From assembly GCA_017542425.1 (NCBI GenBank), contig JAFXXH010000069.1:1-64000 (forward strand): a stretch of DNA of 64,000 bases, in the 5' to 3' direction. Under the pieces are notes generated by a model, which was given only the letters and a program-made list of their open reading frames with translations, was not told the origin of the DNA and made no database searches. The DNA comes from Oscillospiraceae bacterium. GTDB taxonomy: Bacteria > Bacillota > Clostridia > Oscillospirales > Oscillospiraceae. A program made the translations under genes and the position numbers. Shown here piece after piece: positions 1 to 64,000 of this stretch (the first letter of the stretch is position 1; the number at the start of each line of letters is the position of its first letter).

Positions 1-50
1 CGGCGAGGGTGCGACAGAGTCAGGATGGGTCAGGGGCCACACCCTCGCCG
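1..50. repeat. 11-bp inverted repeat at left edge
   Basis: The first 11 bases (1-11) are repeated in perfect inverse at 40-50, so a GC-rich hairpin with a 28-base loop can form. The stretch 1-237 has no convincing gene; ORFs there lack ribosome sites and recognisable protein features. The hairpin may belong to an element or gene lying off the left edge. Confidence 0.4.
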
Positions 51-237
51 CCGGACAGCGTAACAGGCCAGCGACATCCCGTCAAGGCTCTTCGACCCGC
101 TTCGCGGGCGGCTGCCAAAGCTGAGACTGACGGACTGTGGCTCGGAATGCAGCCAAAGTCAGAATGGGCGAAACATGTTCACGATGTTTTTTTGCTGCGT
201 GGCCTTGACAAGGGGACCATTATATATTCGTGAGCGC

Positions 238-307
238 GTGGCTCACTTTTTCGTCAGCGTTTGTGGCTCAAAAATTCGCTGGCGTGTGGCTCAAAATTTC
301 ATTGACA
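238..307 (-). mobile_element. IS21-like insertion-sequence end remnant
   Basis: Three copies of GTGGCTCA occur at 238, 263 and 286, about 24 bases apart. On the minus strand the outermost copy begins TGTCAATGAAATTTTGAGCC. Multiple spaced terminal repeats starting with TG are typical of IS21-family ends. No istA or istB gene is present, so this is only an end. It abuts the middle of an acetyltransferase reading frame. Family assignment rests on the repeat pattern from memory. Confidence 0.45.
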
Positions 308-387
308 TTCATAGCTTTCCATTCGTCGATCATTTCTCCCAATTGCTTCTCATAAGTTTTTGTGAGCTTTATCAGCTTCAGGCTCAT
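308..387 (-). pseudogene. GNAT acetyltransferase, 5' remnant
   Basis: A minus-strand frame opens with MSLKLIKLTKTYEKQLGEMI and continues to about WKAMN before it runs into the IS21-like end. The opening matches the usual N-terminus of a family of GNAT N-acetyltransferases of about 170-180 residues. A good ribosome site (GAGGGGG) precedes the start. Only about 27 codons survive, so there is no catalytic fold and no function is expected. Confidence 0.5.
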
Positions 388-440
388 CATACATTCCCCC
401 TCACGAATCCCGAATGATCATCTATTCATTCACTTTATCA

Positions 441-1238
441 TTACTTCTTCCGAACACACCAGATCACATTCTTCGCAGATCTATTTCCGCTCTCCATGTG
501 ATATCCTCCGAATATATCAACAATCTCATATCCCGTCAGCTCCAGAAGATACTTCATTTCCTGACGGTATGTCTGTCTCATCTTCAGTGGACGGATTCTT
601 TCTTCAATAACATTCCCCTGATCATCCAGTACTTCAAACTTCCAGTTTCCACTCATAATCTGCGTATACGGATCGTAAGAAATCGCATTGTAGATTTTCT
701 CATGCTGACCTTGTTTATTGGTGTACTCCAGGCGGAAAGAATAGTCTGTTTCTCTCGTTTTCATCTGCTGTGCCTGAAAAAAAGGATGTGGGTCAAACGT
801 ATTAAAGGTCAGCATTCCTCCGTCCACCAGATTCTCTCGGATGTTCAGCAGCGCTGCCTTCTGAAGCTCCGGTGTCAGAAGATGCATGAACCCGCTTCTT
901 GCAATGATTGCACACGAATACTTCCTGTCGCTTCTGAATTCTGTCATATTGGCAGGGAAAATATGCAACCTGAATCCTTTTTGCCTTGCTTTTTCATCTG
1001 CGACCCGGCACATTGCTTCTGAAAGATCGGTTCCGTCGGCCATGATCCCATGTTCCGCCAGGTACAGTAATACAGCTCCTGTTCCGCACGCTATATCAAT
1101 CACGCCTTCTTTGCCATACTCCCGGGCAAAATCCAGGTAAAATTCCTGAAAGCCGGAATGATTGTCTTCATTCCAGTACATTGCATCAAGGTACAGATCG
1201 TAGTTTTCAGCGACATCTTCGTAATCATGCAGATCCAT
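441..1238 (-). CDS. SAM-dependent methyltransferase
   Basis: A 265-aa class I methyltransferase-like protein. The SAM-binding motif I is visible at about residues 46-61 (VIDIACGTGAVLLYLA), followed by an acidic strand-2 end (DGTDLS). The reading frame extends 32 codons further upstream, but the start at 1238 is preceded by GCGGAGGA at good spacing, so it was chosen. The substrate cannot be told. The gene is more AT-rich than the ABC operon beside it, suggesting a different origin. It stands alone: the upstream side holds a hairpin and no partner gene. Confidence 0.8.
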   Translation of the reverse strand: MDLHDYEDVAENYDLYLDAMYWNEDNHSGFQEFYLDFAREYGKEGVIDIACGTGAVLLYLAEHGIMADGTDLSEAMCRVADEKARQKGFRLHIFPANMTEFRSDRKYSCAIIARSGFMHLLTPELQKAALLNIRENLVDGGMLTFNTFDPHPFFQAQQMKTRETDYSFRLEYTNKQGQHEKIYNAISYDPYTQIMSGNWKFEVLDDQGNVIEERIRPLKMRQTYRQEMKYLLELTGYEIVDIFGGYHMESGNRSAKNVIWCVRKK

Positions 1239-1358
1239 ATTGCCTGTCCTCCGCTGCAATGAATCGTCAAATTCCGAGTTGTCGAGGTGTTTGACTCTCG
1301 ACACGAGCTTAGTATACCACAGGATTATTACCAATGTGTGACAATTCCCAAAAAGGAA

Positions 1359-1387
1359 GGCGGCTCATGATCTCATGAAACCGCCTA
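1359..1387 (-). terminator. Hairpin upstream of the methyltransferase
   Basis: GGCGG and CCGCC arms with an inner TCATGA match form a hairpin. On the minus strand it is followed by TTCCTTTTT. It may end transcripts arriving from the right before the methyltransferase promoter region. The rest of 1239-1520 shows only a possible -10 (TATACT) for that gene. Confidence 0.5.
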
Positions 1388-1520
1388 AGCTCTCACTTGC
1401 TATTTGTAGTACACCTTCAACTACTCCCGTCCCGGCAGTGATTAGGACAAGAAACACTTCCATCACGATCAGGATCGTCATAAAGACACGGGGACGCTTC
1501 TTTCGTCCTGGCCCACACAC

Positions 1521-1560
1521 AAACAAAACACGGAGGAGCCGATCAAGCTTCCTCCGTGTT
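1521..1560 (-). terminator. Intrinsic terminator of the ABC operon
   Basis: A perfect 11-bp stem (AACACGGAGGA at 1527-1537 with its complement at 1550-1560) lies about 20 bases beyond the ATPase stop codon. On the minus strand it is followed by TTGTTT. Confidence 0.75.
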
Positions 1561-1580
1561 CGTCTTTGGATGCGTTCCTC

Positions 1581-2375
1581 TCACCCCAACAGCAGCTTGT
1601 CGTCCGCCTCGTCCACGCCGCTGGCGGCGCTGAACAGGTCCATCAGGGCCTTGACGGTGAGCTTCTGCTTCTCCTCGCCGCGCACGTCCACCACGATCTT
1701 GCCCGCGTTCAGCATGATCAGGCGGTTGCCGTGGCGGATGGCGTCGCGCATGTTGTGCGTGACCATCAGAGTAGTGAGCTGGTGGCGGCTGACGATCTGG
1801 TCGCTGAGCTCCAGAACCTTGGCCGCCGTTTTGGGGTCCAGGGCGGCGGTGTGTTCGTCCAGCAGCAGCAGCTTGGGCTGCTTGAGGGAGGCCATCAGCA
1901 GGGTCAGCGCCTGGCGCTGGCCGCCGGAGAGCAGGCCCACCTTGCTGGTCATCCGGTCCTCCAGACCCAGGCCCAGCTGAGAAAGCTGTTCCCGGAACAG
2001 CTTCCGCTCCGCCTCGGTGATGCCCCAGCGCAGGCTGCGCCGCTGGCCGCGCCGCAGGGCCAGGGCCAGGTTTTCCTCCAGCCACATATCCGGCGCAGTG
2101 CCCAGCATCGGGTCCTGGAATACCCGCCCGATGTAGCGCGCTCGCTTGAACTCCGGCAGGGCGGTCACGTCCGCGCCGTCGATGGTGATGCGCCCGCCGT
2201 CCACGGGCCAGGTGCCCGCCACGGCGTTCAGCATCGTGCTCTTGCCCGCGCCGTTGCCGCCGATGACCGTCACGAACTCGCCCGGCGTCAGGTGGAGGCT
2301 CAGCTCCCGCAGGGCGGGCTTCTCGTTGATGGTGCCGGGGTTGAAGGTCTTGGAGATCTTTTCAAGTTTCAGCAT
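1581..2375 (-). CDS. ABC transporter ATP-binding protein
   Basis: A 264-aa ATPase that would power the importer made by the two genes upstream. It has Walker A GGNGAGKST, the signature LSGGQ, Walker B LLLLDEH and the switch region VTHN. The start at 2375 follows AGGAGG at good spacing; the longer frame to 2486 only reads through the permease end. The permease coding region overlaps it by 14 bases, implying coupled translation. The set (ATPase, permease, lipoprotein) matches the family of putative importers that includes TrpXYZ-like systems. The ligand is not evident from sequence. Confidence 0.9.
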   Translation of the reverse strand: MLKLEKISKTFNPGTINEKPALRELSLHLTPGEFVTVIGGNGAGKSTMLNAVAGTWPVDGGRITIDGADVTALPEFKRARYIGRVFQDPMLGTAPDMWLEENLALALRRGQRRSLRWGITEAERKLFREQLSQLGLGLEDRMTSKVGLLSGGQRQALTLLMASLKQPKLLLLDEHTAALDPKTAAKVLELSDQIVSRHQLTTLMVTHNMRDAIRHGNRLIMLNAGKIVVDVRGEEKQKLTVKALMDLFSAASGVDEADDKLLLG

Positions 2376-3342
2376 CGCCGGAGACCTCCTCTCTGTCCTG
2401 GCGGGCGGCCAGCTGTCCCGCGTGGCGGAAGGAGTTCCGCCGCCGCTTTTGCAGATAGGGCACGGCCAGGAAAATGGCCACCACAATGGCGGTCAGCAGC
2501 TTCATGTCGTTGGCCGGGAATTTCAGCCACAGCACCAGCACATACACCAGGTAATAGACGATGCTGCCCAGGACGATGAACACCAGGCGCAGGAAATAGT
2601 TCATCCGCTTGCCGACGATCAGCTCGCCCAGCACCTCGCCGATGATGACGGCGGCCAGGCCGATGACGATGGCACCCCGGCCCATGTTCACGTCGGCGAA
2701 GCCCTGATACTGGGACAGCATCCCGCCGGACAGGGCCACCAGGCCGTTGGACAGGGCCAGGCCGATGATCTTCATCCGGTCCACGTTGATGCCCTGGGCG
2801 CGGCTCATGGCCTGGTTGTTGCCCGTGGCGCGGAAGGCGCAGCCGTTCTCCGTGCCCAGATAGCAGTAGAGGATGGCGATGAGCGCCAGGGCCACGGCGG
2901 CGCTGATGCCGATGGTGCGCCAGAGCAACAGGGCATTGCTGGTGATGCGCAGACTCACGGCCCCGGCGTTGATGGCCTGGTTGGCCTTGCCCATGATGTT
3001 CAGGTTGATGGAGTAGAGGGAGATCTGGGTCAAAATACCCGCCAGGATCGCGGGGATACCCAGCTTGGTGTGCAGCAGGCCGGTGACAATGCCCGCCACG
3101 ATACCGGTGAGGCAGCAGACCACCAGGGCCAGCTCCGGGTTCCAGCCCTGGACGATCAGCATGATGCAGACCGCGCCGCCGGTGGCGAAGCTGCCGTCCA
3201 CCGTCAGGTCGGCCAGGTCCAGAATGCGGAAGGTGAAGTAGACGCCCAGGGCCATGATGCCCCAGATCAGCCCCTGGGCGATGCCGCCGGGACAGGCGCG
3301 CAGCAGCGCGCCGGGATCCAGCAGGGAGAGATATTCAGCCAT
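2362..3342 (-). CDS. ABC transporter permease
   Basis: A 326-aa membrane protein with about eight hydrophobic segments and a short basic C-terminal tail (QKRRRNSF). It resembles the branched-chain-type permeases that partner ABC_sub_bind lipoproteins. It lies between the lipoprotein gene (about 114 bases upstream) and the ATPase gene (overlapping). Its role would be to form the inner-membrane channel. The gap to the lipoprotein gene holds GC-rich sequence that could attenuate downstream expression. Confidence 0.85.
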   Translation of the reverse strand: MAEYLSLLDPGALLRACPGGIAQGLIWGIMALGVYFTFRILDLADLTVDGSFATGGAVCIMLIVQGWNPELALVVCCLTGIVAGIVTGLLHTKLGIPAILAGILTQISLYSINLNIMGKANQAINAGAVSLRITSNALLLWRTIGISAAVALALIAILYCYLGTENGCAFRATGNNQAMSRAQGINVDRMKIIGLALSNGLVALSGGMLSQYQGFADVNMGRGAIVIGLAAVIIGEVLGELIVGKRMNYFLRLVFIVLGSIVYYLVYVLVLWLKFPANDMKLLTAIVVAIFLAVPYLQKRRRNSFRHAGQLAARQDREEVSGDAET

Positions 3343-3456
3343 AGTTTCCTCCGAATCGCGGTTTTGTATTTACGGTGCAGGGGAGAGAAACGCATCCCCC
3401 CGCCGGGGGCGGCGGGGGGATCGGGGCGGGAGCGCCCGCCCGCAGACGCGTCGGCC

Positions 3457-4491
3457 TCAGCCGCCGATGGCGACGAAGCCCTCCGGGATCTCAAAGCCGA
3501 TGTTCTCGGCGTACTCGGCGTTGTACTCCTTCACGGGGTCCTGGGCGTAGGCGATGGCCAGGGAGCCCACGTCCGCGCCGTTGGCCAGAATCTCCACGGC
3601 CTGCTGTCCGCAGGCGTAGCCGATATCATAGTAGCTGATGCTGACCGTGGCCAGACCGCCGTTGGCGCACATATTTTCCTCGCCGCAGATCACGGGCAGA
3701 CCGGCGGCCTCGGTGATGTTGCGGATGATGGTCATGTTGCTGGCGGCGGCGTTGTCGGTGGGGATGTAGATGGCGTCGCAGTTCTCCGCAGCGGCGGTGG
3801 CGACCATCTGGATGTCATTGCTGTCGGCGAAGGTGAAGACCTCGGTGGCGACGCCCATGTCTTCCATGCAGGCGGCGAAGTCGTCGGCCTGGATGACGCT
3901 GTTGGCCTCGGCGGAGCAGTAGAGGATGTTGACCTTCTGGGCATCAGGCAGCAGTTCCGCCACCAGATCGGCGTAGAGCTGGCCGGGGACGCCGTCGCTG
4001 GAGCCGGAGACGTTGGTGCCGGTGCCCTCGGCGGGGTCGAAGTCCAGGTTCAGGGCCGCGCCGTAGTCGGTGACGCTGGTGCCCAGGATGGGGATGGTGG
4101 TGGTGGCGCTGACGGCGGCCTGGAGGGCCGGGGTGGCGTTGGCCATGATCAGGTCCACGTTGGCGGCCACGAAGCCGGTGCAGATGGTGGAGCAGGTGGC
4201 GCTGTCGCCGCTGGCGTTCTGCTCGTCAAAGCGGACGTTGTCCGCACCCAGACCGGCGGTGACGGCGTCGCGGAAGCCTGCAGTGGCGGCGTCCAGCGCG
4301 TCGTGCTGCACCAGCTGGCAGATGCCGATGACGTAGGACTTCTCGGCGACGGGTTCCCCGGTGGCGGGGGTGTCGGTGACGGGGACATCGGTGGCCGGAA
4401 CGTCGGTGGCCGGAGCGGCGGGCGTGCTGCCGCAGGCCGCCAGACCCGCGATCAGGCACAGGGCCAGCAGAACGGGAATCAGCTTTTTCAT
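3457..4491 (-). CDS. ABC transporter substrate-binding lipoprotein
   Basis: A 344-aa secreted lipoprotein. Residues 1-20 form a type II signal peptide ending in the lipobox LAAC. A low-complexity linker with repeated ATDVP/VTDTP units (about 24-50) follows, then a two-lobed binding domain of the ABC_sub_bind type (motifs YVIGICQ, GTSVTDY). It should capture the ligand outside the membrane and hand it to the permease. The start at 4491 has GAGGT at the right distance. First gene of the operon, with its own promoter at 4531-4559. The ligand is unknown; relatives bind amino acids such as tryptophan or tyrosine. Confidence 0.85.
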   Translation of the reverse strand: MKKLIPVLLALCLIAGLAACGSTPAAPATDVPATDVPVTDTPATGEPVAEKSYVIGICQLVQHDALDAATAGFRDAVTAGLGADNVRFDEQNASGDSATCSTICTGFVAANVDLIMANATPALQAAVSATTTIPILGTSVTDYGAALNLDFDPAEGTGTNVSGSSDGVPGQLYADLVAELLPDAQKVNILYCSAEANSVIQADDFAACMEDMGVATEVFTFADSNDIQMVATAAAENCDAIYIPTDNAAASNMTIIRNITEAAGLPVICGEENMCANGGLATVSISYYDIGYACGQQAVEILANGADVGSLAIAYAQDPVKEYNAEYAENIGFEIPEGFVAIGG

Positions 4492-4530
4492 GTTGGAATA
4501 CCTCACTTTTTCAGTTTTGAGATTAGTGAC

Positions 4531-4559
4531 ACTATATAACTTTAAAGGAGCAAAGTCAA
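4531..4559 (-). promoter_or_regulatory. Promoter of the ABC importer operon
   Basis: Minus-strand -35 TTGACT (4554-4559) and -10 TATAGT (4531-4536) are separated by 17 bases and lie about 40 bases upstream of the lipoprotein start. No T-box or riboswitch is apparent in the short leader. Confidence 0.7.
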
Positions 4560-4662
4560 GAATGAGTTCCCTCCCGCGCCCACATTTCATGGGGAATGGA
4601 GAGAGGGACCCGGGAACGGGGGGAAGGCTTGTAGAATTTGACGGAGCGAAACGGGAAAGCGC

Positions 4663-4691
4663 TTGCGCCCGATCGCGCTTTTGCATATAAT
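4663..4691 (+). promoter_or_regulatory. Promoter of the thiolase-like gene
   Basis: TTGCGC (4663-4668), a 17-base spacer and TATAAT (4686-4691). It lies 35 bases upstream of the start codon at 4726 and is divergent from the ABC importer promoter. Confidence 0.7.
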
Positions 4692-4725
4692 GGAGGCAAA
4701 CATACAAAAGAAAGGCGGGGACCCC

Positions 4726-5856
4726 ATGACAAACGTACTTTACGCGAAGCAAAGCGAGGACTACTCCGGCGAACAGCTCACGGCGGCGTATCTGCGGGAC
4801 TTCTTCTCCGACGCCGCCGCGCTGCTGGCCCGGCTGCGGGGCTCCGGGCTGCGGGTGGCCTTTGGCTTCATCGACCCGCTGATGGACGCTTTTGAAGCCG
4901 GGAACCGCTTCTATTTCCAGATCCTGGACAGCGGCTCCCTCCCCGGCATCCGCTCTTACCGCAGCGGCGCTGGCCCCATCCAGGCCCTGGCGGAGGCCAG
5001 GGAAATGATCGAGCACGGCCTTTGCGACGCCGCAGCGCTCTTCGCCTGGGAGCCTTTGCAGCGCGACCGCCTGCGGCTGGGCCGGGCGGAGGTACAGAAA
5101 GCCATGGCCATCTTCGGCGACGTGGACCTGGTCCGGTGCTACAGCGCCCTGGCCGCCCGGCTGGCGGAGCATTTGGATCTGGACGCCGGGCAGTTCCGAC
5201 GCCTGGCGGACCTTCTGTATGAAAACTATGGCCGGACGTACCGCGCCCGCTGTCCCGGCGCGGCGCTGCCGGAGGATCGGGGCCGGGACCTGACGCCGCT
5301 GTTCCGTCTCAGCGACTGCGCCAACCCCAACATCGACTATGCCGGGGGCCTGATCCTGGGGAACGACAAAGCCCTGGCTTGCCTGGACCGGGACGGGGCG
5401 CGGCCCATCCGTCTGCTGGCCGCCGAAACGGAAACGGTCCGGGGCGGCCCGGACCAGATCGGCCCCATTGCGGGGACGCGGGAAGACCCCTTTCCCCATC
5501 TCTACCGGGTCCGCCGGAACCTGGAGCGGGAGACCGGGCTGTCTCTGCCGGGGCTGCTGGAGGACGGAAGGCTCCTCCTGGGGGCATACACCTGCTATCC
5601 GCCCATCCCCCTGGCCTTTCTGCTGTGCTGCGGCTTCGTCCAAAGCGCCCGGGAGATCCCGGACTTTCTGGCCCGGCACGCAATCACCGTGGAGGGCGGC
5701 CTCAGCCTGGCCCGCGCCCCCTGGAACTGCCCGGCACTCCGGGCCGCAATCACGATGCACGACGCTCTGCAAGCGGACCCGGCCCCCTACGGCCTGGTCC
5801 ACGGCAACGGCGGCATGGGCGAGACGCAAGGGCTGGCGCTGCTGGGGAGGGAGTGA
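4726..5856 (+). CDS. Thiolase-like protein (SCP2-thiolase related)
   Basis: A 376-aa protein. The C-terminal GLVHGNGGMGETQG resembles the conserved HGNGG loop of SCP2-type thiolases and acetyl-CoA acetyltransferases, and CGFVQSA and TMHDAL fit that fold. The usual catalytic cysteine motif near residue 90 is not obvious, so it may be a non-classical member. The start at 4726 was chosen because of the upstream AAAGGCGGGG and its fit with the promoter at 4663-4691; the frame is open to 4663. Single gene, divergent from the ABC importer. Assignment is to the fold rather than the reaction. Confidence 0.5.
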   Translation: MTNVLYAKQSEDYSGEQLTAAYLRDFFSDAAALLARLRGSGLRVAFGFIDPLMDAFEAGNRFYFQILDSGSLPGIRSYRSGAGPIQALAEAREMIEHGLCDAAALFAWEPLQRDRLRLGRAEVQKAMAIFGDVDLVRCYSALAARLAEHLDLDAGQFRRLADLLYENYGRTYRARCPGAALPEDRGRDLTPLFRLSDCANPNIDYAGGLILGNDKALACLDRDGARPIRLLAAETETVRGGPDQIGPIAGTREDPFPHLYRVRRNLERETGLSLPGLLEDGRLLLGAYTCYPPIPLAFLLCCGFVQSAREIPDFLARHAITVEGGLSLARAPWNCPALRAAITMHDALQADPAPYGLVHGNGGMGETQGLALLGRE

Positions 5857-5975
5857 AGACGCGGGATGGTTCTTTTGTCTTGGTGGGCGGGGACGGAAAA
5901 GGGCTTTTTGACCGCCCTGCCGCGTTTGCGCCCCTCTTTGCGTTGGAAGAAACCTGTTTTCCTTCTTATTTCCAG

Positions 5976-6004
5976 TTGCTGGCATTGTCGATTTATGCTA
6001 TTAT
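5976..6004 (+). promoter_or_regulatory. Promoter of the hsdRMS operon
   Basis: TTGCTG (5976-5981), a 17-base spacer and TATTAT (5999-6004), 70 bases before the hsdR start. The remainder of 5857-5975 shows no gene. Confidence 0.6.
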
Positions 6005-6073
6005 ACGGACAGAGGAAAACAAGCCTGGGCATCCAGCTTGCCCGGGAACGGAAACGCGGAGGGGGGCCGGCAA

Positions 6074-8416
6074 ATGGATGTGTTGCGCAAGTGGCAGATG
6101 TCGGAAGAAGACATCAAGCTGCAATTCATCACCCCTGCCATTACCGCCAGATGGAGTGCGCAGAAGATCACGATGGAGACCAAAATCACCGACGGCAGGA
6201 TCCAGCTGCGGGGCAACATCGCCGTCCGCGACAAGCCGAAGCGGGTGGACTATCTGCTCTATCTCAGCGCAAACAACCCCATAGCGGTGGTAGAGGCCAA
6301 GGACAACCGGCATCCGGTCTCATATGGTCTGCAACAGGCCATGGACTACGCACGGATGCTGGACCTGCCCTTTGCCTACAGCTCCAACGGGGACGGCTTC
6401 GTGGAGCACGACTTCCTGACCGGCCGGGAGCGGGAACTGGCGCTGGACGAGTTTCCCAGCGAAGCGGAGCTGACAGCCCGGTTTCTGGCCGAGGGCAACG
6501 GGGGCGCGGGCCTGACGCAGCCGCAGCAGGAACTGCTCTCCCAGCCCTACTACAGCAGCCAGAACACCTATCCGCCCCGCTACTATCAGCGCATTGCCGT
6601 CAACCGCACGGTGGACGCCATTGCCCGCGGGCAGGACCGGCTGCTGCTGGTCATGGCCACGGGCACGGGCAAAACCTACACGGCCTTTCAGATCGTCTAC
6701 CGTCTGCTGCATAGCGGGATGAAGCGCAAGGTGCTGTATCTGGCGGACCGCAACATTCTGGTGGACCAGTCCATCCAGCAGGACTTCGCGCCGCTGGAAA
6801 AAGTCATCCACAAAATCAACGTCGCAAAGGACGACCGCAGCACGATCACCTCCCATCAGGTCTACTTCTCCCTCTATCAGCAGTTGGTGGGGGACGACGA
6901 TGAGGAACACTTCTCCGAACTGTTCAGCCCGGATTTCTTCGACCTCATCATCGTGGACGAGTGCCACAGGGGGTCCGCCAAGGAGGAGGGCCGCTGGCGG
7001 CGGATTCTGGAATACTTCCGATCCGCGACGCAGATCGGCATGACCGCCACGCCGAAGGAGACCAGATACATCTCGAACACCGGCTACTTCGGGGAGCCGG
7101 TCTACACCTACAAGCTGAAAGAGGGCATCGAGGACGGATTTCTTGCGCCCTTTCGCGTCATCAACGTCACGCTGGACATCGGCGAGGGCTGGCGGCCCCG
7201 CAAAGACCAGTTGGACAAGTTCGGCAATCCCATCGAGGACCGCATATACAGCAACAGCGATTACGACTACAACATCGTCCTGGAGGACCGGGTCGAGCAG
7301 GTGGCGGCGGAGATCACCCGTTATCTGAAAGCCACGGACCGCATGGCGAAGACCATCGTCTTCTGCGCCACGGAGGAAGCGGCGGAGCGGATGCGCCTGG
7401 CGCTGGTGAACCGGAACGCGGATATGGTGAAGAAGAACCCGGATTATGTGGTCCGCATCACCGGCAGCGACGAATACGGCAAGAGCAAGCTGGATTATTT
7501 CATCTCCGTCTCCGCGCCGTATCCGGTGATCGCCACCACCTCCAAGCTGCTGTCCACCGGCGCGGACTGCAAGATGACGAAGCTGATCGTGCTGGACGAG
7601 ATGATCGGCTCCATGACGGAGTTCAAGCAGATCATCGGGCGCGGGACCCGGCTGCGGGAGCGGGAGGGCAAGACCCATTTCGTCGTGATGGACTTCCGCA
7701 ACGTCACGCGCCTGTTCTCCGACCCGGATTGGGACGGCCCCATCGAAGTGGACCCCGGTTTCGGCCAGGAGCGCCCGGACGGGGACGCGGGGGAGGAAGG
7801 CCCGCCGCTGCCGCCTCCCGATTCCGAGCCGCCGCGCTACAAGCCCATCGTGGACCGCAAGGGCTGCCGCGTGGAGATCATCCACAAGACCGTCTCGGTC
7901 TACGACGCGGGCGGCAAGCTGCTGCGGCAGGAGAGCATCGTCGATTACACGCGGGAGAACATCCTGGGCGAGTTTGCCTCTCTGGACGCCTTCATCCGGG
8001 CGTGGCGGCGGGACCCGAACAAGGACGCGCTCAAAACCCTGCTGCACGAGCGCGGCGTCGATCTGGACAAGATGAAAGCGGAGCAGGGCATGGGCGACGT
8101 GGACGACTTTGACTTCATCTGCCATGTGGCCTATGACCGCAAGCCGCTGACCCGCAAGGAACGCGCCGAGCAGGTCAAAAAGCGCGACTTTCTGAGCCGT
8201 TATAGCGGCACGGCGCGGGAGGTGCTGGAAACGCTGCTGGAGCAGTACCGAAACCTGGGGATAAGCGAGATCTCCAGGACCGAGATTTTGCGCCTGGAGA
8301 GCTTTCACCGCTTTGGAAAGCCCGCGAAGATTTCCGCCCTCTTTGGGGGGAAAGCGGGGTATCTGAAAGCGGTCCGGGAACTGGAAGATGCGATTTATAT
8401 GGACGGGGTGGGCTGA
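6074..8416 (+). CDS. hsdR: Type I restriction enzyme R subunit
   Basis: A 780-aa motor and nuclease subunit that cuts unmodified DNA in complex with HsdM and HsdS. The N-terminal nuclease motif is D59...E74-x-K76. Helicase motifs are ATGTGKT (195-201), DECH, TATP and QIIGRGTR. The C-terminal part resembles the EcoEI-R C-terminal domain family. The start at 6074 follows GGAGGGGGG; an earlier in-frame ATG at 6038 lacks such a site. One base separates its stop from hsdM, so the operon is tightly coupled. All key residues are present, so it looks functional. Confidence 0.92.
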   Translation: MDVLRKWQMSEEDIKLQFITPAITARWSAQKITMETKITDGRIQLRGNIAVRDKPKRVDYLLYLSANNPIAVVEAKDNRHPVSYGLQQAMDYARMLDLPFAYSSNGDGFVEHDFLTGRERELALDEFPSEAELTARFLAEGNGGAGLTQPQQELLSQPYYSSQNTYPPRYYQRIAVNRTVDAIARGQDRLLLVMATGTGKTYTAFQIVYRLLHSGMKRKVLYLADRNILVDQSIQQDFAPLEKVIHKINVAKDDRSTITSHQVYFSLYQQLVGDDDEEHFSELFSPDFFDLIIVDECHRGSAKEEGRWRRILEYFRSATQIGMTATPKETRYISNTGYFGEPVYTYKLKEGIEDGFLAPFRVINVTLDIGEGWRPRKDQLDKFGNPIEDRIYSNSDYDYNIVLEDRVEQVAAEITRYLKATDRMAKTIVFCATEEAAERMRLALVNRNADMVKKNPDYVVRITGSDEYGKSKLDYFISVSAPYPVIATTSKLLSTGADCKMTKLIVLDEMIGSMTEFKQIIGRGTRLREREGKTHFVVMDFRNVTRLFSDPDWDGPIEVDPGFGQERPDGDAGEEGPPLPPPDSEPPRYKPIVDRKGCRVEIIHKTVSVYDAGGKLLRQESIVDYTRENILGEFASLDAFIRAWRRDPNKDALKTLLHERGVDLDKMKAEQGMGDVDDFDFICHVAYDRKPLTRKERAEQVKKRDFLSRYSGTAREVLETLLEQYRNLGISEISRTEILRLESFHRFGKPAKISALFGGKAGYLKAVRELEDAIYMDGVG

Positions 8417-8417
8417 A

Positions 8418-9896
8418 ATGGCAAATCTATCCGGCTTTGTCAAGCGTCTGCGCGACATCATGCGCAACGACGCGGGCATCAACGGCGACGCGCAGCGGAT
8501 CGAGCAGATTGCCTGGATGCTCTTTTTGAAGGTCTACGACGCCAAGGAGCAGGACTGGGAATTTGAGGACGACGCCTACGTCTCCATCCTCCCGGAGCCC
8601 TGCCGCTGGGCGAACTGGGCGCACGACGACCGCTCCGGCAAGGCCATGACCGGGGACGCGCTGTTGCACTTCGTCAACAACACCCTGTTCCCGACGCTGA
8701 AAACCCTGCCCGTGGACGCCTCCACGCCCATCAAAAAGGCCATTGTGCAGACCACCTTTGCCGACGCGAACCAGTACATGAAGGACGGCGTGCTGCTGCG
8801 CCAGGTCGTCAACGCGATCGACGAGCTGGACCTGAGCGATTACGCGGAGAGCCACGCCTTCGGTGCGATCTATGAGACCATTCTGAAAGAGCTGCAAAGC
8901 GCGGGCAGCGCCGGTGAGTTCTATACGCCCCGCGCCGTGACCGAGTTTATGGCCCAGCACATCCGGCCCAAAATTGGGGAGACCATGGCGGATTTTGCCT
9001 GCGGCACCGGCGGCTTTCTCACCAGTTGGCTTCACGAGCTGCAAAAACAGGTCAAGAGCACGGCGGACGCGGAAAAGTACGGAAGCTCCGTCTATGGCGT
9101 CGAGAAAAAACAGTTCCCCTATATGCTCTGTATCACCAATCTGCTGCTGCACGGGCTGGATGTGCCGCGGGTCTATCACGACAATTCGCTGCTGAAAGAC
9201 GTGCTGGACTACACGGCGGACGACCAGTTCGACGTGATTCTGATGAATCCCCCCTACGGCGGCAGCGAAAAAGCGGAGGTCAAAAACCATTTTCCCGCAG
9301 ACCTGGCCAGCAGCGAGACCGCCGACCTGTTCATGGCGGTGATTCTGTACCGGCTGAAACCCGGAGGCCGCGCCGCCGTGGTCCTGCCCGACGGATTTCT
9401 GTTCGGCACGGACAACGCAAAGATCAACCTGAAACGGAAGCTGCTGCGCGAGTTCAACCTGCACACCGTCGTCCGGATGCCGGGCAGCGTGTTTTCGCCC
9501 TATACCTCCATCACCACCAACATCCTGTTCTTTGACCGCAGCGGCCCCACCACGGAGACCTGGTTCTACCGGCTGGATATGCCGGAGAACTACAAGCATT
9601 TCTCCAAGACCAAACCCATGCAGCGGGCGCACTTCGCCCCGGCGGACGCCTGGTGGGAGGACCGGAAAGCCCTGACGCTGGACGGCTTTGCCAAGGCTCA
9701 GTGCTTTTCGGCGGAGCAGCTTGCCGGGGAACTGGGCTACAATCTGGACCAGTGCGGCTATCCCCATCAGGAGGAGGAGATCCTGGCGCCCATGGACCTG
9801 ATCCGGCGCTATCAGGAGGAGCGGGCCAGCCTGAACGCGGAGATCGACCGGGTGCTGGCGGAGATCACGGCGAAGCTGGGAGGAACGGAGCCATGA
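8418..9896 (+). CDS. hsdM: Type I DNA methyltransferase M subunit
   Basis: A 492-aa N6-adenine methyltransferase subunit. An N-terminal HsdM helical domain (about 1-130) precedes the SAM motif ADFACGTGGFL (191-201) and the catalytic NPPY (277-280). It needs HsdS for sequence recognition and protects the host target site. The gene starts one base after the hsdR stop and ends in ATGA with a short ORF that leads into hsdS. Length and motifs are complete. Confidence 0.93.
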   Translation: MANLSGFVKRLRDIMRNDAGINGDAQRIEQIAWMLFLKVYDAKEQDWEFEDDAYVSILPEPCRWANWAHDDRSGKAMTGDALLHFVNNTLFPTLKTLPVDASTPIKKAIVQTTFADANQYMKDGVLLRQVVNAIDELDLSDYAESHAFGAIYETILKELQSAGSAGEFYTPRAVTEFMAQHIRPKIGETMADFACGTGGFLTSWLHELQKQVKSTADAEKYGSSVYGVEKKQFPYMLCITNLLLHGLDVPRVYHDNSLLKDVLDYTADDQFDVILMNPPYGGSEKAEVKNHFPADLASSETADLFMAVILYRLKPGGRAAVVLPDGFLFGTDNAKINLKRKLLREFNLHTVVRMPGSVFSPYTSITTNILFFDRSGPTTETWFYRLDMPENYKHFSKTKPMQRAHFAPADAWWEDRKALTLDGFAKAQCFSAEQLAGELGYNLDQCGYPHQEEEILAPMDLIRRYQEERASLNAEIDRVLAEITAKLGGTEP

Positions 9897-9997
9897 CGCC
9901 CCAGGAAAGCTTGCAGCGTGCGACGACCCGGCGCGCCAGTGCCGGAGCCAAAGAAAACGGCGCGCCGAGACGGCGCGCCCTACGGAGGCGCCTATGA
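9893..9997 (+). CDS. 34-residue coupling ORF between hsdM and hsdS
   Basis: This ORF starts in the ATGA overlap with hsdM and ends in an ATGA overlap with hsdS (stop 9995-9997, hsdS start 9994). Its first residues MTPQESLQ echo the true HsdS start MTPQELKNSILQ, so it looks like a displaced copy of the hsdS beginning. The rest is low-complexity Arg/Ala-rich sequence read from GGCGCGCC repeats. It probably has no function of its own but could keep ribosomes coupled to hsdS. Confidence 0.4.
   Translation: MTPQESLQRATTRRASAGAKENGAPRRRALRRRL
9930..9979. repeat. Three GGCGCGCC palindromes in 50 bp
   Basis: The 8-base palindrome occurs at 9930-9937, 9959-9966 and 9972-9979. The cluster can form alternative hairpins and resembles the short palindromic interspersed repeats seen in GC-rich clostridial genomes. 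It sits between the duplicated hsdS start sequences. Confidence 0.6.
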
Positions 9998-11490
9998 CTC
10001 CTCAGGAATTGAAAAACAGCATCTTGCAGCTTGCCATACAGGGGAAGCTCGTGGAGCAGCGCCCGGAAGAGGGCACGGCAGAAGATTTGTATTATCGCCT
10101 GAAAGCTGAAAAAGCATCAGGTGTAAAGAAAGGGAAATGGGGTAAATCAAAATCGCTAACTGAGATTGAAGACGAAGAAATACTCTTTAAAATCCCCGAT
10201 TCTTGGCGATGGATCAGAATCGGTGAAATTGCGTCTGTTGTTACAAAAGGCACAACTCCAAGAGGTGGCAATGTAAGCTATTTAGACGAAGGAGTAGGCT
10301 TTTTACGAGCTGAAAATGTAGCAGGGTTTGATAAGATTGATAAATTCAACTTGAAATATATTGATGTCAATACCCATGTTGGATTTCTAAAAAGATCAAT
10401 TATTGAAGCAAATGATCTGTTGATTACCATTGCGGGAACACTTGGGAGAACTGCACTTGTACGAGAAGTAGATCTTCCGCTAAATGCAAATCAAGCAATT
10501 TCTATTGTTAGACTTGTTAATACACAAGATATAAGTTTATTATTTCTTATCTACGCACTTAACTCTGCTGCGATACAGAGGTATCTCACAGGGCAGAAAA
10601 AGATAACGGCAATTCCCAATCTGACACTTGAAATAATTGAGAATTGCCTTATTCCCCTCCCGCCCCTTGCCGAGCAAAAGCGCATCGTTTCCAAAATCGA
10701 AGAACTGCTGCCGCTGATTGACCGCTATGAACAGGCGTGGACCCGCTTGGAAGCCCTGAACAAGCGGTTTCCAGAGGACATGCAAAAATCCCTTTTGCAA
10801 TTCGCCATTCAGGGGAAATTGGTCGAGCAGCGCCCGGAGGAGGGCACAGCGGCGGAGCTGTACCGGCAAATCCAGAGGGAGAAGCAGGGGCTTGTTAAAG
10901 CTGGAAAAATCAAAAAAGAGAAGCCTCTGCCAGTAATAACGGATGATGAAATCCCGTTTGAGATTCCAAAAAGCTGGAAATGGGTACGGTGGGGCGATAT
11001 ATCTGAATCAATCCAATATGGCTTCAATGCGCCTGCACAGCAGAATGGGCGTATTAAAATGGTTCGTATCAGTGATATTCAAGACGGAATGATTATTTGG
11101 AACTCAGTTCCATATTGTGAAATAGATGAGAAGGATATCAACACTTACTTACTTAAAACAAATGATATTCTTTTTGCCCGAACAGGCGGGACTGTCGGGA
11201 AATCCTATCTTGTAAAGGATGTTCCAGAAGATGCTATTTATGCTGGTTACTTAATTAGGACCAGATATAGCTCGATGATTAGCCCAGACTATTTGAAGTA
11301 CTTTATGGGGAGCCAGCTTTATTGGTGGCAACTTCGGAGTGGAACAATAGCGACAGCTCAACCAAATTGTAATGGAAAAACGCTTTCAAAAATGATTCTT
11401 CCCCTCCCACCCCTTGCCGAGCAGAAACGTATCGTAGCCCTACTGGAAGATTTATTCCCACTGTTTGAGAGAATAAATCGAGATGGATAA
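9994..11490 (+). CDS. hsdS: Type I restriction specificity subunit S
   Basis: A 498-aa specificity subunit with two target-recognition domains (about 60-220 and 320-470). They are separated by conserved regions: LQLAIQGKLVEQRPEEGTA near the N-terminus recurs as LQFAIQGKLVEQRPEEGTA at about 267-285, and LPPLAEQKRIV closes both halves. It fixes the DNA site recognised by the HsdRMS complex. The recognition domains are much more AT-rich than hsdR and hsdM, as is usual for exchanged HsdS domains. No second hsdS or recombinase lies nearby, so shuffling in place is not indicated. Confidence 0.92.
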   Translation: MTPQELKNSILQLAIQGKLVEQRPEEGTAEDLYYRLKAEKASGVKKGKWGKSKSLTEIEDEEILFKIPDSWRWIRIGEIASVVTKGTTPRGGNVSYLDEGVGFLRAENVAGFDKIDKFNLKYIDVNTHVGFLKRSIIEANDLLITIAGTLGRTALVREVDLPLNANQAISIVRLVNTQDISLLFLIYALNSAAIQRYLTGQKKITAIPNLTLEIIENCLIPLPPLAEQKRIVSKIEELLPLIDRYEQAWTRLEALNKRFPEDMQKSLLQFAIQGKLVEQRPEEGTAAELYRQIQREKQGLVKAGKIKKEKPLPVITDDEIPFEIPKSWKWVRWGDISESIQYGFNAPAQQNGRIKMVRISDIQDGMIIWNSVPYCEIDEKDINTYLLKTNDILFARTGGTVGKSYLVKDVPEDAIYAGYLIRTRYSSMISPDYLKYFMGSQLYWWQLRSGTIATAQPNCNGKTLSKMILPLPPLAEQKRIVALLEDLFPLFERINRDG

Positions 11491-11588
11491 AAGAGGACAC
11501 AGAGACGCTCCTTTTTTACTATTTAATATACGCCCCCTTTCTGCGCGGAGCAGTGTAAAAAAACCCAATAATAATAAACCAAATGGGG

Positions 11589-11617
11589 TTGACAGAGAAA
11601 ACCGGATGTGGTAAACT
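11589..11617 (+). promoter_or_regulatory. Promoter of regulator/ImmA pair
   Basis: TTGACA (11589-11594), a 17-base spacer and TAAACT (11612-11617), followed by a purine-rich ribosome site before the GTG start at 11652. Confidence 0.75.
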
Positions 11618-11651
11618 CTGTACGGAAGGAGAGGAGAGGGGAGGATGCATT

Positions 11652-12011
11652 GTGACCAGCATAGGAAGGGCGCTTCGGCAAATGCGATTTGATCGGCAGG
11701 AGCTCCTGAAAGATATGGCCGCAAAGCTTGAGGTGTCTTCTGCATTCTTATCGGCAATAGAAAATGGCAGAAAGAAGGTACCTGCTAATTTTATTGATAA
11801 GGTATGCAAGGTATATAACTTGAACGATACCGAACGAGCTTTGCTGATTGACGCGGTAAATATGTCTACTACCGAGATTAAAATCAATTTAACTAGCTTA
11901 TCGCCGTCACAGCATGAAGCCGCGCTGTCTTTTGCAAAAGCATTGAACGGATTGACTGATTCTCAGGTTCAAGAAATCATGCGAGTATTTGAAAAACGAA
12001 AAAAGAGGTAA
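11652..12011 (+). CDS. Cro/C1-type helix-turn-helix regulator
   Basis: A 119-aa XRE-family protein. The helix-turn-helix covers about residues 5-60 (MAAKLEVSSAFLSAIENGRK), with a short C-terminal helical region. The start is GTG at 11652, placed by GGGGAGGA eight bases upstream; the ATG just before it is out of frame. It is followed after seven bases by an ImmA-like peptidase gene, the classic pairing in which the peptidase cleaves the repressor. AT-rich compared with its surroundings, suggesting transfer. Targets are unknown. Confidence 0.85.
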   Translation: MTSIGRALRQMRFDRQELLKDMAAKLEVSSAFLSAIENGRKKVPANFIDKVCKVYNLNDTERALLIDAVNMSTTEIKINLTSLSPSQHEAALSFAKALNGLTDSQVQEIMRVFEKRKKR

Positions 12012-12018
12012 TGAATAG

Positions 12019-12600
12019 ATGAGAAGGCAACCGGACGGCGTGGCAACACCAAGAGAAAGAAAAGAGTTGAGAAAAGAAACATATTTGATACGCAAGAAGT
12101 TTGGATTGGAAAGAGAAAAGTACTTTGAGATCGTTCTCTTTCTCGAGCTTATCCTGCCCAGACTCGACCCACTGTTTGTTCTTGATCCTGTGGAGGATTC
12201 GGAACTGATTGGTAGGGCGGCAGAAACGATTCCTGAGCAGCATTTGATTCGTGTCAAGCAGTCGATTTACGATGCGGCATGCAGTGGGAATTACTGGGCG
12301 CGCTTTGTCCTTGCTCACGAACTTGCGCACTACATCCTTCATGGGAACAAAAACGTCGCATATGCCTATCTAGATCCCAACGAAAAGATACCGCGGACAA
12401 TGAATCCTGAAAGGCAGGCTGATGTCTTTGCAAGCGAACTTTTGGTACCGGTTAACCTTATCACGGAATCGGATGAGTATTTGGTGTCGAAGCATTTTGG
12501 AGTCCCGAGAAGTACTGCGCGTATTCAAATGGGACAGGCAAATCGAATTCGTCGACGGCATGAGCAAAAAAAACTGACGTCTAAAAAGAAGAACGGTTGA
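12019..12600 (+). CDS. ImmA/IrrE-family metallopeptidase
   Basis: A 193-aa zinc peptidase with the motif HELAHYILH (H100, E101, H104) and a downstream ERQADVFASELL helix supplying the third ligand region. Relatives cleave XRE-type repressors in mobile elements or in stress control, so the adjacent regulator is the likely substrate. The C-terminus is lysine-rich. Co-transcribed with the regulator; a hairpin follows the stop codon directly. Confidence 0.85.
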   Translation: MRRQPDGVATPRERKELRKETYLIRKKFGLEREKYFEIVLFLELILPRLDPLFVLDPVEDSELIGRAAETIPEQHLIRVKQSIYDAACSGNYWARFVLAHELAHYILHGNKNVAYAYLDPNEKIPRTMNPERQADVFASELLVPVNLITESDEYLVSKHFGVPRSTARIQMGQANRIRRRHEQKKLTSKKKNG

Positions 12601-12620
12601 GTTCGCACCTCAACCGTTCT
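12590..12620 (+). terminator. Hairpin after the ImmA-like gene
   Basis: A 12-bp perfect stem (12590-12601 with 12609-12620) overlaps the stop codon. No T-run follows, so termination may be incomplete. Confidence 0.5.
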
Positions 12621-12755
12621 TCACCCAGGCAATCATCCTTTGCATTTGGAGACAATTTGCGCTGGCTATTATGGTATGCGAACTAATGATAGCATGTTGA
12701 TCTCCAAATTGCAAGATGTTTATATAGATATTTTGCAAGAAAGGAGGACACGAGT

Positions 12756-12884
12756 ATGTGGATATATTGTAAATATATTACAAAAAATGGTATGCGAATT
12801 TATCCTCATAATGCTAAGTGTTTTCGCTTTTGGGTAGAGGATAAAACTCCTAGTAAGTCTACCACACCCAAAAAGGGTACATAA
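12756..12884 (+). CDS. 42-residue conserved-looking small protein
   Basis: A small ORF reading MWIYCKYITKNGMRIYPHNA and ending in a Lys/Thr-rich tail. A strong ribosome site (AAGGAGGACACGAGT) precedes the ATG and a strong terminator follows at once, which supports real expression. The aromatic and basic composition suggests a compact nucleic-acid-binding or membrane-edge protein, but no family function is known to me. It lies 156 bases downstream of the ImmA-like gene and may belong to that AT-rich island. Confidence 0.65.
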   Translation: MWIYCKYITKNGMRIYPHNAKCFRFWVEDKTPSKSTTPKKGT

Positions 12885-12893
12885 TTGAATCAG

Positions 12894-12940
12894 CATCTGT
12901 CTGTTTCGGTGCCAGCCCGCAAACAGACAGATGTTTTTTC
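12894..12940 (+). terminator. Strong intrinsic terminator after small protein
   Basis: CATCTGTCTGTTT pairs perfectly with AAACAGACAGATG and is followed by TTTTTTC. Confidence 0.85.
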
Positions 12941-12998
12941 AAAGCAATAGCAGCCCCCAACTGCGAGGACAAAAGAACCGTCCTCTGTCAAATAGTTG

Positions 12999-13027
12999 TT
13001 GACATTTTGTTTCCGTGAGCATATAAT
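12999..13027 (+). promoter_or_regulatory. Consensus promoter of candidate small RNA
   Basis: TTGACA (12999-13004), a 17-base spacer and TATAAT (13022-13027) match the sigma-70 consensus exactly. No ribosome site or credible start codon follows. Confidence 0.85.
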
Positions 13028-13033
13028 ACGGGT

Positions 13034-13214
13034 ACAAGGAAAAAACGGTTTACCGTTTTTGCGGAGTGCGATTGCAAGTCATTGTGATTGCGCTCTATTT
13101 TTTGTGACTTGCCGCAGGATTGCCAGCGAGACTGAAAAAGCTTCTTGGCGATCCGGATCCAAAAAGACTCGTACCGCCCGGATGCCGCAGCATCCATAAG
13201 CGGTACGAGTTTTT
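13034..13214 (+). ncRNA. Candidate structured non-coding RNA, about 180 nt
   Basis: Between a perfect promoter and a strong terminator lies a segment with no credible ORF but nested helices. These are AAAAACGG/CCGTTTTT around 13045, a roughly 13-bp hairpin with loop GTCA around 13065-13094, a 9-bp helix GGATTGCCA with TGGCGATCC, and the terminator stem CTCGTACCGC/GCGGTACGAG with an inner GGATGC/GCATCC. The 5' GGGTAC could also pair with GTACC in the terminator arm. It does not show the hallmarks of SRP RNA, RNase P RNA or tmRNA. Size would suit a 6S-like RNA, but this is not shown. Confidence 0.55.
13168..13214 (+). terminator. Bidirectional terminator
   Basis: A 10-bp stem CTCGTACCGC/GCGGTACGAG with an inner hairpin has TTTTT on the plus side and CTTTTT on the minus side. 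It ends the candidate RNA and probably also the convergent SLH gene. Confidence 0.85.
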
Positions 13215-13297
13215 GCGTTGATGCGCCGCCTCCCCCGCCTACCGAAGGGCAGGCAGGGGGTTTAGGCAATCGGTTTTACAGGTTTCGTCTGCGCCCC

Positions 13298-15757
13298 TCA
13301 CTGGATGCGCACGTTGTCCAGCATGGCTACGGTGTCGTAGAGGCTGTCGTCCTTGTCCTTGACCCAGAAGCAGAGGATGATGACCTTGCCCGCGTACTGG
13401 CTCAGGTCGCGGTTGGCCCGGAAGAAGCCGGTGGCGAACAGCGGGGTGTTGCTGTGGATGCGGGCGGCGGTGTAGCTCTGGAAGCGGGCGTTGCCGGTCA
13501 CCATGTTGCTCAGCAGCTTGTCCACCTTGCCGCTGGGGGTCAACACACCGGCGCGGAAGCAGTCGTTCTTCTGCGCGCCGGAGCGGTTGCGCTCTTCGGT
13601 CACCACATTGTACTCATATTTCAGGTTCTTCGCGCCGGTGGGCACCAGCACGGCCTGGAAGATGGCGCTGAAGGTCTCGTTGGAGGCCGCGCCCGCGCCG
13701 GTGCTGAGGGTGGCCATCTTGCCTTGCGTGGCCTTGAAGCGGAGCATCTCCGTGGTCATCTCCACCGCGCCGCCCAGGATCCAGCCGGATGCGCCGTCCT
13801 CAAAGCCGCCGTTCAGGAGCTGGCTGTGGAGCAGACTGGTCTCGCTGCCCAGGATGCGGGCCACGGTTCCGTTCTGGTCGCTGCTGCCCCAGACGGAGAC
13901 GGCCTTGTTCAGGGCGTCGCGGATGTTCTTGCCGGCGCGCAGCTGCTCCAGCATGGTGCCGACCATGTGCTTGCTGTAGTCGGAGCTGACCGCGCCGGAG
14001 TAGCCCAGCACGGTCTGGGCGCCGGAGTCCATCAGCGCCTGGGCCAGCTTATCGTTGGCGCAGCCGTAGCTGGCGCCCAGCAGGACCAGCTGGGCCTGCA
14101 AGGTCCGCCCGGATTCGCTGTAGTAGTGCCGGAAGAAGGAGGGCAGCAGTTCATAGTTGGTGTTCCCGTCCGCATAGGTGCAGATCAGAACGCGCCCGTT
14201 GCGGATGTCGGCCGACTCCTGCACGAAGTTGGCGGACCAGGCGTACTGGAAGGTCTGGATTGCGGGTTCCCCGCGCCGCAGCGCGCCGCCGCCGTGCAGG
14301 CTGATCACGGCGAAATGCTCCAGGTTCCGGTAGTTCTCCAGCGTCGCGCCCATGTAGCAGGAGGTGATGAGGCCCACGTCCCGCAGGGTGTTGGCGGTCC
14401 GCACCGCGCCCCGGAGCTGGTCGGCGTCCACATAGGAGCTGCTGCGGTCGTTGGCAATGCCGCTCAGGACGGCGGCCTTCTCCGCGTCGGTGATGTACCA
14501 GCTCCGGGCGAAGTCCTGGGGCGTGACCGTCAGCTCAGACCAGGTCAGGCCGGCGGCCTGGTCGGCGTGCTCGGCTGTGCCCAGGGTAGCGCAGTCCACC
14601 GCCAGGCGCAGCCCGTTCACGGTGTAGTAGAGGGTATAGGGCTCGCCGGAGACGGTCTCCGTCTCCGCCCGGCCGCTGAGGAAGTCCGCAGCGGCGGCCA
14701 GCCGGAGCTGGGCCAGTTCATCGGCGGACAGGCCGGGATTGGCGTTGTTGACTTCCTGCATGGCGCGGCCCAGGCCGGTGGTCAGCGCGTCCAGCGCAGC
14801 GGCGGTCTCTTCGTCCAGGGGCTGGCTGACCTGCACCGGGCTGACGTTGGATTCCACGGTCTGCCCGGCCACCGTCGTCCGGGCGGTGAAGCGCAGGACG
14901 GTGTCGCCGGACTGCCGGACGGGGAAGCTGCCGGTGTAGACCCCGTCGGCGTCGGCGTCCGTGAGCTTCACGCCCGCGTCCGCGCCGTTCAGGCAGAGGG
15001 TGAAGGAGGGGACCACCAGGCTGCTGACCAGCCGGAAGTCCACCGCCGTCTCCGCACCCGCCAGCACGTCGGTGGTCTGGGCGGTCAGGATGGAGTAGTC
15101 CGCCGCCGTGACTGCGGTGCTGGGCGTCCGGTGGGTGCCGGAGCTGGTGCCGGGATTGGCAAAATCAGAGTTGTCGCTGTCCTCCAGCGCCCGGTAGAGG
15201 AAGGTGACCACCGCGCCCCGGGGGCAGGGCTGGTCGGGGGAGACGGCCAGACCCGTGCCGTCGGGCAGGGAGAGCTCGTCCGCCCAGCGGGCAGCCTCAC
15301 CGTCCCAGCCGTCGGCGCCGATGTCCAGGGCCCGATAGAGGAAGGTGATGATGTGGGCCGTGGAGCAGGTGTTCGCGGGGGAGAAGTGTCTGGCGTCCGT
15401 GCCCACCGTCACACCCTGTTCCACCGCCCAGAGCACCGGCTGGTAGTAGTAGTCGTCGCTCTGGACATCCGAGAAGGGGTTGGTCGTGGCGGAAGGCGCC
15501 GGGCAGTTGACCGCACGCCACAGGAAGGTGACGGCCTGTCCACGGGTCACCGTGCCGTTGGGGTCAAAGTGGCTGGCGTCAACGCCCTGGGTGATCTGCG
15601 GGGTGTGAGAGTAGGCCCAGACCACCGCGTCGTGGTAGTAGTCGCCGCTCCCCACGTCAACGAAGGGGTTCTGCGCCGCCAGGGCCGCCACAGGCAGCAG
15701 ACCCGCCGCCAGCACCAGCACCAGCAGCAGACTCAGCGTGTTTCTGAGCAGTTTCAT
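13298..15757 (-). CDS. Secreted SLH protein with caspase-like fold
   Basis: An 819-aa exported protein: signal peptide (1-28, ending ALAAQ), three SLH-type repeats (about 30-195) for cell-wall anchoring, a linker and Ig-like stretch (about 225-310), then a domain with FAVISLHGGGAL (His488) and LVLLGASYGCAND (Cys566). A His-Gly turn and a following Cys after hydrophobic strands, plus the later GYSGAV strand, are the pattern of clan CD peptidases (caspase, gingipain, CHAT, clostripain). A C-terminal carbohydrate-binding-like beta domain (about 645-819, GGFEDG...GW) follows. The start at 15757 has AAGGAGGA. Peptidase activity is inferred. Confidence 0.65.
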   Translation of the reverse strand: MKLLRNTLSLLLVLVLAAGLLPVAALAAQNPFVDVGSGDYYHDAVVWAYSHTPQITQGVDASHFDPNGTVTRGQAVTFLWRAVNCPAPSATTNPFSDVQSDDYYYQPVLWAVEQGVTVGTDARHFSPANTCSTAHIITFLYRALDIGADGWDGEAARWADELSLPDGTGLAVSPDQPCPRGAVVTFLYRALEDSDNSDFANPGTSSGTHRTPSTAVTAADYSILTAQTTDVLAGAETAVDFRLVSSLVVPSFTLCLNGADAGVKLTDADADGVYTGSFPVRQSGDTVLRFTARTTVAGQTVESNVSPVQVSQPLDEETAAALDALTTGLGRAMQEVNNANPGLSADELAQLRLAAAADFLSGRAETETVSGEPYTLYYTVNGLRLAVDCATLGTAEHADQAAGLTWSELTVTPQDFARSWYITDAEKAAVLSGIANDRSSSYVDADQLRGAVRTANTLRDVGLITSCYMGATLENYRNLEHFAVISLHGGGALRRGEPAIQTFQYAWSANFVQESADIRNGRVLICTYADGNTNYELLPSFFRHYYSESGRTLQAQLVLLGASYGCANDKLAQALMDSGAQTVLGYSGAVSSDYSKHMVGTMLEQLRAGKNIRDALNKAVSVWGSSDQNGTVARILGSETSLLHSQLLNGGFEDGASGWILGGAVEMTTEMLRFKATQGKMATLSTGAGAASNETFSAIFQAVLVPTGAKNLKYEYNVVTEERNRSGAQKNDCFRAGVLTPSGKVDKLLSNMVTGNARFQSYTAARIHSNTPLFATGFFRANRDLSQYAGKVIILCFWVKDKDDSLYDTVAMLDNVRIQ

Positions 15758-15935
15758 GTCTTGTCCTCCTTATTATAATGATTTGCTTCTTTCAGCGTAT
15801 CACAATTTGTGGCAAAGCTCAAGACGTTTTTCAAAATCATTGGTGCAGCATGACGAATATTACAAAGCGCCGGAACGCCGCAAAGCGCTCCGGCGAAAGA
15901 AAGCCAGAAAAAACAGAAAAACCCGAAAAAAACTG

Positions 15936-15964
15936 TTGACAATCCCGCGGATCTTTGCTATATT
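15936..15964 (+). promoter_or_regulatory. Promoter of the tRNA-Ala locus
   Basis: TTGACA (15936-15941), a 17-base spacer and TATATT (15959-15964), 41 bases before the truncated tRNA copy. The stretch 15758-15935 holds nothing else recognisable. Confidence 0.75.
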
Positions 15965-15999
15965 ATCTCTTGCAGTTCGGGAACGGGCTGTGGGAACAG

Positions 16000-16026
16000 C
16001 ATACGGGGGTATAGCTCAGCTGGGAG
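16000..16026 (+). repeat. Partial copy of the tRNA-Ala 5' end
   Basis: These 27 bases are identical to 16094-16120, covering the tRNA leader CATAC and the first 22 tRNA nucleotides. The match then stops, so there is no anticodon arm or 3' half. It is a tRNA remnant 94 bases upstream of the intact gene, not a second functional tRNA. Confidence 0.85.
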
Positions 16027-16098
16027 CGCGTACCATGTTTTACAAGCCCCCAATGAGAAGCCCAAAACCGACAAAAAAATAATCGTATCCACCCATAC

Positions 16099-16174
<76 letters not shown>

Positions 16175-16190
16175 AAAGGGTACGAAAAAA

Positions 16191-16220
16191 GGCTTGTTTT
16201 CGTAAGAAAGCAGGCCTTTT
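16191..16220 (+). terminator. Terminator downstream of tRNA-Ala
   Basis: An 11-bp stem with two G-U pairs (GGCTTGTTTTC/GAAAGCAGGCC) and loop GTAA, followed by TTTT. Supplied by the element in place of the original terminator now at 50027-50062. The stretch 16221-16423 shows no gene. Confidence 0.7.
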
Positions 16221-16423
16221 CCCTTTCCTGCGTAATCACCGCTTTTTCCAGTCGAGCGTTTTCCGATGTACGCCCCCCAATGAAGCGGGCGCATCAGTGC
16301 TACCCCCACACAAGGACAACAGGACCGACAGACACAGCGATGATATGGCACTTCCCACCTGAAGCACATGCATTGTTTTCAAAAAATGAATACCGGCTGG
16401 GCGCAAGAACCCAGCGAAGAAAA

Positions 16424-16467
16424 GGGCGTTTCGATCCGCTGAAAAGCAGTTTGAAACGCCCTTTTTT
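16424..16467 (+). terminator. Terminator upstream of parB
   Basis: GGGCGTTTC pairs with GAAACGCCC and is followed by TTTTTT, 34 bases before the parB start. It shields parB from upstream reads or acts as an attenuator. Confidence 0.75.
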
Positions 16468-16501
16468 CATACCCAAAATCAGGAACACAGGAGGACCCTA
16501 T

Positions 16502-17452
16502 ATGCCAACAGAAGCTACTCCGCCCAGGCGAGGGCGAAAGCCAAAGCAGCCCGCGCCGCAGGCGTCGGCGCAAACTGCGGAGCAGATTCTCCGCGTCCCA
16601 CTGACTGAGCTGCACCCCTTTCCGGATCACCCCTACGGCATTCGGGAGGACCAGGCCATGCAGGACACGGTGGACAGCGTGAAGCAGAACGGTGTGCTGG
16701 TCCCCGCCATTGTCCGGCCCCGCGCCGAGGGCGGCTATGAGATCGTCGCCGGGCACCGGCGGAAGCTGGCCTCCGAGCGGGCGGGCCTTCCCGATATGCC
16801 CTGCATCGTCCGCAATCTCTCTGATGATGAAGCCATCATCCAGCTGGTGGACTCCAATGCCCAGCGGGAGGATGTTCTCCCCAGCGAGCGGGCCAAAGCC
16901 TACAAGCTGCGGCTGGAGGCCGTCAGGCGCAGGGCGGGGAGGCCGAGGAAAGAAGCTGCCGACAACGACCCCCTTTCTGAAAATGCGCCGAATGTTTCGG
17001 CGCATTTCCGCAGCGACGATGAAGTGGGCACCGTGGATGGCGTCAGCGGCGATACCGTCCGCAACATCATCTCCCTGACCAACCTGGTCCCGGAGCTGCT
17101 GCGGATGGTGGACGAGAAGAAGATCTCCCTGACCCCCGCCTATCAGATCGCGGCCCTCACCGAGCCGGAGCAGCGATTGTTGCTGGAGACCATGGACAGC
17201 GAACAGGCCACGCCCTCCGTCTCCCAGGCCCAGCGGATGCGAAAGCTCAGCCAGGCGGGAGCGCTGGACGGGGACGCCATGCTCCAGATTATGGCAGAGC
17301 AGAAGAAGCCCCAGGGTTTCAGCCTCAACCTTTCGGTGGACAAGCTCAGGAAGTATTTCCCTGCTTCCTGCACCCCCAAAAAGATGGAGGAGACCATCTT
17401 CAAACTGCTGGAGCAATGGCAGAGACGCCGCCAGCGCACAGCGGAGCGCTAA
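16502..17452 (+). CDS. parB: ParB-like partition protein
   Basis: A 316-aa ParB/Srx-fold DNA-binding CTPase of the ICE backbone. The N-terminal domain carries HPYGIRED and the box-II motif GHRRKLASERAG. A central helix-turn-helix region follows (about 180-230), interrupted by a linker (EAADNDPLSENAPNVSAHF). It would act with ParA in element maintenance, but no parA is present upstream, so the left end seems to have been deleted. The start at 16502 follows AGGAGGA. Confidence 0.88.
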   Translation: MPTEATPPRRGRKPKQPAPQASAQTAEQILRVPLTELHPFPDHPYGIREDQAMQDTVDSVKQNGVLVPAIVRPRAEGGYEIVAGHRRKLASERAGLPDMPCIVRNLSDDEAIIQLVDSNAQREDVLPSERAKAYKLRLEAVRRRAGRPRKEAADNDPLSENAPNVSAHFRSDDEVGTVDGVSGDTVRNIISLTNLVPELLRMVDEKKISLTPAYQIAALTEPEQRLLLETMDSEQATPSVSQAQRMRKLSQAGALDGDAMLQIMAEQKKPQGFSLNLSVDKLRKYFPASCTPKKMEETIFKLLEQWQRRRQRTAER

Positions 17453-17469
17453 CTGACATAACAGACAGC

Positions 17470-17504
17470 AGCCGGACAGAACACAAATTCTGCCCGGCTT
17501 TTTT
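17470..17504 (+). terminator. Terminator of parB
   Basis: AGCCGGaCAGA pairs with TCTGcCCGGCT with one mismatch and is followed by TTTTT. Confidence 0.75.
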
Positions 17505-17540
17505 GCTGCCAAAAACCGACGAGGAAAGGAGTTTTGAGCC

Positions 17541-17624
17541 ATGGAAAGAACCCTTGTACTGCTTCCCGCGAGCTTCCAGAACCGCAGGGGCACGGCAGCC
17601 GCGCAGTGCCGGCACGCCAGATGA
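17541..17624 (+). CDS. 27-residue leader ORF
   Basis: MERTLVLLPASFQ begins this ORF, preceded by GGAAAGGAG at good spacing. Its TGA stop overlaps the ATG of the next gene (ATGA at 17621-17624). The following gene has no ribosome site, so translation of this leader probably delivers ribosomes to it. It could instead be the 5' end of a gene that was shortened. Confidence 0.5.
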   Translation: MERTLVLLPASFQNRRGTAAAQCRHAR

Positions 17625-17887
17625 AACACGACCCGCTCATCACCGGACAGGACGAGCTGGCCGTGGAGCGTTTCCAGGACGACACCCGGCACATGATCGT
17701 CTTCGACGTGCTGGACAGCGCGGCCCCCATCGGCAGTCCGGGGGAGCGCATCCGGCTGTTCCTGTCCGACAAAGCTTATGCGAAAGCCCTGGCCGCCCAG
17801 GAGCGCGGGGAGATCCGCATCAAAAAACACGCCGCCGTCATCGAGGGGCACATCCTGCCAGACCGGAAGCGGAAGCGGCGGCACTGA
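17621..17887 (+). CDS. Conserved ICE hypothetical protein
   Basis: An 88-aa protein with a basic C-terminus (PDRKRKRRH). I do not recognise a domain. It follows parB at the position where Tn1549-type elements carry small hypothetical genes. The start at 17621 is chosen for its ATGA coupling to the leader ORF; the frame is open upstream to 17534 but without ribosome site support. Confidence 0.6.
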   Translation: MKHDPLITGQDELAVERFQDDTRHMIVFDVLDSAAPIGSPGERIRLFLSDKAYAKALAAQERGEIRIKKHAAVIEGHILPDRKRKRRH

Positions 17888-17905
17888 TTGCAAGGAGGAG
17901 ATCAC

Positions 17906-18409
17906 ATGAATCGTACCGAGTATTTGAAGCGCAGCCTCAGGGCGCTGTTTCGCAGCGGGGCCGACGGGGAACACGACGCGCAGGAGATGCAGGAACTGCT
18001 GGAGGACCTGGACTTTGCCTCGCTGCACCAGGCCCTTCTGGGGCTGCGGGAGCCGGTCTACGCCTACCGGGTGGACAGCGGCGGGGAACAGGGCTTTTCC
18101 TACCGCGGCCCGGAGCTGCTGCCCTGTCCCGCGATCCGGCTCTATACCGACGAGGGAGACGCCTACATCGACGTGGCATACCACGCCCACGCCTATGAGC
18201 TCTGGCTGCTGCCCGATGCCGGCTTCGTGGTGCTGTCCCGCGTCCGCACGGCCATTGGAGACGCGGAGAGCGTCATGGAATACCGCTGCGTCAAGGGCAT
18301 GAACTGGAAGGAAGCCGGGATGTACATCGACTTCCTGGAGCTGGCCGACGCGCTGGAGGACCTGGTCGCCGCGTTCCTGTCCCACGAGTTGCCCCGCTAC
18401 GAGCTGTGA
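17906..18409 (+). CDS. ICE hypothetical protein
   Basis: A 167-aa soluble acidic protein with mixed alpha/beta character and no motif I recognise. AAGGAGGAG precedes the start at 17906. It lies 18 bases after the preceding small gene and about 80 bases before the replication-like gene, in the accessory segment of the ICE backbone. Function unknown. Confidence 0.7.
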   Translation: MNRTEYLKRSLRALFRSGADGEHDAQEMQELLEDLDFASLHQALLGLREPVYAYRVDSGGEQGFSYRGPELLPCPAIRLYTDEGDAYIDVAYHAHAYELWLLPDAGFVVLSRVRTAIGDAESVMEYRCVKGMNWKEAGMYIDFLELADALEDLVAAFLSHELPRYEL

Positions 18410-18492
18410 GCAAAACGTAAAAACCGCGTGCATGGAACGGAGGACGTCGGCAGCGTCCGGCGTCCTCCCTGTGTGGAAAGGAGAGCTGACGC

Positions 18493-19341
18493 ATGGCTGT
18501 ATTTCGGATCGAGAAGACACGGGACTATACCGTGATGAGCAACTATCATCTGCGCGATAAGCGCCTGTCGCTGAAGGCCAAAGGACTGCTGTCCCAGATG
18601 CTGTCTCTGCCGGAGGACTGGGACTACACCCTCACCGGCCTGTCCACCATCAACCGGGAGAGCAAGGACGCGATACGCTCGGCTATCCAGAAGCTGGAGA
18701 AATGCAGTTACATTGAGCGCAGCCAGGCCACCGACAAACAGGGCAAGTTTTCCGGCAACGAGTATGTGATCCATGAGTTCCCCGCCGAAGCGGAGGAAAC
18801 GCAGGAGCCGTCGTTGGCTTCTCTGTCATTGGAAAACCCGTCATCGGAAAACCCGACGACGGAAAAGCCCTCGTCGGAAAACCCCACGCAATTAAATATA
18901 TATAAACAAAATACGAACAAACAAAATACAGATCCACAAAGTACAGAGTCATTCCTTCCTTCGCAGCCCCAAACGCCGACAGACGGACGGACGCTGCGGG
19001 CGGAGATCCGCAGACGCATCGAGTACGAGACCCTCGCGGAGACGGCGGACCGCGCCCAGGTGGACGAGCTGGTGGAGATCATGGTGGAGGTCGCCATGAA
19101 TCGCCGCCCCACCATCAAAGTCGGGCGAGAGGGCGAGTTTTCCACCGCCTATGTGCAGGAGCGCTTTGCGCACATCGGCCCGGATCACATCGCCAGGGTG
19201 CTGGACGGCATCCGGGAGAACACCAAGCGCGTCTACAACACAAAAGCCTATCTGCTCTCGGCGCTATTCAACTCCGTCTCCACACTGGACAACCACTACG
19301 CCATGCTGGTCAACCACGATTTGCACGGCGGAGGAATGTAA
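18493..19341 (+). CDS. Replication-initiator-like protein (DUF6017)
   Basis: A 282-aa protein. The N-terminal half resembles a winged-helix plasmid/phage initiator (LSLKAKGLLSQMLSLPEDWD, then STINRESKDAIRSAIQKLEK). A low-complexity linker follows with repeated SSENPT/TEKP units (about 110-135). The C-terminal half matches the DUF6017-type domain (VNHDLHGGGM end). Such genes sit next to parB in Tn1549-type ICEs and may support replication of the excised circle. The linker is AT-rich relative to both halves. Confidence 0.75.
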   Translation: MAVFRIEKTRDYTVMSNYHLRDKRLSLKAKGLLSQMLSLPEDWDYTLTGLSTINRESKDAIRSAIQKLEKCSYIERSQATDKQGKFSGNEYVIHEFPAEAEETQEPSLASLSLENPSSENPTTEKPSSENPTQLNIYKQNTNKQNTDPQSTESFLPSQPQTPTDGRTLRAEIRRRIEYETLAETADRAQVDELVEIMVEVAMNRRPTIKVGREGEFSTAYVQERFAHIGPDHIARVLDGIRENTKRVYNTKAYLLSALFNSVSTLDNHYAMLVNHDLHGGGM

Positions 19342-19688
19342 GCAAAACGCAACGATTCAGTACCCTCGTTGCCTCGCAGAGTTCGCGCCCGCAGGCGCGA
19401 AAAAAGTTCAATCATTTTTGGCGGAAACCGCATTTTCGCCAAAAATACCGCTCGCGGAGCGAGTGTGCCCTCTCCCGCAGGGCGCGCTCGCGCAGCGCTA
19501 CCCCTCTGTTCAGTAGCCCAGCGAAGCGGGTACTGAACAGTTACAGCAAAACAAGGAGGAACCCTTCACGATCCACAAGCAATTGCTCCACCGCCTGGTG
19601 GTGCCGCCTTAGCCCTCGTCGCTCCAGGCAAATCGCTATGGAGCTGTGTTGTACCTGAAAACCAACATCAACGACTATGGAGGTAACT
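19342..19688. other. Hairpin-rich intergenic region
   Basis: No gene is seen. Several perfect hairpins occur: TTTTTGGCG/CGCCAAAAA at 19415-19445, CTCGCGGAGCGAG near 19452, and CTGTTCAGTA/TACTGAACAG at 19506-19540. The density is unusual and could mark a single-strand origin, a transfer origin, or terminators between the replication gene and the surface-protein cargo. Confidence 0.45.
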
Positions 19689-22600
19689 ATGCACAAGAAA
19701 ACGAGCGCAGCCCATCGCTTGCTGGCCCTGCTGCTGGCAATGCTTCTGGCGCTGTCTCTGCTCCCCCTGACGGCCCTGGCCGGGCAGGAGGACGGCTACC
19801 ATGACCCGGCGGAACACTGGCTCAGCGCCTCCAACCGCACCAACGAGCTGGATATCAACGCGGTTGTAACACACGAAACGGCCCATTGCTTCCTCTGCGG
19901 CATGGACAGCGCGATCACGGTCTGGCGCACCCCGGAATACAGCCGGGACGGGCAGTCCGCTCTGGTCCGCAACATCGGCTTCTCGGACGGCACCCTGCTG
20001 GACGGTTCCGGAACGGGCACGATCCTGGACGGCAAGCCCGGCGTCAACGCCACGTACACCGGTTATCACTGGACCAAGTCCATGTGCGAAGCCTGCGGCG
20101 GGCTGAATACCAATGGCGGCAACGAATCCTATGCCTTCTGCAAAAACATCTATCTGCTCTACGACTGCGCCCCGGCCTTCACGGAGGAGCTGGACGCGGC
20201 GGTCACGTATGAGCGCGTGGACGCCAACTACCACAGGAAACTGACGGACGGTGGGAGCTACTGCGCCTTCTGCTACGGAACCCGCCACAGCCACGCGGAA
20301 AGCCTGGAGCGCCACACGCTGCACACCGACGTGTTCCCGGAGTTGGACCGGCAGCGCTTCGCCGTTGTCACCCACTGCGCACAGTGCGACTACGCGGACC
20401 GGGAGTATCTGGCGGCCAAGGCCGTGGTGGCGGACTACTTCGGCACGGTGGACGGGCAGGCCCACAGCATCACCGTGACCGACCTCTCCGAGTCGGGCGT
20501 CAGCGTCCAGGTGCGCTACGGCAACAGCGCCGAGGCCTGCACCCTGCACGTCCCACCCGCCTACAGCGAGGCCGGACAGTACAGCGTCTATTACCAGATT
20601 ACCTACAGCTGTCAGGGCGTCAGCATGGAGGAAAACGGCGTGGCCTGGGTCTGGCTGCGGAGCGACGCCGCGCCGGTCATGGAAGGCTGTGCCTGCGGCT
20701 GCGGCGAAGCCGGCTGCGCCTGCGGCAACGGCGGCGACTGCCCCCATTGCCGACAGTTTGACTGCGCGCGCGGCGTCCACGACTTCCGCTTCATCGAGAC
20801 CGCCGCGCCCACCTGCACCGCCCAGGGCTATGACCGCTGGTACTGCCCCCTCTGCGGACAGTGGGAGAATCGGAACTATGTCAGCGCGGAAGGCCACGTC
20901 TGGAAGTCCGTGGTGATCCGCGAGGCCGACTGCGCGCACGGCGGCAAGATCCTGGAGATCTGCCAGACCTGCGGCGAGACCAGAGAGACCACCACAGAAC
21001 AGACGCGGCACCAGTGGAAGCGCTCCACCGTGGCCGCCACCTGCACCGGACCCGGCTACACCGTGGAGGAATGCCCGGTCTGCGGCGAGCGCCGGATCAC
21101 CGACCTCACCGAAGCTGCTGGCCACAGCTACCGGAGCCAGGTCATCCCGGCCACCTGCACGACGGGTGGCATGACGCTCCACGTCTGCCAGCGCTGCGGC
21201 GAATCCTATACGGACAGCCCCACCGAGGCGACAGGCCACCGCTGGAACAGCGGAGAGATCCTCATCGCGCCCACCTGCGTCAGCGCGGGTGTGAAGGAGT
21301 ATGTCTGCGAAGCCTGCGGTGTCTCCCGCAATGAGGCCATCCCCGCCAAGGCGCACAAGCCCGGCCCGGCGGCCACCTGCACCGAAGCCCAGCTCTGCGC
21401 GGACTGCGGCGCTGTGCTGGCGCAGCCCACAGGCCACGTCTACACGAGCAGCGTGACGCCGCCCTACTGCGGACGCATGGGTTACACGACCTACACCTGC
21501 GCCCACTGCGGCGAGACCCACAAGGGCGATTACACGGACGCGCTCGGTCACGACTACAAGGCCGTCGTCACCGCCCCCACCTGCAACGACAAGGGCCGCA
21601 CCACCTACACCTGCACCCGCTGCGGCGACAGCTATGTGGACAACTACACGGACGCCCTCGGCCACGATTGGGACAGCGGCACCAAAATCACCGACGCCAC
21701 CTGCAACGGTTCCGGTGTGATCGAGCACCACTGCAAGCGCTGCGCTGCCAGCTATCTGGAGGCCATCGACGCCACCGGCCACAAGCCCGGCCCGGCGGCC
21801 ACCTGCACGGAGGCCCAGGTTTGCACGGTCTGCGGCGTGATTCTGGCTCCGGCCAGGGGGCACAGCTTTTCCGCCTCCGTCACGGAACCCGGCTGCAAGA
21901 CCATGGGCTTCACCACTTACGTCTGCGACGACTGCGGCGAGAGCTACCGCGCTGACTACTTGCTGCCGCTGAGCCACGAGTACCATACTGCTGTCACAGC
22001 GCCCACCTGCACCGAGGCCGGTTACACCACTTACACCTGCACCCGCTGCGGCGACAGCTATGTGTCGGACCGCGTCCCCGCTGCCGGGCATTCCTATGAC
22101 GGCGGGACGATCCTGATCCGGCCCGGCTGCACCACGGAGGGCATCCGGCTCTATACCTGTGAGGCCTGCGGCTGGGAGCACAGTGAGAGCATCCCCGCCA
22201 CGGGGCACAAGCCCGGCGCGGCCGCCAGCTGCACGGAGCCGCAGGTCTGCACCGATTGCGGCGTGATCCTCTGTGCCGCCCACGGCCATATCTTCCACAC
22301 GGAACACACCGAAGCCAGCTGCGAGACGATGGGGTACACGAGCTGCACCTGTGAGAGCTGCGGGCTGCATTACCGCGCCAATTACACCGACGCGCTGGGC
22401 CACAGCTATGCCAGCGTCGTCACCGCGCCCACCTGCACGGAGCCCGGCTATACCACCCATGTCTGCACGCGCTGTGGGGACAGCTATGTGACGGACTACA
22501 CGGAAGCCACCGGCCACCGCTGGGACAGGGGGACGCTGCTGATTGCCACCTCCTGCAACGGTGAGGGGCTGGTGGATCACCGTTGCGTGATCTGCGACTA

Positions 22601-24230
22601 TCATCATCTGGAGCCTCTGTCCTCCACAGGCCACAGGCCCGGCGCGGCTGCCAGCTGCACGGAGCCGCAGGTTTGCACCGATTGCGGCGCAGTGCTCGTC
22701 CAGGCGCTGGGGCACGACTTCTCCGCGTCAGTGACAGCTCCGACCTGCACGGAGATGGGCTACACCACTTACACCTGTGTCCATTGCGACACGCAGTACC
22801 GGGACCAGTACACCGCGCCCACCGGACACAGCGTCGGCGACTGGATCGTAGACCGGGAAGCCGACACCGAAGCCGAGGGTCTGCGCCACAGGGAGTGCGC
22901 GGTTTGCGGCGCGATCCTGACAACGGAGGTGCTGGAGAAGCTCTATGTCATGGCGACCACGGACTCCAGGGGTGTGGCCGTCGTGGGCGTCTACCTCGTC
23001 ACGGTCACGGACACGGACACGGGCAACCCGGTGGCGAATGCCACCGTGGTGCTGGGCAATGACGGGGCGATCTCCGTCCGCCTGCCCGACGGACGCCTCC
23101 TGGACTATGCGGCGCGGACGACCGTGACGGTGCTGCTGGCGGTGGACCGTACCCCGGTGCAGAAGCTGCCGGTGCTCGTGACCGACGGCAACGGCAACTA
23201 CGCGGCGGCGCAGACGGATGAAGCAGGCCAGCTCACCGTCCCCGGCGACGCCGGTATGACCGGCCCGGACGGCAGGATCACCATCGGCTGGATCGACGCG
23301 GACGGCAATCGCTATACGCTCACGCTGGAGATCACGGACGATGAGAACGGCCGTCCCATCCGCGGCGTCAGCGTCACCGTCGGCAAAACCGGAAACATCC
23401 TGGTTCTCCTGCCGGACGGCATCGACATGGATGAGGCCAACCGGATCCTTCTCCTGCTGACCGACAACCGCAAGACGCTGTTGCCCGGCTGGGTCATTCT
23501 CGTCAAGGGAGACCGGAACCAGGGCACGGGTACGACCGACCGGAACGGCAGACTGGTACTGCCGGAGCGCGCAGAGACGGAGACCCACGGCGCGTATATC
23601 GTGGGCTACCCGGACGGCAGCTTCGGCCCGGAGCGCAGCATGACCCGCGCCGAGGCCACGGCGATTTTTGCCCGCCTGCTGGCGGAGAAGCAGGGAGAGG
23701 TGCTGACCCCGGTGGAAGTCACCGGGTTTGCGGACATCCCCGCCAACGCCTGGTATTCCGGCTATGTGCGCTATCTCAGCGGTCGCGGTGTGGTCTACGG
23801 CAAGGCGGACGGACGTTTCTGCCCCGACGACGCCATCACCCGCGCCGAGTTTGTGGCGCTGGCCGTCCGCTTCTTCGCCGTCTACGGCGACGGCAACCCG
23901 GCGATTATGGAGCAGTATGCGGCCTTTCCAGACGTGTCCGAGGGCTATTGGGCAGCGGAGTACATCCGGGACGCCGCTGTCTATGGCTGGATTCGCGGCT
24001 ACGGCGACGGCAGCTTCCGGGCCGAGCAGCGGATCACCCGCGCCGAGGTGGTCACCATCGTAAACCGCCTCCTGGACCGCACGGCGGATACGGAGTATGT
24101 CACGCGGAACCTTTTCCGCCTCACCACCTTCACAGACATGGCTGAGGCGCACTGGGCCTACTACGCCGTGATGGAGGCGGCCAACGCCCACACCGCCGTG
24201 TACGACGGCAAGGAAATCTGGAACAGGTAA
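19689..24230 (+). CDS. Giant SLH surface protein with Cys-pair repeats
   Basis: A 1513-aa exported protein. Signal peptide (about 1-33, ending ALAGQ), an N-terminal Cys-rich region, then many CxxC modules of about 35 residues (for example TYTCTRCGDSY). Four of these form a super-unit of about 141 residues repeated between roughly 21.2 and 22.8 kb, each marked by HKPGxAAxCTExQVC. Beta-sandwich regions (about 1080-1290) and three C-terminal SLH repeats (about 1300-1500) for wall anchoring follow. Paired cysteines suggest small zinc ribbons or disulfide-linked modules, as in adhesins. Start at 19689 is set by GGAGG. It lies in the ICE cargo segment. Confidence 0.8.
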   Translation: MHKKTSAAHRLLALLLAMLLALSLLPLTALAGQEDGYHDPAEHWLSASNRTNELDINAVVTHETAHCFLCGMDSAITVWRTPEYSRDGQSALVRNIGFSDGTLLDGSGTGTILDGKPGVNATYTGYHWTKSMCEACGGLNTNGGNESYAFCKNIYLLYDCAPAFTEELDAAVTYERVDANYHRKLTDGGSYCAFCYGTRHSHAESLERHTLHTDVFPELDRQRFAVVTHCAQCDYADREYLAAKAVVADYFGTVDGQAHSITVTDLSESGVSVQVRYGNSAEACTLHVPPAYSEAGQYSVYYQITYSCQGVSMEENGVAWVWLRSDAAPVMEGCACGCGEAGCACGNGGDCPHCRQFDCARGVHDFRFIETAAPTCTAQGYDRWYCPLCGQWENRNYVSAEGHVWKSVVIREADCAHGGKILEICQTCGETRETTTEQTRHQWKRSTVAATCTGPGYTVEECPVCGERRITDLTEAAGHSYRSQVIPATCTTGGMTLHVCQRCGESYTDSPTEATGHRWNSGEILIAPTCVSAGVKEYVCEACGVSRNEAIPAKAHKPGPAATCTEAQLCADCGAVLAQPTGHVYTSSVTPPYCGRMGYTTYTCAHCGETHKGDYTDALGHDYKAVVTAPTCNDKGRTTYTCTRCGDSYVDNYTDALGHDWDSGTKITDATCNGSGVIEHHCKRCAASYLEAIDATGHKPGPAATCTEAQVCTVCGVILAPARGHSFSASVTEPGCKTMGFTTYVCDDCGESYRADYLLPLSHEYHTAVTAPTCTEAGYTTYTCTRCGDSYVSDRVPAAGHSYDGGTILIRPGCTTEGIRLYTCEACGWEHSESIPATGHKPGAAASCTEPQVCTDCGVILCAAHGHIFHTEHTEASCETMGYTSCTCESCGLHYRANYTDALGHSYASVVTAPTCTEPGYTTHVCTRCGDSYVTDYTEATGHRWDRGTLLIATSCNGEGLVDHRCVICDYHHLEPLSSTGHRPGAAASCTEPQVCTDCGAVLVQALGHDFSASVTAPTCTEMGYTTYTCVHCDTQYRDQYTAPTGHSVGDWIVDREADTEAEGLRHRECAVCGAILTTEVLEKLYVMATTDSRGVAVVGVYLVTVTDTDTGNPVANATVVLGNDGAISVRLPDGRLLDYAARTTVTVLLAVDRTPVQKLPVLVTDGNGNYAAAQTDEAGQLTVPGDAGMTGPDGRITIGWIDADGNRYTLTLEITDDENGRPIRGVSVTVGKTGNILVLLPDGIDMDEANRILLLLTDNRKTLLPGWVILVKGDRNQGTGTTDRNGRLVLPERAETETHGAYIVGYPDGSFGPERSMTRAEATAIFARLLAEKQGEVLTPVEVTGFADIPANAWYSGYVRYLSGRGVVYGKADGRFCPDDAITRAEFVALAVRFFAVYGDGNPAIMEQYAAFPDVSEGYWAAEYIRDAAVYGWIRGYGDGSFRAEQRITRAEVVTIVNRLLDRTADTEYVTRNLFRLTTFTDMAEAHWAYYAVMEAANAHTAVYDGKEIWNR

Positions 24231-24242
24231 ACACAGTTGAGC

Positions 24243-24277
24243 AGACAAAAGGCCCGGACGCTCCGGGCCTTTTGTCT
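24243..24277 (+). terminator. Terminator of the SLH repeat protein gene
   Basis: A perfect 16-bp stem with loop CGC, whose right arm contains CCTTTTGTCT. It lies just upstream of the next gene's ribosome site. Confidence 0.8.
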
Positions 24278-24288
24278 TTGGAGGTGAT

Positions 24289-25715
24289 ATGAAAAGCTGA
24301 AAAAACTGATTTCATTCGTTTTATCTCTGGTCTCTTTTCTCTCTCTGCTTTCGTTCTCCGCCTTGGCCGATGCCACGGCGATGAGCGAGGAACGGTATCG
24401 GAACGGAACATACGACGCGAGCCTGGGCGAGATGGCCGGGCGGCGGCTCTATGTCTACGGAATCATGGACAGCTTTGGCCCGTCAGAGGTAGATACGACG
24501 GACGCGGAACTGGAACTCCGCACCGAAGAACCCGCCGGGCGACTGGACGTGGCGCTGTATCTGTATCGGCTGTTTGGCTGGCAGCCGGAAAGCGACTGCC
24601 CCTTTTCCGACGTGCCGGAAGCCTTCCGGGAAGCCGTGTCCTGGCTCTATGAGGCGGGTGTCACGAAGGGGGTCGGAGGCAATCGGTACGGCATCGGAAG
24701 CATCACCGAGCGTCAGCTCCTGGTGATGCTTTCGCGCTATTTCCACTGGGGAAGTGAGGACCCCGACGTTGTGCTTCATCTGACAGACAGTATGAAACTT
24801 CTGCCAAACGGCCCGGTAGACAGGGACTTTTCCAACGGCGATCTCTACCGCATTCTCTCCGCCGTTCTGGACCGACTCTGCCCGGAACGCTGCGTGCCCG
24901 TGCGCCCGGAGATGAGCGCGCCCCACGGGGTACAGCTCCATGCGGAAACCGTTGAGGACGCGCTGGCACAGATCGCGGTGGCCCTGCGCTTTGTGCCGGA
25001 GAGCATCGTCATAGAATTCCCGGAGCATTGCCCGGCACAGGAGGTGGAAACCTTTGTCCGGCGCTTTGCGCCCGACGGGGCGGCGCTCCCCGCAAGGCTC
25101 GTGGCGTGCATCGACTGGAGCTTCCTCGTTCCCTTCACCCTGACCCGGTATCCCGGAAACCGATTCAAACTCCGCGTAAGCCAGTACACCCCGGCCACGG
25201 AAGCGACGGCGGACGCGCTGGACTGGCTGCGGGTCTATCGGGACGCGGCGTACACGGCGGCGCTGGCGGACTTCGCCGCCCAGTACCTGGACCCGTTGAA
25301 ACGCCTGCCCGGCGACTATGACCGGGCCAGAAACGCCCACGACCTGCTGTGCCGCCTGGCGTCCTATGACCACCTGGAGGAAAGCAGCGGCAGCCGCCCC
25401 CAGGCGCACTCCCTGCTGGGCTTCTTCCAGCGCCGCCGCCTGGTCTGCGACGGCTACGCCAAGACCTATCAGTGGATGCTGCGATACCTGGGCGTCGAGA
25501 GCTATGTGGTATGCGGCAGCACCAGCATGGGAGAACACGGCTGGAACAAAGTGCTGCTGGACGGCGCGTGGTTCAATGTGGACGCCTGCTGGGATGAGGA
25601 TTCCGGCAGCCTCTTTTTTCTGCGCAGCGATTCCTTCTTTGCGTCCTCTGACCACCGCTTCACCGACGCCTTCTCCTGCGCCGCTTTCTCCAGCCCGCAG
25701 AATTACCGGAGGTGA
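24289..25715 (+). pseudogene. Secreted transglutaminase-like protein, start frameshifted
   Basis: The main frame encodes a signal peptide (KLKKLISFVLSLVSF...ALADA), a short SLH-like region (about 40-130) and a C-terminal transglutaminase-type domain. That domain has Cys in RRLVCDGYAK, His in GEHGWNKVLL and Asp in WFNVDACWD. The strongest start (ATG 24289 after GGAGGTGAT) reads MKS then stops; one extra A in the AAAA run would join it to the signal peptide as MKKLKKL. The first in-frame ATG (24363) would lose the signal peptide. So either one A is missing in the assembly or the gene is off. It may crosslink or trim surface proteins such as its SLH neighbour. Confidence 0.65.
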
Positions 25716-25721
25716 GCGCCC

Positions 25722-26198
25722 TTGCAGGAGGAAATCGAAAACAAGCTCGTCGTGCTGATTGAGAACTGTACCAAACTCACCGCGAGAGAACTGCGCCAGG
25801 CGCTGGAGAAGGTGCTGGCCAGAGTCAAAAACAGAACGACAATTCAAACGCAAAAGGCCGCCGAGCCCCACGGCAGGATGACCGTAAAGGAGCTGGCGGC
25901 CAAGGATAAGGGGATGCAGAGCATCGAGGTCAACGACGGCAGCATCGGTGCGTTCCAGCGCGTGGCCAGGAAGTACGGCATCGACTTCGCCCCCTTCAAG
26001 GTCAAGGGCGAAAACCGCTACCTGGTCTTTTTCAAGGCCCCGGACGCCGACGCCATGACCGCGGCCTTTACCGAGTACACGCAAAAGCAGGTCAAAAAGG
26101 CGTCCCGCCCCTCCATCCTGCAAAGGCTGGAGCATTTCAAAAGCCTCATCCAGCAGCCCAGGAAGGAAAAGACCCGTCACAAGGAGCCGGAGAGATGA
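25722..26198 (+). CDS. pcfB: PcfB-like conjugation protein (DUF3801)
   Basis: A 158-aa protein of the PcfB/DUF3801 family (TARELRQALEKVL, GRMTVKELAAKDKGM). In pCF10-like systems PcfB helps bring the relaxosome to the coupling protein, and the coupling-protein gene follows with ATGA overlap. The start is TTG at 25722 with GGAGGTG upstream. Length is near the family norm, so it appears intact. Confidence 0.85.
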   Translation: MQEEIENKLVVLIENCTKLTARELRQALEKVLARVKNRTTIQTQKAAEPHGRMTVKELAAKDKGMQSIEVNDGSIGAFQRVARKYGIDFAPFKVKGENRYLVFFKAPDADAMTAAFTEYTQKQVKKASRPSILQRLEHFKSLIQQPRKEKTRHKEPER

Positions 26199-27982
26199 AG
26201 CAGATCCAGTTCAAGAAGCTCCTGTTTCTCCATGCGCCCTATCTGCTCTTCGCCCTGCTGGGCACAAAGCTGGGACAGGCGGTACGGCTCGCCCCCGGCG
26301 CGGACTTCTCCGCCAAAGTCCTGCACATCCTGGATGGCCTGACGGCGGCGTTTCAAAGCATCCTGCCCAGCCTGCACCCCTTGGATCTCTGCGTGGGTCT
26401 CGCGGCGGCGGCGCTGATCCGGCTGGCGGTCTGCCTCAAGGGGAAGAACGCCCGAAAGTTCCGCAAAAATGTGGAATACGGCTCAGCCCGCTGGGGCACG
26501 GCGGAGGACATCGCGCCCTACGTCGATCCCGTCTTTGCCAACAACATCATCCTGACCCAGACGGAGAGCCTTACCATGTGCAGCTGCCCGAAGGACCCCA
26601 AGACGGCGCGGAACAAAAACGTGCTGATCATCGGCGGCTCCGGCAGCGGCAAGACCCGCTTCTGGCTGAAGCCCAACCTGATGCAATGCACGTCGGAAAC
26701 CTACCCCTGTTCCTTTGTCGTCACGGACCCGAAAGGCAGCATCGCCGTGGAGTGCGGAACGCTGCTGCAAAAGCAGGGCTACCGGCTCAGGATTCTCAAC
26801 ACCATCAACTTCCAAAAGTCCATGCACTACAACCCCTTTGCCTACATCCACAGCGAAAAGGACATTTTGAAACTGGTGACAACCCTGATTGCCAACACCA
26901 CAGGCAACGCCAAGTCCGGGGACGACTTCTGGGTCAAAGCGGAAACCCTGCTCTACACGGCGCTGATTGGCTACATCTATTATGAGGGGCATGAGGAGGA
27001 AAAGTGCTTCTCCACCCTGATCGAGATGATCAACGCCATGGAGGTCCACGAGGACGACGAGGAATTCCAGAACAACGTGGACCTGATGTTTGCCGAGCTG
27101 GAACGGAAGAAGCCGGAGCACTTCGCTGTGCGGCAGTATAAGAAGTACAAACTCGCCGCTGGCAAGACCGCGAAAAGCATCCTGATCTCCTGCGGCGCAC
27201 GACTGGCCCCCTTCGACATCCAGGAGCTGCGGGACCTGACGGCCTACGACGAACTGGAGCTGGACACTTTGGGCGACAGGAAAACGGCGCTGTTCCTTAT
27301 CATGTCAGATACGGACGACACCTTCAACTTCCTGATCGCCATGTGCTACAGCCAGCTTTTCAACCTGCTCTGCGAGAAAGCCGACGACGTGTACGGCGGG
27401 CGTCTGCCCGTCCATGTGCGCTGCCTCATCGACGAGGCGGCCAACATCGGCCAGATTCCCAAGCTGGAAAAGCTGGTGGCAACGATCCGCAGCCGGGAGA
27501 TCTCCTGCTGCCTGGTCCTGCAGGCCCAGTCCCAGCTCAAAGCCCTGTACAAAGACAACGCCGACACCATCATCGGCAACATGGACGCCACGATCTTCCT
27601 GGGCGGAAAAGAGCCGACCACACTGAAAGAGCTCTCCGCCGCCCTGGGGAAAGAGACGGTGGACACCTACAACACCGGAGAGAGCCGGGGGCGTGAGGTG
27701 TCCCATTCCTTGAACTATCAAAAGCTGGGCAAGGAGCTGATGAGCATCGACGAACTGGCGGTTCTGGACGGCGGCAAGTGCATCTTGCAGCTCCGGGGCG
27801 TCAGACCCTTCCTGTCCCAAAAGTACGACATCACCAGACACCCACTGTATCGCTGGACTTCCGATTACGACAAACGAAACGCCTTTGACATCTCGCGCTT
27901 TCTGTCCTGCCGCATAAAACTGAAGTCGGACGAAGTGTATCAGGTGTACGAGGTAGATTTGTCCAATCAAGCACCCGTCTGA
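26195..27982 (+). CDS. Type IV coupling protein (VirD4/TraG-like)
   Basis: A 595-aa ATPase that would pass the relaxase-DNA complex to the secretion channel. Two N-terminal membrane segments (about 10-28 and 62-82), Walker A GGSGSGKT (147-154) and Walker B CLIDEAANIG are present; the C-terminal half matches the TraG/TraM-recognition region. Overlaps pcfB by four bases and precedes maff2, the Tn1549-type order. It appears intact and could serve the nested IME if a channel were supplied by another element. Confidence 0.9.
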   Translation: MKQIQFKKLLFLHAPYLLFALLGTKLGQAVRLAPGADFSAKVLHILDGLTAAFQSILPSLHPLDLCVGLAAAALIRLAVCLKGKNARKFRKNVEYGSARWGTAEDIAPYVDPVFANNIILTQTESLTMCSCPKDPKTARNKNVLIIGGSGSGKTRFWLKPNLMQCTSETYPCSFVVTDPKGSIAVECGTLLQKQGYRLRILNTINFQKSMHYNPFAYIHSEKDILKLVTTLIANTTGNAKSGDDFWVKAETLLYTALIGYIYYEGHEEEKCFSTLIEMINAMEVHEDDEEFQNNVDLMFAELERKKPEHFAVRQYKKYKLAAGKTAKSILISCGARLAPFDIQELRDLTAYDELELDTLGDRKTALFLIMSDTDDTFNFLIAMCYSQLFNLLCEKADDVYGGRLPVHVRCLIDEAANIGQIPKLEKLVATIRSREISCCLVLQAQSQLKALYKDNADTIIGNMDATIFLGGKEPTTLKELSAALGKETVDTYNTGESRGREVSHSLNYQKLGKELMSIDELAVLDGGKCILQLRGVRPFLSQKYDITRHPLYRWTSDYDKRNAFDISRFLSCRIKLKSDEVYQVYEVDLSNQAPV

Positions 27983-28051
27983 CTGACGGGGCGTCAGTCC
28001 CATCGTGGGAACAGCGTACCTTCGGAATCTATTTTGGAGGTACTGTTATTT

Positions 28052-28176
28052 ATGGCATTTTTCAATTCCGCAGTAGACGTGCTCCAGACGCTGGTCATCG
28101 CCCTCGGCGCTGGCCTCGGCATTTGGGGCGCAATTAATCTTTTGGAAGGATATGGGAACGACAACCCCGGCGCAAA
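28052..28176 (+). pseudogene. maff2: maff2, 5' part (split by IME)
   Basis: MAFFNSAVDVLQTLVIALGA and on to GNDNPGA is the N-terminal two thirds of the Maff2-family small membrane protein of the ICE mating apparatus. After 28176 the frame runs into foreign sequence and stops (AHVS). The missing end is found in frame at 36503-36595. Joining 28176 to 36505 restores codons GCA AAG TCC CAG. Good ribosome site TTTTGGAGG upstream. Confidence 0.9.
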
Positions 28177-28265
28177 TGCTCATGTGTCGTAAAGAAGCAA
28201 CCCCAGATTGAGCAACGACCGCCATCCCCGCTATTCCGTGAAAACTTTATCTGGAGGATGACGCT

Positions 28266-28628
28266 ATGAGCATCGAACTGGACTACATCAAGGTCGGGGA
28301 CTACTACCTCCCCAATCTGATACTGGATGAGGCGCCCGAACTGCGGCACTTTATTGGCAAATACGCTGACCTGCGGCGCGAGTACCTCAAGGAACACCAA
28401 CTCGCCCTCTGGATGGTACTGGTCAACAACGGAACGGCACTTGACCATCTGCGCGAGATCGAGGACGCGGCGAACGCTCGCCTTGACGCTCTCCTGCCGG
28501 TACTCACCAAGAACGCGGGCGCGACGGAGGTGCTGAAAGCAAGCGACCCGCTGAAATGGGTCGGGCTGATGAACGCTTGCAAGGCGCAGGCGGAGGAAAT
28601 CATCTTTGACGAACTGATTTACATCTGA
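28266..28628 (+). CDS. TnpV family transposon protein
   Basis: A 120-aa protein of the TnpV family (YIKVGDYYLPNL, WVGLMNACKAQAEEI), found with large serine recombinases in Firmicutes elements. Its exact role is unsettled; a recombination accessory role is often suggested. The ATG follows TGGAGGATGACGCT. First gene inside the left end of the IME; full family length. Confidence 0.88.
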   Translation: MSIELDYIKVGDYYLPNLILDEAPELRHFIGKYADLRREYLKEHQLALWMVLVNNGTALDHLREIEDAANARLDALLPVLTKNAGATEVLKASDPLKWVGLMNACKAQAEEIIFDELIYI

Positions 28629-28634
28629 ACTTCA

Positions 28635-28685
28635 AAAACACTTTTGCCCGAATGGTCGCAATTCAGTCCGGGAAAAAGTGTTTTG
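28635..28685 (+). terminator. Hairpin after tnpV
   Basis: AAAACACTTTTGCCCG pairs imperfectly with CCGGGAAAAAGTGTTTT. The following stretch to 29199 has no confident gene: a 61-codon ORF at 28921 lacks a ribosome site. Confidence 0.5.
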
Positions 28686-29199
28686 GGCAAAAAGAAAGGA
28701 GGCGCACGCCCCCTAATTGCTGTATGTGTCTTTCATGGTGAATCGGAACACCCCAAAAACAAGACACAGTAAGGCTTCATGATAAGCTTAAAAAGCTTTT
28801 TCATTTAGCATCACTCCTTTCCCAAACCAAATGGTTTGTAAGCCTTTCGGCCTACGACCATCATAACAAAAAATTGTTTAATTGTCAACAAAAAATATCA
28901 AGCGTCAAAATCAATCTATGTTAAATACGCGAAAAACTACCACTAAACGCGCCGCTATCCATACGGAACAGCGACGTGCCGAACTGCGAACAGAGTACGC
29001 CGTTCCATGTGCGTTTTCACCGTTCCGCACGACCTCATGCGAAACAGTGAAATGCGAAGCCCTCTCCTGTGAGTTGGGCATCATGGACGGCGTTTCTGCT
29101 TGAATCGGCATCATCCAAACTTTACACTCGTAAGCGTACTCGCTCCGCGAAAGCGCGAACGAAGCGCGCCGACAGGCGAACACAAAAGGAGTTTTGAAA

Positions 29200-29418
29200 A
29201 TGAATACGAGAAATGAAATCAAGGCGATCATCGTGCGCGAGGGCATGACCATGAGCGAGATCGTCGAGAAGTTGGCGGAGCAGTACGGGTGGAGCGCCAG
29301 CGTCCCCAACCTTTCGGGGAAACTGCGGCGCGGCTCGCTGCGCTATCAAGAGGCCGTCGAGCTGGCTGACGCGCTGGGCTATGATCTGGTCTGGCAAAAG
29401 CGTAAGGAGCGAAGATGA
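29200..29418 (+). CDS. Small helix-turn-helix-like IME protein
   Basis: A 72-aa protein with pattern MTMSEIVEKLAEQYGWSASV and YQEAVELADALGYDL, resembling a short XRE-like DNA-binding domain. Copies are common in Firmicutes mobile elements and are sometimes mislabelled in databases. AAAGGAG precedes the ATG at 29200; a TTG at 29194 is less well placed. ATGA overlap with tnpW implies coupling. Probably a regulator of the element. Confidence 0.7.
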   Translation: MNTRNEIKAIIVREGMTMSEIVEKLAEQYGWSASVPNLSGKLRRGSLRYQEAVELADALGYDLVWQKRKERR

Positions 29419-29615
29419 GCGACAAGACCCCGCAGAAGGCCACCGGCACCGCCCAACGCGCTCCCGATTGCGTGACCGAGGTGCGCATGGGTAACACGAT
29501 CCTCACCGTGTCCGGCTACTTCAAGGAGAGCGCCACCGAAACCGCCGCTGATAAAATGGCAAGGGCTATCAAAGCAGAAGTGGCCTCGGAGCATCACAGT
29601 TTCAAAAGCGCATGA
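29415..29615 (+). CDS. TnpW family transposon protein
   Basis: A 66-aa protein with the TnpW pattern (DCVTEVRMGNTILTVSGYF, ETAADKMARAI). It is a companion of TnpV in serine-recombinase transposons and of unknown mechanism. Overlaps the preceding HTH gene by four bases. Confidence 0.85.
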   Translation: MSDKTPQKATGTAQRAPDCVTEVRMGNTILTVSGYFKESATETAADKMARAIKAEVASEHHSFKSA

Positions 29616-29685
29616 TGGTAATCAAAACGACAAAATGGTTGGATAATAACAGTGTCGTGGCGGGGTAATTCCCGCCGCGGTCTTA

Positions 29686-30489
29686 TCAATTCTCGGTTAT
29701 ATACTGAGGAAGTTTGTCGATATGCACCTCTGCCTCGGCAAACAGCACCGCCTTTCCCGCGATGCGCACTCTGTTGCCATCCATGGTGCAGTAAAGCGTT
29801 CCACCGCGTTTTGACGCCTGATACGCCTTGATTTCCGCCTTGCCCAAACGCCGCGCCCAAAGTGGAGCAATCATGCAGTGCGTCGAGCCGGTAACGGGGT
29901 CTTCCAGGACATTCAGCTTCGGTGCGAAACAGCGGGATACGCTGTCGGACTTGCTGCCTCGCGCAGTCACGGCGGTCAGCAGACCGTCCAGCCGCGCCAG
30001 CTTGTCCATATCCGGCTTAAGCGACCTAACCGCTTCCTCCGAATCCAGCACCAGCAGCAAATCGCGGTCAAAGAACGCCTCAATCGGCCTGACGCCGAGC
30101 GCCGCTTCCATTTCGTCCGTCACGGGAACAGGCTTTGCCGTGTATGCGGGAAAGTCCATCTCAAGGAGCTCGCCCCTACGCGTGACGGTCAACTCCCCCA
30201 CTTGCGTGTAAAACCGCAGCGTATCTGCATCTTTACAGTAGAAACGGAACAGCGTGAAGGACGTACCCAGCGTGGCGTGGCCGCAAAAGTCGATCTCGCC
30301 GCCCGGCGTAAACCAGCGGAGACGGTAGCCGTCCCTCTCCGGCACCGCGAAAGCGGTTTCGGACAGGTTATTTTCGATTGCGATACTCTGCATCAGCGCG
30401 TCGGCAGGCCATTTGTCCATCACGCAGACCGCTGCGGGATTGCCGTGGAACACCTTGTCGGTAAACGCGTCGACCATGTACTGTTTCAT
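29686..30489 (-). CDS. PhzF family isomerase-like enzyme
   Basis: A 267-aa PhzF-family protein. It has HGNPAAV near the N-terminus, the catalytic-type Glu in NNLSETAF (E44), DFCGHATLG and DPVTGSTHC. The family fold is two-lobed, and members isomerise or epimerise diverse small molecules; most are uncharacterised. It overlaps the threonine-aldolase-like gene by four bases (ATGA), so the two are translated together and likely share a pathway. Slightly shorter than typical family members. Substrate unknown. Confidence 0.85.
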   Translation of the reverse strand: MKQYMVDAFTDKVFHGNPAAVCVMDKWPADALMQSIAIENNLSETAFAVPERDGYRLRWFTPGGEIDFCGHATLGTSFTLFRFYCKDADTLRFYTQVGELTVTRRGELLEMDFPAYTAKPVPVTDEMEAALGVRPIEAFFDRDLLLVLDSEEAVRSLKPDMDKLARLDGLLTAVTARGSKSDSVSRCFAPKLNVLEDPVTGSTHCMIAPLWARRLGKAEIKAYQASKRGGTLYCTMDGNRVRIAGKAVLFAEAEVHIDKLPQYITEN

Positions 30490-31541
30490 TGGTTCATCGT
30501 CTCCTTTTCACCGAGGATGCCCGCCAGCCGCTCCGCATCTTCCAGCCTTGTTGCCCAGCTTGCCGCGAGGCGGACGACAGTATGCGCCTCGTCATACTTT
30601 TCCCAAAAACTGAATTCCACCGACTCCGAAAGGCGCTCCATTTCGTCGTTTGTCAGAACGACAAACACCTGATTGGTGGGCGAGTCGAACGCAAGGCGAT
30701 AGCCCGCTTTCTGAAACGCAAAGCGCAGGGTGTCCGCCGCGCGAAGAGCGGGCTTGCCAATCTCCATGTAAAGCCCGTCTGTGAACAGCGTGTCGAATTG
30801 AAGCCCCAGCAGACGCCCCTTTGCCAGAAGCGCGCCGTGCTGCTTGACGATGGTAAAGAAATGCGGAAGCAGGGTTGGGTCAGGGATGACGACCGCTTCG
30901 CCAAAGAGCGCGCCGCACTTCGTCCCGCCGATATAGAATACGTCGCAAAGCCGCGCGAGGTCAGGCAGCGTCACATCGTTTTCCTCGCAGGCGAGGGCGT
31001 AAGCCAGCCGCGCGCCGTCCACATACAGCGCCATGTGATAGTCGTCGCAGACGGCGCGGATGGCGGTCAGCTCCGCGAGAGAGTAGAGCGTACCATACTC
31101 CGTGGGCTGGGACAGATAGACCATACCCGGCATGACCATGTGCTCACGGTTGCCATCGTGCCAGTAGGTTTCGCAGTATTCCCGGATCTCAGCGGCGTCG
31201 AGCTTGCCCAGCTTGTGCGGAAGGGAGAGCACCTTATGCCCGCCATACTCGATGGCACCCGCCTCATGGACGCTGATGTGTCCGCTCTCTGCGGCAATCA
31301 CGCCCTGATAGGACCTCAGCAGCGCGTCGATCACGGTGGCGTTGGTCTGTGTGCCGCCGACCAGAAAATGCACGGCGGCATCCGGGCAACTACAGGCAGC
31401 ACGAATCTTCTCCCGCGCGTCGGCGGTGTTTTCATCCAAACCGTAGCCGGCGCTTTTTTGCAGGTTCGTTTCGCAGAGACGCTCAATAATGGCAGAGTGT
31501 GCCCCCTCTTGATAGTCCGACGCAAAAGACAGCTTATTCAT
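30486..31541 (-). CDS. Threonine-aldolase-like PLP enzyme
   Basis: A 351-aa fold type I PLP enzyme of the beta-eliminating lyase/threonine aldolase family. Visible are VGGTQTNATV for phosphate binding, DGARLAYA (D175) for the pyridine nitrogen and GGTKCGA with the Schiff-base lysine K208. Members split beta-hydroxy amino acids such as threonine to glycine and an aldehyde, but the exact substrate is not shown. GGAGG precedes the ATG at 31541. First gene of a two-gene operon with PhzF, divergent from lysR. Confidence 0.85.
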   Translation of the reverse strand: MNKLSFASDYQEGAHSAIIERLCETNLQKSAGYGLDENTADAREKIRAACSCPDAAVHFLVGGTQTNATVIDALLRSYQGVIAAESGHISVHEAGAIEYGGHKVLSLPHKLGKLDAAEIREYCETYWHDGNREHMVMPGMVYLSQPTEYGTLYSLAELTAIRAVCDDYHMALYVDGARLAYALACEENDVTLPDLARLCDVFYIGGTKCGALFGEAVVIPDPTLLPHFFTIVKQHGALLAKGRLLGLQFDTLFTDGLYMEIGKPALRAADTLRFAFQKAGYRLAFDSPTNQVFVVLTNDEMERLSESVEFSFWEKYDEAHTVVRLAASWATRLEDAERLAGILGEKETMNQ

Positions 31542-31576
31542 GGCGTTTCCTCCGTTTTCTGGTGTATGTTGAGGCT

Positions 31577-31605
31577 ATCATACCCCAAGTCTTGACATAA
31601 CGCAA
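31577..31605 (-). promoter_or_regulatory. Promoter of the aldolase-PhzF operon
   Basis: Minus-strand -35 TTGCGT (31600-31605), a 17-base spacer and -10 TATGAT (31577-31582). It overlaps the divergent lysR promoter. Confidence 0.7.
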
Positions 31606-31620
31606 ACGGCAGATTATTAT
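31592..31620 (+). promoter_or_regulatory. Promoter of the IME lysR gene
   Basis: TTGACA (31592-31597), a 17-base spacer and TATTAT (31615-31620). The -10 lies inside the left arm of the palindrome at 31610-31638, so bound regulator would block its own promoter. Confidence 0.75.
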
Positions 31621-31638
31621 AATATTCATAATAATCTG
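31610..31638. promoter_or_regulatory. Palindromic operator for the LysR regulator
   Basis: CAGATTATTA and its exact inverse TAATAATCTG are separated by nine bases. Length and A/T-rich arms fit a LysR-type recognition site. The position, over the lysR -10 and next to the aldolase promoter, fits autorepression plus control of the divergent operon. Confidence 0.75.
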
Positions 31639-31658
31639 TTATGGATTGGGGCGAAAAT

Positions 31659-32528
31659 ATGGACAGTGTCAAATGCGAGGCGTTTTTGACCGCCGTTGAC
31701 CACGGCAGTCTGACAGCGGCGGGCGAGCTGTTGGGCTATACCCAGCCAGGAATCACGCGCATGATTCACTCATTGGAGGAAGAATTAGGCTTTCCCCTGT
31801 TGGTTCGTTCCTCAAAGGGCGTTGTTCCTACGGCGAACGGCAGAACTATGATTCCACTTTTCCGCGAAATCGTCCGTACACAGAAAAACGTTGAGGAAGC
31901 GGGCAGCGAGATACGGGGCATCCTGCGGGGCGTGCTGACGGTGGGAAGCTATTACAGCGTGTCGGCAATGCTCCTGCCCGCAGTCCTGAAGCGGTTCGGG
32001 CATGACTACCCCAATGTTCGCGTCAAGCTGCGCGAGGGCGGCAATCAGGAGATGTCGCAATGGCTCACGGAGAAGTCGGTGGATTGCTGCTTTGCGGCAA
32101 AGCCGTCTGAAAATACGGCCTGCGACTGGATACCGCTTCAGGAAGACGAGCTTGTCGCTTGGCTCCCGCACGACCATCCGAGAGCGGCGGACACGGCGTT
32201 TCCCGTCGCCGCGCTGGACGGCGAGCCGTTCATCATCACTATGCCCGATCAGGACACGGACATCGACCGCCTGCTGGCGAAGCACGGGGTCAAGCCGGAC
32301 TTCCGCCTTTCCACGGCGGACGCCTTCACCACCTACTGCATGGTGGAGGCGGGGCTGGGCGTCAGCTTCAACCAGAGGCTGATCTTCCAGAAATGGAAGG
32401 GCAGCGTCGTCGCGCTGCCCTTTGACCCGCCGCAGTATGTTACGCTCGGCATCGCCGTCCCCTCGCTCCGGGAGGCATCGCCCGCGACGAAGAAGTTTAT
32501 AGATTATGTGAGGACGAATATAGCATAA
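31659..32528 (+). CDS. LysR-family transcriptional regulator
   Basis: A 289-aa regulator with an N-terminal winged helix-turn-helix (GSLTAAGELLGYTQPGITRM, about residues 14-35) and a C-terminal co-inducer domain. The start at 31659 fits LysR alignments; an upstream ATG at 31641 would add six residues and overlaps the operator. Divergent from the aldolase-PhzF operon, which it most likely controls in response to a metabolite of that pathway. Confidence 0.9.
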   Translation: MDSVKCEAFLTAVDHGSLTAAGELLGYTQPGITRMIHSLEEELGFPLLVRSSKGVVPTANGRTMIPLFREIVRTQKNVEEAGSEIRGILRGVLTVGSYYSVSAMLLPAVLKRFGHDYPNVRVKLREGGNQEMSQWLTEKSVDCCFAAKPSENTACDWIPLQEDELVAWLPHDHPRAADTAFPVAALDGEPFIITMPDQDTDIDRLLAKHGVKPDFRLSTADAFTTYCMVEAGLGVSFNQRLIFQKWKGSVVALPFDPPQYVTLGIAVPSLREASPATKKFIDYVRTNIA

Positions 32529-32608
32529 GAATATTGGCATATGTTAAGTAAACAGTATCTTGCTTCTCAACTCGAAAGTCTCTATGCATAGCTTGGATTA
32601 TTATACCA

Positions 32609-32644
32609 AGGGCGCACTTATATACATGGTCTGGCGACCATGTA
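32609..32644 (-). other. Candidate oriT of the IME
   Basis: On the minus strand an inverted repeat TACATGGTC/GACCATGTA (32623-32644) is followed by TAAGTGCGCCCT (32609-32620), two bases away. An inverted repeat next to this core is the layout of RSF1010/R1162-type (MobQ) transfer origins. A MobA/MobL relaxase, the matching enzyme class, is encoded 500 bases away. The nick would fall after the final T of the core, near 32609. The palindrome also extends outward to GCGCAC/GTGCGC. Confidence 0.8.
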
Positions 32645-32662
32645 TGTGCGCTCTGCGAGGCG

Positions 32663-32695
32663 AGAGCCGAAACTTCCGATAGTTCCGGCTCTTTT
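32663..32695 (+). terminator. Terminator downstream of lysR
   Basis: AGAGCCG pairs with CGGCTCT, extended by AACT/AGTT across one mismatch, followed by TTT. It separates the cargo from the mobilisation genes. The rest of 32696-32844 shows no gene. Confidence 0.65.
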
Positions 32696-32844
32696 CGTCG
32701 CTGGTGCTCCGTACAAGGGCTGCGCCCTTGCGCCGCTTCGCGGCTATCCTCTTTCCCCCTGCGGGTAACAACAGCATACCACAATCACGACAGTTTTGCC
32801 ATCACCGGCATGACGGTCAATTTTTATCTACAAGGAGGTCAACT

Positions 32845-33141
32845 ATGAATCCCAAACTTGAAAAGCTCCGTGCCGAGCAAGAGCGCGTCCAGCGGGAGCT
32901 GGAACAGGCGCAGCACCAGCAGCAGAGATTGGAAAACCGTCTCAGCTACTTGAGCACCGGCGAGCGCCGCGCAAGAGCGCACCGACTGATTACGCGCGGC
33001 GCTGCCATCGAGAGCATCCTGCCCGCCGTCCAGCCCATGACCGAGCGCGCGTTTTATGAACTCATGGAAACGGTACTGACGCTGCCCGTCGTTCAATCCG
33101 TCATTCAGTCCCGCTTGCCCCAAACAGGCGGTGATCCCTGA
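32845..33141 (+). CDS. DUF3847 protein, relaxase companion
   Basis: A 98-aa protein with an N-terminal coiled coil (KLEKLRAEQERVQRELEQAQ) followed by a conserved basic segment (LSTGERRARAHRLITRGAAI), typical of DUF3847. Such genes precede MobA/MobL relaxases and may act as relaxosome accessory proteins. CAAGGAGG precedes the start at 32845, and its stop overlaps the relaxase ATG. Confidence 0.85.
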   Translation: MNPKLEKLRAEQERVQRELEQAQHQQQRLENRLSYLSTGERRARAHRLITRGAAIESILPAVQPMTERAFYELMETVLTLPVVQSVIQSRLPQTGGDP

Positions 33142-34601
33142 TGGCGCTCTATCACTTCCACGCCGACATCGTGACCCGCTCTGCCGGTTCCTCCGTCGTC
33201 GCGTCCGCCGCCTACCGAGCGGGAGAAAAACTGCACAGCGCGTACTATGGCGAGGACGCCGATTACACCCACAAGGGCGGCGTCCTCTGCGCCGAAATCT
33301 TCTTGCCGCCCAACGCGCCCGCCGAGTACAAAGACCGTGAAACGCTCTGGAACGCCGTCGAGAAAGTGGAGCGAAACCCGAAAGCGCAGCTTGCCTATAC
33401 TTACGACTTCGCCTTGCAGAATGAGCTGACGATTGACGAGAATATCGCGCTGGCGCGGCGCTTTGTCGAGGAACAGTTTTTGAGCCGGGGCATGATCGTC
33501 GATTTTGCCATCCATGCGCCAGACAAGGAGAAAGGCGGCATCCCCAATCCGCACGTCCATCTGCTCTGCCCAATCCGTCCCATCAAAGAAAACGGCAAGT
33601 GGGGCGCGAAGCAGCACCGCGTCTACCGTATGGACGAGCGCGGCGAACGCATCCGCGACGAGAACGGCAAGTACGTTTTCGACGCCGTGCCGACCACCGA
33701 TTGGGGCAAGAAAGAAACGCTCCTGCACTGGCGCGAGGAGTGGGCGAACTACGTTAATCGGGAATTTGCGAAAAAGGGCTTGCCCTGCCGTGTCGATCAC
33801 CGCACGTTGGAGGAACAGGGCATTGACCGCCCGCCGATGCTCCACGAAGGGCCGAACGTCCGGGCAATGGAGGCAAAGGGCATCGCCACCGACAAGGGCG
33901 ACTTCAATCGTTGGGTAAAAGAAACCGGGGTGGCGCTTCAAAAGCTGCGGCAAAAAATCAAAGAGCTGCTGGCGTGGCTCAAGGAAATCAAGGAGGAGCT
34001 GTCCGCGTCAAACGAACCGACGCTGATGGATTACATCAACGATTACTACGACGGGCGCAACGCCGGGGCGTGGAGCAACAAGGCAAAGGTCGGCAACCTC
34101 CAAGCGCGCGCTGACGCCTACAACTTCTTGATGCAACGCAAGCTCTACACCGTGGATGATCTGATTGCCCACACGGACGCGCTTTATCATCATATGGGCG
34201 AGGTCAAGGACTCGAACAATCGGAGGCGGGCGCGCGTCAAGGAGATTGACGAGCTTTTGAGGCAGGCGGAGAACTATCGGGAGTTCAAGCCTGTCTACGA
34301 TCAGATGAACGGCATAAAATTCAAGAAGCGCCGCGAGGCGTTTGCCTCGGAGCACGAACGCGAGCTGGATATGTTTTACATGGCGCGCCGCAAGCTGAAA
34401 CCGTATGCCGCAGACAACAAGCTACCCGTCGCAAGCTGGAAGCAGGAGCGAGCACGGTTACAGCAGGAGATCGCCGTCACCGACGCGCAGCACGCGGAGA
34501 TCTGGCACGAGGTAAAGGAACTGCTCAACATCCAGAAATGCGTCGAGGACGTGAGACGCCAGCAGAGGACGCAGAACAAGGAGCGCGGTATTGACCGCTG
34601 A
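33141..34601 (+). CDS. MobA/MobL-family relaxase (MobQ)
   Basis: A 486-aa relaxase. The N-terminal MobA/MobL domain has ASAAYRAGE (a Tyr near 25 is the likely nucleophile) and the metal-binding HVH at 138-140 with His125 upstream. The C-terminal half is helical and charged (about 250-486). It should nick the oriT at 32609-32644 and pilot the strand through a helper conjugation channel. Its start overlaps the DUF3847 stop by one base. Complete, in contrast to the truncated relaxase of the host ICE. Confidence 0.9.
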   Translation: MALYHFHADIVTRSAGSSVVASAAYRAGEKLHSAYYGEDADYTHKGGVLCAEIFLPPNAPAEYKDRETLWNAVEKVERNPKAQLAYTYDFALQNELTIDENIALARRFVEEQFLSRGMIVDFAIHAPDKEKGGIPNPHVHLLCPIRPIKENGKWGAKQHRVYRMDERGERIRDENGKYVFDAVPTTDWGKKETLLHWREEWANYVNREFAKKGLPCRVDHRTLEEQGIDRPPMLHEGPNVRAMEAKGIATDKGDFNRWVKETGVALQKLRQKIKELLAWLKEIKEELSASNEPTLMDYINDYYDGRNAGAWSNKAKVGNLQARADAYNFLMQRKLYTVDDLIAHTDALYHHMGEVKDSNNRRRARVKEIDELLRQAENYREFKPVYDQMNGIKFKKRREAFASEHERELDMFYMARRKLKPYAADNKLPVASWKQERARLQQEIAVTDAQHAEIWHEVKELLNIQKCVEDVRRQQRTQNKERGIDR

Positions 34602-34706
34602 CAGCATCGTGGTTTGCAAAACGCAATTCATGACGCTTTTCTTTTTGCCGTCACTTGCGATAATCCCATCAATCGAAATTCTGTCATTCTGACAATCATA
34701 AAGAAG

Positions 34707-36405
<1,699 letters not shown>

Positions 36406-36408
36406 ACC

Positions 36409-36445
36409 GACCAAATCCGGCGCGGCGCTGACGCCGGATTTGGTC
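36409..36445 (+). terminator. Hairpin after the serine recombinase
   Basis: A perfect 14-bp stem GACCAAATCCGGCG/CGCCGGATTTGGTC directly after the stop codon. No adjacent T-run; a T7 tract lies 20-30 bases on. Confidence 0.6.
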
Positions 36446-36502
36446 AGGCGATGATGGTACTAATTTTTTTGAGCGGATTTACTTCTTTATCGAACATGAG
36501 CT

Positions 36503-36595
36503 AAGTCCCAGGGCATGAAGCAGCTCATGGCGGGCGGCGGTGTGGCGCTGATTGGCACGCTTTTGGTGCCGCTGCTGTCCGGCCTGTTTGTCTGA
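36503..36595 (+). pseudogene. maff2: maff2, 3' part
   Basis: Codons for KSQGMKQLMAGGGVALIG and on to PLLSGLFV complete the Maff2 protein begun at 28052. It has no start of its own. Precise excision of the IME would restore the gene. It is followed after about 60 bases by the VirB6/TrbL-like gene. Confidence 0.9.
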
Positions 36596-36656
36596 GTCCA
36601 AATCCATACGGGAGGGGTCGCACGGCGGCCCCTCTTTTTGAAAGGGGGGAACTCCA

Positions 36657-37526
36657 TTGGACCTTTTGTGGAATCAGATCACGGAATGGCTGAAGGCCCT
36701 GCTCATCCAGGGCATCCTCGGCAACCTCAACGGCATGTTTGACGCGACCAATCAGAAGGTGGCGGAGCTTTCCGCCCAGATCGGCACGACGCCCCAGGCG
36801 TGGAACGGTAGCATCTTCGGGATGATCCAAAGTCTGTCCGAGACCGTTATTGTCCCCATCGCCGGGGCAATTCTCGCCTTTGTGATGACGTTGGAGCTGA
36901 TTCAGCTCATCACGGAGAAAAACAACCTGGGCGACGTGGACACCTGGATGTTCTTCAAGTGGGCCTTCAAGAGCGCGGCGGCGGTGCTCATCGTCACCAA
37001 CACCTGGAACATCGTCATGGGCATATTCGACGCGGCCCAGAGCGTGGTGTCCAGCGCCTCCGGGCTCATCATCTCCGACACCCGCATCGACATCGCCTCG
37101 GTGCTGACGGACCTGGAGAGCCGCTTGCAAACGATGGACATCGGACCGCTGTTTGGGCTGTGGTTCCAGTCCATGTTTGTCGGCATCTGCACCTGGGCGA
37201 TCACCATCTGCATCTTCATCGTGATCTACGGGCGCATGATCGAGATCTACCTTGTGACTTCCATCGCGCCCATCCCCATGGCCACCATGCTGGGCAAAGA
37301 GTGGGGCGGTATGGGGCAGAACTATCTGCGCTCCCTGCTGGCGCTGGGCTTCCAGGCCTTTCTCATCATCGTCTGCGTGGCGATCTACGCGGTGCTGGTA
37401 CAAAACATCGCAAGTATGGACGACATCAGCGCGGCGATCTGGACCTGCATGGGCTACACGGTGCTGCTGTGCTTCTGCCTGTTTAAGACCAGCTCGCTGG
37501 CAAGGAGTGTGTTTAACGCTCACTGA
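36657..37526 (+). CDS. VirB6/TrbL-like conjugation membrane protein
   Basis: A 289-aa polytopic membrane protein with about six transmembrane segments, of the kind that follows maff2 in Tn1549-type ICEs. It would be part of the inner-membrane mating channel. The start is TTG at 36657 after GGGGGG. It appears full length, but its usual partner VirB4 is missing. A bidirectional terminator separates it from the HicAB insertion. Confidence 0.8.
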   Translation: MDLLWNQITEWLKALLIQGILGNLNGMFDATNQKVAELSAQIGTTPQAWNGSIFGMIQSLSETVIVPIAGAILAFVMTLELIQLITEKNNLGDVDTWMFFKWAFKSAAAVLIVTNTWNIVMGIFDAAQSVVSSASGLIISDTRIDIASVLTDLESRLQTMDIGPLFGLWFQSMFVGICTWAITICIFIVIYGRMIEIYLVTSIAPIPMATMLGKEWGGMGQNYLRSLLALGFQAFLIIVCVAIYAVLVQNIASMDDISAAIWTCMGYTVLLCFCLFKTSSLARSVFNAH

Positions 37527-37529
37527 AAA

Positions 37530-37559
37530 ACGGCAAACAGCCAGAGTGCTGTTTGCCGT
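37530..37559. terminator. Bidirectional terminator
   Basis: A perfect 12-bp stem ACGGCAAACAGC/GCTGTTTGCCGT between the convergent VirB6-like and hicB genes, with A/T-rich flanks. Confidence 0.65.
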
Positions 37560-37569
37560 CGAAAAAGGC

Positions 37570-37950
37570 TTATGCGCGGAGCTTTTCCTGCTCCGTATCG
37601 AACTTTGTGAGCAGATACAGACAATACTGGTTCATACTGATTCCCTCCTGCTTCGCGTGGAGCGACAGGGACCTGTGGAGACTTTTTGGCATCCGCAGCT
37701 TGAACTGACCGGAGAAATCGGAGACATCCGGTTCGGCCTCCGGCTCGGCGATTTCGAGCCCGTCTTCCAAAGCGGCCTGGAGCCATGCGCGTTTTGCGTC
37801 CACGGCGTTTTGGTAGAGTGCTTCAATCGTATCCGCGCAGGTGATACAGCCCGGCAGTTCCGGGAAACGAGCGCCGAATCCGCCCTCCACAGTATCTGGA
37901 ATGATCTCCAGCCGATATGGAAGATTCATGTAATACTCAAGCGTCTTCAT
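37570..37950 (-). CDS. hicB: HicB-family antitoxin
   Basis: A 126-aa antitoxin with the degenerate RNase-H-like HicB domain (GGFGARFPELPGCITCADT) and a C-terminal ribbon-helix-helix (LRMPKSLHRSLSLHAKQEGISMNQY). It should bind HicA and repress the shared promoter. The hicA frame overlaps it by 14 bases upstream. Complete. Confidence 0.9.
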   Translation of the reverse strand: MKTLEYYMNLPYRLEIIPDTVEGGFGARFPELPGCITCADTIEALYQNAVDAKRAWLQAALEDGLEIAEPEAEPDVSDFSGQFKLRMPKSLHRSLSLHAKQEGISMNQYCLYLLTKFDTEQEKLRA

Positions 37951-38191
37951 GGCGTGCTTCCTCCCTTTCTATGGCTTCCTTCACCAACACGATATAGATT
38001 CGCTTGATGGGGATATGTCTTGGAATTGTGATTGGCTGCGATCCCGGTTTTCGGAAAGTTGCATGACTGCTTCCACCGGCGGGGCTATCCATAGTGTATC
38101 CCATCGATTCCAGTATCTTTCTCACTTCGTCAAATCGGAGATTCTTGTCAAGCGCTTGAATTCGCTTTCACAGCTTATCAAATTGTGACAC
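37937..38191 (-). pseudogene. hicA: HicA-family toxin with early stop
   Basis: The frame from GTG 38191 reads MSQFDKL, then TGA (38168-38170), then KRIQALDKNLRFDEVRKIL and on to a complete HicA mRNA-interferase body with GGSSHATFRKPG (catalytic His region) and ITIPRH. The GTG has GAGGTG and a promoter, so it is the original start; codon 8 has become a stop. An internal GTG at 38125 could give a 62-aa protein lacking the first helix. The toxin is probably weakened or dead while the antitoxin is intact. Confidence 0.75.
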
Positions 38192-38210
38192 AGACGATCA
38201 CCTCGTATGT

Positions 38211-38239
38211 ATTATACGCGGTGTCATATATGATATCAA
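38211..38239 (-). promoter_or_regulatory. Promoter of hicAB
   Basis: Minus-strand TTGATA (38234-38239), 17-base spacer, TATAAT (38211-38216), 20 bases before the hicA GTG. Confidence 0.75.
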
Positions 38240-38258
38240 CAGAAATGCGAGGTGTTTT

Positions 38259-38450
38259 ATGGCCTATGTCAACGTCCCCAAGGACCTGACCCGTGTAAAA
38301 AGCAAGGTGCTGTTCAACCTCACAAAGCGGCAGCTCATTTGCTTCGGCTGCGGTGCGCTGCTCGGCGTTCCGCTTTTCTTTTTGCTCCGCATGGCACGGT
38401 TCTATTGGGTAATTACCGCTGCGTGTGGCAAAGCGCATGACATCGTCTGA
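38259..38450 (+). pseudogene. prgI: PrgI-family conjugation protein, truncated
   Basis: MAYVNVPKDLTRVKSKVLFN and on to LLGVPLFFLLR is the N-terminal part of PrgI, a small membrane protein of the mating channel normally about 110-130 residues. After residue 45 the sequence changes to unrelated residues and stops at 63. The downstream VirB4 gene is gone. The break marks the left edge of the deletion now filled by the type ISP enzyme segment. Confidence 0.85.
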
Positions 38451-38600
38451 AAGCTGTCAAGCGAAAAACACAGTTGAGATTCAAAGCGCAGAAAGATTGA
38501 AATAGATTCGATCCAATCAGAGATTATGCTTGTAACTGTTCTGCTTGAATGGTAGAATCTTGGCAAAACCAGTAGAGGATGCTGAAAGGAAGCCGGAGTT

Positions 38601-41600
38601 ATGGGAACGATTTATGATGCGCTTGACTTCATCAGGAGTTCCGCCACATCCGAAAAGGACAAAGGAACAAAGTTTGAACGGCTGTGCCGTTTCTTTTTGA
38701 AGAATGACCCGCTTTGGAAAGCGCGTTTTTCCGATGTTTGGATGTGGGCGAACGCACCCACCAACGACGGTGCAGACATTGGCATTGACCTGGTTGCCCG
38801 AGACCGTGAGGACGGCACATATTGGGCGATTCAGTGCAAGTGCCTGGACGACGGTGCCACATTGGAATACAAGCCCGTCGGCACCTTTTACGGAAAGGCC
38901 GGCGTGGACGGGACCTATCCTCACACCATGCTCATCACGACGGCTGACAGATTGAGCAGTCATCTGGAAACCGTGGCGGACAGTTGGAAGACGGTTCGCA
39001 TCTATACGGATGATATGGCGCAGTCCGAGATCGACTACGCCGACTGGATCGAGGGCAGGGCGACGACCACAAGGGTGCTGAAGCGGCCTCGGGAGCACCA
39101 GTCGGAAGCGATCCGCGCCTGCCTGAACAAGTTCCGGACATATGACCGCGGAAAGCTCATCATGGCCTGCGGCACAGGAAAAAACAATCACGGCGCTCCG
39201 CCTGACCGAAGCGCTGCTGCATGACCAGGGAAAAACCGGGGGGCGCGTTTTGTTTCTCGCGCCTTCGATCGCATTGGTCGGACAGTCCATGCGGGAGTGG
39301 GCAAACCAATCCCAACTGCCGCTGGAATGCGCCGTCGTTTGTTCGGATACCAAGGCATCCAATCTGGACGAAGACACCTGGGAATCATCTCTGCGGGATT
39401 TACCGTATCCCGCATCCACCGATCGGGAAGCGGTCTATGCCCAGATGAAAGAGGTGGCTCCGAACAGCCTCTCTGTGATTTTCTCCACCTATCAGTCCAT
39501 CCAAGTCGTGTCCGACGCACAAAGGATGGGGCTGCCTGCTTTCGATCTCATCATTTGCGATGAGGCCCACCGCACCACGGGCATGGTGGAACAGGGCAAG
39601 CAAAACGAAGCCAGTGAATTTGTCAAGGTCCATGACAACGCAATCATCCACGGCAAAAAGCGTCTGTACATGACCGCGACGCCGCGCATCTATGGAGACC
39701 GCGCCGTTCGCATCGCCAATGCGGACTCCTATATCGTGTCTTCCATGGACGATGAGGAGGTGTTTGGCCCGGAGTTTTACCATCTGTCTTTTGGCAGGGC
39801 GATAGACGAAGGCTTGCTGACAGACTATAAAGTAATCGCCCTTACGGTTGGGGAAGAAACGGTCAGCGAGGTCTATCAACGGGCGATGGAGGAAGAGGGC
39901 GGCGGCTTCAGCATCCCGGAGACTGCCAAGATGATTGGCTGCTGGAAGGGTCTGCTGGATCAGGGAAATGCCAACGGTTCCCCGTTGAAAAATGCGGTCG
40001 CATTCTGCGGCACCATCGCAGAATCCAGGCGCATGGCGGACAACTTCAAGAAGACCGTTGATATCTATCTGGATTATGAGAAGGAGCGGGGAAAGGAGCT
40101 TCCGGAGTTCCGCTGCAAGCTCCAGCATGTGGACGGCACGATGGACTCCAACACCCGGCGTGAGCGTCTGCGCTGGCTGGAGCAGACCGAGAGCGGTTCA
40201 GATGCTGCCTGTCGCATCCTCTCCAACGCCCGCTGTCTGGCCGAAGGTGTGGACGTTCCGAACCTGGACGCCGTCATTTTTCTCCAGCCCAAAAAGTCCC
40301 AGATCGACATCATCCAGGCGGTGGGCCGCGTCATGCGAAAGTTTGAGGGCAAGAAATACGGCTACATCATTCTCCCGATCGTGATCCCTGCGGGCATGAC
40401 GGCGGAACAGGCGCTGGACGACAACGAGACCTACGCCGTCGTTTGGGAGGTCCTCAAAGCGCTGCGAAGCCATGATGAGCGGCTCGACGCCCGGATCAAT
40501 GCGCTGCCCTACGATAAGGACCATGCAGTTCCTGTCGTGAATACCGTAGATGCTTTGAACCATCTGAAAGCAGCTGAAGAAGATGACAAAGCGGCAGAAC
40601 AGTTCTACGGGAGCCTTTTCCCGGACGGGAGCGACGCATCCCAGCGGCTGCAGGAGGCCATCAACGCGCTCATCGTCCGAAAGTGCGGAACCAAAGTATA
40701 CTGGGATGTCTGGGCAAAGGACATCGCGGAGATCGCCAGACGCCACATCCAGCGCATTGGAGAGATCGTCCGCACGGACGAAAACGCCCATTCGGAATTC
40801 TGCAAGTTTCTGCGCGGGTTGAAAGACTCCCTGAACGAGTCCATCACCGAGGAACAGGCGGTCGAAATGCTGGCCCAGCATATGATTACGCTCCCGGTCT
40901 TCGAGGCGCTGTTCGCCGGAGTCGGCTTTGCCCGAAGCAATCCCGTTTCCATCGCAATGGAACAAATGCTGACGGTGCTGCGGCGACAGACCCTGGAAAC
41001 GGAATCGGAGAAGCGGGAACTGAGAGACCTCTATGCCTCGGTCCGCATGAGAGCGGGCGGCATCCGCACCGACGCCGGTCGGCAGTCGGTGATCAAGGAC
41101 CTGTATGAGTCGTTTTTTCAGGAGGCTTTTCAAAAAACCTCCGAAAAAATGGGCATTGTGTACACGCCGAATCAGGTGGTGGACTACATCCTCCACGCAA
41201 CGGATCGGCTGCTGTATCGGGAATTCGGGCAGCATCTTTGCGACAGAGATGTCCACATCCTCGATGCGTTCACCGGTACAGGAACCTTCATCGTCGATCT
41301 CATCCACGACAGGGAACTCATGCCGGACGAGAAGCTTCCGTATAAATATCGCCATGAGATCCACTGCAACGAGATCATGCTGCTGGCATACTACATTGCT
41401 TCGATCAACATCGAGCACGCCTTTCACAGTCGAATCGGCGGAGAATATGAGAGCTTCCCCGGCGCTGTGCTGACGGATACGTTTCAGATGTACGAGGAAA
41501 ATGATCCGCTGGACGTGGAACTGTTCATCGAGAACTCCGAGCGCGTGCTGAGGCAGATGGACACGCCGATCCATGTTCTGATCGGCAACCCGCCCTGGTC

Positions 41601-43240
41601 CTCCGGCCAGAACAACGCCAACGAGAACAACGCCAACGAGAGTTACCCGACCCTAGACGCCCGGATCGCGGAAACCTACGTTGCCGGAACACAGGCCACC
41701 AACAAGAATTCCCTGTATGATTCCTATATCCGGGCTTTCCGCTGGGCGTCGGACCGTATCGGGGAGAAGGGCATTGTCGCCTTCGTGACGAACGGCGGCT
41801 GGCTCCGTTCGGATTCCGCCAATGGCTTCCGCACCTGTCTGACCAGGGACTTCAATTCCATCTATGTGTTTGACCTGCGAGGCAACCAGCGGACACAGGG
41901 CGAGCAGTCCCGAAAAGAGGGCGGCAAGATTTTTGGCTCCGGCTCGCGTGCGCCAGTAGCGATCACGCTGCTTGTGAAGAATCCCGCCTCCGCAGAGCGC
42001 GGTGTGATATATTATCACGATATCGGCGACTACCTAACGCGGGAGGACAAGCTTTCCATCGTGCGGGCGTCCGTTGCGAAAGAGCCATTTGAATGGGACA
42101 TTCTTCATCCAGACCGACATGGGGATTGGCTGGAGCAGCGGAATGACTCCTGGTATGGCTTTGCACCGATGGGGCTTGAGAAGCGAAAGGAACCCAGGGG
42201 CATCTTTGAGATCTGGAGCAGAGGAGTTGCTACAGCAAGAGATAGTTGGGTATGGAATTATTCCTTTGATAAACTCCAAGAAAATGTTCAGAGCACGATA
42301 GCTTTCTATGAGGATGAAAGATTGCGCTATTCAGTATTTGACGGATCTTTGGCCATTAACAATTTTGTTGAATATAACGAAATGCGGATCAAATGGAATC
42401 GAAGTCTTCTTGATCAGTGCAGAAGAAACAAAGAAATCGCTTTTCATTCTGAGAATGTTGTCGAAGGAATGCATAGACCGTTTTGCAGACAGTGGTTGTA
42501 CTTTGGAAGTGAGCTCAATGATATGGTTTATCAGATTCCGAAGCTGTTTCCCGCTGGGAAAGAAAACCTTGTTATTGATGTATGCGACCGTGGTGTTCTC
42601 ATTTCCTCTATGCTACCGGATCTTGAATTGATGCACCACGGACAGTGCTTCCCTCTGTATTGGTACGAAGACCGGGGCAAAGGGAAATACATCCGCCACG
42701 ACGCCATCACCGATGAGGCCCTGATGTTCTTCCGCAAGACATATCCCAACGGCGTCGCAGGGCGCACAAAGTATGCACGCAGAAGAATGATCGAAAAAGA
42801 AGATATTTTCTACTATATCTATGGAATCCTCCATTCCAAAGAGTATCGCAGCCGCTTTTCGGCCAATCTGAAAGCGGAATCCGGAAACCGGAAAGCTGGA
42901 ACCGGACAAGTCCACGCTGGTCTATAACAGCCGCCTCACGTTCAAAGCCATTCCAGAGGCCGCCCATCGCTACGTCGTGAACGGACGCAGCCCGCTGGAG
43001 TGGATGATCGACCGCTATCAGGTCAAAACCGATGCATCGTCTGGCATCGTAAACGATCCCAATCTGTTCAGCGACGACCCGCTTTACATTGCGAATCTGA
43101 TCCGGCGTCTGGTCACAGTGTCGGTAGAGACCATGAAAATCGTCGATACGCTTACCAAGATCCATGAAAAGGATTGTTATCTGGATTTCCCGGAAGGGTG
43201 GAAAATGCAAAGAGATGCAGGCGGCCCGGGCAACGATTGA
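38601..43240 (+). pseudogene. Type ISP restriction-modification enzyme, two lesions
   Basis: A single-chain restriction enzyme of about 1500 residues in origin. In order: Mrr-like nuclease (D63...Q78-C-K80), SF2 helicase (DEAH, TATP, QAVGRVMRK), coupler, adenine methyltransferase (TGTGTF motif I, NPPW motif IV) and target-recognition C-terminus. Lesion 1: an A6 run at 39179-39184, where A5 would keep Walker A as GTGKT, shifts the frame. Lesion 2: near 42870-42905 sequence is missing; the tail resumes in another frame (KLEPDKSTLVYNSRL). The second part, 39142-42927, is open for 1261 codons. Likely inactive, and replaces VirB4-region ICE genes. Confidence 0.85.
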
Positions 43241-43263
43241 ATTTGGAAGCAGTAGGACGATGC

Positions 43264-43470
43264 GTGGTATGTGTATCAGGGGGGGCGGCTCTGCTGCAAA
43301 GAATAGCCAAACGTCGGGCGAAAAAGCCGCTCGATCTCAATGCCCTTACCCAAGAACAGCGAAACGCGGAATTGCAGAAAGGGTATGACGACGTTCTGGC
43401 CGGTCGCACGAAAAGCGCCGATCAGGTGTTTGACGCCATTTGGAGAGAATATGGGGTAGAGCGCGTATGA
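43264..43470 (+). pseudogene. RelB-like antitoxin tail, no toxin
   Basis: The frame ends in ALTQEQRNAELQKGYDDVLA...VFDAIWREYGV, a pattern I associate with the C-terminal toxin-binding tail of some RelB-type antitoxins. The N-terminal DNA-binding part is not recognisable and the start (GTG 43264) is uncertain. No toxin gene follows; instead the nitrilase ATG overlaps its stop. Possibly a remnant that now couples translation to the nitrilase. Confidence 0.4.
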
Positions 43471-44177
43471 GGATCGGTCTGGTATCTTACCGCTGTGAGA
43501 ACGGCAACACTTCCTTCAACCTCAGCCAGATCGAACGGGCCCTGCGGGAAGCGCAGGGGAAGGTCGAGTTGCTGTGCTTTGGCGAGGCATTTTTACAGGG
43601 GTTTGATTCCCTGTGCTGGGATTATGAAATCGACAAAGCCATGGCGGTGGAACTTTCTTCGGAACGTTTCCGATGCATGTGCCGCCTGACGGTGCGGTAT
43701 GGGATCGCGCTGCTGGTCGGATATTATGAAAAAGAACGCGAGCGCATCTATTCCTCCTGTGCCGTTTTGGCTGACGGCGAGATTGTACACAATTACAGGC
43801 GAATCTCCGAAGGCTGGAAAGAGCGGTCCAAAGCCGATGCGCACTATTGCGAAGGGACGGAGACGGGCGAATTCCTGCTGTCTGGAAAAAAGATGATGAT
43901 AGCCCTTTGCGGAGACCTGTGGGAGTATCCAGAACGGTTCCAAACGGAGCATCTTCTCATCTGGCCCGTATACGTCAATTTTACGCCGACAGCGTGGGAA
44001 AACGGTCTGCTGAATGCTTACGCGGCGCAGGCGTCCCGTGCCGCGCCGGATACGCTGCTGGTCAATCCTTTGGATACGGAACCGGTCAACCCCGGTGGGG
44101 CGTTTCGCTTTCAACATGGGCTTGTGACGGAGCGGATTCCGTTTGACCGGGAACAGATCCTGATCGCCGATGTGTGA
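43467..44177 (+). CDS. Nitrilase/amidase superfamily hydrolase
   Basis: A 236-aa carbon-nitrogen hydrolase with the catalytic set E40 (CFGEAF), Lys near 118 (EGWKER) and C148 (ALCGDLWE). The family cleaves amides or nitriles; substrate unknown. The start at 43467 overlaps the preceding stop. It lies between the type ISP remnant and the topoisomerase remnant, so it arrived with the defence segment or a later insertion. Length is near the lower family limit but all catalytic residues are present. Confidence 0.8.
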   Translation: MRIGLVSYRCENGNTSFNLSQIERALREAQGKVELLCFGEAFLQGFDSLCWDYEIDKAMAVELSSERFRCMCRLTVRYGIALLVGYYEKERERIYSSCAVLADGEIVHNYRRISEGWKERSKADAHYCEGTETGEFLLSGKKMMIALCGDLWEYPERFQTEHLLIWPVYVNFTPTAWENGLLNAYAAQASRAAPDTLLVNPLDTEPVNPGGAFRFQHGLVTERIPFDREQILIADV

Positions 44178-44197
44178 AGGGAACGGCCAACACCTGA

Positions 44198-44668
44198 TGT
44201 TATACGGAAACCGCCGTAGAGCTGCGCTGCGGCGGGCACAGCTTCACAGCCAGGGGGAAAACGGTACAGGACCCCGGCTGGAAGGTCTACGCACAGCAGC
44301 AGCGGAAGCACACGCTGCCGGAACTCACGGAGGGTCAGGTGCTGCACGTCTCCACCGTTACGGTCAGGGAGGGCAAGACCACCCCGCCCCGGCACTATAC
44401 CGAGGACACGCTGCTCAGCGGCATGGAGACAGCCGGGGCAGGGGACATGCCAGACGACGCCGAGAGGAAAGGCCTCGGCACCCCCGCCACCCGTGCCGCT
44501 CTGATCGCGGAGCTGACGCAGATGCGGAGCTACCTGGGCGACGAGGACAGCGACCTGCGGGCGCTGACCGACAGTGCCATTGGCAAGCTGGAGGCCATGA
44601 CCGACGAGGACTACGCCGCCCTGGATCTGACCCCGGACTTTGACGCGGAGGACAATGACGGAGCATAA
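44198..44668 (+). pseudogene. Topoisomerase III remnant fused to another ICE gene end
   Basis: From 44198 the frame reads TAVELRCGGHSFTARGKTV and on to ERKGLGTPATRA, a late segment of the topoisomerase III (TopB-like) of Tn1549-type ICEs. It then continues as LIAELTQMRSYLGDEDSDL...DFDAEDNDGA, which does not look like topoisomerase and probably is the end of a different ICE protein. There is no start. An internal deletion has joined two genes in frame. Confidence 0.65.
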
Positions 44669-44675
44669 CAAAAAC

Positions 44676-44705
44676 AAGAGGGCCCACAAAAAAGCGGGTC
44701 CTCTT
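44676..44705 (+). terminator. Terminator between remnant and parE-like gene
   Basis: AAGAGGgCCC pairs with GGGtCCTCTT around an A-rich loop; works for the convergent toxin gene or the remnant. Confidence 0.5.
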
Positions 44706-44708
44706 GCG

Positions 44709-45017
44709 TCAGTCTAAGAGATATGTCAGGTAGTCCGTTCGACCATCCAGGATGCGGACGATCTCGATCATATCGTCGTGGACTTCATAGAAAATCAGAT
44801 GCTTGGAAACAACAAGAAACCGAATCTCTGTTTCAAGCCCTTCGTATTTGCTGTCCAGCGGGGTTCCCATATACGGGGCCTCTTTCAGAAGCGAGGCACC
44901 GTACAGGATTCTTGACTTCAAATTGTTTGCCGCCCTCGGATTTTTCAGCTTATCCCGGATATATCCGCAGGCGTTTTGAATATCGGCTATGGCGGCTGGA
45001 CGGTATTTCAGCTTCAT
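44709..45017 (-). CDS. ParE/RelE-family toxin
   Basis: A 102-aa toxin of the RelE/ParE superfamily (YRPAAIADIQNACGYIRDKL, IRFLVVSKHLIFYEV, IVRILDGRTDY). It overlaps the RelB/DinJ-type antitoxin by four bases (ATGA), so the pair is coupled. Action may be on ribosome-bound mRNA or gyrase; sequence alone does not decide. Intact. Inserted between the topoisomerase and helicase remnants of the ICE. Confidence 0.88.
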   Translation of the reverse strand: MKLKYRPAAIADIQNACGYIRDKLKNPRAANNLKSRILYGASLLKEAPYMGTPLDSKYEGLETEIRFLVVSKHLIFYEVHDDMIEIVRILDGRTDYLTYLLD

Positions 45018-45322
45018 AGAAGGTCCTCTGCCTCCAGCGTCCGATAAACTTCTTTCTCGTCTACCAGCTCACCGGAGTTTTTCCCGGCGTCAAGCTCCGC
45101 CGTGAGGCGCTTCATTGCCTCGGCCCGCACATATTCGGCATTGTCCGCCGTCACGGGAAAGGGAAAGCCCCCGGCGTTCAAGGACTGCTGGATGAAGATG
45201 TTGATTGCCTGGGTAAAGCTGATCCCGCTTTTTGCATAGACTGCCTCAATTTCTTTTCGGACCTCCGGGTTGATACGGAAGTGGTAGCTGTCTGTGCGGG
45301 GTGCGGATAAAATGTTGTCCAT
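45014..45322 (-). CDS. RelB/DinJ-family antitoxin
   Basis: A 102-aa antitoxin with an N-terminal ribbon-helix-helix (YHFRINPEVRKEIEAVYAKS, FTQAINIFIQQSL) of the DinJ type and a C-terminal toxin-binding tail. Two adjacent ATG codons (45325, 45322) follow AGGAG; the second has the better spacing. Preceded by a consensus promoter and an upstream palindrome, suiting autoregulation. Confidence 0.88.
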   Translation of the reverse strand: MDNILSAPRTDSYHFRINPEVRKEIEAVYAKSGISFTQAINIFIQQSLNAGGFPFPVTADNAEYVRAEAMKRLTAELDAGKNSGELVDEKEVYRTLEAEDLL

Positions 45323-45344
45323 CATCTCATCTCCTGTCACCACT

Positions 45345-45398
45345 ATTATATCCACTTGGTACGATCCTGTCAATAGAATGTAGCACAATGTTCTACAT
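45345..45398 (-). promoter_or_regulatory. Promoter and operator of the RelB/ParE pair
   Basis: Minus-strand TTGACA (45368-45373), 17-base spacer, TATAAT (45345-45350), an exact consensus. An inverted repeat ATGTAG/CTACAT (45378-45398) lies just upstream of the -35 and could bind the antitoxin. Confidence 0.85.
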
Positions 45399-45427
45399 TT
45401 CAGAAGGAAGGAGCATTTTCAAATAAT

Positions 45428-45751
45428 ATGCCAAGCAAATTGCAATTCTACTCTCAGCTGGCCGACCAGACGGCCCGGCAGTTCACCGGCAGCTTGCAGG
45501 CGTGGACCGGCTTTCTCACCACGGCGGCACGGCTCTATAAGTACCCCTACCACGAGCAGCTCATGATCTACGCCCAGCGTCCGGAGGCCACGGCCTGCGC
45601 GGACTACGATCTCTGGAACAGGACCATGCGGCGTTATGTCCGGCGCGGAAGTCAGGGGATCGCGCTCATCGACGCCAGCGGCGACAAGCCCAGGCTCAGG
45701 TATGGCAAGACAGAGGTGCGTTTCTTTTGCCCTATCGTGCGACTACCTTAA
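45428..45751 (+). pseudogene. SNF2/DEAD helicase of ICE, N-terminal remnant
   Basis: MPSKLQFYSQLADQTARQFT and on to GSQGIALIDASGDKPRLRY is the start of the giant helicase/methylase protein (about 2000 residues or more) of Tn1549-type ICEs. After about residue 93 the sequence diverges (GKTEVRFFCPIV) and soon stops. A zeta-type toxin module follows, so the body of the gene was replaced. Confidence 0.85.
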
Positions 45752-45994
45752 TGACAGATTAGATGACTAATGAAGTAATATACCGCACAAAATATGATGT
45801 AAAGACAAAAGAACATCCATACCACAAAGCCGCACACGAAATACACGAAGAAAAGGATGGGCATCCATATTCTGAGGAAACTCGTCCTTTTCTTCGTATT
45901 CACCGTTCCCTTGTCTTCTACACAAACGACAAACGCTATGACAAGCGCTGGTGACTTCAGCTTGCGCATCATAGTATAAAGTATGATCGCCCAC
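45752..45994. other. AT-rich intergenic stretch
   Basis: No confident gene. A minus-strand ORF (45748-45972) encodes a hydrophobic stretch but has no ribosome site. An ATCATA/TATGAT inverted repeat near 45968-45987 lies upstream of the toxin module promoter and may be its operator. Confidence 0.4.
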
Positions 45995-46023
45995 TTGTCA
46001 GCAGATGGACGGTATGCTAAACT
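45995..46023 (+). promoter_or_regulatory. Promoter of the zeta-type toxin module
   Basis: TTGTCA (45995-46000), 17-base spacer, TAAACT (46018-46023), 38 bases before the antitoxin GTG. Confidence 0.7.
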
Positions 46024-46061
46024 ATACCTGTTTCATTGACATCGCAAAGCGAGGTGTAACC

Positions 46062-46334
46062 GTGAGTCAATACGAGTTTTCACTCCGTCAGGAGGTCTTA
46101 CTGGAAGTGGGTTCCTCCATTCTGGGCGATTTGTTCCGTTACAGTGAGGAGAAAGGGATCGAGGATGACGCCGACCCGGTTTCGATTTTGTATAATCTGG
46201 TCTGGAACGTGAAGCAGGACATCATCCTTTCCAAGACGGAGTCGGAGTTGGAGCAAATCGAAGGGCAATTCCATCTTGCAAGAGATTTCCTGTCCGGCAT
46301 GGAAAATGCGCAGGGGAAGGGACTTGCGTCATGA
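46062..46334 (+). CDS. Putative antitoxin of zeta-type toxin
   Basis: A 90-aa all-helical protein (YEFSLRQEVLLEVGSSILGD, DIILSKTESELEQIEGQFHL). Small helical partners directly upstream of zeta/PezT toxins act as epsilon-type antitoxins that block ATP binding, and this one overlaps the toxin by four bases. The start is GTG at 46062 after GAGGTG. Identification rests mainly on context. Confidence 0.75.
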   Translation: MSQYEFSLRQEVLLEVGSSILGDLFRYSEEKGIEDDADPVSILYNLVWNVKQDIILSKTESELEQIEGQFHLARDFLSGMENAQGKGLAS

Positions 46335-47167
46335 GCGCGTTGACGCCAGATGAGATTCACGCCGTAAACCGCACGGCGGAACGGGAGGAAAAGCGGGCAC
46401 AGGCGCGTTATCACGGCCAGAACCATCCCAAAGCAATTCTGTTGGCTGGACAGCCCGGCGCAGGGAAAACCATGCTATCCTCCTTGATGCTTCCCAGCCT
46501 CGACATGGATGCGGTGCTGGTCAACGGTGACGACTACCGAAGGTATCACCCTGATTACAGGACTCTATATGAACAGTATGGCTCGGACGCAGTTGCCATG
46601 ACCTCACCCTTTTCCAGTGCGGTTACGGAAAGACTCATTGAACGGTTTTCCGACCTTCGATACCATATGGTAGTGGAGGGAACGGGGCGAACTGTCGATG
46701 TTCCGAAAAGAACAGCCGCACTTTTGACTGCAAAAGGCTACTGCGTTGAAATGGCCGTGATTGCTACAAGACCAATCCTCTCCCTTATCAGTACTGTCCA
46801 GCGTTTCTATCAGATGAACGAACGCGGTACGATTCCGAGAGCAACTGCCGTGGAGGCGCATGACAAAGTTGTTTCCGCGCTCCCTGCAAATCTGGATGTT
46901 TTGCACGAGCTTCCGTCCATTTCCAGAATCATGATCTGGACACGAGAGGCGAATCTCATTTATGACAGCCGAACAGATACGTCCCGACCATCCGAAACGC
47001 TGAAACGGAGTTGGTCCGTGCATTGGTCTCCCTCCGAAACATCCGAAACAAACAAGCTGATTGCTGCGTTGCGGGAGCTGGAAGATAGCATTGGCCTGGG
47101 ACAAAGCCATGTAATTGATGTAATCCAGGAGCGATTTCAGCGGGAAAGCACGATTATCAAAGCGTAA
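46331..47167 (+). CDS. Zeta/PezT-family toxin kinase
   Basis: A 278-aa P-loop kinase with Walker A GQPGAGKT (40-47), NGDDYRRYHPDY and VVEGTGR, the pattern of zeta toxins that phosphorylate UDP-N-acetylglucosamine and poison wall synthesis. Coupled to the upstream antitoxin. Intact. It occupies the gap where the body of the ICE helicase should be. Confidence 0.88.
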   Translation: MSALTPDEIHAVNRTAEREEKRAQARYHGQNHPKAILLAGQPGAGKTMLSSLMLPSLDMDAVLVNGDDYRRYHPDYRTLYEQYGSDAVAMTSPFSSAVTERLIERFSDLRYHMVVEGTGRTVDVPKRTAALLTAKGYCVEMAVIATRPILSLISTVQRFYQMNERGTIPRATAVEAHDKVVSALPANLDVLHELPSISRIMIWTREANLIYDSRTDTSRPSETLKRSWSVHWSPSETSETNKLIAALRELEDSIGLGQSHVIDVIQERFQRESTIIKA

Positions 47168-47230
47168 AAATCAAATCTTTTCAAGCCTGCGTGGGATGAC
47201 CATGCAGGCGATTCTTTTTGGAGGTGACAA

Positions 47231-47988
47231 ATGACAAGCGAAGAAATGCACACCGCGCTCTATGAAAAATTCCGCACGGAACAGGACAACTATCGGGCGT
47301 GGCTGCTGAAACAGCCGCCCGAAGAGATTCTCCGGCACAGCTACGAATACTCCGTCCGGGAGGACATCGTGATGATGATGAGGCGGCGGCGCTCCTGTGG
47401 AAAGGCACCACGCTCGGCGACATCTACAGGGACTTCACGAAGCTTGAGACCGGCGATATGGACATGCTCCGGAAGACCGTGGAGACCCGGGCAGACGACA
47501 TTCTCCGGGAGGCGGCGGCGCTGCGCAGCGCCCCGGTCTATCCCTATCCCCGTGACTATGCCGTGGAGAATGACGAGCTGGACAAGTATCTGCTTTCCCG
47601 GAAAGCCAGCATCGCCTGCAAGGAGGCCATCGAACAGGCCATCGGGGAGCATTACGCCGACAACCGCCTGGACACGGCGGCGGTGCAGCAGGTGGCAGAC
47701 GCCTTCGGCTATGACCGCACGCTCTATGTGCTGGCCGTCACGGTCAAGCACAAGGATGGGGACGGACGCATTTCCCAAAGCAACAAGCAGTGGGCCGCGT
47801 CCATGCCGGTCTTTGAGAACAAAACGGACGGCAGCGCGGATCAGAATGTGTTTCTGGTGGTGGACAAGGCCCACCCCGGCCTGACCGATCTTTTCGTGCG
47901 GGAGGCGCGAAAGGCCCAGGCCAGAGAGAAGGAACAGGCCCGGCAGAAGCCGACGCCAAAGAGGAAAGGAAAGGAGGCCCACCCATGA
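47231..47988 (+). pseudogene. DUF3848/DUF3849 ICE protein, frameshifted
   Basis: The first frame (47231) reads MTSEEMHTALYEKFRTEQDN and on to REDIVMMM, the DUF3848 start. The second frame continues AALLWKGTTLGDIYRDF and then the DUF3849 part (YAVENDELDKYLLSRKASIA...SNKQWAASM) to 47988. The switch is at about 47370-47395, in a GATGATGATG tract, where a few residues typical of the family also seem missing. Both domains are usual in Tn1549-type ICEs. The end overlaps the next gene by four bases. Confidence 0.75.
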
Positions 47989-48275
47989 AAACCCTGCTGA
48001 AAATCCTCGTCGTGCCGGTCACGCTGATGATCTCTCTGCTGGTCCGGCTCTGTGCCGGTCTGATCTCCCACACGGTCTTACTCTTCCAGATCGCAAGCAC
48101 CGTCCTGGGCCTGCTGGCCCTGGCCGTCCTGCTGACCAGCTCCGTGGCCAACGGCCTGATCCTCCTGGGGATCGCGCTGGCGGTCAGTCCCATCGGAATC
48201 CCCATGCTGGCGGCGAAGCTGCTGGGAGCTTTGCAGAGCATCAAGCTCTCGCTGCAAGGATTTCTACATAGCTGA
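47985..48275 (+). CDS. CD1845-family membrane protein of ICE
   Basis: A 96-aa hydrophobic protein with two or three membrane segments, of the kind found before the relaxase in Tn1549-type elements (ILLGIALAVSPIGIPMLAA). Coupled by ATGA to the DUF3849 frame. Function unknown. Followed by a terminator. Confidence 0.75.
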   Translation: MKTLLKILVVPVTLMISLLVRLCAGLISHTVLLFQIASTVLGLLALAVLLTSSVANGLILLGIALAVSPIGIPMLAAKLLGALQSIKLSLQGFLHS

Positions 48276-48292
48276 ACATCCTAAAACTGGCG

Positions 48293-48323
48293 GACGCCCC
48301 GGAGCAATCCGAGGCGTCTTTTT
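48293..48323. terminator. Terminator shared by convergent genes
   Basis: GACGCCcCGGA pairs with TCCGaGGCGTC, loop GCAA, followed by TTTTT on the plus strand. Confidence 0.7.
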
Positions 48324-48565
48324 CATTTGATCTCCGGCTCCAAGCTGTCAAATTCCTCCGTAGAGAAAAACTCGCCCAGGCTAATATCAAGGCCGTCGCA
48401 CAGTTTCTTGAGGGTCAGCAGTTTGGGATCATTGCTTTTCCCGTACAGGATATTCTTCACAGAGGACGGCGGCAAAGCGGACAGCGTGGCCAGCTTGTTG
48501 ATCGTGATATTCCGTTCCGCGCAAAGCCGCAAGATACGATTTCTGACGGCAGATATTGTGTCCAT
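48323..48565 (-). CDS. Small XRE-family regulator
   Basis: An 80-aa helix-turn-helix protein (ITINKLATLSALPPSSVKNI) with an acidic tail. The ATG at 48565 is chosen; GTG codons four and two codons upstream are alternatives, and none has a strong ribosome site. It points the same way as the next XRE gene, with a terminator between them. Probably an element regulator. Confidence 0.8.
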   Translation of the reverse strand: MDTISAVRNRILRLCAERNITINKLATLSALPPSSVKNILYGKSNDPKLLTLKKLCDGLDISLGEFFSTEEFDSLEPEIK

Positions 48566-48667
48566 AAGCACACCCACTTTCGCTTCATAGCATACAAAGA
48601 ATCGCTTACGAAAGTAGGCTACCCATGCTACTATTTAGGCTATACATAGCCTGTTCTTTTGACAAAT

Positions 48668-48696
48668 GAAAAACCTCGGTGTCGAAACACCGAGGC
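48668..48696 (-). terminator. Terminator of second XRE gene
   Basis: CCTCGGTGT pairs with ACACCGAGG, loop of four, and the minus strand continues TTTTTC. Confidence 0.8.
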
Positions 48697-48705
48697 AGTA
48701 CCCGA

Positions 48706-49029
48706 TTACATCCTGTCAATCAGTTGGAAGATAGCTTCTTGCTGACTCTGATCTAAGCAGGACCAGCGTTCCAATAGCCTTTTCTGCGAGGGCGTGAGGG
48801 ACACAGGATCATCGTCAGCTGCAAAGAGCTGAGACAGTGTAATTCCAAACGCAGTACATATCTTTTCCAAGGATGGGACCGTCGGCACCATCCCTTTGCG
48901 ATACCAAGAGGAAATCGTAGATTGCGGTAGGCCAGATTTCTCGGCAAGCTGATATTCCGTCCAACCCCTTGCATCTCTGTATTTGGTGATAGTTTGAAGA
49001 ACATCAATCACAGCTTGCTCGCCCCCCAT
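48706..49029 (-). CDS. XRE-family regulator
   Basis: A 107-aa regulator with N-terminal helix-turn-helix (YQLAEKSGLPQSTISSWYRK) and a C-terminal helix (DQSQQEAIFQLIDRM). Divergent from the SLOG gene across an AT-rich spacer with a candidate operator, so it likely controls itself and that gene. This arrangement is common in ICE accessory regions. Confidence 0.85.
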   Translation of the reverse strand: MGGEQAVIDVLQTITKYRDARGWTEYQLAEKSGLPQSTISSWYRKGMVPTVPSLEKICTAFGITLSQLFAADDDPVSLTPSQKRLLERWSCLDQSQQEAIFQLIDRM

Positions 49030-49065
49030 GCCTAAATTTCTCGTTAATTATACTTGCGTAAATCG

Positions 49066-49103
49066 TTGCACTTTAATAATTTTAATCGTATACTTTTAAC
49101 GAT
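49066..49103 (+). promoter_or_regulatory. Promoter with overlapping operator of SLOG gene
   Basis: TTGCAC (49066-49071), 17-base spacer, TATACT (49089-49094). An inverted repeat ATCGT/ACGAT (49085-49103) overlaps the -10, a plausible site for the divergent XRE regulator. Confidence 0.6.
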
Positions 49104-49124
49104 ATACACAAGTACAGGAGGAAA

Positions 49125-49565
49125 ATGGATTGTGCTATGACTGTAACATTCTGTGGACACGCGGACTTTTACGGTTCAGAGGACGTGAGGGTCTGGTTGA
49201 AAGAAACGGTGGAGGGCTTGATCCGTCGCGGCGCGGACGATTTCCTCCTGGGCGGCTACGGTGGCTTTGACGCCTGCGCCGCGTCTGTGGTGTGGGAGTT
49301 GAAAAAGCAATACCCGGCGATCCGTTCCACGCTGGTTTTGCCCTATCTGGACAGGAAGGTGGACGCAACGAAATACGACGCCACGCTTTACCCGTCGCTG
49401 GAGAAAGTGCCCCGGCGCTTTGCCATCTCCAAGCGGAATGAGTACATGGTCAATGAGGCCGACATCGTTGTGACCTATGTCACCCACGATTGGGGAGGCG
49501 CGGCCACCACGCTGGCCTATGCGAAGCGAAAGAAGAAGGAGATCATCAACTATGGAAACATCTGA
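49125..49565 (+). CDS. SLOG-domain protein (DUF1273/YoqJ-like)
   Basis: A 146-aa Rossmann-like SLOG protein (MTVTFCGHADFYG, GYGGFDACAASVV, KRNEYMVNEADIVVTYV). SLOG domains bind nucleotide-derived ligands, and this type is widespread in phages and ICEs with unclear role. The ATG at 49125 is only three bases after AGGAGG; the internal ATG at 49137 is the alternative and matches the conserved start better. Divergent from an XRE regulator. Confidence 0.8.
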   Translation: MDCAMTVTFCGHADFYGSEDVRVWLKETVEGLIRRGADDFLLGGYGGFDACAASVVWELKKQYPAIRSTLVLPYLDRKVDATKYDATLYPSLEKVPRRFAISKRNEYMVNEADIVVTYVTHDWGGAATTLAYAKRKKKEIINYGNI

Positions 49566-49585
49566 ACAGAACAGGAGGGACAGTT

Positions 49586-49984
49586 TTGGCGACCACCCGC
49601 CTGATGCCGCTGCACATTGGCAAGGGCCGAAGCGTCTGGACGGCCATCAGCGCCATCATCGACTATGTAGAAAACCCCGATAAGACCGACAAAGGGCAAC
49701 TTGTCACCAGCTACGGCTGTAACGCCCAGATCGCGGATAAGGAGTTTCTCTATGCCAAGAAGTGCTACATCCAGAAAACCGGCAAAGTCCGCGGTGCGGA
49801 CGATGTGATCGCCTACCATCTGCGCCAGTCCTTGGTTCCCGGCGAAATCACCCCGGAGGAAGCAAACCGGCTGGGCCGGGAGTTGGCCATGCGCTTCACC
49901 AAAGGCAAAAACGCCTTTCTCGTGGGCGAAATATCTGTCATTCGACCACTTTTTTGCGGTTTATCAGGGCGAGGGGAATCATGA
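49586..49984 (+). pseudogene. ICE relaxase, N-terminal remnant
   Basis: From TTG 49586 (after AGGAGGG) the frame reads ATTRLMPLHIGKGRSVWTAI, the start of the Tn1549-type MobP relaxase, and continues to MRFTKGKNAFLV. It then diverges and stops at 49984, next to attR. The metal-binding His triad and the rest of the protein are gone. The deletion removed everything between here and the end of the ICE, presumably including the integrase. Confidence 0.85.
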
Positions 49985-50025
49985 CATTCAAGAGGTCAGC
50001 GGTTCGATCCCGCTTATCTCCACCA
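49985..50025 (+). repeat. attR: 41-bp copy of tRNA-Ala 3' end
   Basis: Exact copy of 16134-16174, from CATTCAAG to CCA. No 5' tRNA half precedes it, so it is an attachment-site duplicate and not a tRNA gene. Confidence 0.92.
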
Positions 50026-50026
50026 G

Positions 50027-50062
50027 AAAAGGTCCTGAAATCGCAAGATTTCAGGACCTTTT
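50027..50062 (+). terminator. Original tRNA-Ala terminator
   Basis: A perfect 16-bp stem AAAAGGTCCTGAAATC with its complement and loop GCAA, ending TTTT. It directly follows attR and would have ended the tRNA transcript before the ICE inserted. Confidence 0.85.
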
Positions 50063-50120
50063 CTGGCTTGAAATGCTTTGGTCTGTGCTGCTGACTGGAA
50101 TTGGAAGGGGGGGCCAAGCC

Positions 50121-51493
50121 GTGCCGGACAGGGGAAAAGCCACGCTGTATCTGACGGGACTCAGCGCCGCCTTTGTCTTTTTGCAGCTCTGCGTACTCTG
50201 CATGGGGAACCGGACCGGCGAGGCTGTCCTGCCCCGGAGCGGCTGGAGCTGGTCTACTACGCCGAGCAGGTGGCCGTGATCCTGGGCTTTGCGCTCTACG
50301 CCGCGCTGCGCCGCCGCCCCGTCCGCCGGGGGCTGATGCCGGGCGCGCTGGCGCTGCTGACGGCGGGGGCCGGGCTGCTGCTGTTTGCGCGGAACGGGGT
50401 CGCCGGGCTTGCCGCCCTGTGTCTGACGCTGCAGAGCCTGGGCTGCGTGGGCGGGGCCTGGTATCTCCGCATGGCGCAGGCTGCGGCTCTGGGGCTGCCC
50501 GTGGGGCGGGGGATGGGCCTGGGCTACGCCGCCGCGGTGGCGCTGCAATACGCCCTCCAGCTCTGGAGAGGCCAGACGGCGCTGCTGGGTCCGGCGCTGC
50601 TGGCTGCGGCCCTGGGCCTTTTCCTGCTGCTCCGGCGGGACTTTCCCGAAACTGCGGCGCAGCCGCCGGGCTCCCCGCAGCCCCGGCGGAGGCTGGTCCG
50701 CGTCTGCCTGATCACGGCGGCGCTGCTGCTGTTCACGGCGTTTTACAACGGCTACATCCACCATTTGCAGATCCGCTCCGGCTACGGGGATTACAACGTC
50801 TATGCCTGGCCCCGGCTGATGCTGATCCCCGGCTATCTGCTCTTCGCCGCCCTGGGAGACCGTTCTGGCGGGCGGCTGGTCCCTTTGGTGGCCCTCTGCA
50901 TCGTGACCGCAGCCCTGCTCAACGCGGTGCTGGCGGGGCAGGCGGGGGCCGATTGGCTGAACATGTGCCTCTTCTATGTGGCCATCTCCGCCTCCGTCTC
51001 CTATTATAATCTCAGCTTCTGGCGTCTGGCGGCGGGGACAAAAAGCCCGGCGCGCTGGGCCTCGATGGGGCGGGTTTTGGACAGCGCCATGGTGCTGCTG
51101 TGCGGCGCGCTCCGGGTCTCCGCCCTCAGCGCCCCGGCGGTGCTGGCCCTGGACCTGGGCGGCCTGGCGACGGTGCTGGTGCTGATGGCCATGAACGGGG
51201 ATCTGAGCCTTGCCCCCGTCCCGGCGGGAGCCGTCCCCGCGCCGTCCCCGCCGCCGGTCCCGGCGGCAGACCCGCTGGAGACCCTGGCCGCCCGCTGCGC
51301 CCTGACTCCGGCGGAGACGCGGCTGCTGCGGGAGCTGGTGCGCACGGAGGACAAGCAGGAGGCCCTGGCCGCACGCCTGGGCATCAGCGTCAGCACCCTG
51401 CGCCACCACACCACGGCCATCTACAAAAAAACCGGCGTGGGGACCCGGGCGGGCCTGGTGCGCCTGTACCACGCGGAAAGCAGCGGCAGATGA
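50121..51493 (+). pseudogene. Membrane LuxR-type regulator, one-base frameshift
   Basis: The product has many membrane segments (MFS-like layout) and a C-terminal LuxR helix-turn-helix (LTPAETRLLRELV, LAARLGISVSTLRHHTTAIY). The N-terminus VPDRGKATLYLTGLSAAFVF lies in one frame from GTG 50121; from about 50235 the rest (PERLELVYYAEQ) lies in another. Adding one C to the CCCC run at 50232-50235 would join them. It precedes a giant surface-protein gene by about 140 bases, and such regulators often control neighbouring surface genes. Confidence 0.7.
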
Positions 51494-51632
51494 CGCCTCG
51501 GCGGGGGGCGTCGTCCGCCGCGTTTGTCATCGGCAGGTTCCTGCTATAGACCCGGACGGGGTTTTGTGCTAAACTGGACCCGATATCCTATGGGACCGGC
51601 GTCGCCCGGTCCCGGAAACGGAGGAAACACCG

Positions 51633-54600
51633 ATGAACGCAAAGCGGACAAAGCGCGCCCTGACGCTGTTGCTGGCTCTGGCGCTGTGTCTCACGCTGAC
51701 GCCCACGGCGGCGCTGGCGGGCAGCGAGGACATGCCGCTGGAGCTGACGGTCTTTGACCACAGCCGCTCCGGCGACTACGGCTACGCCACGGACGGGTAT
51801 CTGGAGCTGGATCAGTCCGGGGCCGTCACCTTCGACCTGTCCGGCGCGGCCAGCCTTTCCGGCCCGGGCGCGGTCCAGGGCGTCTGGCTGGTGGACGCCG
51901 CCACCAAGGCCGTTCGCTACGACCTGCGCAGCGCGGCCTGGGGCGGGCTGGACCAGTCTGCCGTGGAGTCCTGGGAGGACGACAACGGCGAGACCGTCTA
52001 CTTCCTCAACGTCTGGATTCAGAACCTGACGATCTCCGGCGCAGCCGCCGGGGACTACCGGCTCAAGGTCCAGGCGGGCGGGGAGACGCTGTACTCTGAG
52101 GAATACAGCGACGAATACTTCTCCACGGACGGCATGGTCCATGTGGTGCCCCACGGCACCCTGTCCGGCGGCCCGCAGATCACCACAAGCTACCTGACGC
52201 CCGCCACCCTGGGCGAGCCCTACAGCGCCAGCCTGGAGGCCACACCCCAGGCGGGCGGGGCCATCACCTGGACCCTGGCGGACGGGGCGCTCCCGGACGG
52301 GCTGAGCCTGGCCGCCGACGGCAAGCTCTCCGGCACCCCCGGCGCCATGGGCAATTACAGCTTCACCGTCCGGGCCACGGAGACAGGCGGAGGCAGCAGC
52401 GAGAAGCGCTTCACCCTCTCCGTGGTGGCCCCCAAGCCCCAGATCACCAACCCCGAAGTGGTGCGGGACCACCGGCTGCCCGACGGGGAGGCGGGGGTCC
52501 CCTACGCCTTCCAGCTCACCGGCAAGCCCGCGTTTGAAGGCGACACGCTGAAATGGAGCATCTACCACCTGGAGGGCTACGACACCGGGGACCTGCCCGA
52601 GGGCCTCGGCATCGACGAGGACACGGGCCTGATCTCCGGCACCCCCACCACCGCCGGGGAGTATCACTTCACGCCCTTCGTCACCGAGGTGGAGACGGGC
52701 AACGGCTTTGGCCCCACCGTCTATCTGACGATCAAAGAACATACCGCCCCCCTGACCACGCGGGAAGACCCCCAGGTGACGCTGTCCTATGTGGGGGATA
52801 CCCTGCGCGTGGAGGGCAGCTACTCCGCCTATCTCTACCTGAACCGCAGCACCCAGGCGGAGGAGACCATCACCGCCGCCCTGGCCTATACGGACCACGG
52901 CGGCCAGGCGAAAACCCAGGCGCTGTCCCTCTCCGACTGGGGCGCGACATATTACTGCTCCGGCCGTCTGCCCGCGGACGCCGGGCATGTGGAGCGCTTC
53001 ATTTTCTACCTGAACGGCGCGGAGTTCGCCGCCGCCCCCGTGCACGCGGACACCGCCCCCGTCCTGCGCCTCAACTTTGACGGGGACGCGGGCCGGGGCC
53101 TCTATCTCACCGTGAAGAACGCGGCGGGGGAGGCGGTCTATAACCAGTACGTCTATGGAACCGGCGACCCGATCACGCTGCAAAACCTGGGGGCCGGGAC
53201 CTATACGGCGGAGCTGAGCGGCTATGTGTCCCACTTCGGCACCCTCAGCTTCGGCTCCTGCACGGCCACGCTGCAAAACGGAAAGACCACGGAGGCCACG
53301 CTGCATGTGGAGACGCACCGCTCCGCGTCCGTCTACCCCCGTGTGACGGCGGACGGCAGCGGAGTGTGGTATTACGATTCCTTCTGGTACGCCGACGCGG
53401 CCTGCACCCAGGTCCTCAGCACCGCCCCCAGCTACGCCCTGCTGGACGGCGACGTGGTCTGGTACCGCGCCGCGCCCACCAGCTCCGGCAGCGTGGAGTG
53501 GGAGGCCTCGGCCCCGCTGCGGGTGACGGTGGAGACCGGGCAGAACGTGGAGGTTCCGCTGACGAAAAAGCCCGCGATCTCCGTCACCGTCACGGCCCAC
53601 ACCGAAAAGACCGACGGCAGCGGCGGCTGGGAACAGGGGGAATACTTCGTCACCGTCTCCCGCCCCGGTCAGGACGGCTATGTGGACTCCCGCAGGAGCT
53701 ATGGCGCCGCCGGGGAGCCGTTCACGGCGGAAAAGGTGACTGCGGGCACGGTGCTGACGGTTTGTGGCCGCAGCGCCTGGTACGTCAGCGACGCCCACAG
53801 CGCGCTCAGCTATACGGTCACGGAGGCGGACGTGGCCGCCGGGAGCCTGACACGCCGCTTTGACGTGCCGCTGACGGAGGGGCGCGTGTATCTGGACGTG
53901 ACGCGCACGACCCTGGACGGGACGGGCAGCTTCAACCCCGACAACGTCAGCGCCTACACCCTGACGAAAGCCGACGGGACCGAGCTGGCCCTGCGGCGCA
54001 GCGGCGGCGTTCTCACCATCCTGGACCCGGAGCAGGTTCGCGTGGGCGAGAAGCTGACCCTCTATGCCTGCGGCGCGAACCGGGACTTCGGCCCGGAGTA
54101 CGACGGCAGCGTGAAGCTGACCATCCAGAAAGACGCCCAGGGGAAAAAGTTCGCCCGGGTCAGCCTGCCTCTGGTCCAGCGCCGCCGGATGAACCTCTGG
54201 CTCAAGCGCAGCGTCTCCGGCCCCCTGGCGCTGCTGGTCTACCGGGGGGACGGCAGCCTGCTGGCCCGGAACGACAGCCTCTACGGCCAGCGCAACGCCT
54301 CCCGTACCGACGTCGTCCAGCCGCTCTGCGGCCTTTCGCCGGATACCTACACCTTCGTCCTGGCGGACAGCCGCCATCTGGACACCCTGGCCCCGGAGAC
54401 CTATGACACGGCCTCCGAGGGCAAGGCCCTGCCCTACGGCGGCTGGGTGGAGGCCGACCTGCGCGCTTCCGACGGCAGCGGCGCCGTCCGGCTGACGGAC
54501 GCGGACGCGGCCACGGACTACGGCCGCATCAACACGGAGCTTTCCGCCGTGACCATGAGCCGGACCTCGGCGGGGCTCATCACTCTGGACCTGGACGTGA

Positions 54601-57600
54601 TCCCGAAGCCGGGCTTTGCCTCCGAGGGGAACGTGACCATCCTGATCCAGACCAACCAGGGCGGAGACGCCCACGGCTGGGGCGGCTTTGTCGGTACGCG
54701 CTCCCTCACCGTCAACGGCTTCCCCATCGACTTCAACCGCTGGGGCGGCAGCGAAAGCGGTATGATCGACACCTCCGGCCAGATCCGGCTGACCCTGACG
54801 GCAGAGCAGCTGGCCCTCTGCGGCGGCTTCCCGCTCCACTTCTCCACCGTCTTCACGGAGACGGAGTTTGAAAGCGTCTCCTGCTCGGCCTATCTGATCT
54901 ACTGGCAGGGCGGGGACCTGCTGACGGAGTTCGTAGCCAGCTATCAGGCCGTCACCGGCGGCATCACCCTGGAGACGCCCGAGGCCACCACGGACGGGGT
55001 CTTCACGGTCTGGGGCCAGGGGATGCCCTGCACGAAGTTCATCCAGGGTTACGCCGCCGACAAGCGGATGGACTACAACGTGACCATCCTGGCCGACGGC
55101 GTCCCCGTGGCGCAGACGAAAGCGGAGGGCGTCAAGGGCTACTTCAAGGCCCAGGTGGCGCTGGACACGGCCCACATGGAGGAATACCAGGAGGTGGAGT
55201 TCCTGGCCGTGGGGGCCTATGACGACGGGAGCTTTGCCCGGGTCTCCGCACCGGCCCGGACGGCCTACACCCCCCGGGACGGGGTGCTGCACGACTATTC
55301 CCTGAGCTGGGAGAGCCACAGGGGCGACTACGAGGCCGGACGGATGCAGACCATCGGCATCTGGGAGGACGGGAACCCGGTGAACCTCACCGGAAGCTGG
55401 TATCGCGGTGCGACAGGCTCGCACGACCAGGCCCGTCTCTATTGGACCATGCACTTTGACAACCCGGATGAAGTCACGGCGGTCAGCGTCGTGGTGCCGC
55501 GCAACGGCGCTGCCACGGTCATCCCGGCCCAGCGACAGGCCGACGGAAGCTGGCAAACCCCGCTGACCTACATCCCCGGCACCGCCCCCGACGGGGCCTG
55601 GGTCACCTACGACACGGTCAGCCGGACCGTGGCCTCTCACGAGGCCGACGCGCCGGATTACGGGGCGCTGGCGGAGTTTTTCGCGGACAGCAGCTTCGTG
55701 AAGGAGCTGCGCGGCGACCCTGCCTCTGCGGAGGGGCTGCGCTTCACCCTCTCCAACGGGGACGGCCTGTATCTGCCCGTGCGCTATACGGAGCAGGAGC
55801 TTCCCTGGGACCCCAGCGACGTGTCCGACTTGAGGGCCATGTCGCCCATCTACGCGAATGACGCCAACCTGGTGTACAGCGACTGCGGCTATCTCTCCGT
55901 CACCGGCGGCGTCTGGGCCGTGGACGCCATCAGCTGCTATCCGCTGACGGACGGCTCCGGCGACCTCTATATCCGCACCACCGCCACCATCGACACCCGC
56001 ACCGTCACCACCTGGGACATGGCGGCGCAGAAAAAGACCGTCAGCGTCCTCACGCTGGGCGACGGGGGCGGCCAGGCGGAGCCGTATGAGGGGGAGGAGG
56101 ACGACTACGCCAGAGACTTCCTCCGCTGCCTGGATGTGGCCGAGCTGTGGTCCACCTTCATGGAGGCCTATGGGGAAGCCGTGGAGGAGGCGGCCCAAAA
56201 GGCCGCGCCGGGCGGCAGCGCCGAAATCACGTCCATCGACACGGGCAAGGTGGCGCAAACTGCATATACCATCGGGAAGGACTGCTACACCTGGGCCCGC
56301 GGCAGGAAGATCACACCCAATGAGTGTACCAAGCTCCGGGTCTTCATCAAGGCCAACGAGCACTGCCTGCGTTTCGTCCGGAGATGGTACGGCAAGGACC
56401 CGCGCTTCGAGGTGTTCAACGAGCTGAACACCGTCTCCATGGCCGCGGAGACCAACTTTTTCCTGAAAGGCCTGAACGCCGCCGGCACCTTTGTGACGGG
56501 CGGCGGCAAGGGCGTGAAAGCCGCCATGAAGGCCATCGCCAACGGGGCACGGGATCACAACTGCAAAACCACCCAGGGCCAGAACCTGGCCCGGGAGGTC
56601 TACCGGGCGGCGAAGACCCTGGAGCAGGAAAACATCAGCTCCGGCTCCGGCGGTCAATGCAGCGGTATGAAATGGTACAAGTGGCCGAAAGACCTCTACG
56701 ACCCCGACGCGGATCGGAGTGACGATCCCGACAACCACAGCCACGCCCAGCAGTCGCCCCCCGGCCCCCAGGGGCGCTACGACCCCTCCGGCTACATCTA
56801 CGAGGCCGTGCCCTCCAACCGGGTGGCGGGGGCCACGGTGACGCTCTACACTCTGCCCGAGAACGCCGCCGCATACAACGACGCGGGCGCGGTGACCGCC
56901 CTGGGCGGCGGGGCTTACATCGCCGACGCGGCGGACTTCGGCATCGAGCCGAACCCCCAGACCACGGGGGAGGACGGGCGCTATCAGTGGTTCGTGCCCC
57001 AGGGCTGGTGGCGCGTCCACGTCAGCGCCCCCGGCTACGCCGACGCCGACAGCGGCGAAAGCGCGGCCAACGGTCTGGACGCTTACAAAAACAGCGCCGA
57101 CGGCCTGTATTACATGCCCGTGCTGCCCGTGCAGCTGGATGTGAACCTCCCGCTGACCAGCTACGCCGCCCCGGAAGTGGAGCGCCTGGAGGCCACGGAG
57201 CTGGGCCTGCTGCTGCGCTTCACCAAATACATGGATGAGACGACGCTGACGGCTGACCGCTTCACGCTGCTGGTCAACGGCGCACCCGCCGCCTTCACGC
57301 TGAGCCTGGCCGACAGCGAAGCAAGTTCCAGGCGGGAAGGCGCCCCCAGCTACACCCGCACGCTGCTGCTGACCTATCCGAACGCGGCGGCGGGGGACAC
57401 GGTCCGGCTCACCGTGGACAGCCGGGTCCGCAGCTATGCGGGCGTGCCCATGGCTGAGCGCTACGACTCCGGGGAGCAGACCGTCCGGGCGGCGAAGCAG
57501 GTGGCCAGACCCACGGCGGGCGTGGCCTCGGGCGAGGTGGAGAAAAACACCCCCGTGGCCCTCTCCTGCGCCACAGAGGGCGCGGTCATCCGCTACACCG

Positions 57601-58256
57601 TGGACGGAAGCACGCCCACGGAGGACAGCCCGGTCTATGATTCCCTGCTCTATGTGACCGAGGACCTGACGCTCAAGGCCGCCGCCTTCCGCCTGGGGAT
57701 GCGCCCCAGCCCGGTGCTGACCCTCCGCTACACCCAGACCCCGCAGCCGGAGACGGTGCGGGCCGCGGCGGACGGCAAGGCGCTGAGCGGCGACTGCGCC
57801 CTGAAAAGCGGCGCGGTGCTGACGCTCTCCAGCTTCACCGAAGGGGCGGAGATCTGGTACACCACCAACGGCGTCTGCCCGAGGGAGGACCCCAATCCCA
57901 TCCGCTATACGGGTCCCATCACCCTGGCACCCGGCAGTTACTACTTCCGCATCCGCGCCCGGCTGAACGGCGTCTGGTCCGAGGGCCTGCCCCTGCGCCT
58001 GACGGTGGGGGAGGGCGAGCTGGGCACGCTGCGCTGGCACTACGACGCCCAGGGCGTCACGGTCACCGGCCAGGGCCTGAGCGCGCAGCAGCCGGTCTAT
58101 GTGGCCTGTTATGACGCCGACGGGCGGCTGCGCTGCACGGAATGCCTGACGGCGGCGGGCCAGACCGCAGCGCTGGCACGGGACTTCGACAGCGGAACGC
58201 TTTTCTGGCTGGACGAGCAGTTCCAGCCCAAATGTGAGGCGATCCGGTTCCGCTGA
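51633..58256 (+). CDS. Giant secreted multidomain protein
   Basis: A 2207-aa exported protein: signal peptide (1-30, ALAGSED), two putative Ig (He_PIG) domains with GLSLAADGKLSGTP and LISGTPTTAG (about 185-370), and a long series of beta-sandwich regions. Near 1720-1800 is a carboxypeptidase-regulatory-like domain (VAGATVTLYT...GWWRVHVSAPGY), then a bacterial Ig-like region (about 1850-1950) and two chitobiase-C-terminal-like domains (IRYTVDGSTPT, IWYTTNGVCP) at about 1960-2150. No SLH repeats or LPxTG motif, so its wall attachment is unclear. Likely an adhesin or polymer-binding protein. AACGGAGGAAA precedes the start. Confidence 0.8.
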   Translation: MNAKRTKRALTLLLALALCLTLTPTAALAGSEDMPLELTVFDHSRSGDYGYATDGYLELDQSGAVTFDLSGAASLSGPGAVQGVWLVDAATKAVRYDLRSAAWGGLDQSAVESWEDDNGETVYFLNVWIQNLTISGAAAGDYRLKVQAGGETLYSEEYSDEYFSTDGMVHVVPHGTLSGGPQITTSYLTPATLGEPYSASLEATPQAGGAITWTLADGALPDGLSLAADGKLSGTPGAMGNYSFTVRATETGGGSSEKRFTLSVVAPKPQITNPEVVRDHRLPDGEAGVPYAFQLTGKPAFEGDTLKWSIYHLEGYDTGDLPEGLGIDEDTGLISGTPTTAGEYHFTPFVTEVETGNGFGPTVYLTIKEHTAPLTTREDPQVTLSYVGDTLRVEGSYSAYLYLNRSTQAEETITAALAYTDHGGQAKTQALSLSDWGATYYCSGRLPADAGHVERFIFYLNGAEFAAAPVHADTAPVLRLNFDGDAGRGLYLTVKNAAGEAVYNQYVYGTGDPITLQNLGAGTYTAELSGYVSHFGTLSFGSCTATLQNGKTTEATLHVETHRSASVYPRVTADGSGVWYYDSFWYADAACTQVLSTAPSYALLDGDVVWYRAAPTSSGSVEWEASAPLRVTVETGQNVEVPLTKKPAISVTVTAHTEKTDGSGGWEQGEYFVTVSRPGQDGYVDSRRSYGAAGEPFTAEKVTAGTVLTVCGRSAWYVSDAHSALSYTVTEADVAAGSLTRRFDVPLTEGRVYLDVTRTTLDGTGSFNPDNVSAYTLTKADGTELALRRSGGVLTILDPEQVRVGEKLTLYACGANRDFGPEYDGSVKLTIQKDAQGKKFARVSLPLVQRRRMNLWLKRSVSGPLALLVYRGDGSLLARNDSLYGQRNASRTDVVQPLCGLSPDTYTFVLADSRHLDTLAPETYDTASEGKALPYGGWVEADLRASDGSGAVRLTDADAATDYGRINTELSAVTMSRTSAGLITLDLDVIPKPGFASEGNVTILIQTNQGGDAHGWGGFVGTRSLTVNGFPIDFNRWGGSESGMIDTSGQIRLTLTAEQLALCGGFPLHFSTVFTETEFESVSCSAYLIYWQGGDLLTEFVASYQAVTGGITLETPEATTDGVFTVWGQGMPCTKFIQGYAADKRMDYNVTILADGVPVAQTKAEGVKGYFKAQVALDTAHMEEYQEVEFLAVGAYDDGSFARVSAPARTAYTPRDGVLHDYSLSWESHRGDYEAGRMQTIGIWEDGNPVNLTGSWYRGATGSHDQARLYWTMHFDNPDEVTAVSVVVPRNGAATVIPAQRQADGSWQTPLTYIPGTAPDGAWVTYDTVSRTVASHEADAPDYGALAEFFADSSFVKELRGDPASAEGLRFTLSNGDGLYLPVRYTEQELPWDPSDVSDLRAMSPIYANDANLVYSDCGYLSVTGGVWAVDAISCYPLTDGSGDLYIRTTATIDTRTVTTWDMAAQKKTVSVLTLGDGGGQAEPYEGEEDDYARDFLRCLDVAELWSTFMEAYGEAVEEAAQKAAPGGSAEITSIDTGKVAQTAYTIGKDCYTWARGRKITPNECTKLRVFIKANEHCLRFVRRWYGKDPRFEVFNELNTVSMAAETNFFLKGLNAAGTFVTGGGKGVKAAMKAIANGARDHNCKTTQGQNLAREVYRAAKTLEQENISSGSGGQCSGMKWYKWPKDLYDPDADRSDDPDNHSHAQQSPPGPQGRYDPSGYIYEAVPSNRVAGATVTLYTLPENAAAYNDAGAVTALGGGAYIADAADFGIEPNPQTTGEDGRYQWFVPQGWWRVHVSAPGYADADSGESAANGLDAYKNSADGLYYMPVLPVQLDVNLPLTSYAAPEVERLEATELGLLLRFTKYMDETTLTADRFTLLVNGAPAAFTLSLADSEASSRREGAPSYTRTLLLTYPNAAAGDTVRLTVDSRVRSYAGVPMAERYDSGEQTVRAAKQVARPTAGVASGEVEKNTPVALSCATEGAVIRYTVDGSTPTEDSPVYDSLLYVTEDLTLKAAAFRLGMRPSPVLTLRYTQTPQPETVRAAADGKALSGDCALKSGAVLTLSSFTEGAEIWYTTNGVCPREDPNPIRYTGPITLAPGSYYFRIRARLNGVWSEGLPLRLTVGEGELGTLRWHYDAQGVTVTGQGLSAQQPVYVACYDADGRLRCTECLTAAGQTAALARDFDSGTLFWLDEQFQPKCEAIRFR

Positions 58257-58282
58257 GAACCCGGGCGCAAAACAAACCAAAG

Positions 58283-58316
58283 GGGGAGGCCCGGGACGAA
58301 ACGCCCGGGCCTCCCC
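58283..58316 (+). terminator. GC-rich hairpin after the giant gene
   Basis: Perfect 13-bp stem GGGGAGGCCCGGG/CCCGGGCCTCCCC; no T-run. Confidence 0.5.
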
Positions 58317-58338
58317 GCAGCCGGTACGGAAGCGGAAC

Positions 58339-58790
58339 TCACGCTTCCACAGCGTCGTCCCCGGAGGAAAACTCCCGATGGAGCCGATGCATGGTCATCC
58401 AGTAGTTTTTCCCGTGCCGATCCGGGCACTTGCGCGCCGCCTCCGCCAGGACGGCGTCTGGCAGCAGGTAGTCCCCACGGGGCAGCCCCTCCGCCAGGCA
58501 GCGCCGCAGCTCCGCCCGCCGGGCCTCCGGGTTGCCGCGCGCTTGGGATGCCCGCAGCAGTTCCCCGGCGGCGTACTCGTAAAGGCCGTCGGAAAAGCTG
58601 TCGTCCAGCAGCGTGTAGCGCAGCGGAAAGCTGGCCGCTTCGCCGGGCTGACCGGGGAGATAGGCCGCGTCCTCCGCAGAATCGCGCACATAGAGATAAT
58701 AGAGCCGGGCCGCCCGCTTCCCCGGCGCGGCGCGCACGATGCGGCCCAGCCGCTGGACATGCTGGCGCTCCACGTTTGAAGCCGGATAAC
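58339..58790 (-). pseudogene. SF2 helicase, C-terminal remnant
   Basis: The minus-strand frame reads PASNVERQHVQRLGRIVRAA, the motif VI region of an SF2 helicase (QRxGRxxR), and runs on to a normal-looking C-terminus (HGKNYWMTMHRLHREFSSG). Motifs I to V are missing because the frame ends at about 58790 where another remnant begins on the plus strand. Helicases of this type occur in BREX-like and related defence loci. Not expected to function. Confidence 0.6.
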
Positions 58791-59237
58791 AGGCTGGAGT
58801 CCACGTTCTCCCTGTTCGCGTTCAGCTCCTCCTACACGGAGGACGTCATCGAGAAAAAGCATGAGCGCGCCGGGGTCGAAACCGTGTTCGCGGAGGACCC
58901 TGAGGCCCGGGCCGCGGCGGAGGCGGCGCTGGACGCCATCGTGTCCGCCCCGGAACTCCTTCCCCTGACGCGCACGGAGGTGCTTCAGGTATTGGAGCGC
59001 ATTGTGCGCTTTCATGGCCGCGCCTACGGCTGGGAGCCGCAGCTTCCGGCGGAGGCGCTGTACGCGGTCACGGAGTCGGGCGGCTATCTGCTGCGCACCC
59101 GCATCCGCGCTGCCATCGAGTATCTGGACCAGCTCTATCAATACGGCGCGGCCTCCGAAAGCGTCACCGCCCCGCTCCAGCAGGAGCGCTACGACGAGGA
59201 CGAGACGCCCGAGCTTTCCGATCTGGACACGCTGTAA
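58791..59237 (+). pseudogene. BrxD-like (DUF2791) P-loop protein, C-terminal remnant
   Basis: The plus-strand frame contains RTEVLQVLERIVRFHGRAYG and YLLRTRIRAAIEYLDQLYQY, which resemble the C-terminal region of BREX-associated BrxD/DUF2791 ATPases. There is no start codon or P-loop, as the N-terminal part is missing at the junction near 58790. Together with the adjoining helicase end it suggests a deletion through a defence locus. The family call is from memory of the C-terminal pattern and is moderate. Confidence 0.45.
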
Positions 59238-59303
59238 GGCGGCAAACCGTGAAACCCTGCGCGCTTTGCGTTCCGAAGCGGGTGAAAAACCCAAAATCCC
59301 ATC

Positions 59304-59332
59304 TTCCCATTTTCTGATTCCTGTGTTATACT
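59304..59332 (+). promoter_or_regulatory. Promoter of the Asp23-nusB operon
   Basis: TTCCCA (59304-59309), 17-base spacer and TATACT (59327-59332); the -35 is weak. Confidence 0.5.
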
Positions 59333-59333
59333 A

Positions 59334-59361
59334 AATCAGTTACAAGCAATCAGTTACAAGC
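59334..59361 (+). repeat. Tandem 14-bp repeat in leader
   Basis: AATCAGTTACAAGC occurs twice without a gap, immediately after the -10 box of the Asp23-nusB promoter. Confidence 0.85.
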
Positions 59362-59392
59362 TTCAAACGAACAGAACATGGGAGGGACCGAG

Positions 59393-59740
59393 ATGCCTGA
59401 TACCTATATCACCGTGCCCGGCGGGCAGGGGGACATCCACATTTCCGAGGACGTGCTGGCGGTCATCGCCGCCACGGCCATTCGGGAGACCGAGGGCGTG
59501 GCCGCCATGACGGCCCTGACGGACGGCGGCGCGGCCCGCAAGGGCGCGGCCCGGGCGGCGCGCATCCGGCTGGAGGACGGCGTGGTCTACGCCGACGCGG
59601 CCATCTACGCCCAGTACGGCGACAGCATCGCCGCCATCGGCGAGCGGGCCCAGAAGGCCGTGGCCGAGGCCGTGGAGAGCATGACCGGGCTGAAAAGCGT
59701 CGTCAACATCTTTGTGGCCGGCGTGAGCTTCGACAAATAA
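59393..59740 (+). CDS. Asp23/Gls24 family protein (YloU-like)
   Basis: A 115-aa member of the Asp23/Gls24 family (GDIHISEDVLAVIAATAIRE, VYADAAIYAQYGDSI, VVNIFVAGVSFD). Members are small envelope-stress or membrane-associated proteins, and one is usually encoded before nusB in Clostridia and Bacilli. GGGAGG precedes the ATG at 59393. Thirteen bases separate it from nusB. Confidence 0.92.
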   Translation: MPDTYITVPGGQGDIHISEDVLAVIAATAIRETEGVAAMTALTDGGAARKGAARAARIRLEDGVVYADAAIYAQYGDSIAAIGERAQKAVAEAVESMTGLKSVVNIFVAGVSFDK

Positions 59741-59753
59741 GAAGGGGCGGCGC

Positions 59754-60221
59754 ATGACCAGAACGACAGCCAGGGAACTGGCGATCCTGCTGGGCTTCTC
59801 CGTGGCCCCGGACGAGACGGCGGCGGAGGCGGCGGAACGCTTTTTCGAGCCGGAGCACTACGCCAGCCTGGCGGGGGAGAGCCCCGTCTTCGACGAGGCC
59901 CCCGGCCCGGCGGAGCTGGACTACATCCGCCGGGTGGCCGCGCTGATGACGGAGCGGCGGGCGGAGCTGGACGGCTACATCCGCCGCTACGCCCACGGCT
60001 GGCGGCCCGAGCGCATCTCCCGGGCGGCGGCGGCGATTTTGCGCTGCGCCATGTGCGAGATCCTCTACGTCCCCGACGTGCCCACCGCCTCCGCCATCGA
60101 CGAGGCCGTGGAGCTGGCGAAAAAATACGAAGCGGCGGAGACGGTGGCCTTCCTCAACGGCGTGCTGGGCGGTTTCGTGAAGGGGGAACTGCCCCAGGCG
60201 GGGCAGGAAGAGACCCCATGA
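59754..60221 (+). CDS. nusB: Transcription antitermination factor NusB
   Basis: A 155-aa all-helical NusB protein. The conserved C-terminal part (RISRAAAAILRCAMCEILY, TASAIDEAVELAKKYEAAET, FLNGVLG) is clear. With NusE it binds boxA of nascent rRNA and promotes antitermination. It overlaps xseA by four bases. Typical length for the family in Firmicutes. Confidence 0.93.
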   Translation: MTRTTARELAILLGFSVAPDETAAEAAERFFEPEHYASLAGESPVFDEAPGPAELDYIRRVAALMTERRAELDGYIRRYAHGWRPERISRAAAAILRCAMCEILYVPDVPTASAIDEAVELAKKYEAAETVAFLNGVLGGFVKGELPQAGQEETP

Positions 60222-61462
60222 ACGAGCGTCCGGTCCTCCGGGTGGCGGAGGTCAACGCCCTGGTGAAGCGCCTGCTGGACGGGGAAGCGGCGCTGCAAAA
60301 CCTGGCCGTGGCGGGGGAACTGAGCAACTACAAGGTCTACCCCTCCGGCCACCACTACTTCACCCTCAAGGACGCGGAGAGCGCCCTGCGCTGCGTGATG
60401 TTCAAGGGCAGCGCCCAGCGCCTGCGCTACCGCCCGGAAAACGGCCTGCGGGTGACGGCGGTGGGGCGGCTGACGGTGTTCCCCCGGGACGGGGTCTATC
60501 AGCTCTACTGCACGGAGCTGATCCCCCAGGGCGTGGGGGACCTGCAGCTGGCCTTCGAGCAGCTCAAACGCCGCCTGGCCGGGGAAGGGCTCTTCGACCC
60601 GGCCCACAAACAGCCCATCCCCCGCTTCCCCCGGCGCATCGCGGTCATCACCAGCGGCGCGGGGGCGGCGGTGCGGGACATCATCCGCGTGGCCGCCCGG
60701 CGCTGGCCCATGACGAAGCTGCTCATCATGCCCGTCCGGGTGCAGGGTCCGGAAGCGCCCCCGGAGCTGGTGGGCGCCCTGAACTACGCCAACCGCTGGC
60801 GCGTGGCCGACCTGATCCTCATCGGGCGCGGCGGCGGCAGCATGGAGGACCTCTGGGCCTTCAACGACGAGCGGGTGGCCCGGGCCATCTATCGCAGCGA
60901 GATCCCGGTGATCTCCGCCGTGGGGCACGAGCCGGACGTGACCATTTCCGACTATGTGGCCGACCTGCGGGCCGCCACCCCCAGCAACGGGGCGGAACTG
61001 GCCCTGCCGGACCAGGCGGAAGTGCGCGCCTTTCTGGCCCACGCCGCCGCCCGCTCCGCCCAGGCCCAGCGGCGGCGGCTGGAGACCCTGCGCCGACGGC
61101 TGGACGCGCTGCGCGTGCGCCGGGTGCTGGAGTCCCCCACCGGCCACATCGACGTGAAGCGCATGGAGCTGGACCTGCTGCGGGAGCGGCTTCTCAATGG
61201 CCAGCAGCGGGCCTTGACCGGGGCGCGGCGGGACTTCACCCGCCTGACCGCAGCCCTGGACGCCCTCAGCCCGCTGAAGGTGCTGACAAGAGGCTACGCC
61301 ATCGCCAGCAGCCCCGACGGGACGGTGCTGCGCAGCGTGGCGGACAGCGCGCCGGGCCAGGCCCTGCGCGTCAGCCTCTGGGACGGCGCGCTGGACTGCC
61401 GGGTGGAGGACATCGAGCGAAAGGAGAGCGAGCATGGCCGAGCAGAAGGAACTGGACTTTGA
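60218..61462 (+). CDS. xseA: Exodeoxyribonuclease VII large subunit
   Basis: A 414-aa protein. N-terminal OB-fold (LAVAGELSNYKVYPSGHHYF) and the catalytic domain with FPRRIAVITSGAGAAVRDI, DLILIGRGGGSMEDL and SAVGHEPDVTI. With XseB it degrades single-stranded DNA from both ends to short oligonucleotides. Overlaps nusB at its start and xseB by 29 bases at its end. Confidence 0.95.
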   Translation: MNERPVLRVAEVNALVKRLLDGEAALQNLAVAGELSNYKVYPSGHHYFTLKDAESALRCVMFKGSAQRLRYRPENGLRVTAVGRLTVFPRDGVYQLYCTELIPQGVGDLQLAFEQLKRRLAGEGLFDPAHKQPIPRFPRRIAVITSGAGAAVRDIIRVAARRWPMTKLLIMPVRVQGPEAPPELVGALNYANRWRVADLILIGRGGGSMEDLWAFNDERVARAIYRSEIPVISAVGHEPDVTISDYVADLRAATPSNGAELALPDQAEVRAFLAHAAARSAQAQRRRLETLRRRLDALRVRRVLESPTGHIDVKRMELDLLRERLLNGQQRALTGARRDFTRLTAALDALSPLKVLTRGYAIASSPDGTVLRSVADSAPGQALRVSLWDGALDCRVEDIERKESEHGRAEGTGL

Positions 61463-61673
61463 GGCCGGGCTGAAGCGGCTGGAGACCATCGTTGCGGCTC
61501 TGGAACAGGGCAACGCCAGCCTCAGCGAGAGCATGGCCCTGTTTGAAGAGGGGGCGGGCCTGGTGCGCCGCTGCTCCGGTCTGCTGGATCGGGCCGAGCA
61601 GCAGGTGCTGCGGCTCCAGAAGGGCCCCGACGGGGCGCCGGTGGAGCTGCCCTTCGACCCTCCGGCGGGCTGA
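61434..61673 (+). CDS. xseB: Exodeoxyribonuclease VII small subunit
   Basis: A 79-aa protein with the XseB helical hairpin (DFEAGLKRLETIVAALEQGN, LSESMALFEEGAGLVRRC). It binds along the extended C-terminal helices of XseA. Normal length. A terminator follows at 61733. Confidence 0.94.
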   Translation: MAEQKELDFEAGLKRLETIVAALEQGNASLSESMALFEEGAGLVRRCSGLLDRAEQQVLRLQKGPDGAPVELPFDPPAG

Positions 61674-61732
61674 AACGGCCCGGATGCTTTGTGCAAAAAA
61701 TTCCAAAAATATTGTTCTTTTTTTGTCAATAA

Positions 61733-61767
61733 AAAAATCCTTTCCGTATTGTGCGGAAAGGATTTTT
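61733..61767 (+). terminator. Terminator between xseB and dxs
   Basis: A perfect 14-bp stem AAAAATCCTTTCCG with its complement, ending in T5; A-rich on the other side, so it may act in both directions. Confidence 0.8.
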
Positions 61768-61777
61768 GCGTTATAAT
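61749..61777 (+). promoter_or_regulatory. Possible promoter of dxs
   Basis: TTGTGC (61749-61754), 17-base spacer, TATAAT (61772-61777). It overlaps the terminator hairpin, so upstream operon and dxs may be separately transcribed. Confidence 0.5.
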
Positions 61778-61839
61778 ACAAATATTGCAGGATACGCTTT
61801 GCATGTAACGCTGAGATAAATTAGAAAGAGGATGCTGTA

Positions 61840-63678
61840 TTGAAGCGATTGGACCGAATCTATTCTTCTGCGGATGTAAAGGCGCTGTCGGCGGATGTGC
61901 TGCCGGAGCTCTGCCAGGAGCTGCGGGAGGAGGTGCTGGAGACCGTCTCGCGCAACGGGGGCCACCTGGCCTCGTCCCTGGGGGCGGTGGAGCTGACCGT
62001 GGCGCTGCACCGGGTCTATGACAGCGCGACAGATCGCCTGGTGTTCGACGTGGGGCACCAGTGCTATGCCCATAAATTGCTCACCGGGCGGCGGGACCGC
62101 TTTGACACCCTGCGGCAGCTGGGCGGGCTGGCGGGCTTCCCCCGGCCCAATGAGAGCCCGGACGACGCGGCCATCAGCGGCCACGCCTCCACCAGCGTCT
62201 CCGTGGCCCTGGGCATGGCCCGGGCCAGGACCCTGCTGGGGGAGGACTACGGCGTGGTGGCCGTCATCGGCGACGGGGCCCTCACAGGCGGCGTGGCCTA
62301 TGAGGGTCTGTCCGACTGCGGCAGCAGCGGCGAGGACATCCTGGTCCTCCTGAACGACAACGCCATGAGCATCAGCGAAAACGTGGGCGGCATGAGCCTG
62401 CTTCTGGCGAAGGTGCGCGTCCGCCCCGGCTATCTCCGCTTCAAGCGCTTTTATCGGCGCACGGTGGGGCGGTATCGGATTTTGTATCGAATGCTCCACC
62501 GGATCAAAGAGTGGGTGAAGGACCTGGCTCTGCCGGACAATATGTTCGAGGATATGGGTTTTTATTACCTTGGCCCGGTGGACGGCCACGACGTAAAGGC
62601 CCTGGAGCGGGTCATTGACTACGCCCGGAGCATCGGCGGGCCGGTGCTGCTCCACGTCTGCACGAAAAAGGGCAAGGGCTACGCCCCGGCGGAGGAAGAC
62701 CCCGCCCGCTATCACGGCGTCGGCCCCTTCGACCCCGCCCGGGGGGTGGACGCCGGGCAGAAGGAGAACTTCTCCTCCGTCTTCGGCGCGGCGCTCGTTG
62801 AGCTGGCCGAGGACGACGGGCGCATCGCGGCGGTCACTGCCGCCATGACCGACGGCACGGGCCTGGACGACTTCGCCCGGCGCTTCCCGAAGCGCTTTTT
62901 CGACGTGGGCATCGCCGAGGGCCACGCTGCGGCCATGTCTGCGGGCCTGGCCCAGCAGGGGATGCGCCCCGTCTTTGCCGTCTATTCCAGCTTCCTCCAG
63001 CGGGCCTACGATATGCTGATCCACGACGTGGCCCTGAGCGGCGTCCATGTGGTCTTCGCCGTGGACCGGGCCGGTCTGGTGGGGGCCGACGGGGAGACCC
63101 ACCAGGGGGCCTTCGACGTGGGCTATCTCTGCTCCGTGCCGGGGCTGCGGCTCTGGGCGCCTTCCAGCTATGCCGAGCTGCGGGGGATGCTGCGCCTGGC
63201 GCTGGCCGCCCCCGGCCCCGCTGCCGTCCGCTATCCCCGAGGCGGCGAGGGAGCTTACAAAGGCGACAGTTCCGGTCAGGACACGGCGCAGCTGCGCCCC
63301 GGCGGGGACCTGACGCTGGTGACCTACGGCATTCTGGTTAACGAGGCCCTGTGCGCGGCGGAGACCCTGGCGGGCGAGGGCATTGAAGTGGATCTTCTGA
63401 AACTCAACCGCCTGGATCAGCCGGACCTGGAACCGGTGCTGGCCTCCGTGGCGCGGACTGGACGGCTTTTGGTGCTGGAGGACAGCGCCCGGGCCGGGGG
63501 CCTGGGCACCCGGATTTTGGCCGAGCTGGCCCGGCGGGGCACTCCCCTTCTGGCCCAGCGGCTGCTGGACCTGGGGGACGGCGTGGTCCCCCACGGCGAG
63601 GTGGCCCAGCTCCGGGCCATGCTGGGGCAGGACGCCGCAGGCGTGGCCCGGGCCGCCAGAGAGCTGGTGCGCGGATGA
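61840..63678 (+). CDS. dxs: 1-deoxy-D-xylulose-5-phosphate synthase
   Basis: A 612-aa thiamine-diphosphate enzyme that joins pyruvate and glyceraldehyde-3-phosphate in the first step of the methylerythritol phosphate route to isoprenoids. Visible motifs: FDVGHQCYAHKLLTGR, GDGALTGGVAYEGL for the cofactor, and the C-terminal transketolase halves. The start is TTG at 61840 with GAAAGAGGA upstream. It overlaps tlyA by four bases. Confidence 0.95.
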   Translation: MKRLDRIYSSADVKALSADVLPELCQELREEVLETVSRNGGHLASSLGAVELTVALHRVYDSATDRLVFDVGHQCYAHKLLTGRRDRFDTLRQLGGLAGFPRPNESPDDAAISGHASTSVSVALGMARARTLLGEDYGVVAVIGDGALTGGVAYEGLSDCGSSGEDILVLLNDNAMSISENVGGMSLLLAKVRVRPGYLRFKRFYRRTVGRYRILYRMLHRIKEWVKDLALPDNMFEDMGFYYLGPVDGHDVKALERVIDYARSIGGPVLLHVCTKKGKGYAPAEEDPARYHGVGPFDPARGVDAGQKENFSSVFGAALVELAEDDGRIAAVTAAMTDGTGLDDFARRFPKRFFDVGIAEGHAAAMSAGLAQQGMRPVFAVYSSFLQRAYDMLIHDVALSGVHVVFAVDRAGLVGADGETHQGAFDVGYLCSVPGLRLWAPSSYAELRGMLRLALAAPGPAAVRYPRGGEGAYKGDSSGQDTAQLRPGGDLTLVTYGILVNEALCAAETLAGEGIEVDLLKLNRLDQPDLEPVLASVARTGRLLVLEDSARAGGLGTRILAELARRGTPLLAQRLLDLGDGVVPHGEVAQLRAMLGQDAAGVARAARELVRG

Positions 63679-64000
63679 AAAAAGTGCGACTCGACCAGCT
63701 CCTGGCGGACCGGGGGCTGGAACCCAGCCGGGAGCGGGCGCGGCTGGCCATCATGGAAGGGCGCGTTTTCGTGGACGGGCATCGGGTGGACAAGCCCGGC
63801 GCGCCCGTCAGCCCGGAGGCGCGGCTGGAAAAGCGGGGGGAGAGCCTCCGCTGGGTCAGCCGGGGCGGCCTCAAACTGGAAAAGGCGCTGAAGGCCTTTC
63901 AGTATGACCCGGCGGGCCTGACCTGCCTGGACTGTGGGGCCTCCACCGGGGGCTTCACCGACGTGCTGCTGCAAGCCGGGGCCAAACAGGTCTACGCCGT
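63675..64000 (+). CDS. tlyA: TlyA-family rRNA 2'-O-methyltransferase (partial)
   Basis: The first 108 codons of a TlyA/hemolysin-A-family protein, cut by the window edge. An S4 RNA-binding domain (RLDQLLADRGLEPSRERARL) is followed by the FtsJ-type methyltransferase opening (YVSRGGxKLEKAL-like WVSRGGLKLEKALKAF, then CLDCGASTGGFTDVLL). It probably methylates ribosomal RNA. It starts in the dxs stop codon, the usual clostridial order. Confidence 0.92.
   Translation, partial: MKKVRLDQLLADRGLEPSRERARLAIMEGRVFVDGHRVDKPGAPVSPEARLEKRGESLRWVSRGGLKLEKALKAFQYDPAGLTCLDCGASTGGFTDVLLQAGAKQVYA

Follow-up and report, generated by a model that had tools for sequence, protein, structure and literature searches.

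We identified a site at positions 32609-32645 on the minus strand of the 64,000-nucleotide stretch of DNA under analysis (hereafter the window) that, to judge from its sequence, is very probably the origin of transfer (oriT) of an integrative and mobilizable element (IME), and a further, well-conserved relative of the RSF1010-type oriT, a kind that is already known. Read directly on the minus strand, the site consists of GAGCGCAC, ATACATGGTC, GCCA, GACCATGTAT, A, TAAGTGCGCCCT and TGG. The first part of interest, which we call P4 (32622-32645), is a perfect 10-bp inverted repeat, ATACATGGTC(GCCA)GACCATGTAT, with a 4-nt loop; its letters, its fold and the covariation of its stem in relatives mark it as a putative relaxase recognition hairpin. 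After a 1-nt spacer follows the nick core TAAGTGCGCCCT (32609-32620), whose letters are exact and whose nick is assigned by homology to RSF1010 and pIP501. An inverted repeat followed by a core on this strand is what the original prediction had described, and both are present where it put them, although its 9-bp arms (32623-32644) sit inside the longer repeat of 10+10 bp. Its comparison to the MobQ layout of RSF1010 also holds, as the repeat and then TAAGTGCG^CCCT lie antisense to a MobQ relaxase gene, matching the RSF1010 substrate (PMC4814116) and the sites of IncQ1, pSK41 and pRE25. The MobQ core (T/G)AAGTGCG^CC(C)T is found here as an exact TAAGTGCGCCCT, with an inverted repeat directly 5' of it on the cleaved strand, a MobA/MobL relaxase with the tyrosine and HUH motif alongside, and conservation with the cognate relaxase across relatives. 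The exact TAAGTGCGCCCT has a single occurrence in the organism's own 2.04-Mb genome; however, when up to two mismatches are allowed, the core alone is found 6 times versus 5.4 expected, which is not significant, and since this is chance level we dropped the core alone as evidence for an oriT. The combination of an exact core with a perfect repeat of at least 9 bp located 0-3 nt upstream is expected only ~1e-6 times per 64-kb window.

Genomes and plasmids yielded relatives of the relaxase, and among these 85 distinct MobQ loci had sufficient sequence upstream. The hairpin and core were found antisense within 2.6 kb upstream of mobQ in 64 of these 85 loci, in the same place and orientation, so the loss from sister IMEs that the original prediction had named as grounds for giving it up is not what we see. 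Neither the sense strand upstream of mobQ (0/85 loci) nor either strand of the downstream regions (0/39) contained a hairpin with a core, and 21 of the 85 loci had no site detectable by this pattern. These counts supersede those from an earlier, stricter pattern (45/84), which missed imperfect stems. The covariation score of the stem was 0.329 versus a mean of 0.152 for shuffled alignments, none of 500 shuffles scored as high, and the score was far above those of slid controls; the core columns (9-10 nt) are invariant while the stem bases change on both sides, and at pairs 5 and 6 of P4 all four Watson-Crick types occur among the relatives. The relaxase of a sister IME (L004) shares 96% identity with that of the window over residues 1-257; the stem of this IME (ATACGTCCGTC/GACGGATGTAT) differs yet pairs, which fits the report that MobA of RSF1010 contacts only the base of the stem (PMC4814116). 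When we built and calibrated a covariance model of the oriT, R1, it matched in 92 of 300 genomes of the family and 23 of 291 of the class, with one match in the organism's own genome. Two relatives merit a separate remark. On the Campylobacter coli plasmid pCC14983A-1, an IME-like segment encodes DUF3847 and a MobQ of 49% identity, has a similar oriT and adjoins an aminoglycoside resistance gene; the presence of this segment on C. coli plasmids points to cross-phylum spread. In another related element, a fluoride riboswitch (RF01734; L025:3611-3683) lies near the oriT and presumably leads a cargo gene.

The position of the nick differs from the one first proposed, which was just past the core's last T. 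The RSF1010 substrate is tabulated as cut at TAAGTGCG/CCCT (PMC4814116), and the nick of pIP501 TraA has been placed at 5'-GpC-3' (PMC4981023). Because homology to these two cut sites puts the nick four bases earlier, after the G of TAAGTGCG, we predict nic at TAAGTGCG^CCCT, between 32613 (G) and 32612 (C).

The nearby MobA/MobL relaxase on which the prediction leaned is encoded at 33141-34601 on the plus strand (486 aa; PF03389, E 4e-82), scores 239.7 bits against the NCBIfam MobQ equivalog NF041496 (cut-off 200), aligns to PDB entries 4ht4 (NES; E 4e-26) and 2ns6 (R1162 MobA; E 2e-6), and has both Tyr25, catalytic by alignment, and an HxH motif (HVH). The oriT lies antisense about 500 bp upstream of this gene. 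Between them is a gene for a DUF3847 protein (32839-33141, plus strand; PF12958, E 2e-26), a putative relaxosome accessory protein or regulator, which neighbors mobQ in the relatives too. A domain search found downstream a large serine recombinase (34783-36405, plus strand; Resolvase, Recombinase, zinc ribbon and DUF4368), the integrase of the IME. The element has the ends TGCTCATGTGTCGTAAAGAAG and AGCTCATGTTCGATAAAGAAG, which are imperfect 21-bp inverted repeats, is flanked by AA (28175-28176 and 36503-36504) and splits maff2; when the flanks are joined, a 71-aa Maff2 ORF results that resembles the intact one in a related locus (L050). Because of these ends, the restored Maff2 ORF, the serine recombinase and MobQ, we delimit an 8,328-bp IME inserted in maff2 (28177-36504), having its own integrase and relaxase and defined ends in a target gene, as the IME setting originally suggested would have it. 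No type IV secretion system (T4SS) genes were found within 28177-36504. The element also encodes a TnpV-family protein (28266-28628, plus strand; PF14198, E 4e-29) and a TnpW-family protein (29415-29615, plus strand; PF14202, E 3e-10), and by domain search a cargo of a PhzF-family isomerase (29686-30489, minus strand), a PLP-dependent enzyme resembling beta-eliminating lyases and threonine aldolases (30486-31541, minus strand) and a LysR regulator (31641-32528, plus strand). This cargo (29686-32528) is metabolic and not of the resistance type. The carrier of the IME is an ICE of the Tn5252/Tn1549 type, whose VirD4-like coupling protein of the CD1115 family (26195-27982, plus strand; NF045973, 552.6 bits, cut-off 250) is a possible helper. 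Elsewhere in the host ICE, a large helicase/methyltransferase-like gene (38601-42927) is split between two reading frames, an ORF of 207 aa overlapping one of 1261 aa near 39142-39224, and looks like a frameshifted restriction-type enzyme.

The functional oriT probably extends beyond the 36 bp first listed, covering about 32592-32744. From 5' to 3' the cut strand presents P0, P1, P2, P3 (with a GCA loop), a CGCAC box, P4, the core with nic, and P5. The minus strand of 32585-32760, folded in single-stranded form, has a z-score of -6.3, with none of 200 shuffles as good, and the median in 49 relatives is -5.7 versus -0.6 for tiles of the window. P0, GCCGC(GAA)GCGGC (32732-32744), is recognized from its fold and in the relatives; P1, CAAGGGC(GCA)GCCCTTG (32714-32730), has a fold whose like stands at the equivalent place in the relatives; P2 (32663-32692) is a folded 12-bp stem, AGAGCCGGAACT(ATCGGA)AGTTTCGGCTCT, with one G.T pair; and P3, CTC(GCA)GAG (32651-32659), is a mini-hairpin seen in the letters that covaries in the relatives (CTC/GAG, TCC/GGA, TTC/GAA and ATC/GAT). 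All of these, as well as the following two features, are on the minus strand. The CGCAC box (32646-32650), which lies within GAGCGCAC, is the exact reverse complement of the GTGCG just 5' of nic and is nearly invariant among 47 distinct relatives; a CGCAC/GTGCG pairing is possible, but since these columns hardly vary, covariation gives it neither support nor refutation. P5, CTTGG(9 nt)CCAAG (32592-32610), is a hairpin just 3' of nic, recognized from its fold and the relatives. It is a perfect stem (CCCTT..AAGGG and variants) in 36 of the 49 relatives, whereas the window copy is degenerate, with 5 bp and a 9-nt loop, and weaker. A terminator-like role for P5 was rejected, being seen in some relatives only, and the notion that the box and the post-nic hairpin are novelties of this oriT family was discarded, as both are found in IncQ1. 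In the closest sister IME (L004:5438-5477) the post-nic hairpin is extended into a longer palindrome, in which the nick core occurs once more, inverted and on the opposite strand.

This weakness of P5, together with the location of the IME on a contig of a fragmented genome, could point to a dead oriT, the relic of an element that no longer transfers. However, the core, the box, P4 and every gene of the element are intact, with open reading frames for the relaxase, DUF3847 and the recombinase, and the ends and the target site are clean, so we regard a relic as unlikely. A reading that we consider quite improbable takes the hairpin array to be a leader RNA, an attenuator or a small RNA of the DUF3847-mobQ operon, the likeness to the core being secondary. 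It would account for several hairpins with a covarying structure and for the T-rich, terminator-like DNA after the post-nic hairpin in many relatives, and SGI1 does require an RNA encoded beside its oriT (PMC9299015); however, it leaves aside an invariant core of 9-10 nt with the same letters as MobQ nick cores defined by experiment, and Rfam families gave no match at the site or at the oriTs of the relatives, the weak sub-threshold hits being taken as chance. The excess of G.T over A.C mismatches (10 versus 4) leans to the T-strand, from numbers that are too few and that single-stranded DNA would fit equally. An additional RNA role beside the oriT function may exist. An operator palindrome for LysR or DUF3847 is the least credible explanation and very improbable in spite of the location between the LysR gene (31641-32528) and the DUF3847 gene (from 32839) and of the ability of MobQ relaxases to autoregulate at their oriT, as pIP501 TraA does (PMC4981023), since the site goes with mobQ in relatives carrying unrelated cargo and its stem letters, unlike those of an operator, vary freely while the pairing is preserved. 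By analogy with TraA, autoregulation by the relaxase at the site is possible.

Taking the site as an oriT, we propose that the serine recombinase would excise and circularize the IME, giving the expected junction GAGCTAATGCTC, after which the element's own MobQ would bind the base of the P4 hairpin and cut the minus strand at TAAGTGCG^CCCT (32613/32612). By the precedent of RSF1010, pIP501 and NES, Tyr25 would stay covalently joined to the 5' C; the transferred strand would then leave 5' end first by way of the cargo genes, with the relaxase gene entering last. A type IV channel and a coupling protein would be supplied in trans, probably by the surrounding host ICE. More speculatively, the neighboring hairpins and the CGCAC box might expose the nick strand or hold it single-stranded, and might help termination or priming. 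The site is very probably where the 8.3-kb cassette is cut and from where it is sent to other cells.

Known systems share much of this design. RSF1010/R1162 (IncQ1) have the same TAAGTGCG^CCCT core with a repeat of about 10 bp directly upstream on the cut strand, and an IncQ1 plasmid (L225) also has GAGCGCAC upstream and a post-nic hairpin, CCCTAC-AAA-GTAGGG. However, IncQ1 has an extra hairpin between the box and the repeat, 3-4 nt and not 1 nt separate its repeat from the core, and its accessory proteins are MobB and MobC, whereas the window element has DUF3847. As the 37-nt IncQ oligonucleotide used in PMC4814116 was cut without the CGCAC box, the box is dispensable for in vitro cutting there. 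The pIP501/pRE25 (Inc18) and pSK41/pGO1 plasmids have the same core and adjacent repeat and a NES-like relaxase (PDB 4ht4), and pRE25, like the relatives of the window site, has a hairpin after nic (CCCTTAG...CTAAGGG); the CGCAC box was not found in the oriTs of these plasmids, which, unlike the IME, are self-transmissible with their own T4SS. Clostridial and Paenibacillaceae MobQ plasmids (L096, L097, L098 and L101) have, upstream of mobQ and antisense to it, a CGCAC box, a hairpin and a TATAAGTGCG^CC core, as in the window, but they are replicating plasmids, and their sites are unannotated as oriT. IMEs inserted in maff2 of ICEs of the Tn5252 superfamily have been described (PMC5357655, PMC5704250 and PMC12904643), and both IME_Rho_tet and the streptococcal maff2 IMEs resemble ours in their serine recombinase and their relaxase with an accessory protein. 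IME_Rho_tet, the description of which mentions no oriT (PMC12904643), is defined by a ribosomal protection (RPP) tetracycline resistance gene, a relaxase, a recombinase and a 21-bp TIR, and its 3' boundary lies 81-90 bp after the recombinase stop. Judged by this published description, the window IME is not a member, as it carries no tet gene and its boundary is at 99 bp.

The R1 matches also led to oriT modules that stand alone. For 12 of 20 chosen hits (L160-L163, L166-L172 and L175), a search covering ~8 kb or longer on the side where the relaxase gene would lie found no MobQ relaxase; a few of the others were cut by contig ends or carried a relaxase. Several solitary modules are cassettes among chromosomal genes, and many have in common a left-end motif, GGTGTNCGTAANACAGTTAA, which occurs at 22 places in 21 of the 300 genomes, with nic 159-598 bp after it in the solitary cassettes. 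In 16 of 17 distinct cassettes with both motif and oriT, a host ORF reading toward the cassette has its stop 24-130 nt past nic, and 15 of the 17 have an A-run at the left end, terminator-like on the other strand; therefore, the cassettes share one orientation, with a gene on one side and an apparent terminator on the other. Solitary modules without a relaxase that have this setting and the left end GGTGTNCGTAANACAGTTAA were noted at L160, L167, L168, L169, L170, L172, L175, L198, L200-L202, L208, L210 and L212-L216. Two of the 12 hits above, L163 and L166, contain a serine recombinase and an oriT, no gene for MobQ having been found in the sequence searched, and are candidate relaxase-less IMEs. 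Larger elements with a gene resembling tnpV begin with GGTGTNCGTAANACAGTTAA too, and run off the contig ends. We suggest tentatively, as a reading that is somewhat less than even in our judgment, that the oriT module has spread by itself in related gut genomes as cassettes with the hairpins and a complete MobQ nick core but lacking a mobility gene, mobilizable in trans by MobQ relaxases and forming tiny transfer elements or Hfr-like starts of chromosomal transfer. A partial literature search returned no description of miniature relaxase-less oriT cassettes. The spread of REP sequences by relaxase-like HUH proteins (PMC8266576) is a possible analogy. As many copies of the oriT motif have no relaxase nearby, the motif alone is no proof of a working oriT.

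IMEs of gut Clostridia spread cargo and resistance genes, and to our knowledge precise oriTs are rarely annotated in them. An exact nick prediction is now available for the oriT in the window, and R1, which detects an oriT in about one third of the sampled genomes of the host family, marks which elements could be mobilized. Both the box and the post-nic hairpin, to which accounts of RSF1010 usually give little emphasis, recur in oriTs ranging from those of IncQ1 plasmids to those of gut IMEs. While the site itself is of moderate interest, the solitary modules, if they work, are the most novel lead, and would show what else in the genomes that harbor them MobQ relaxases could move.
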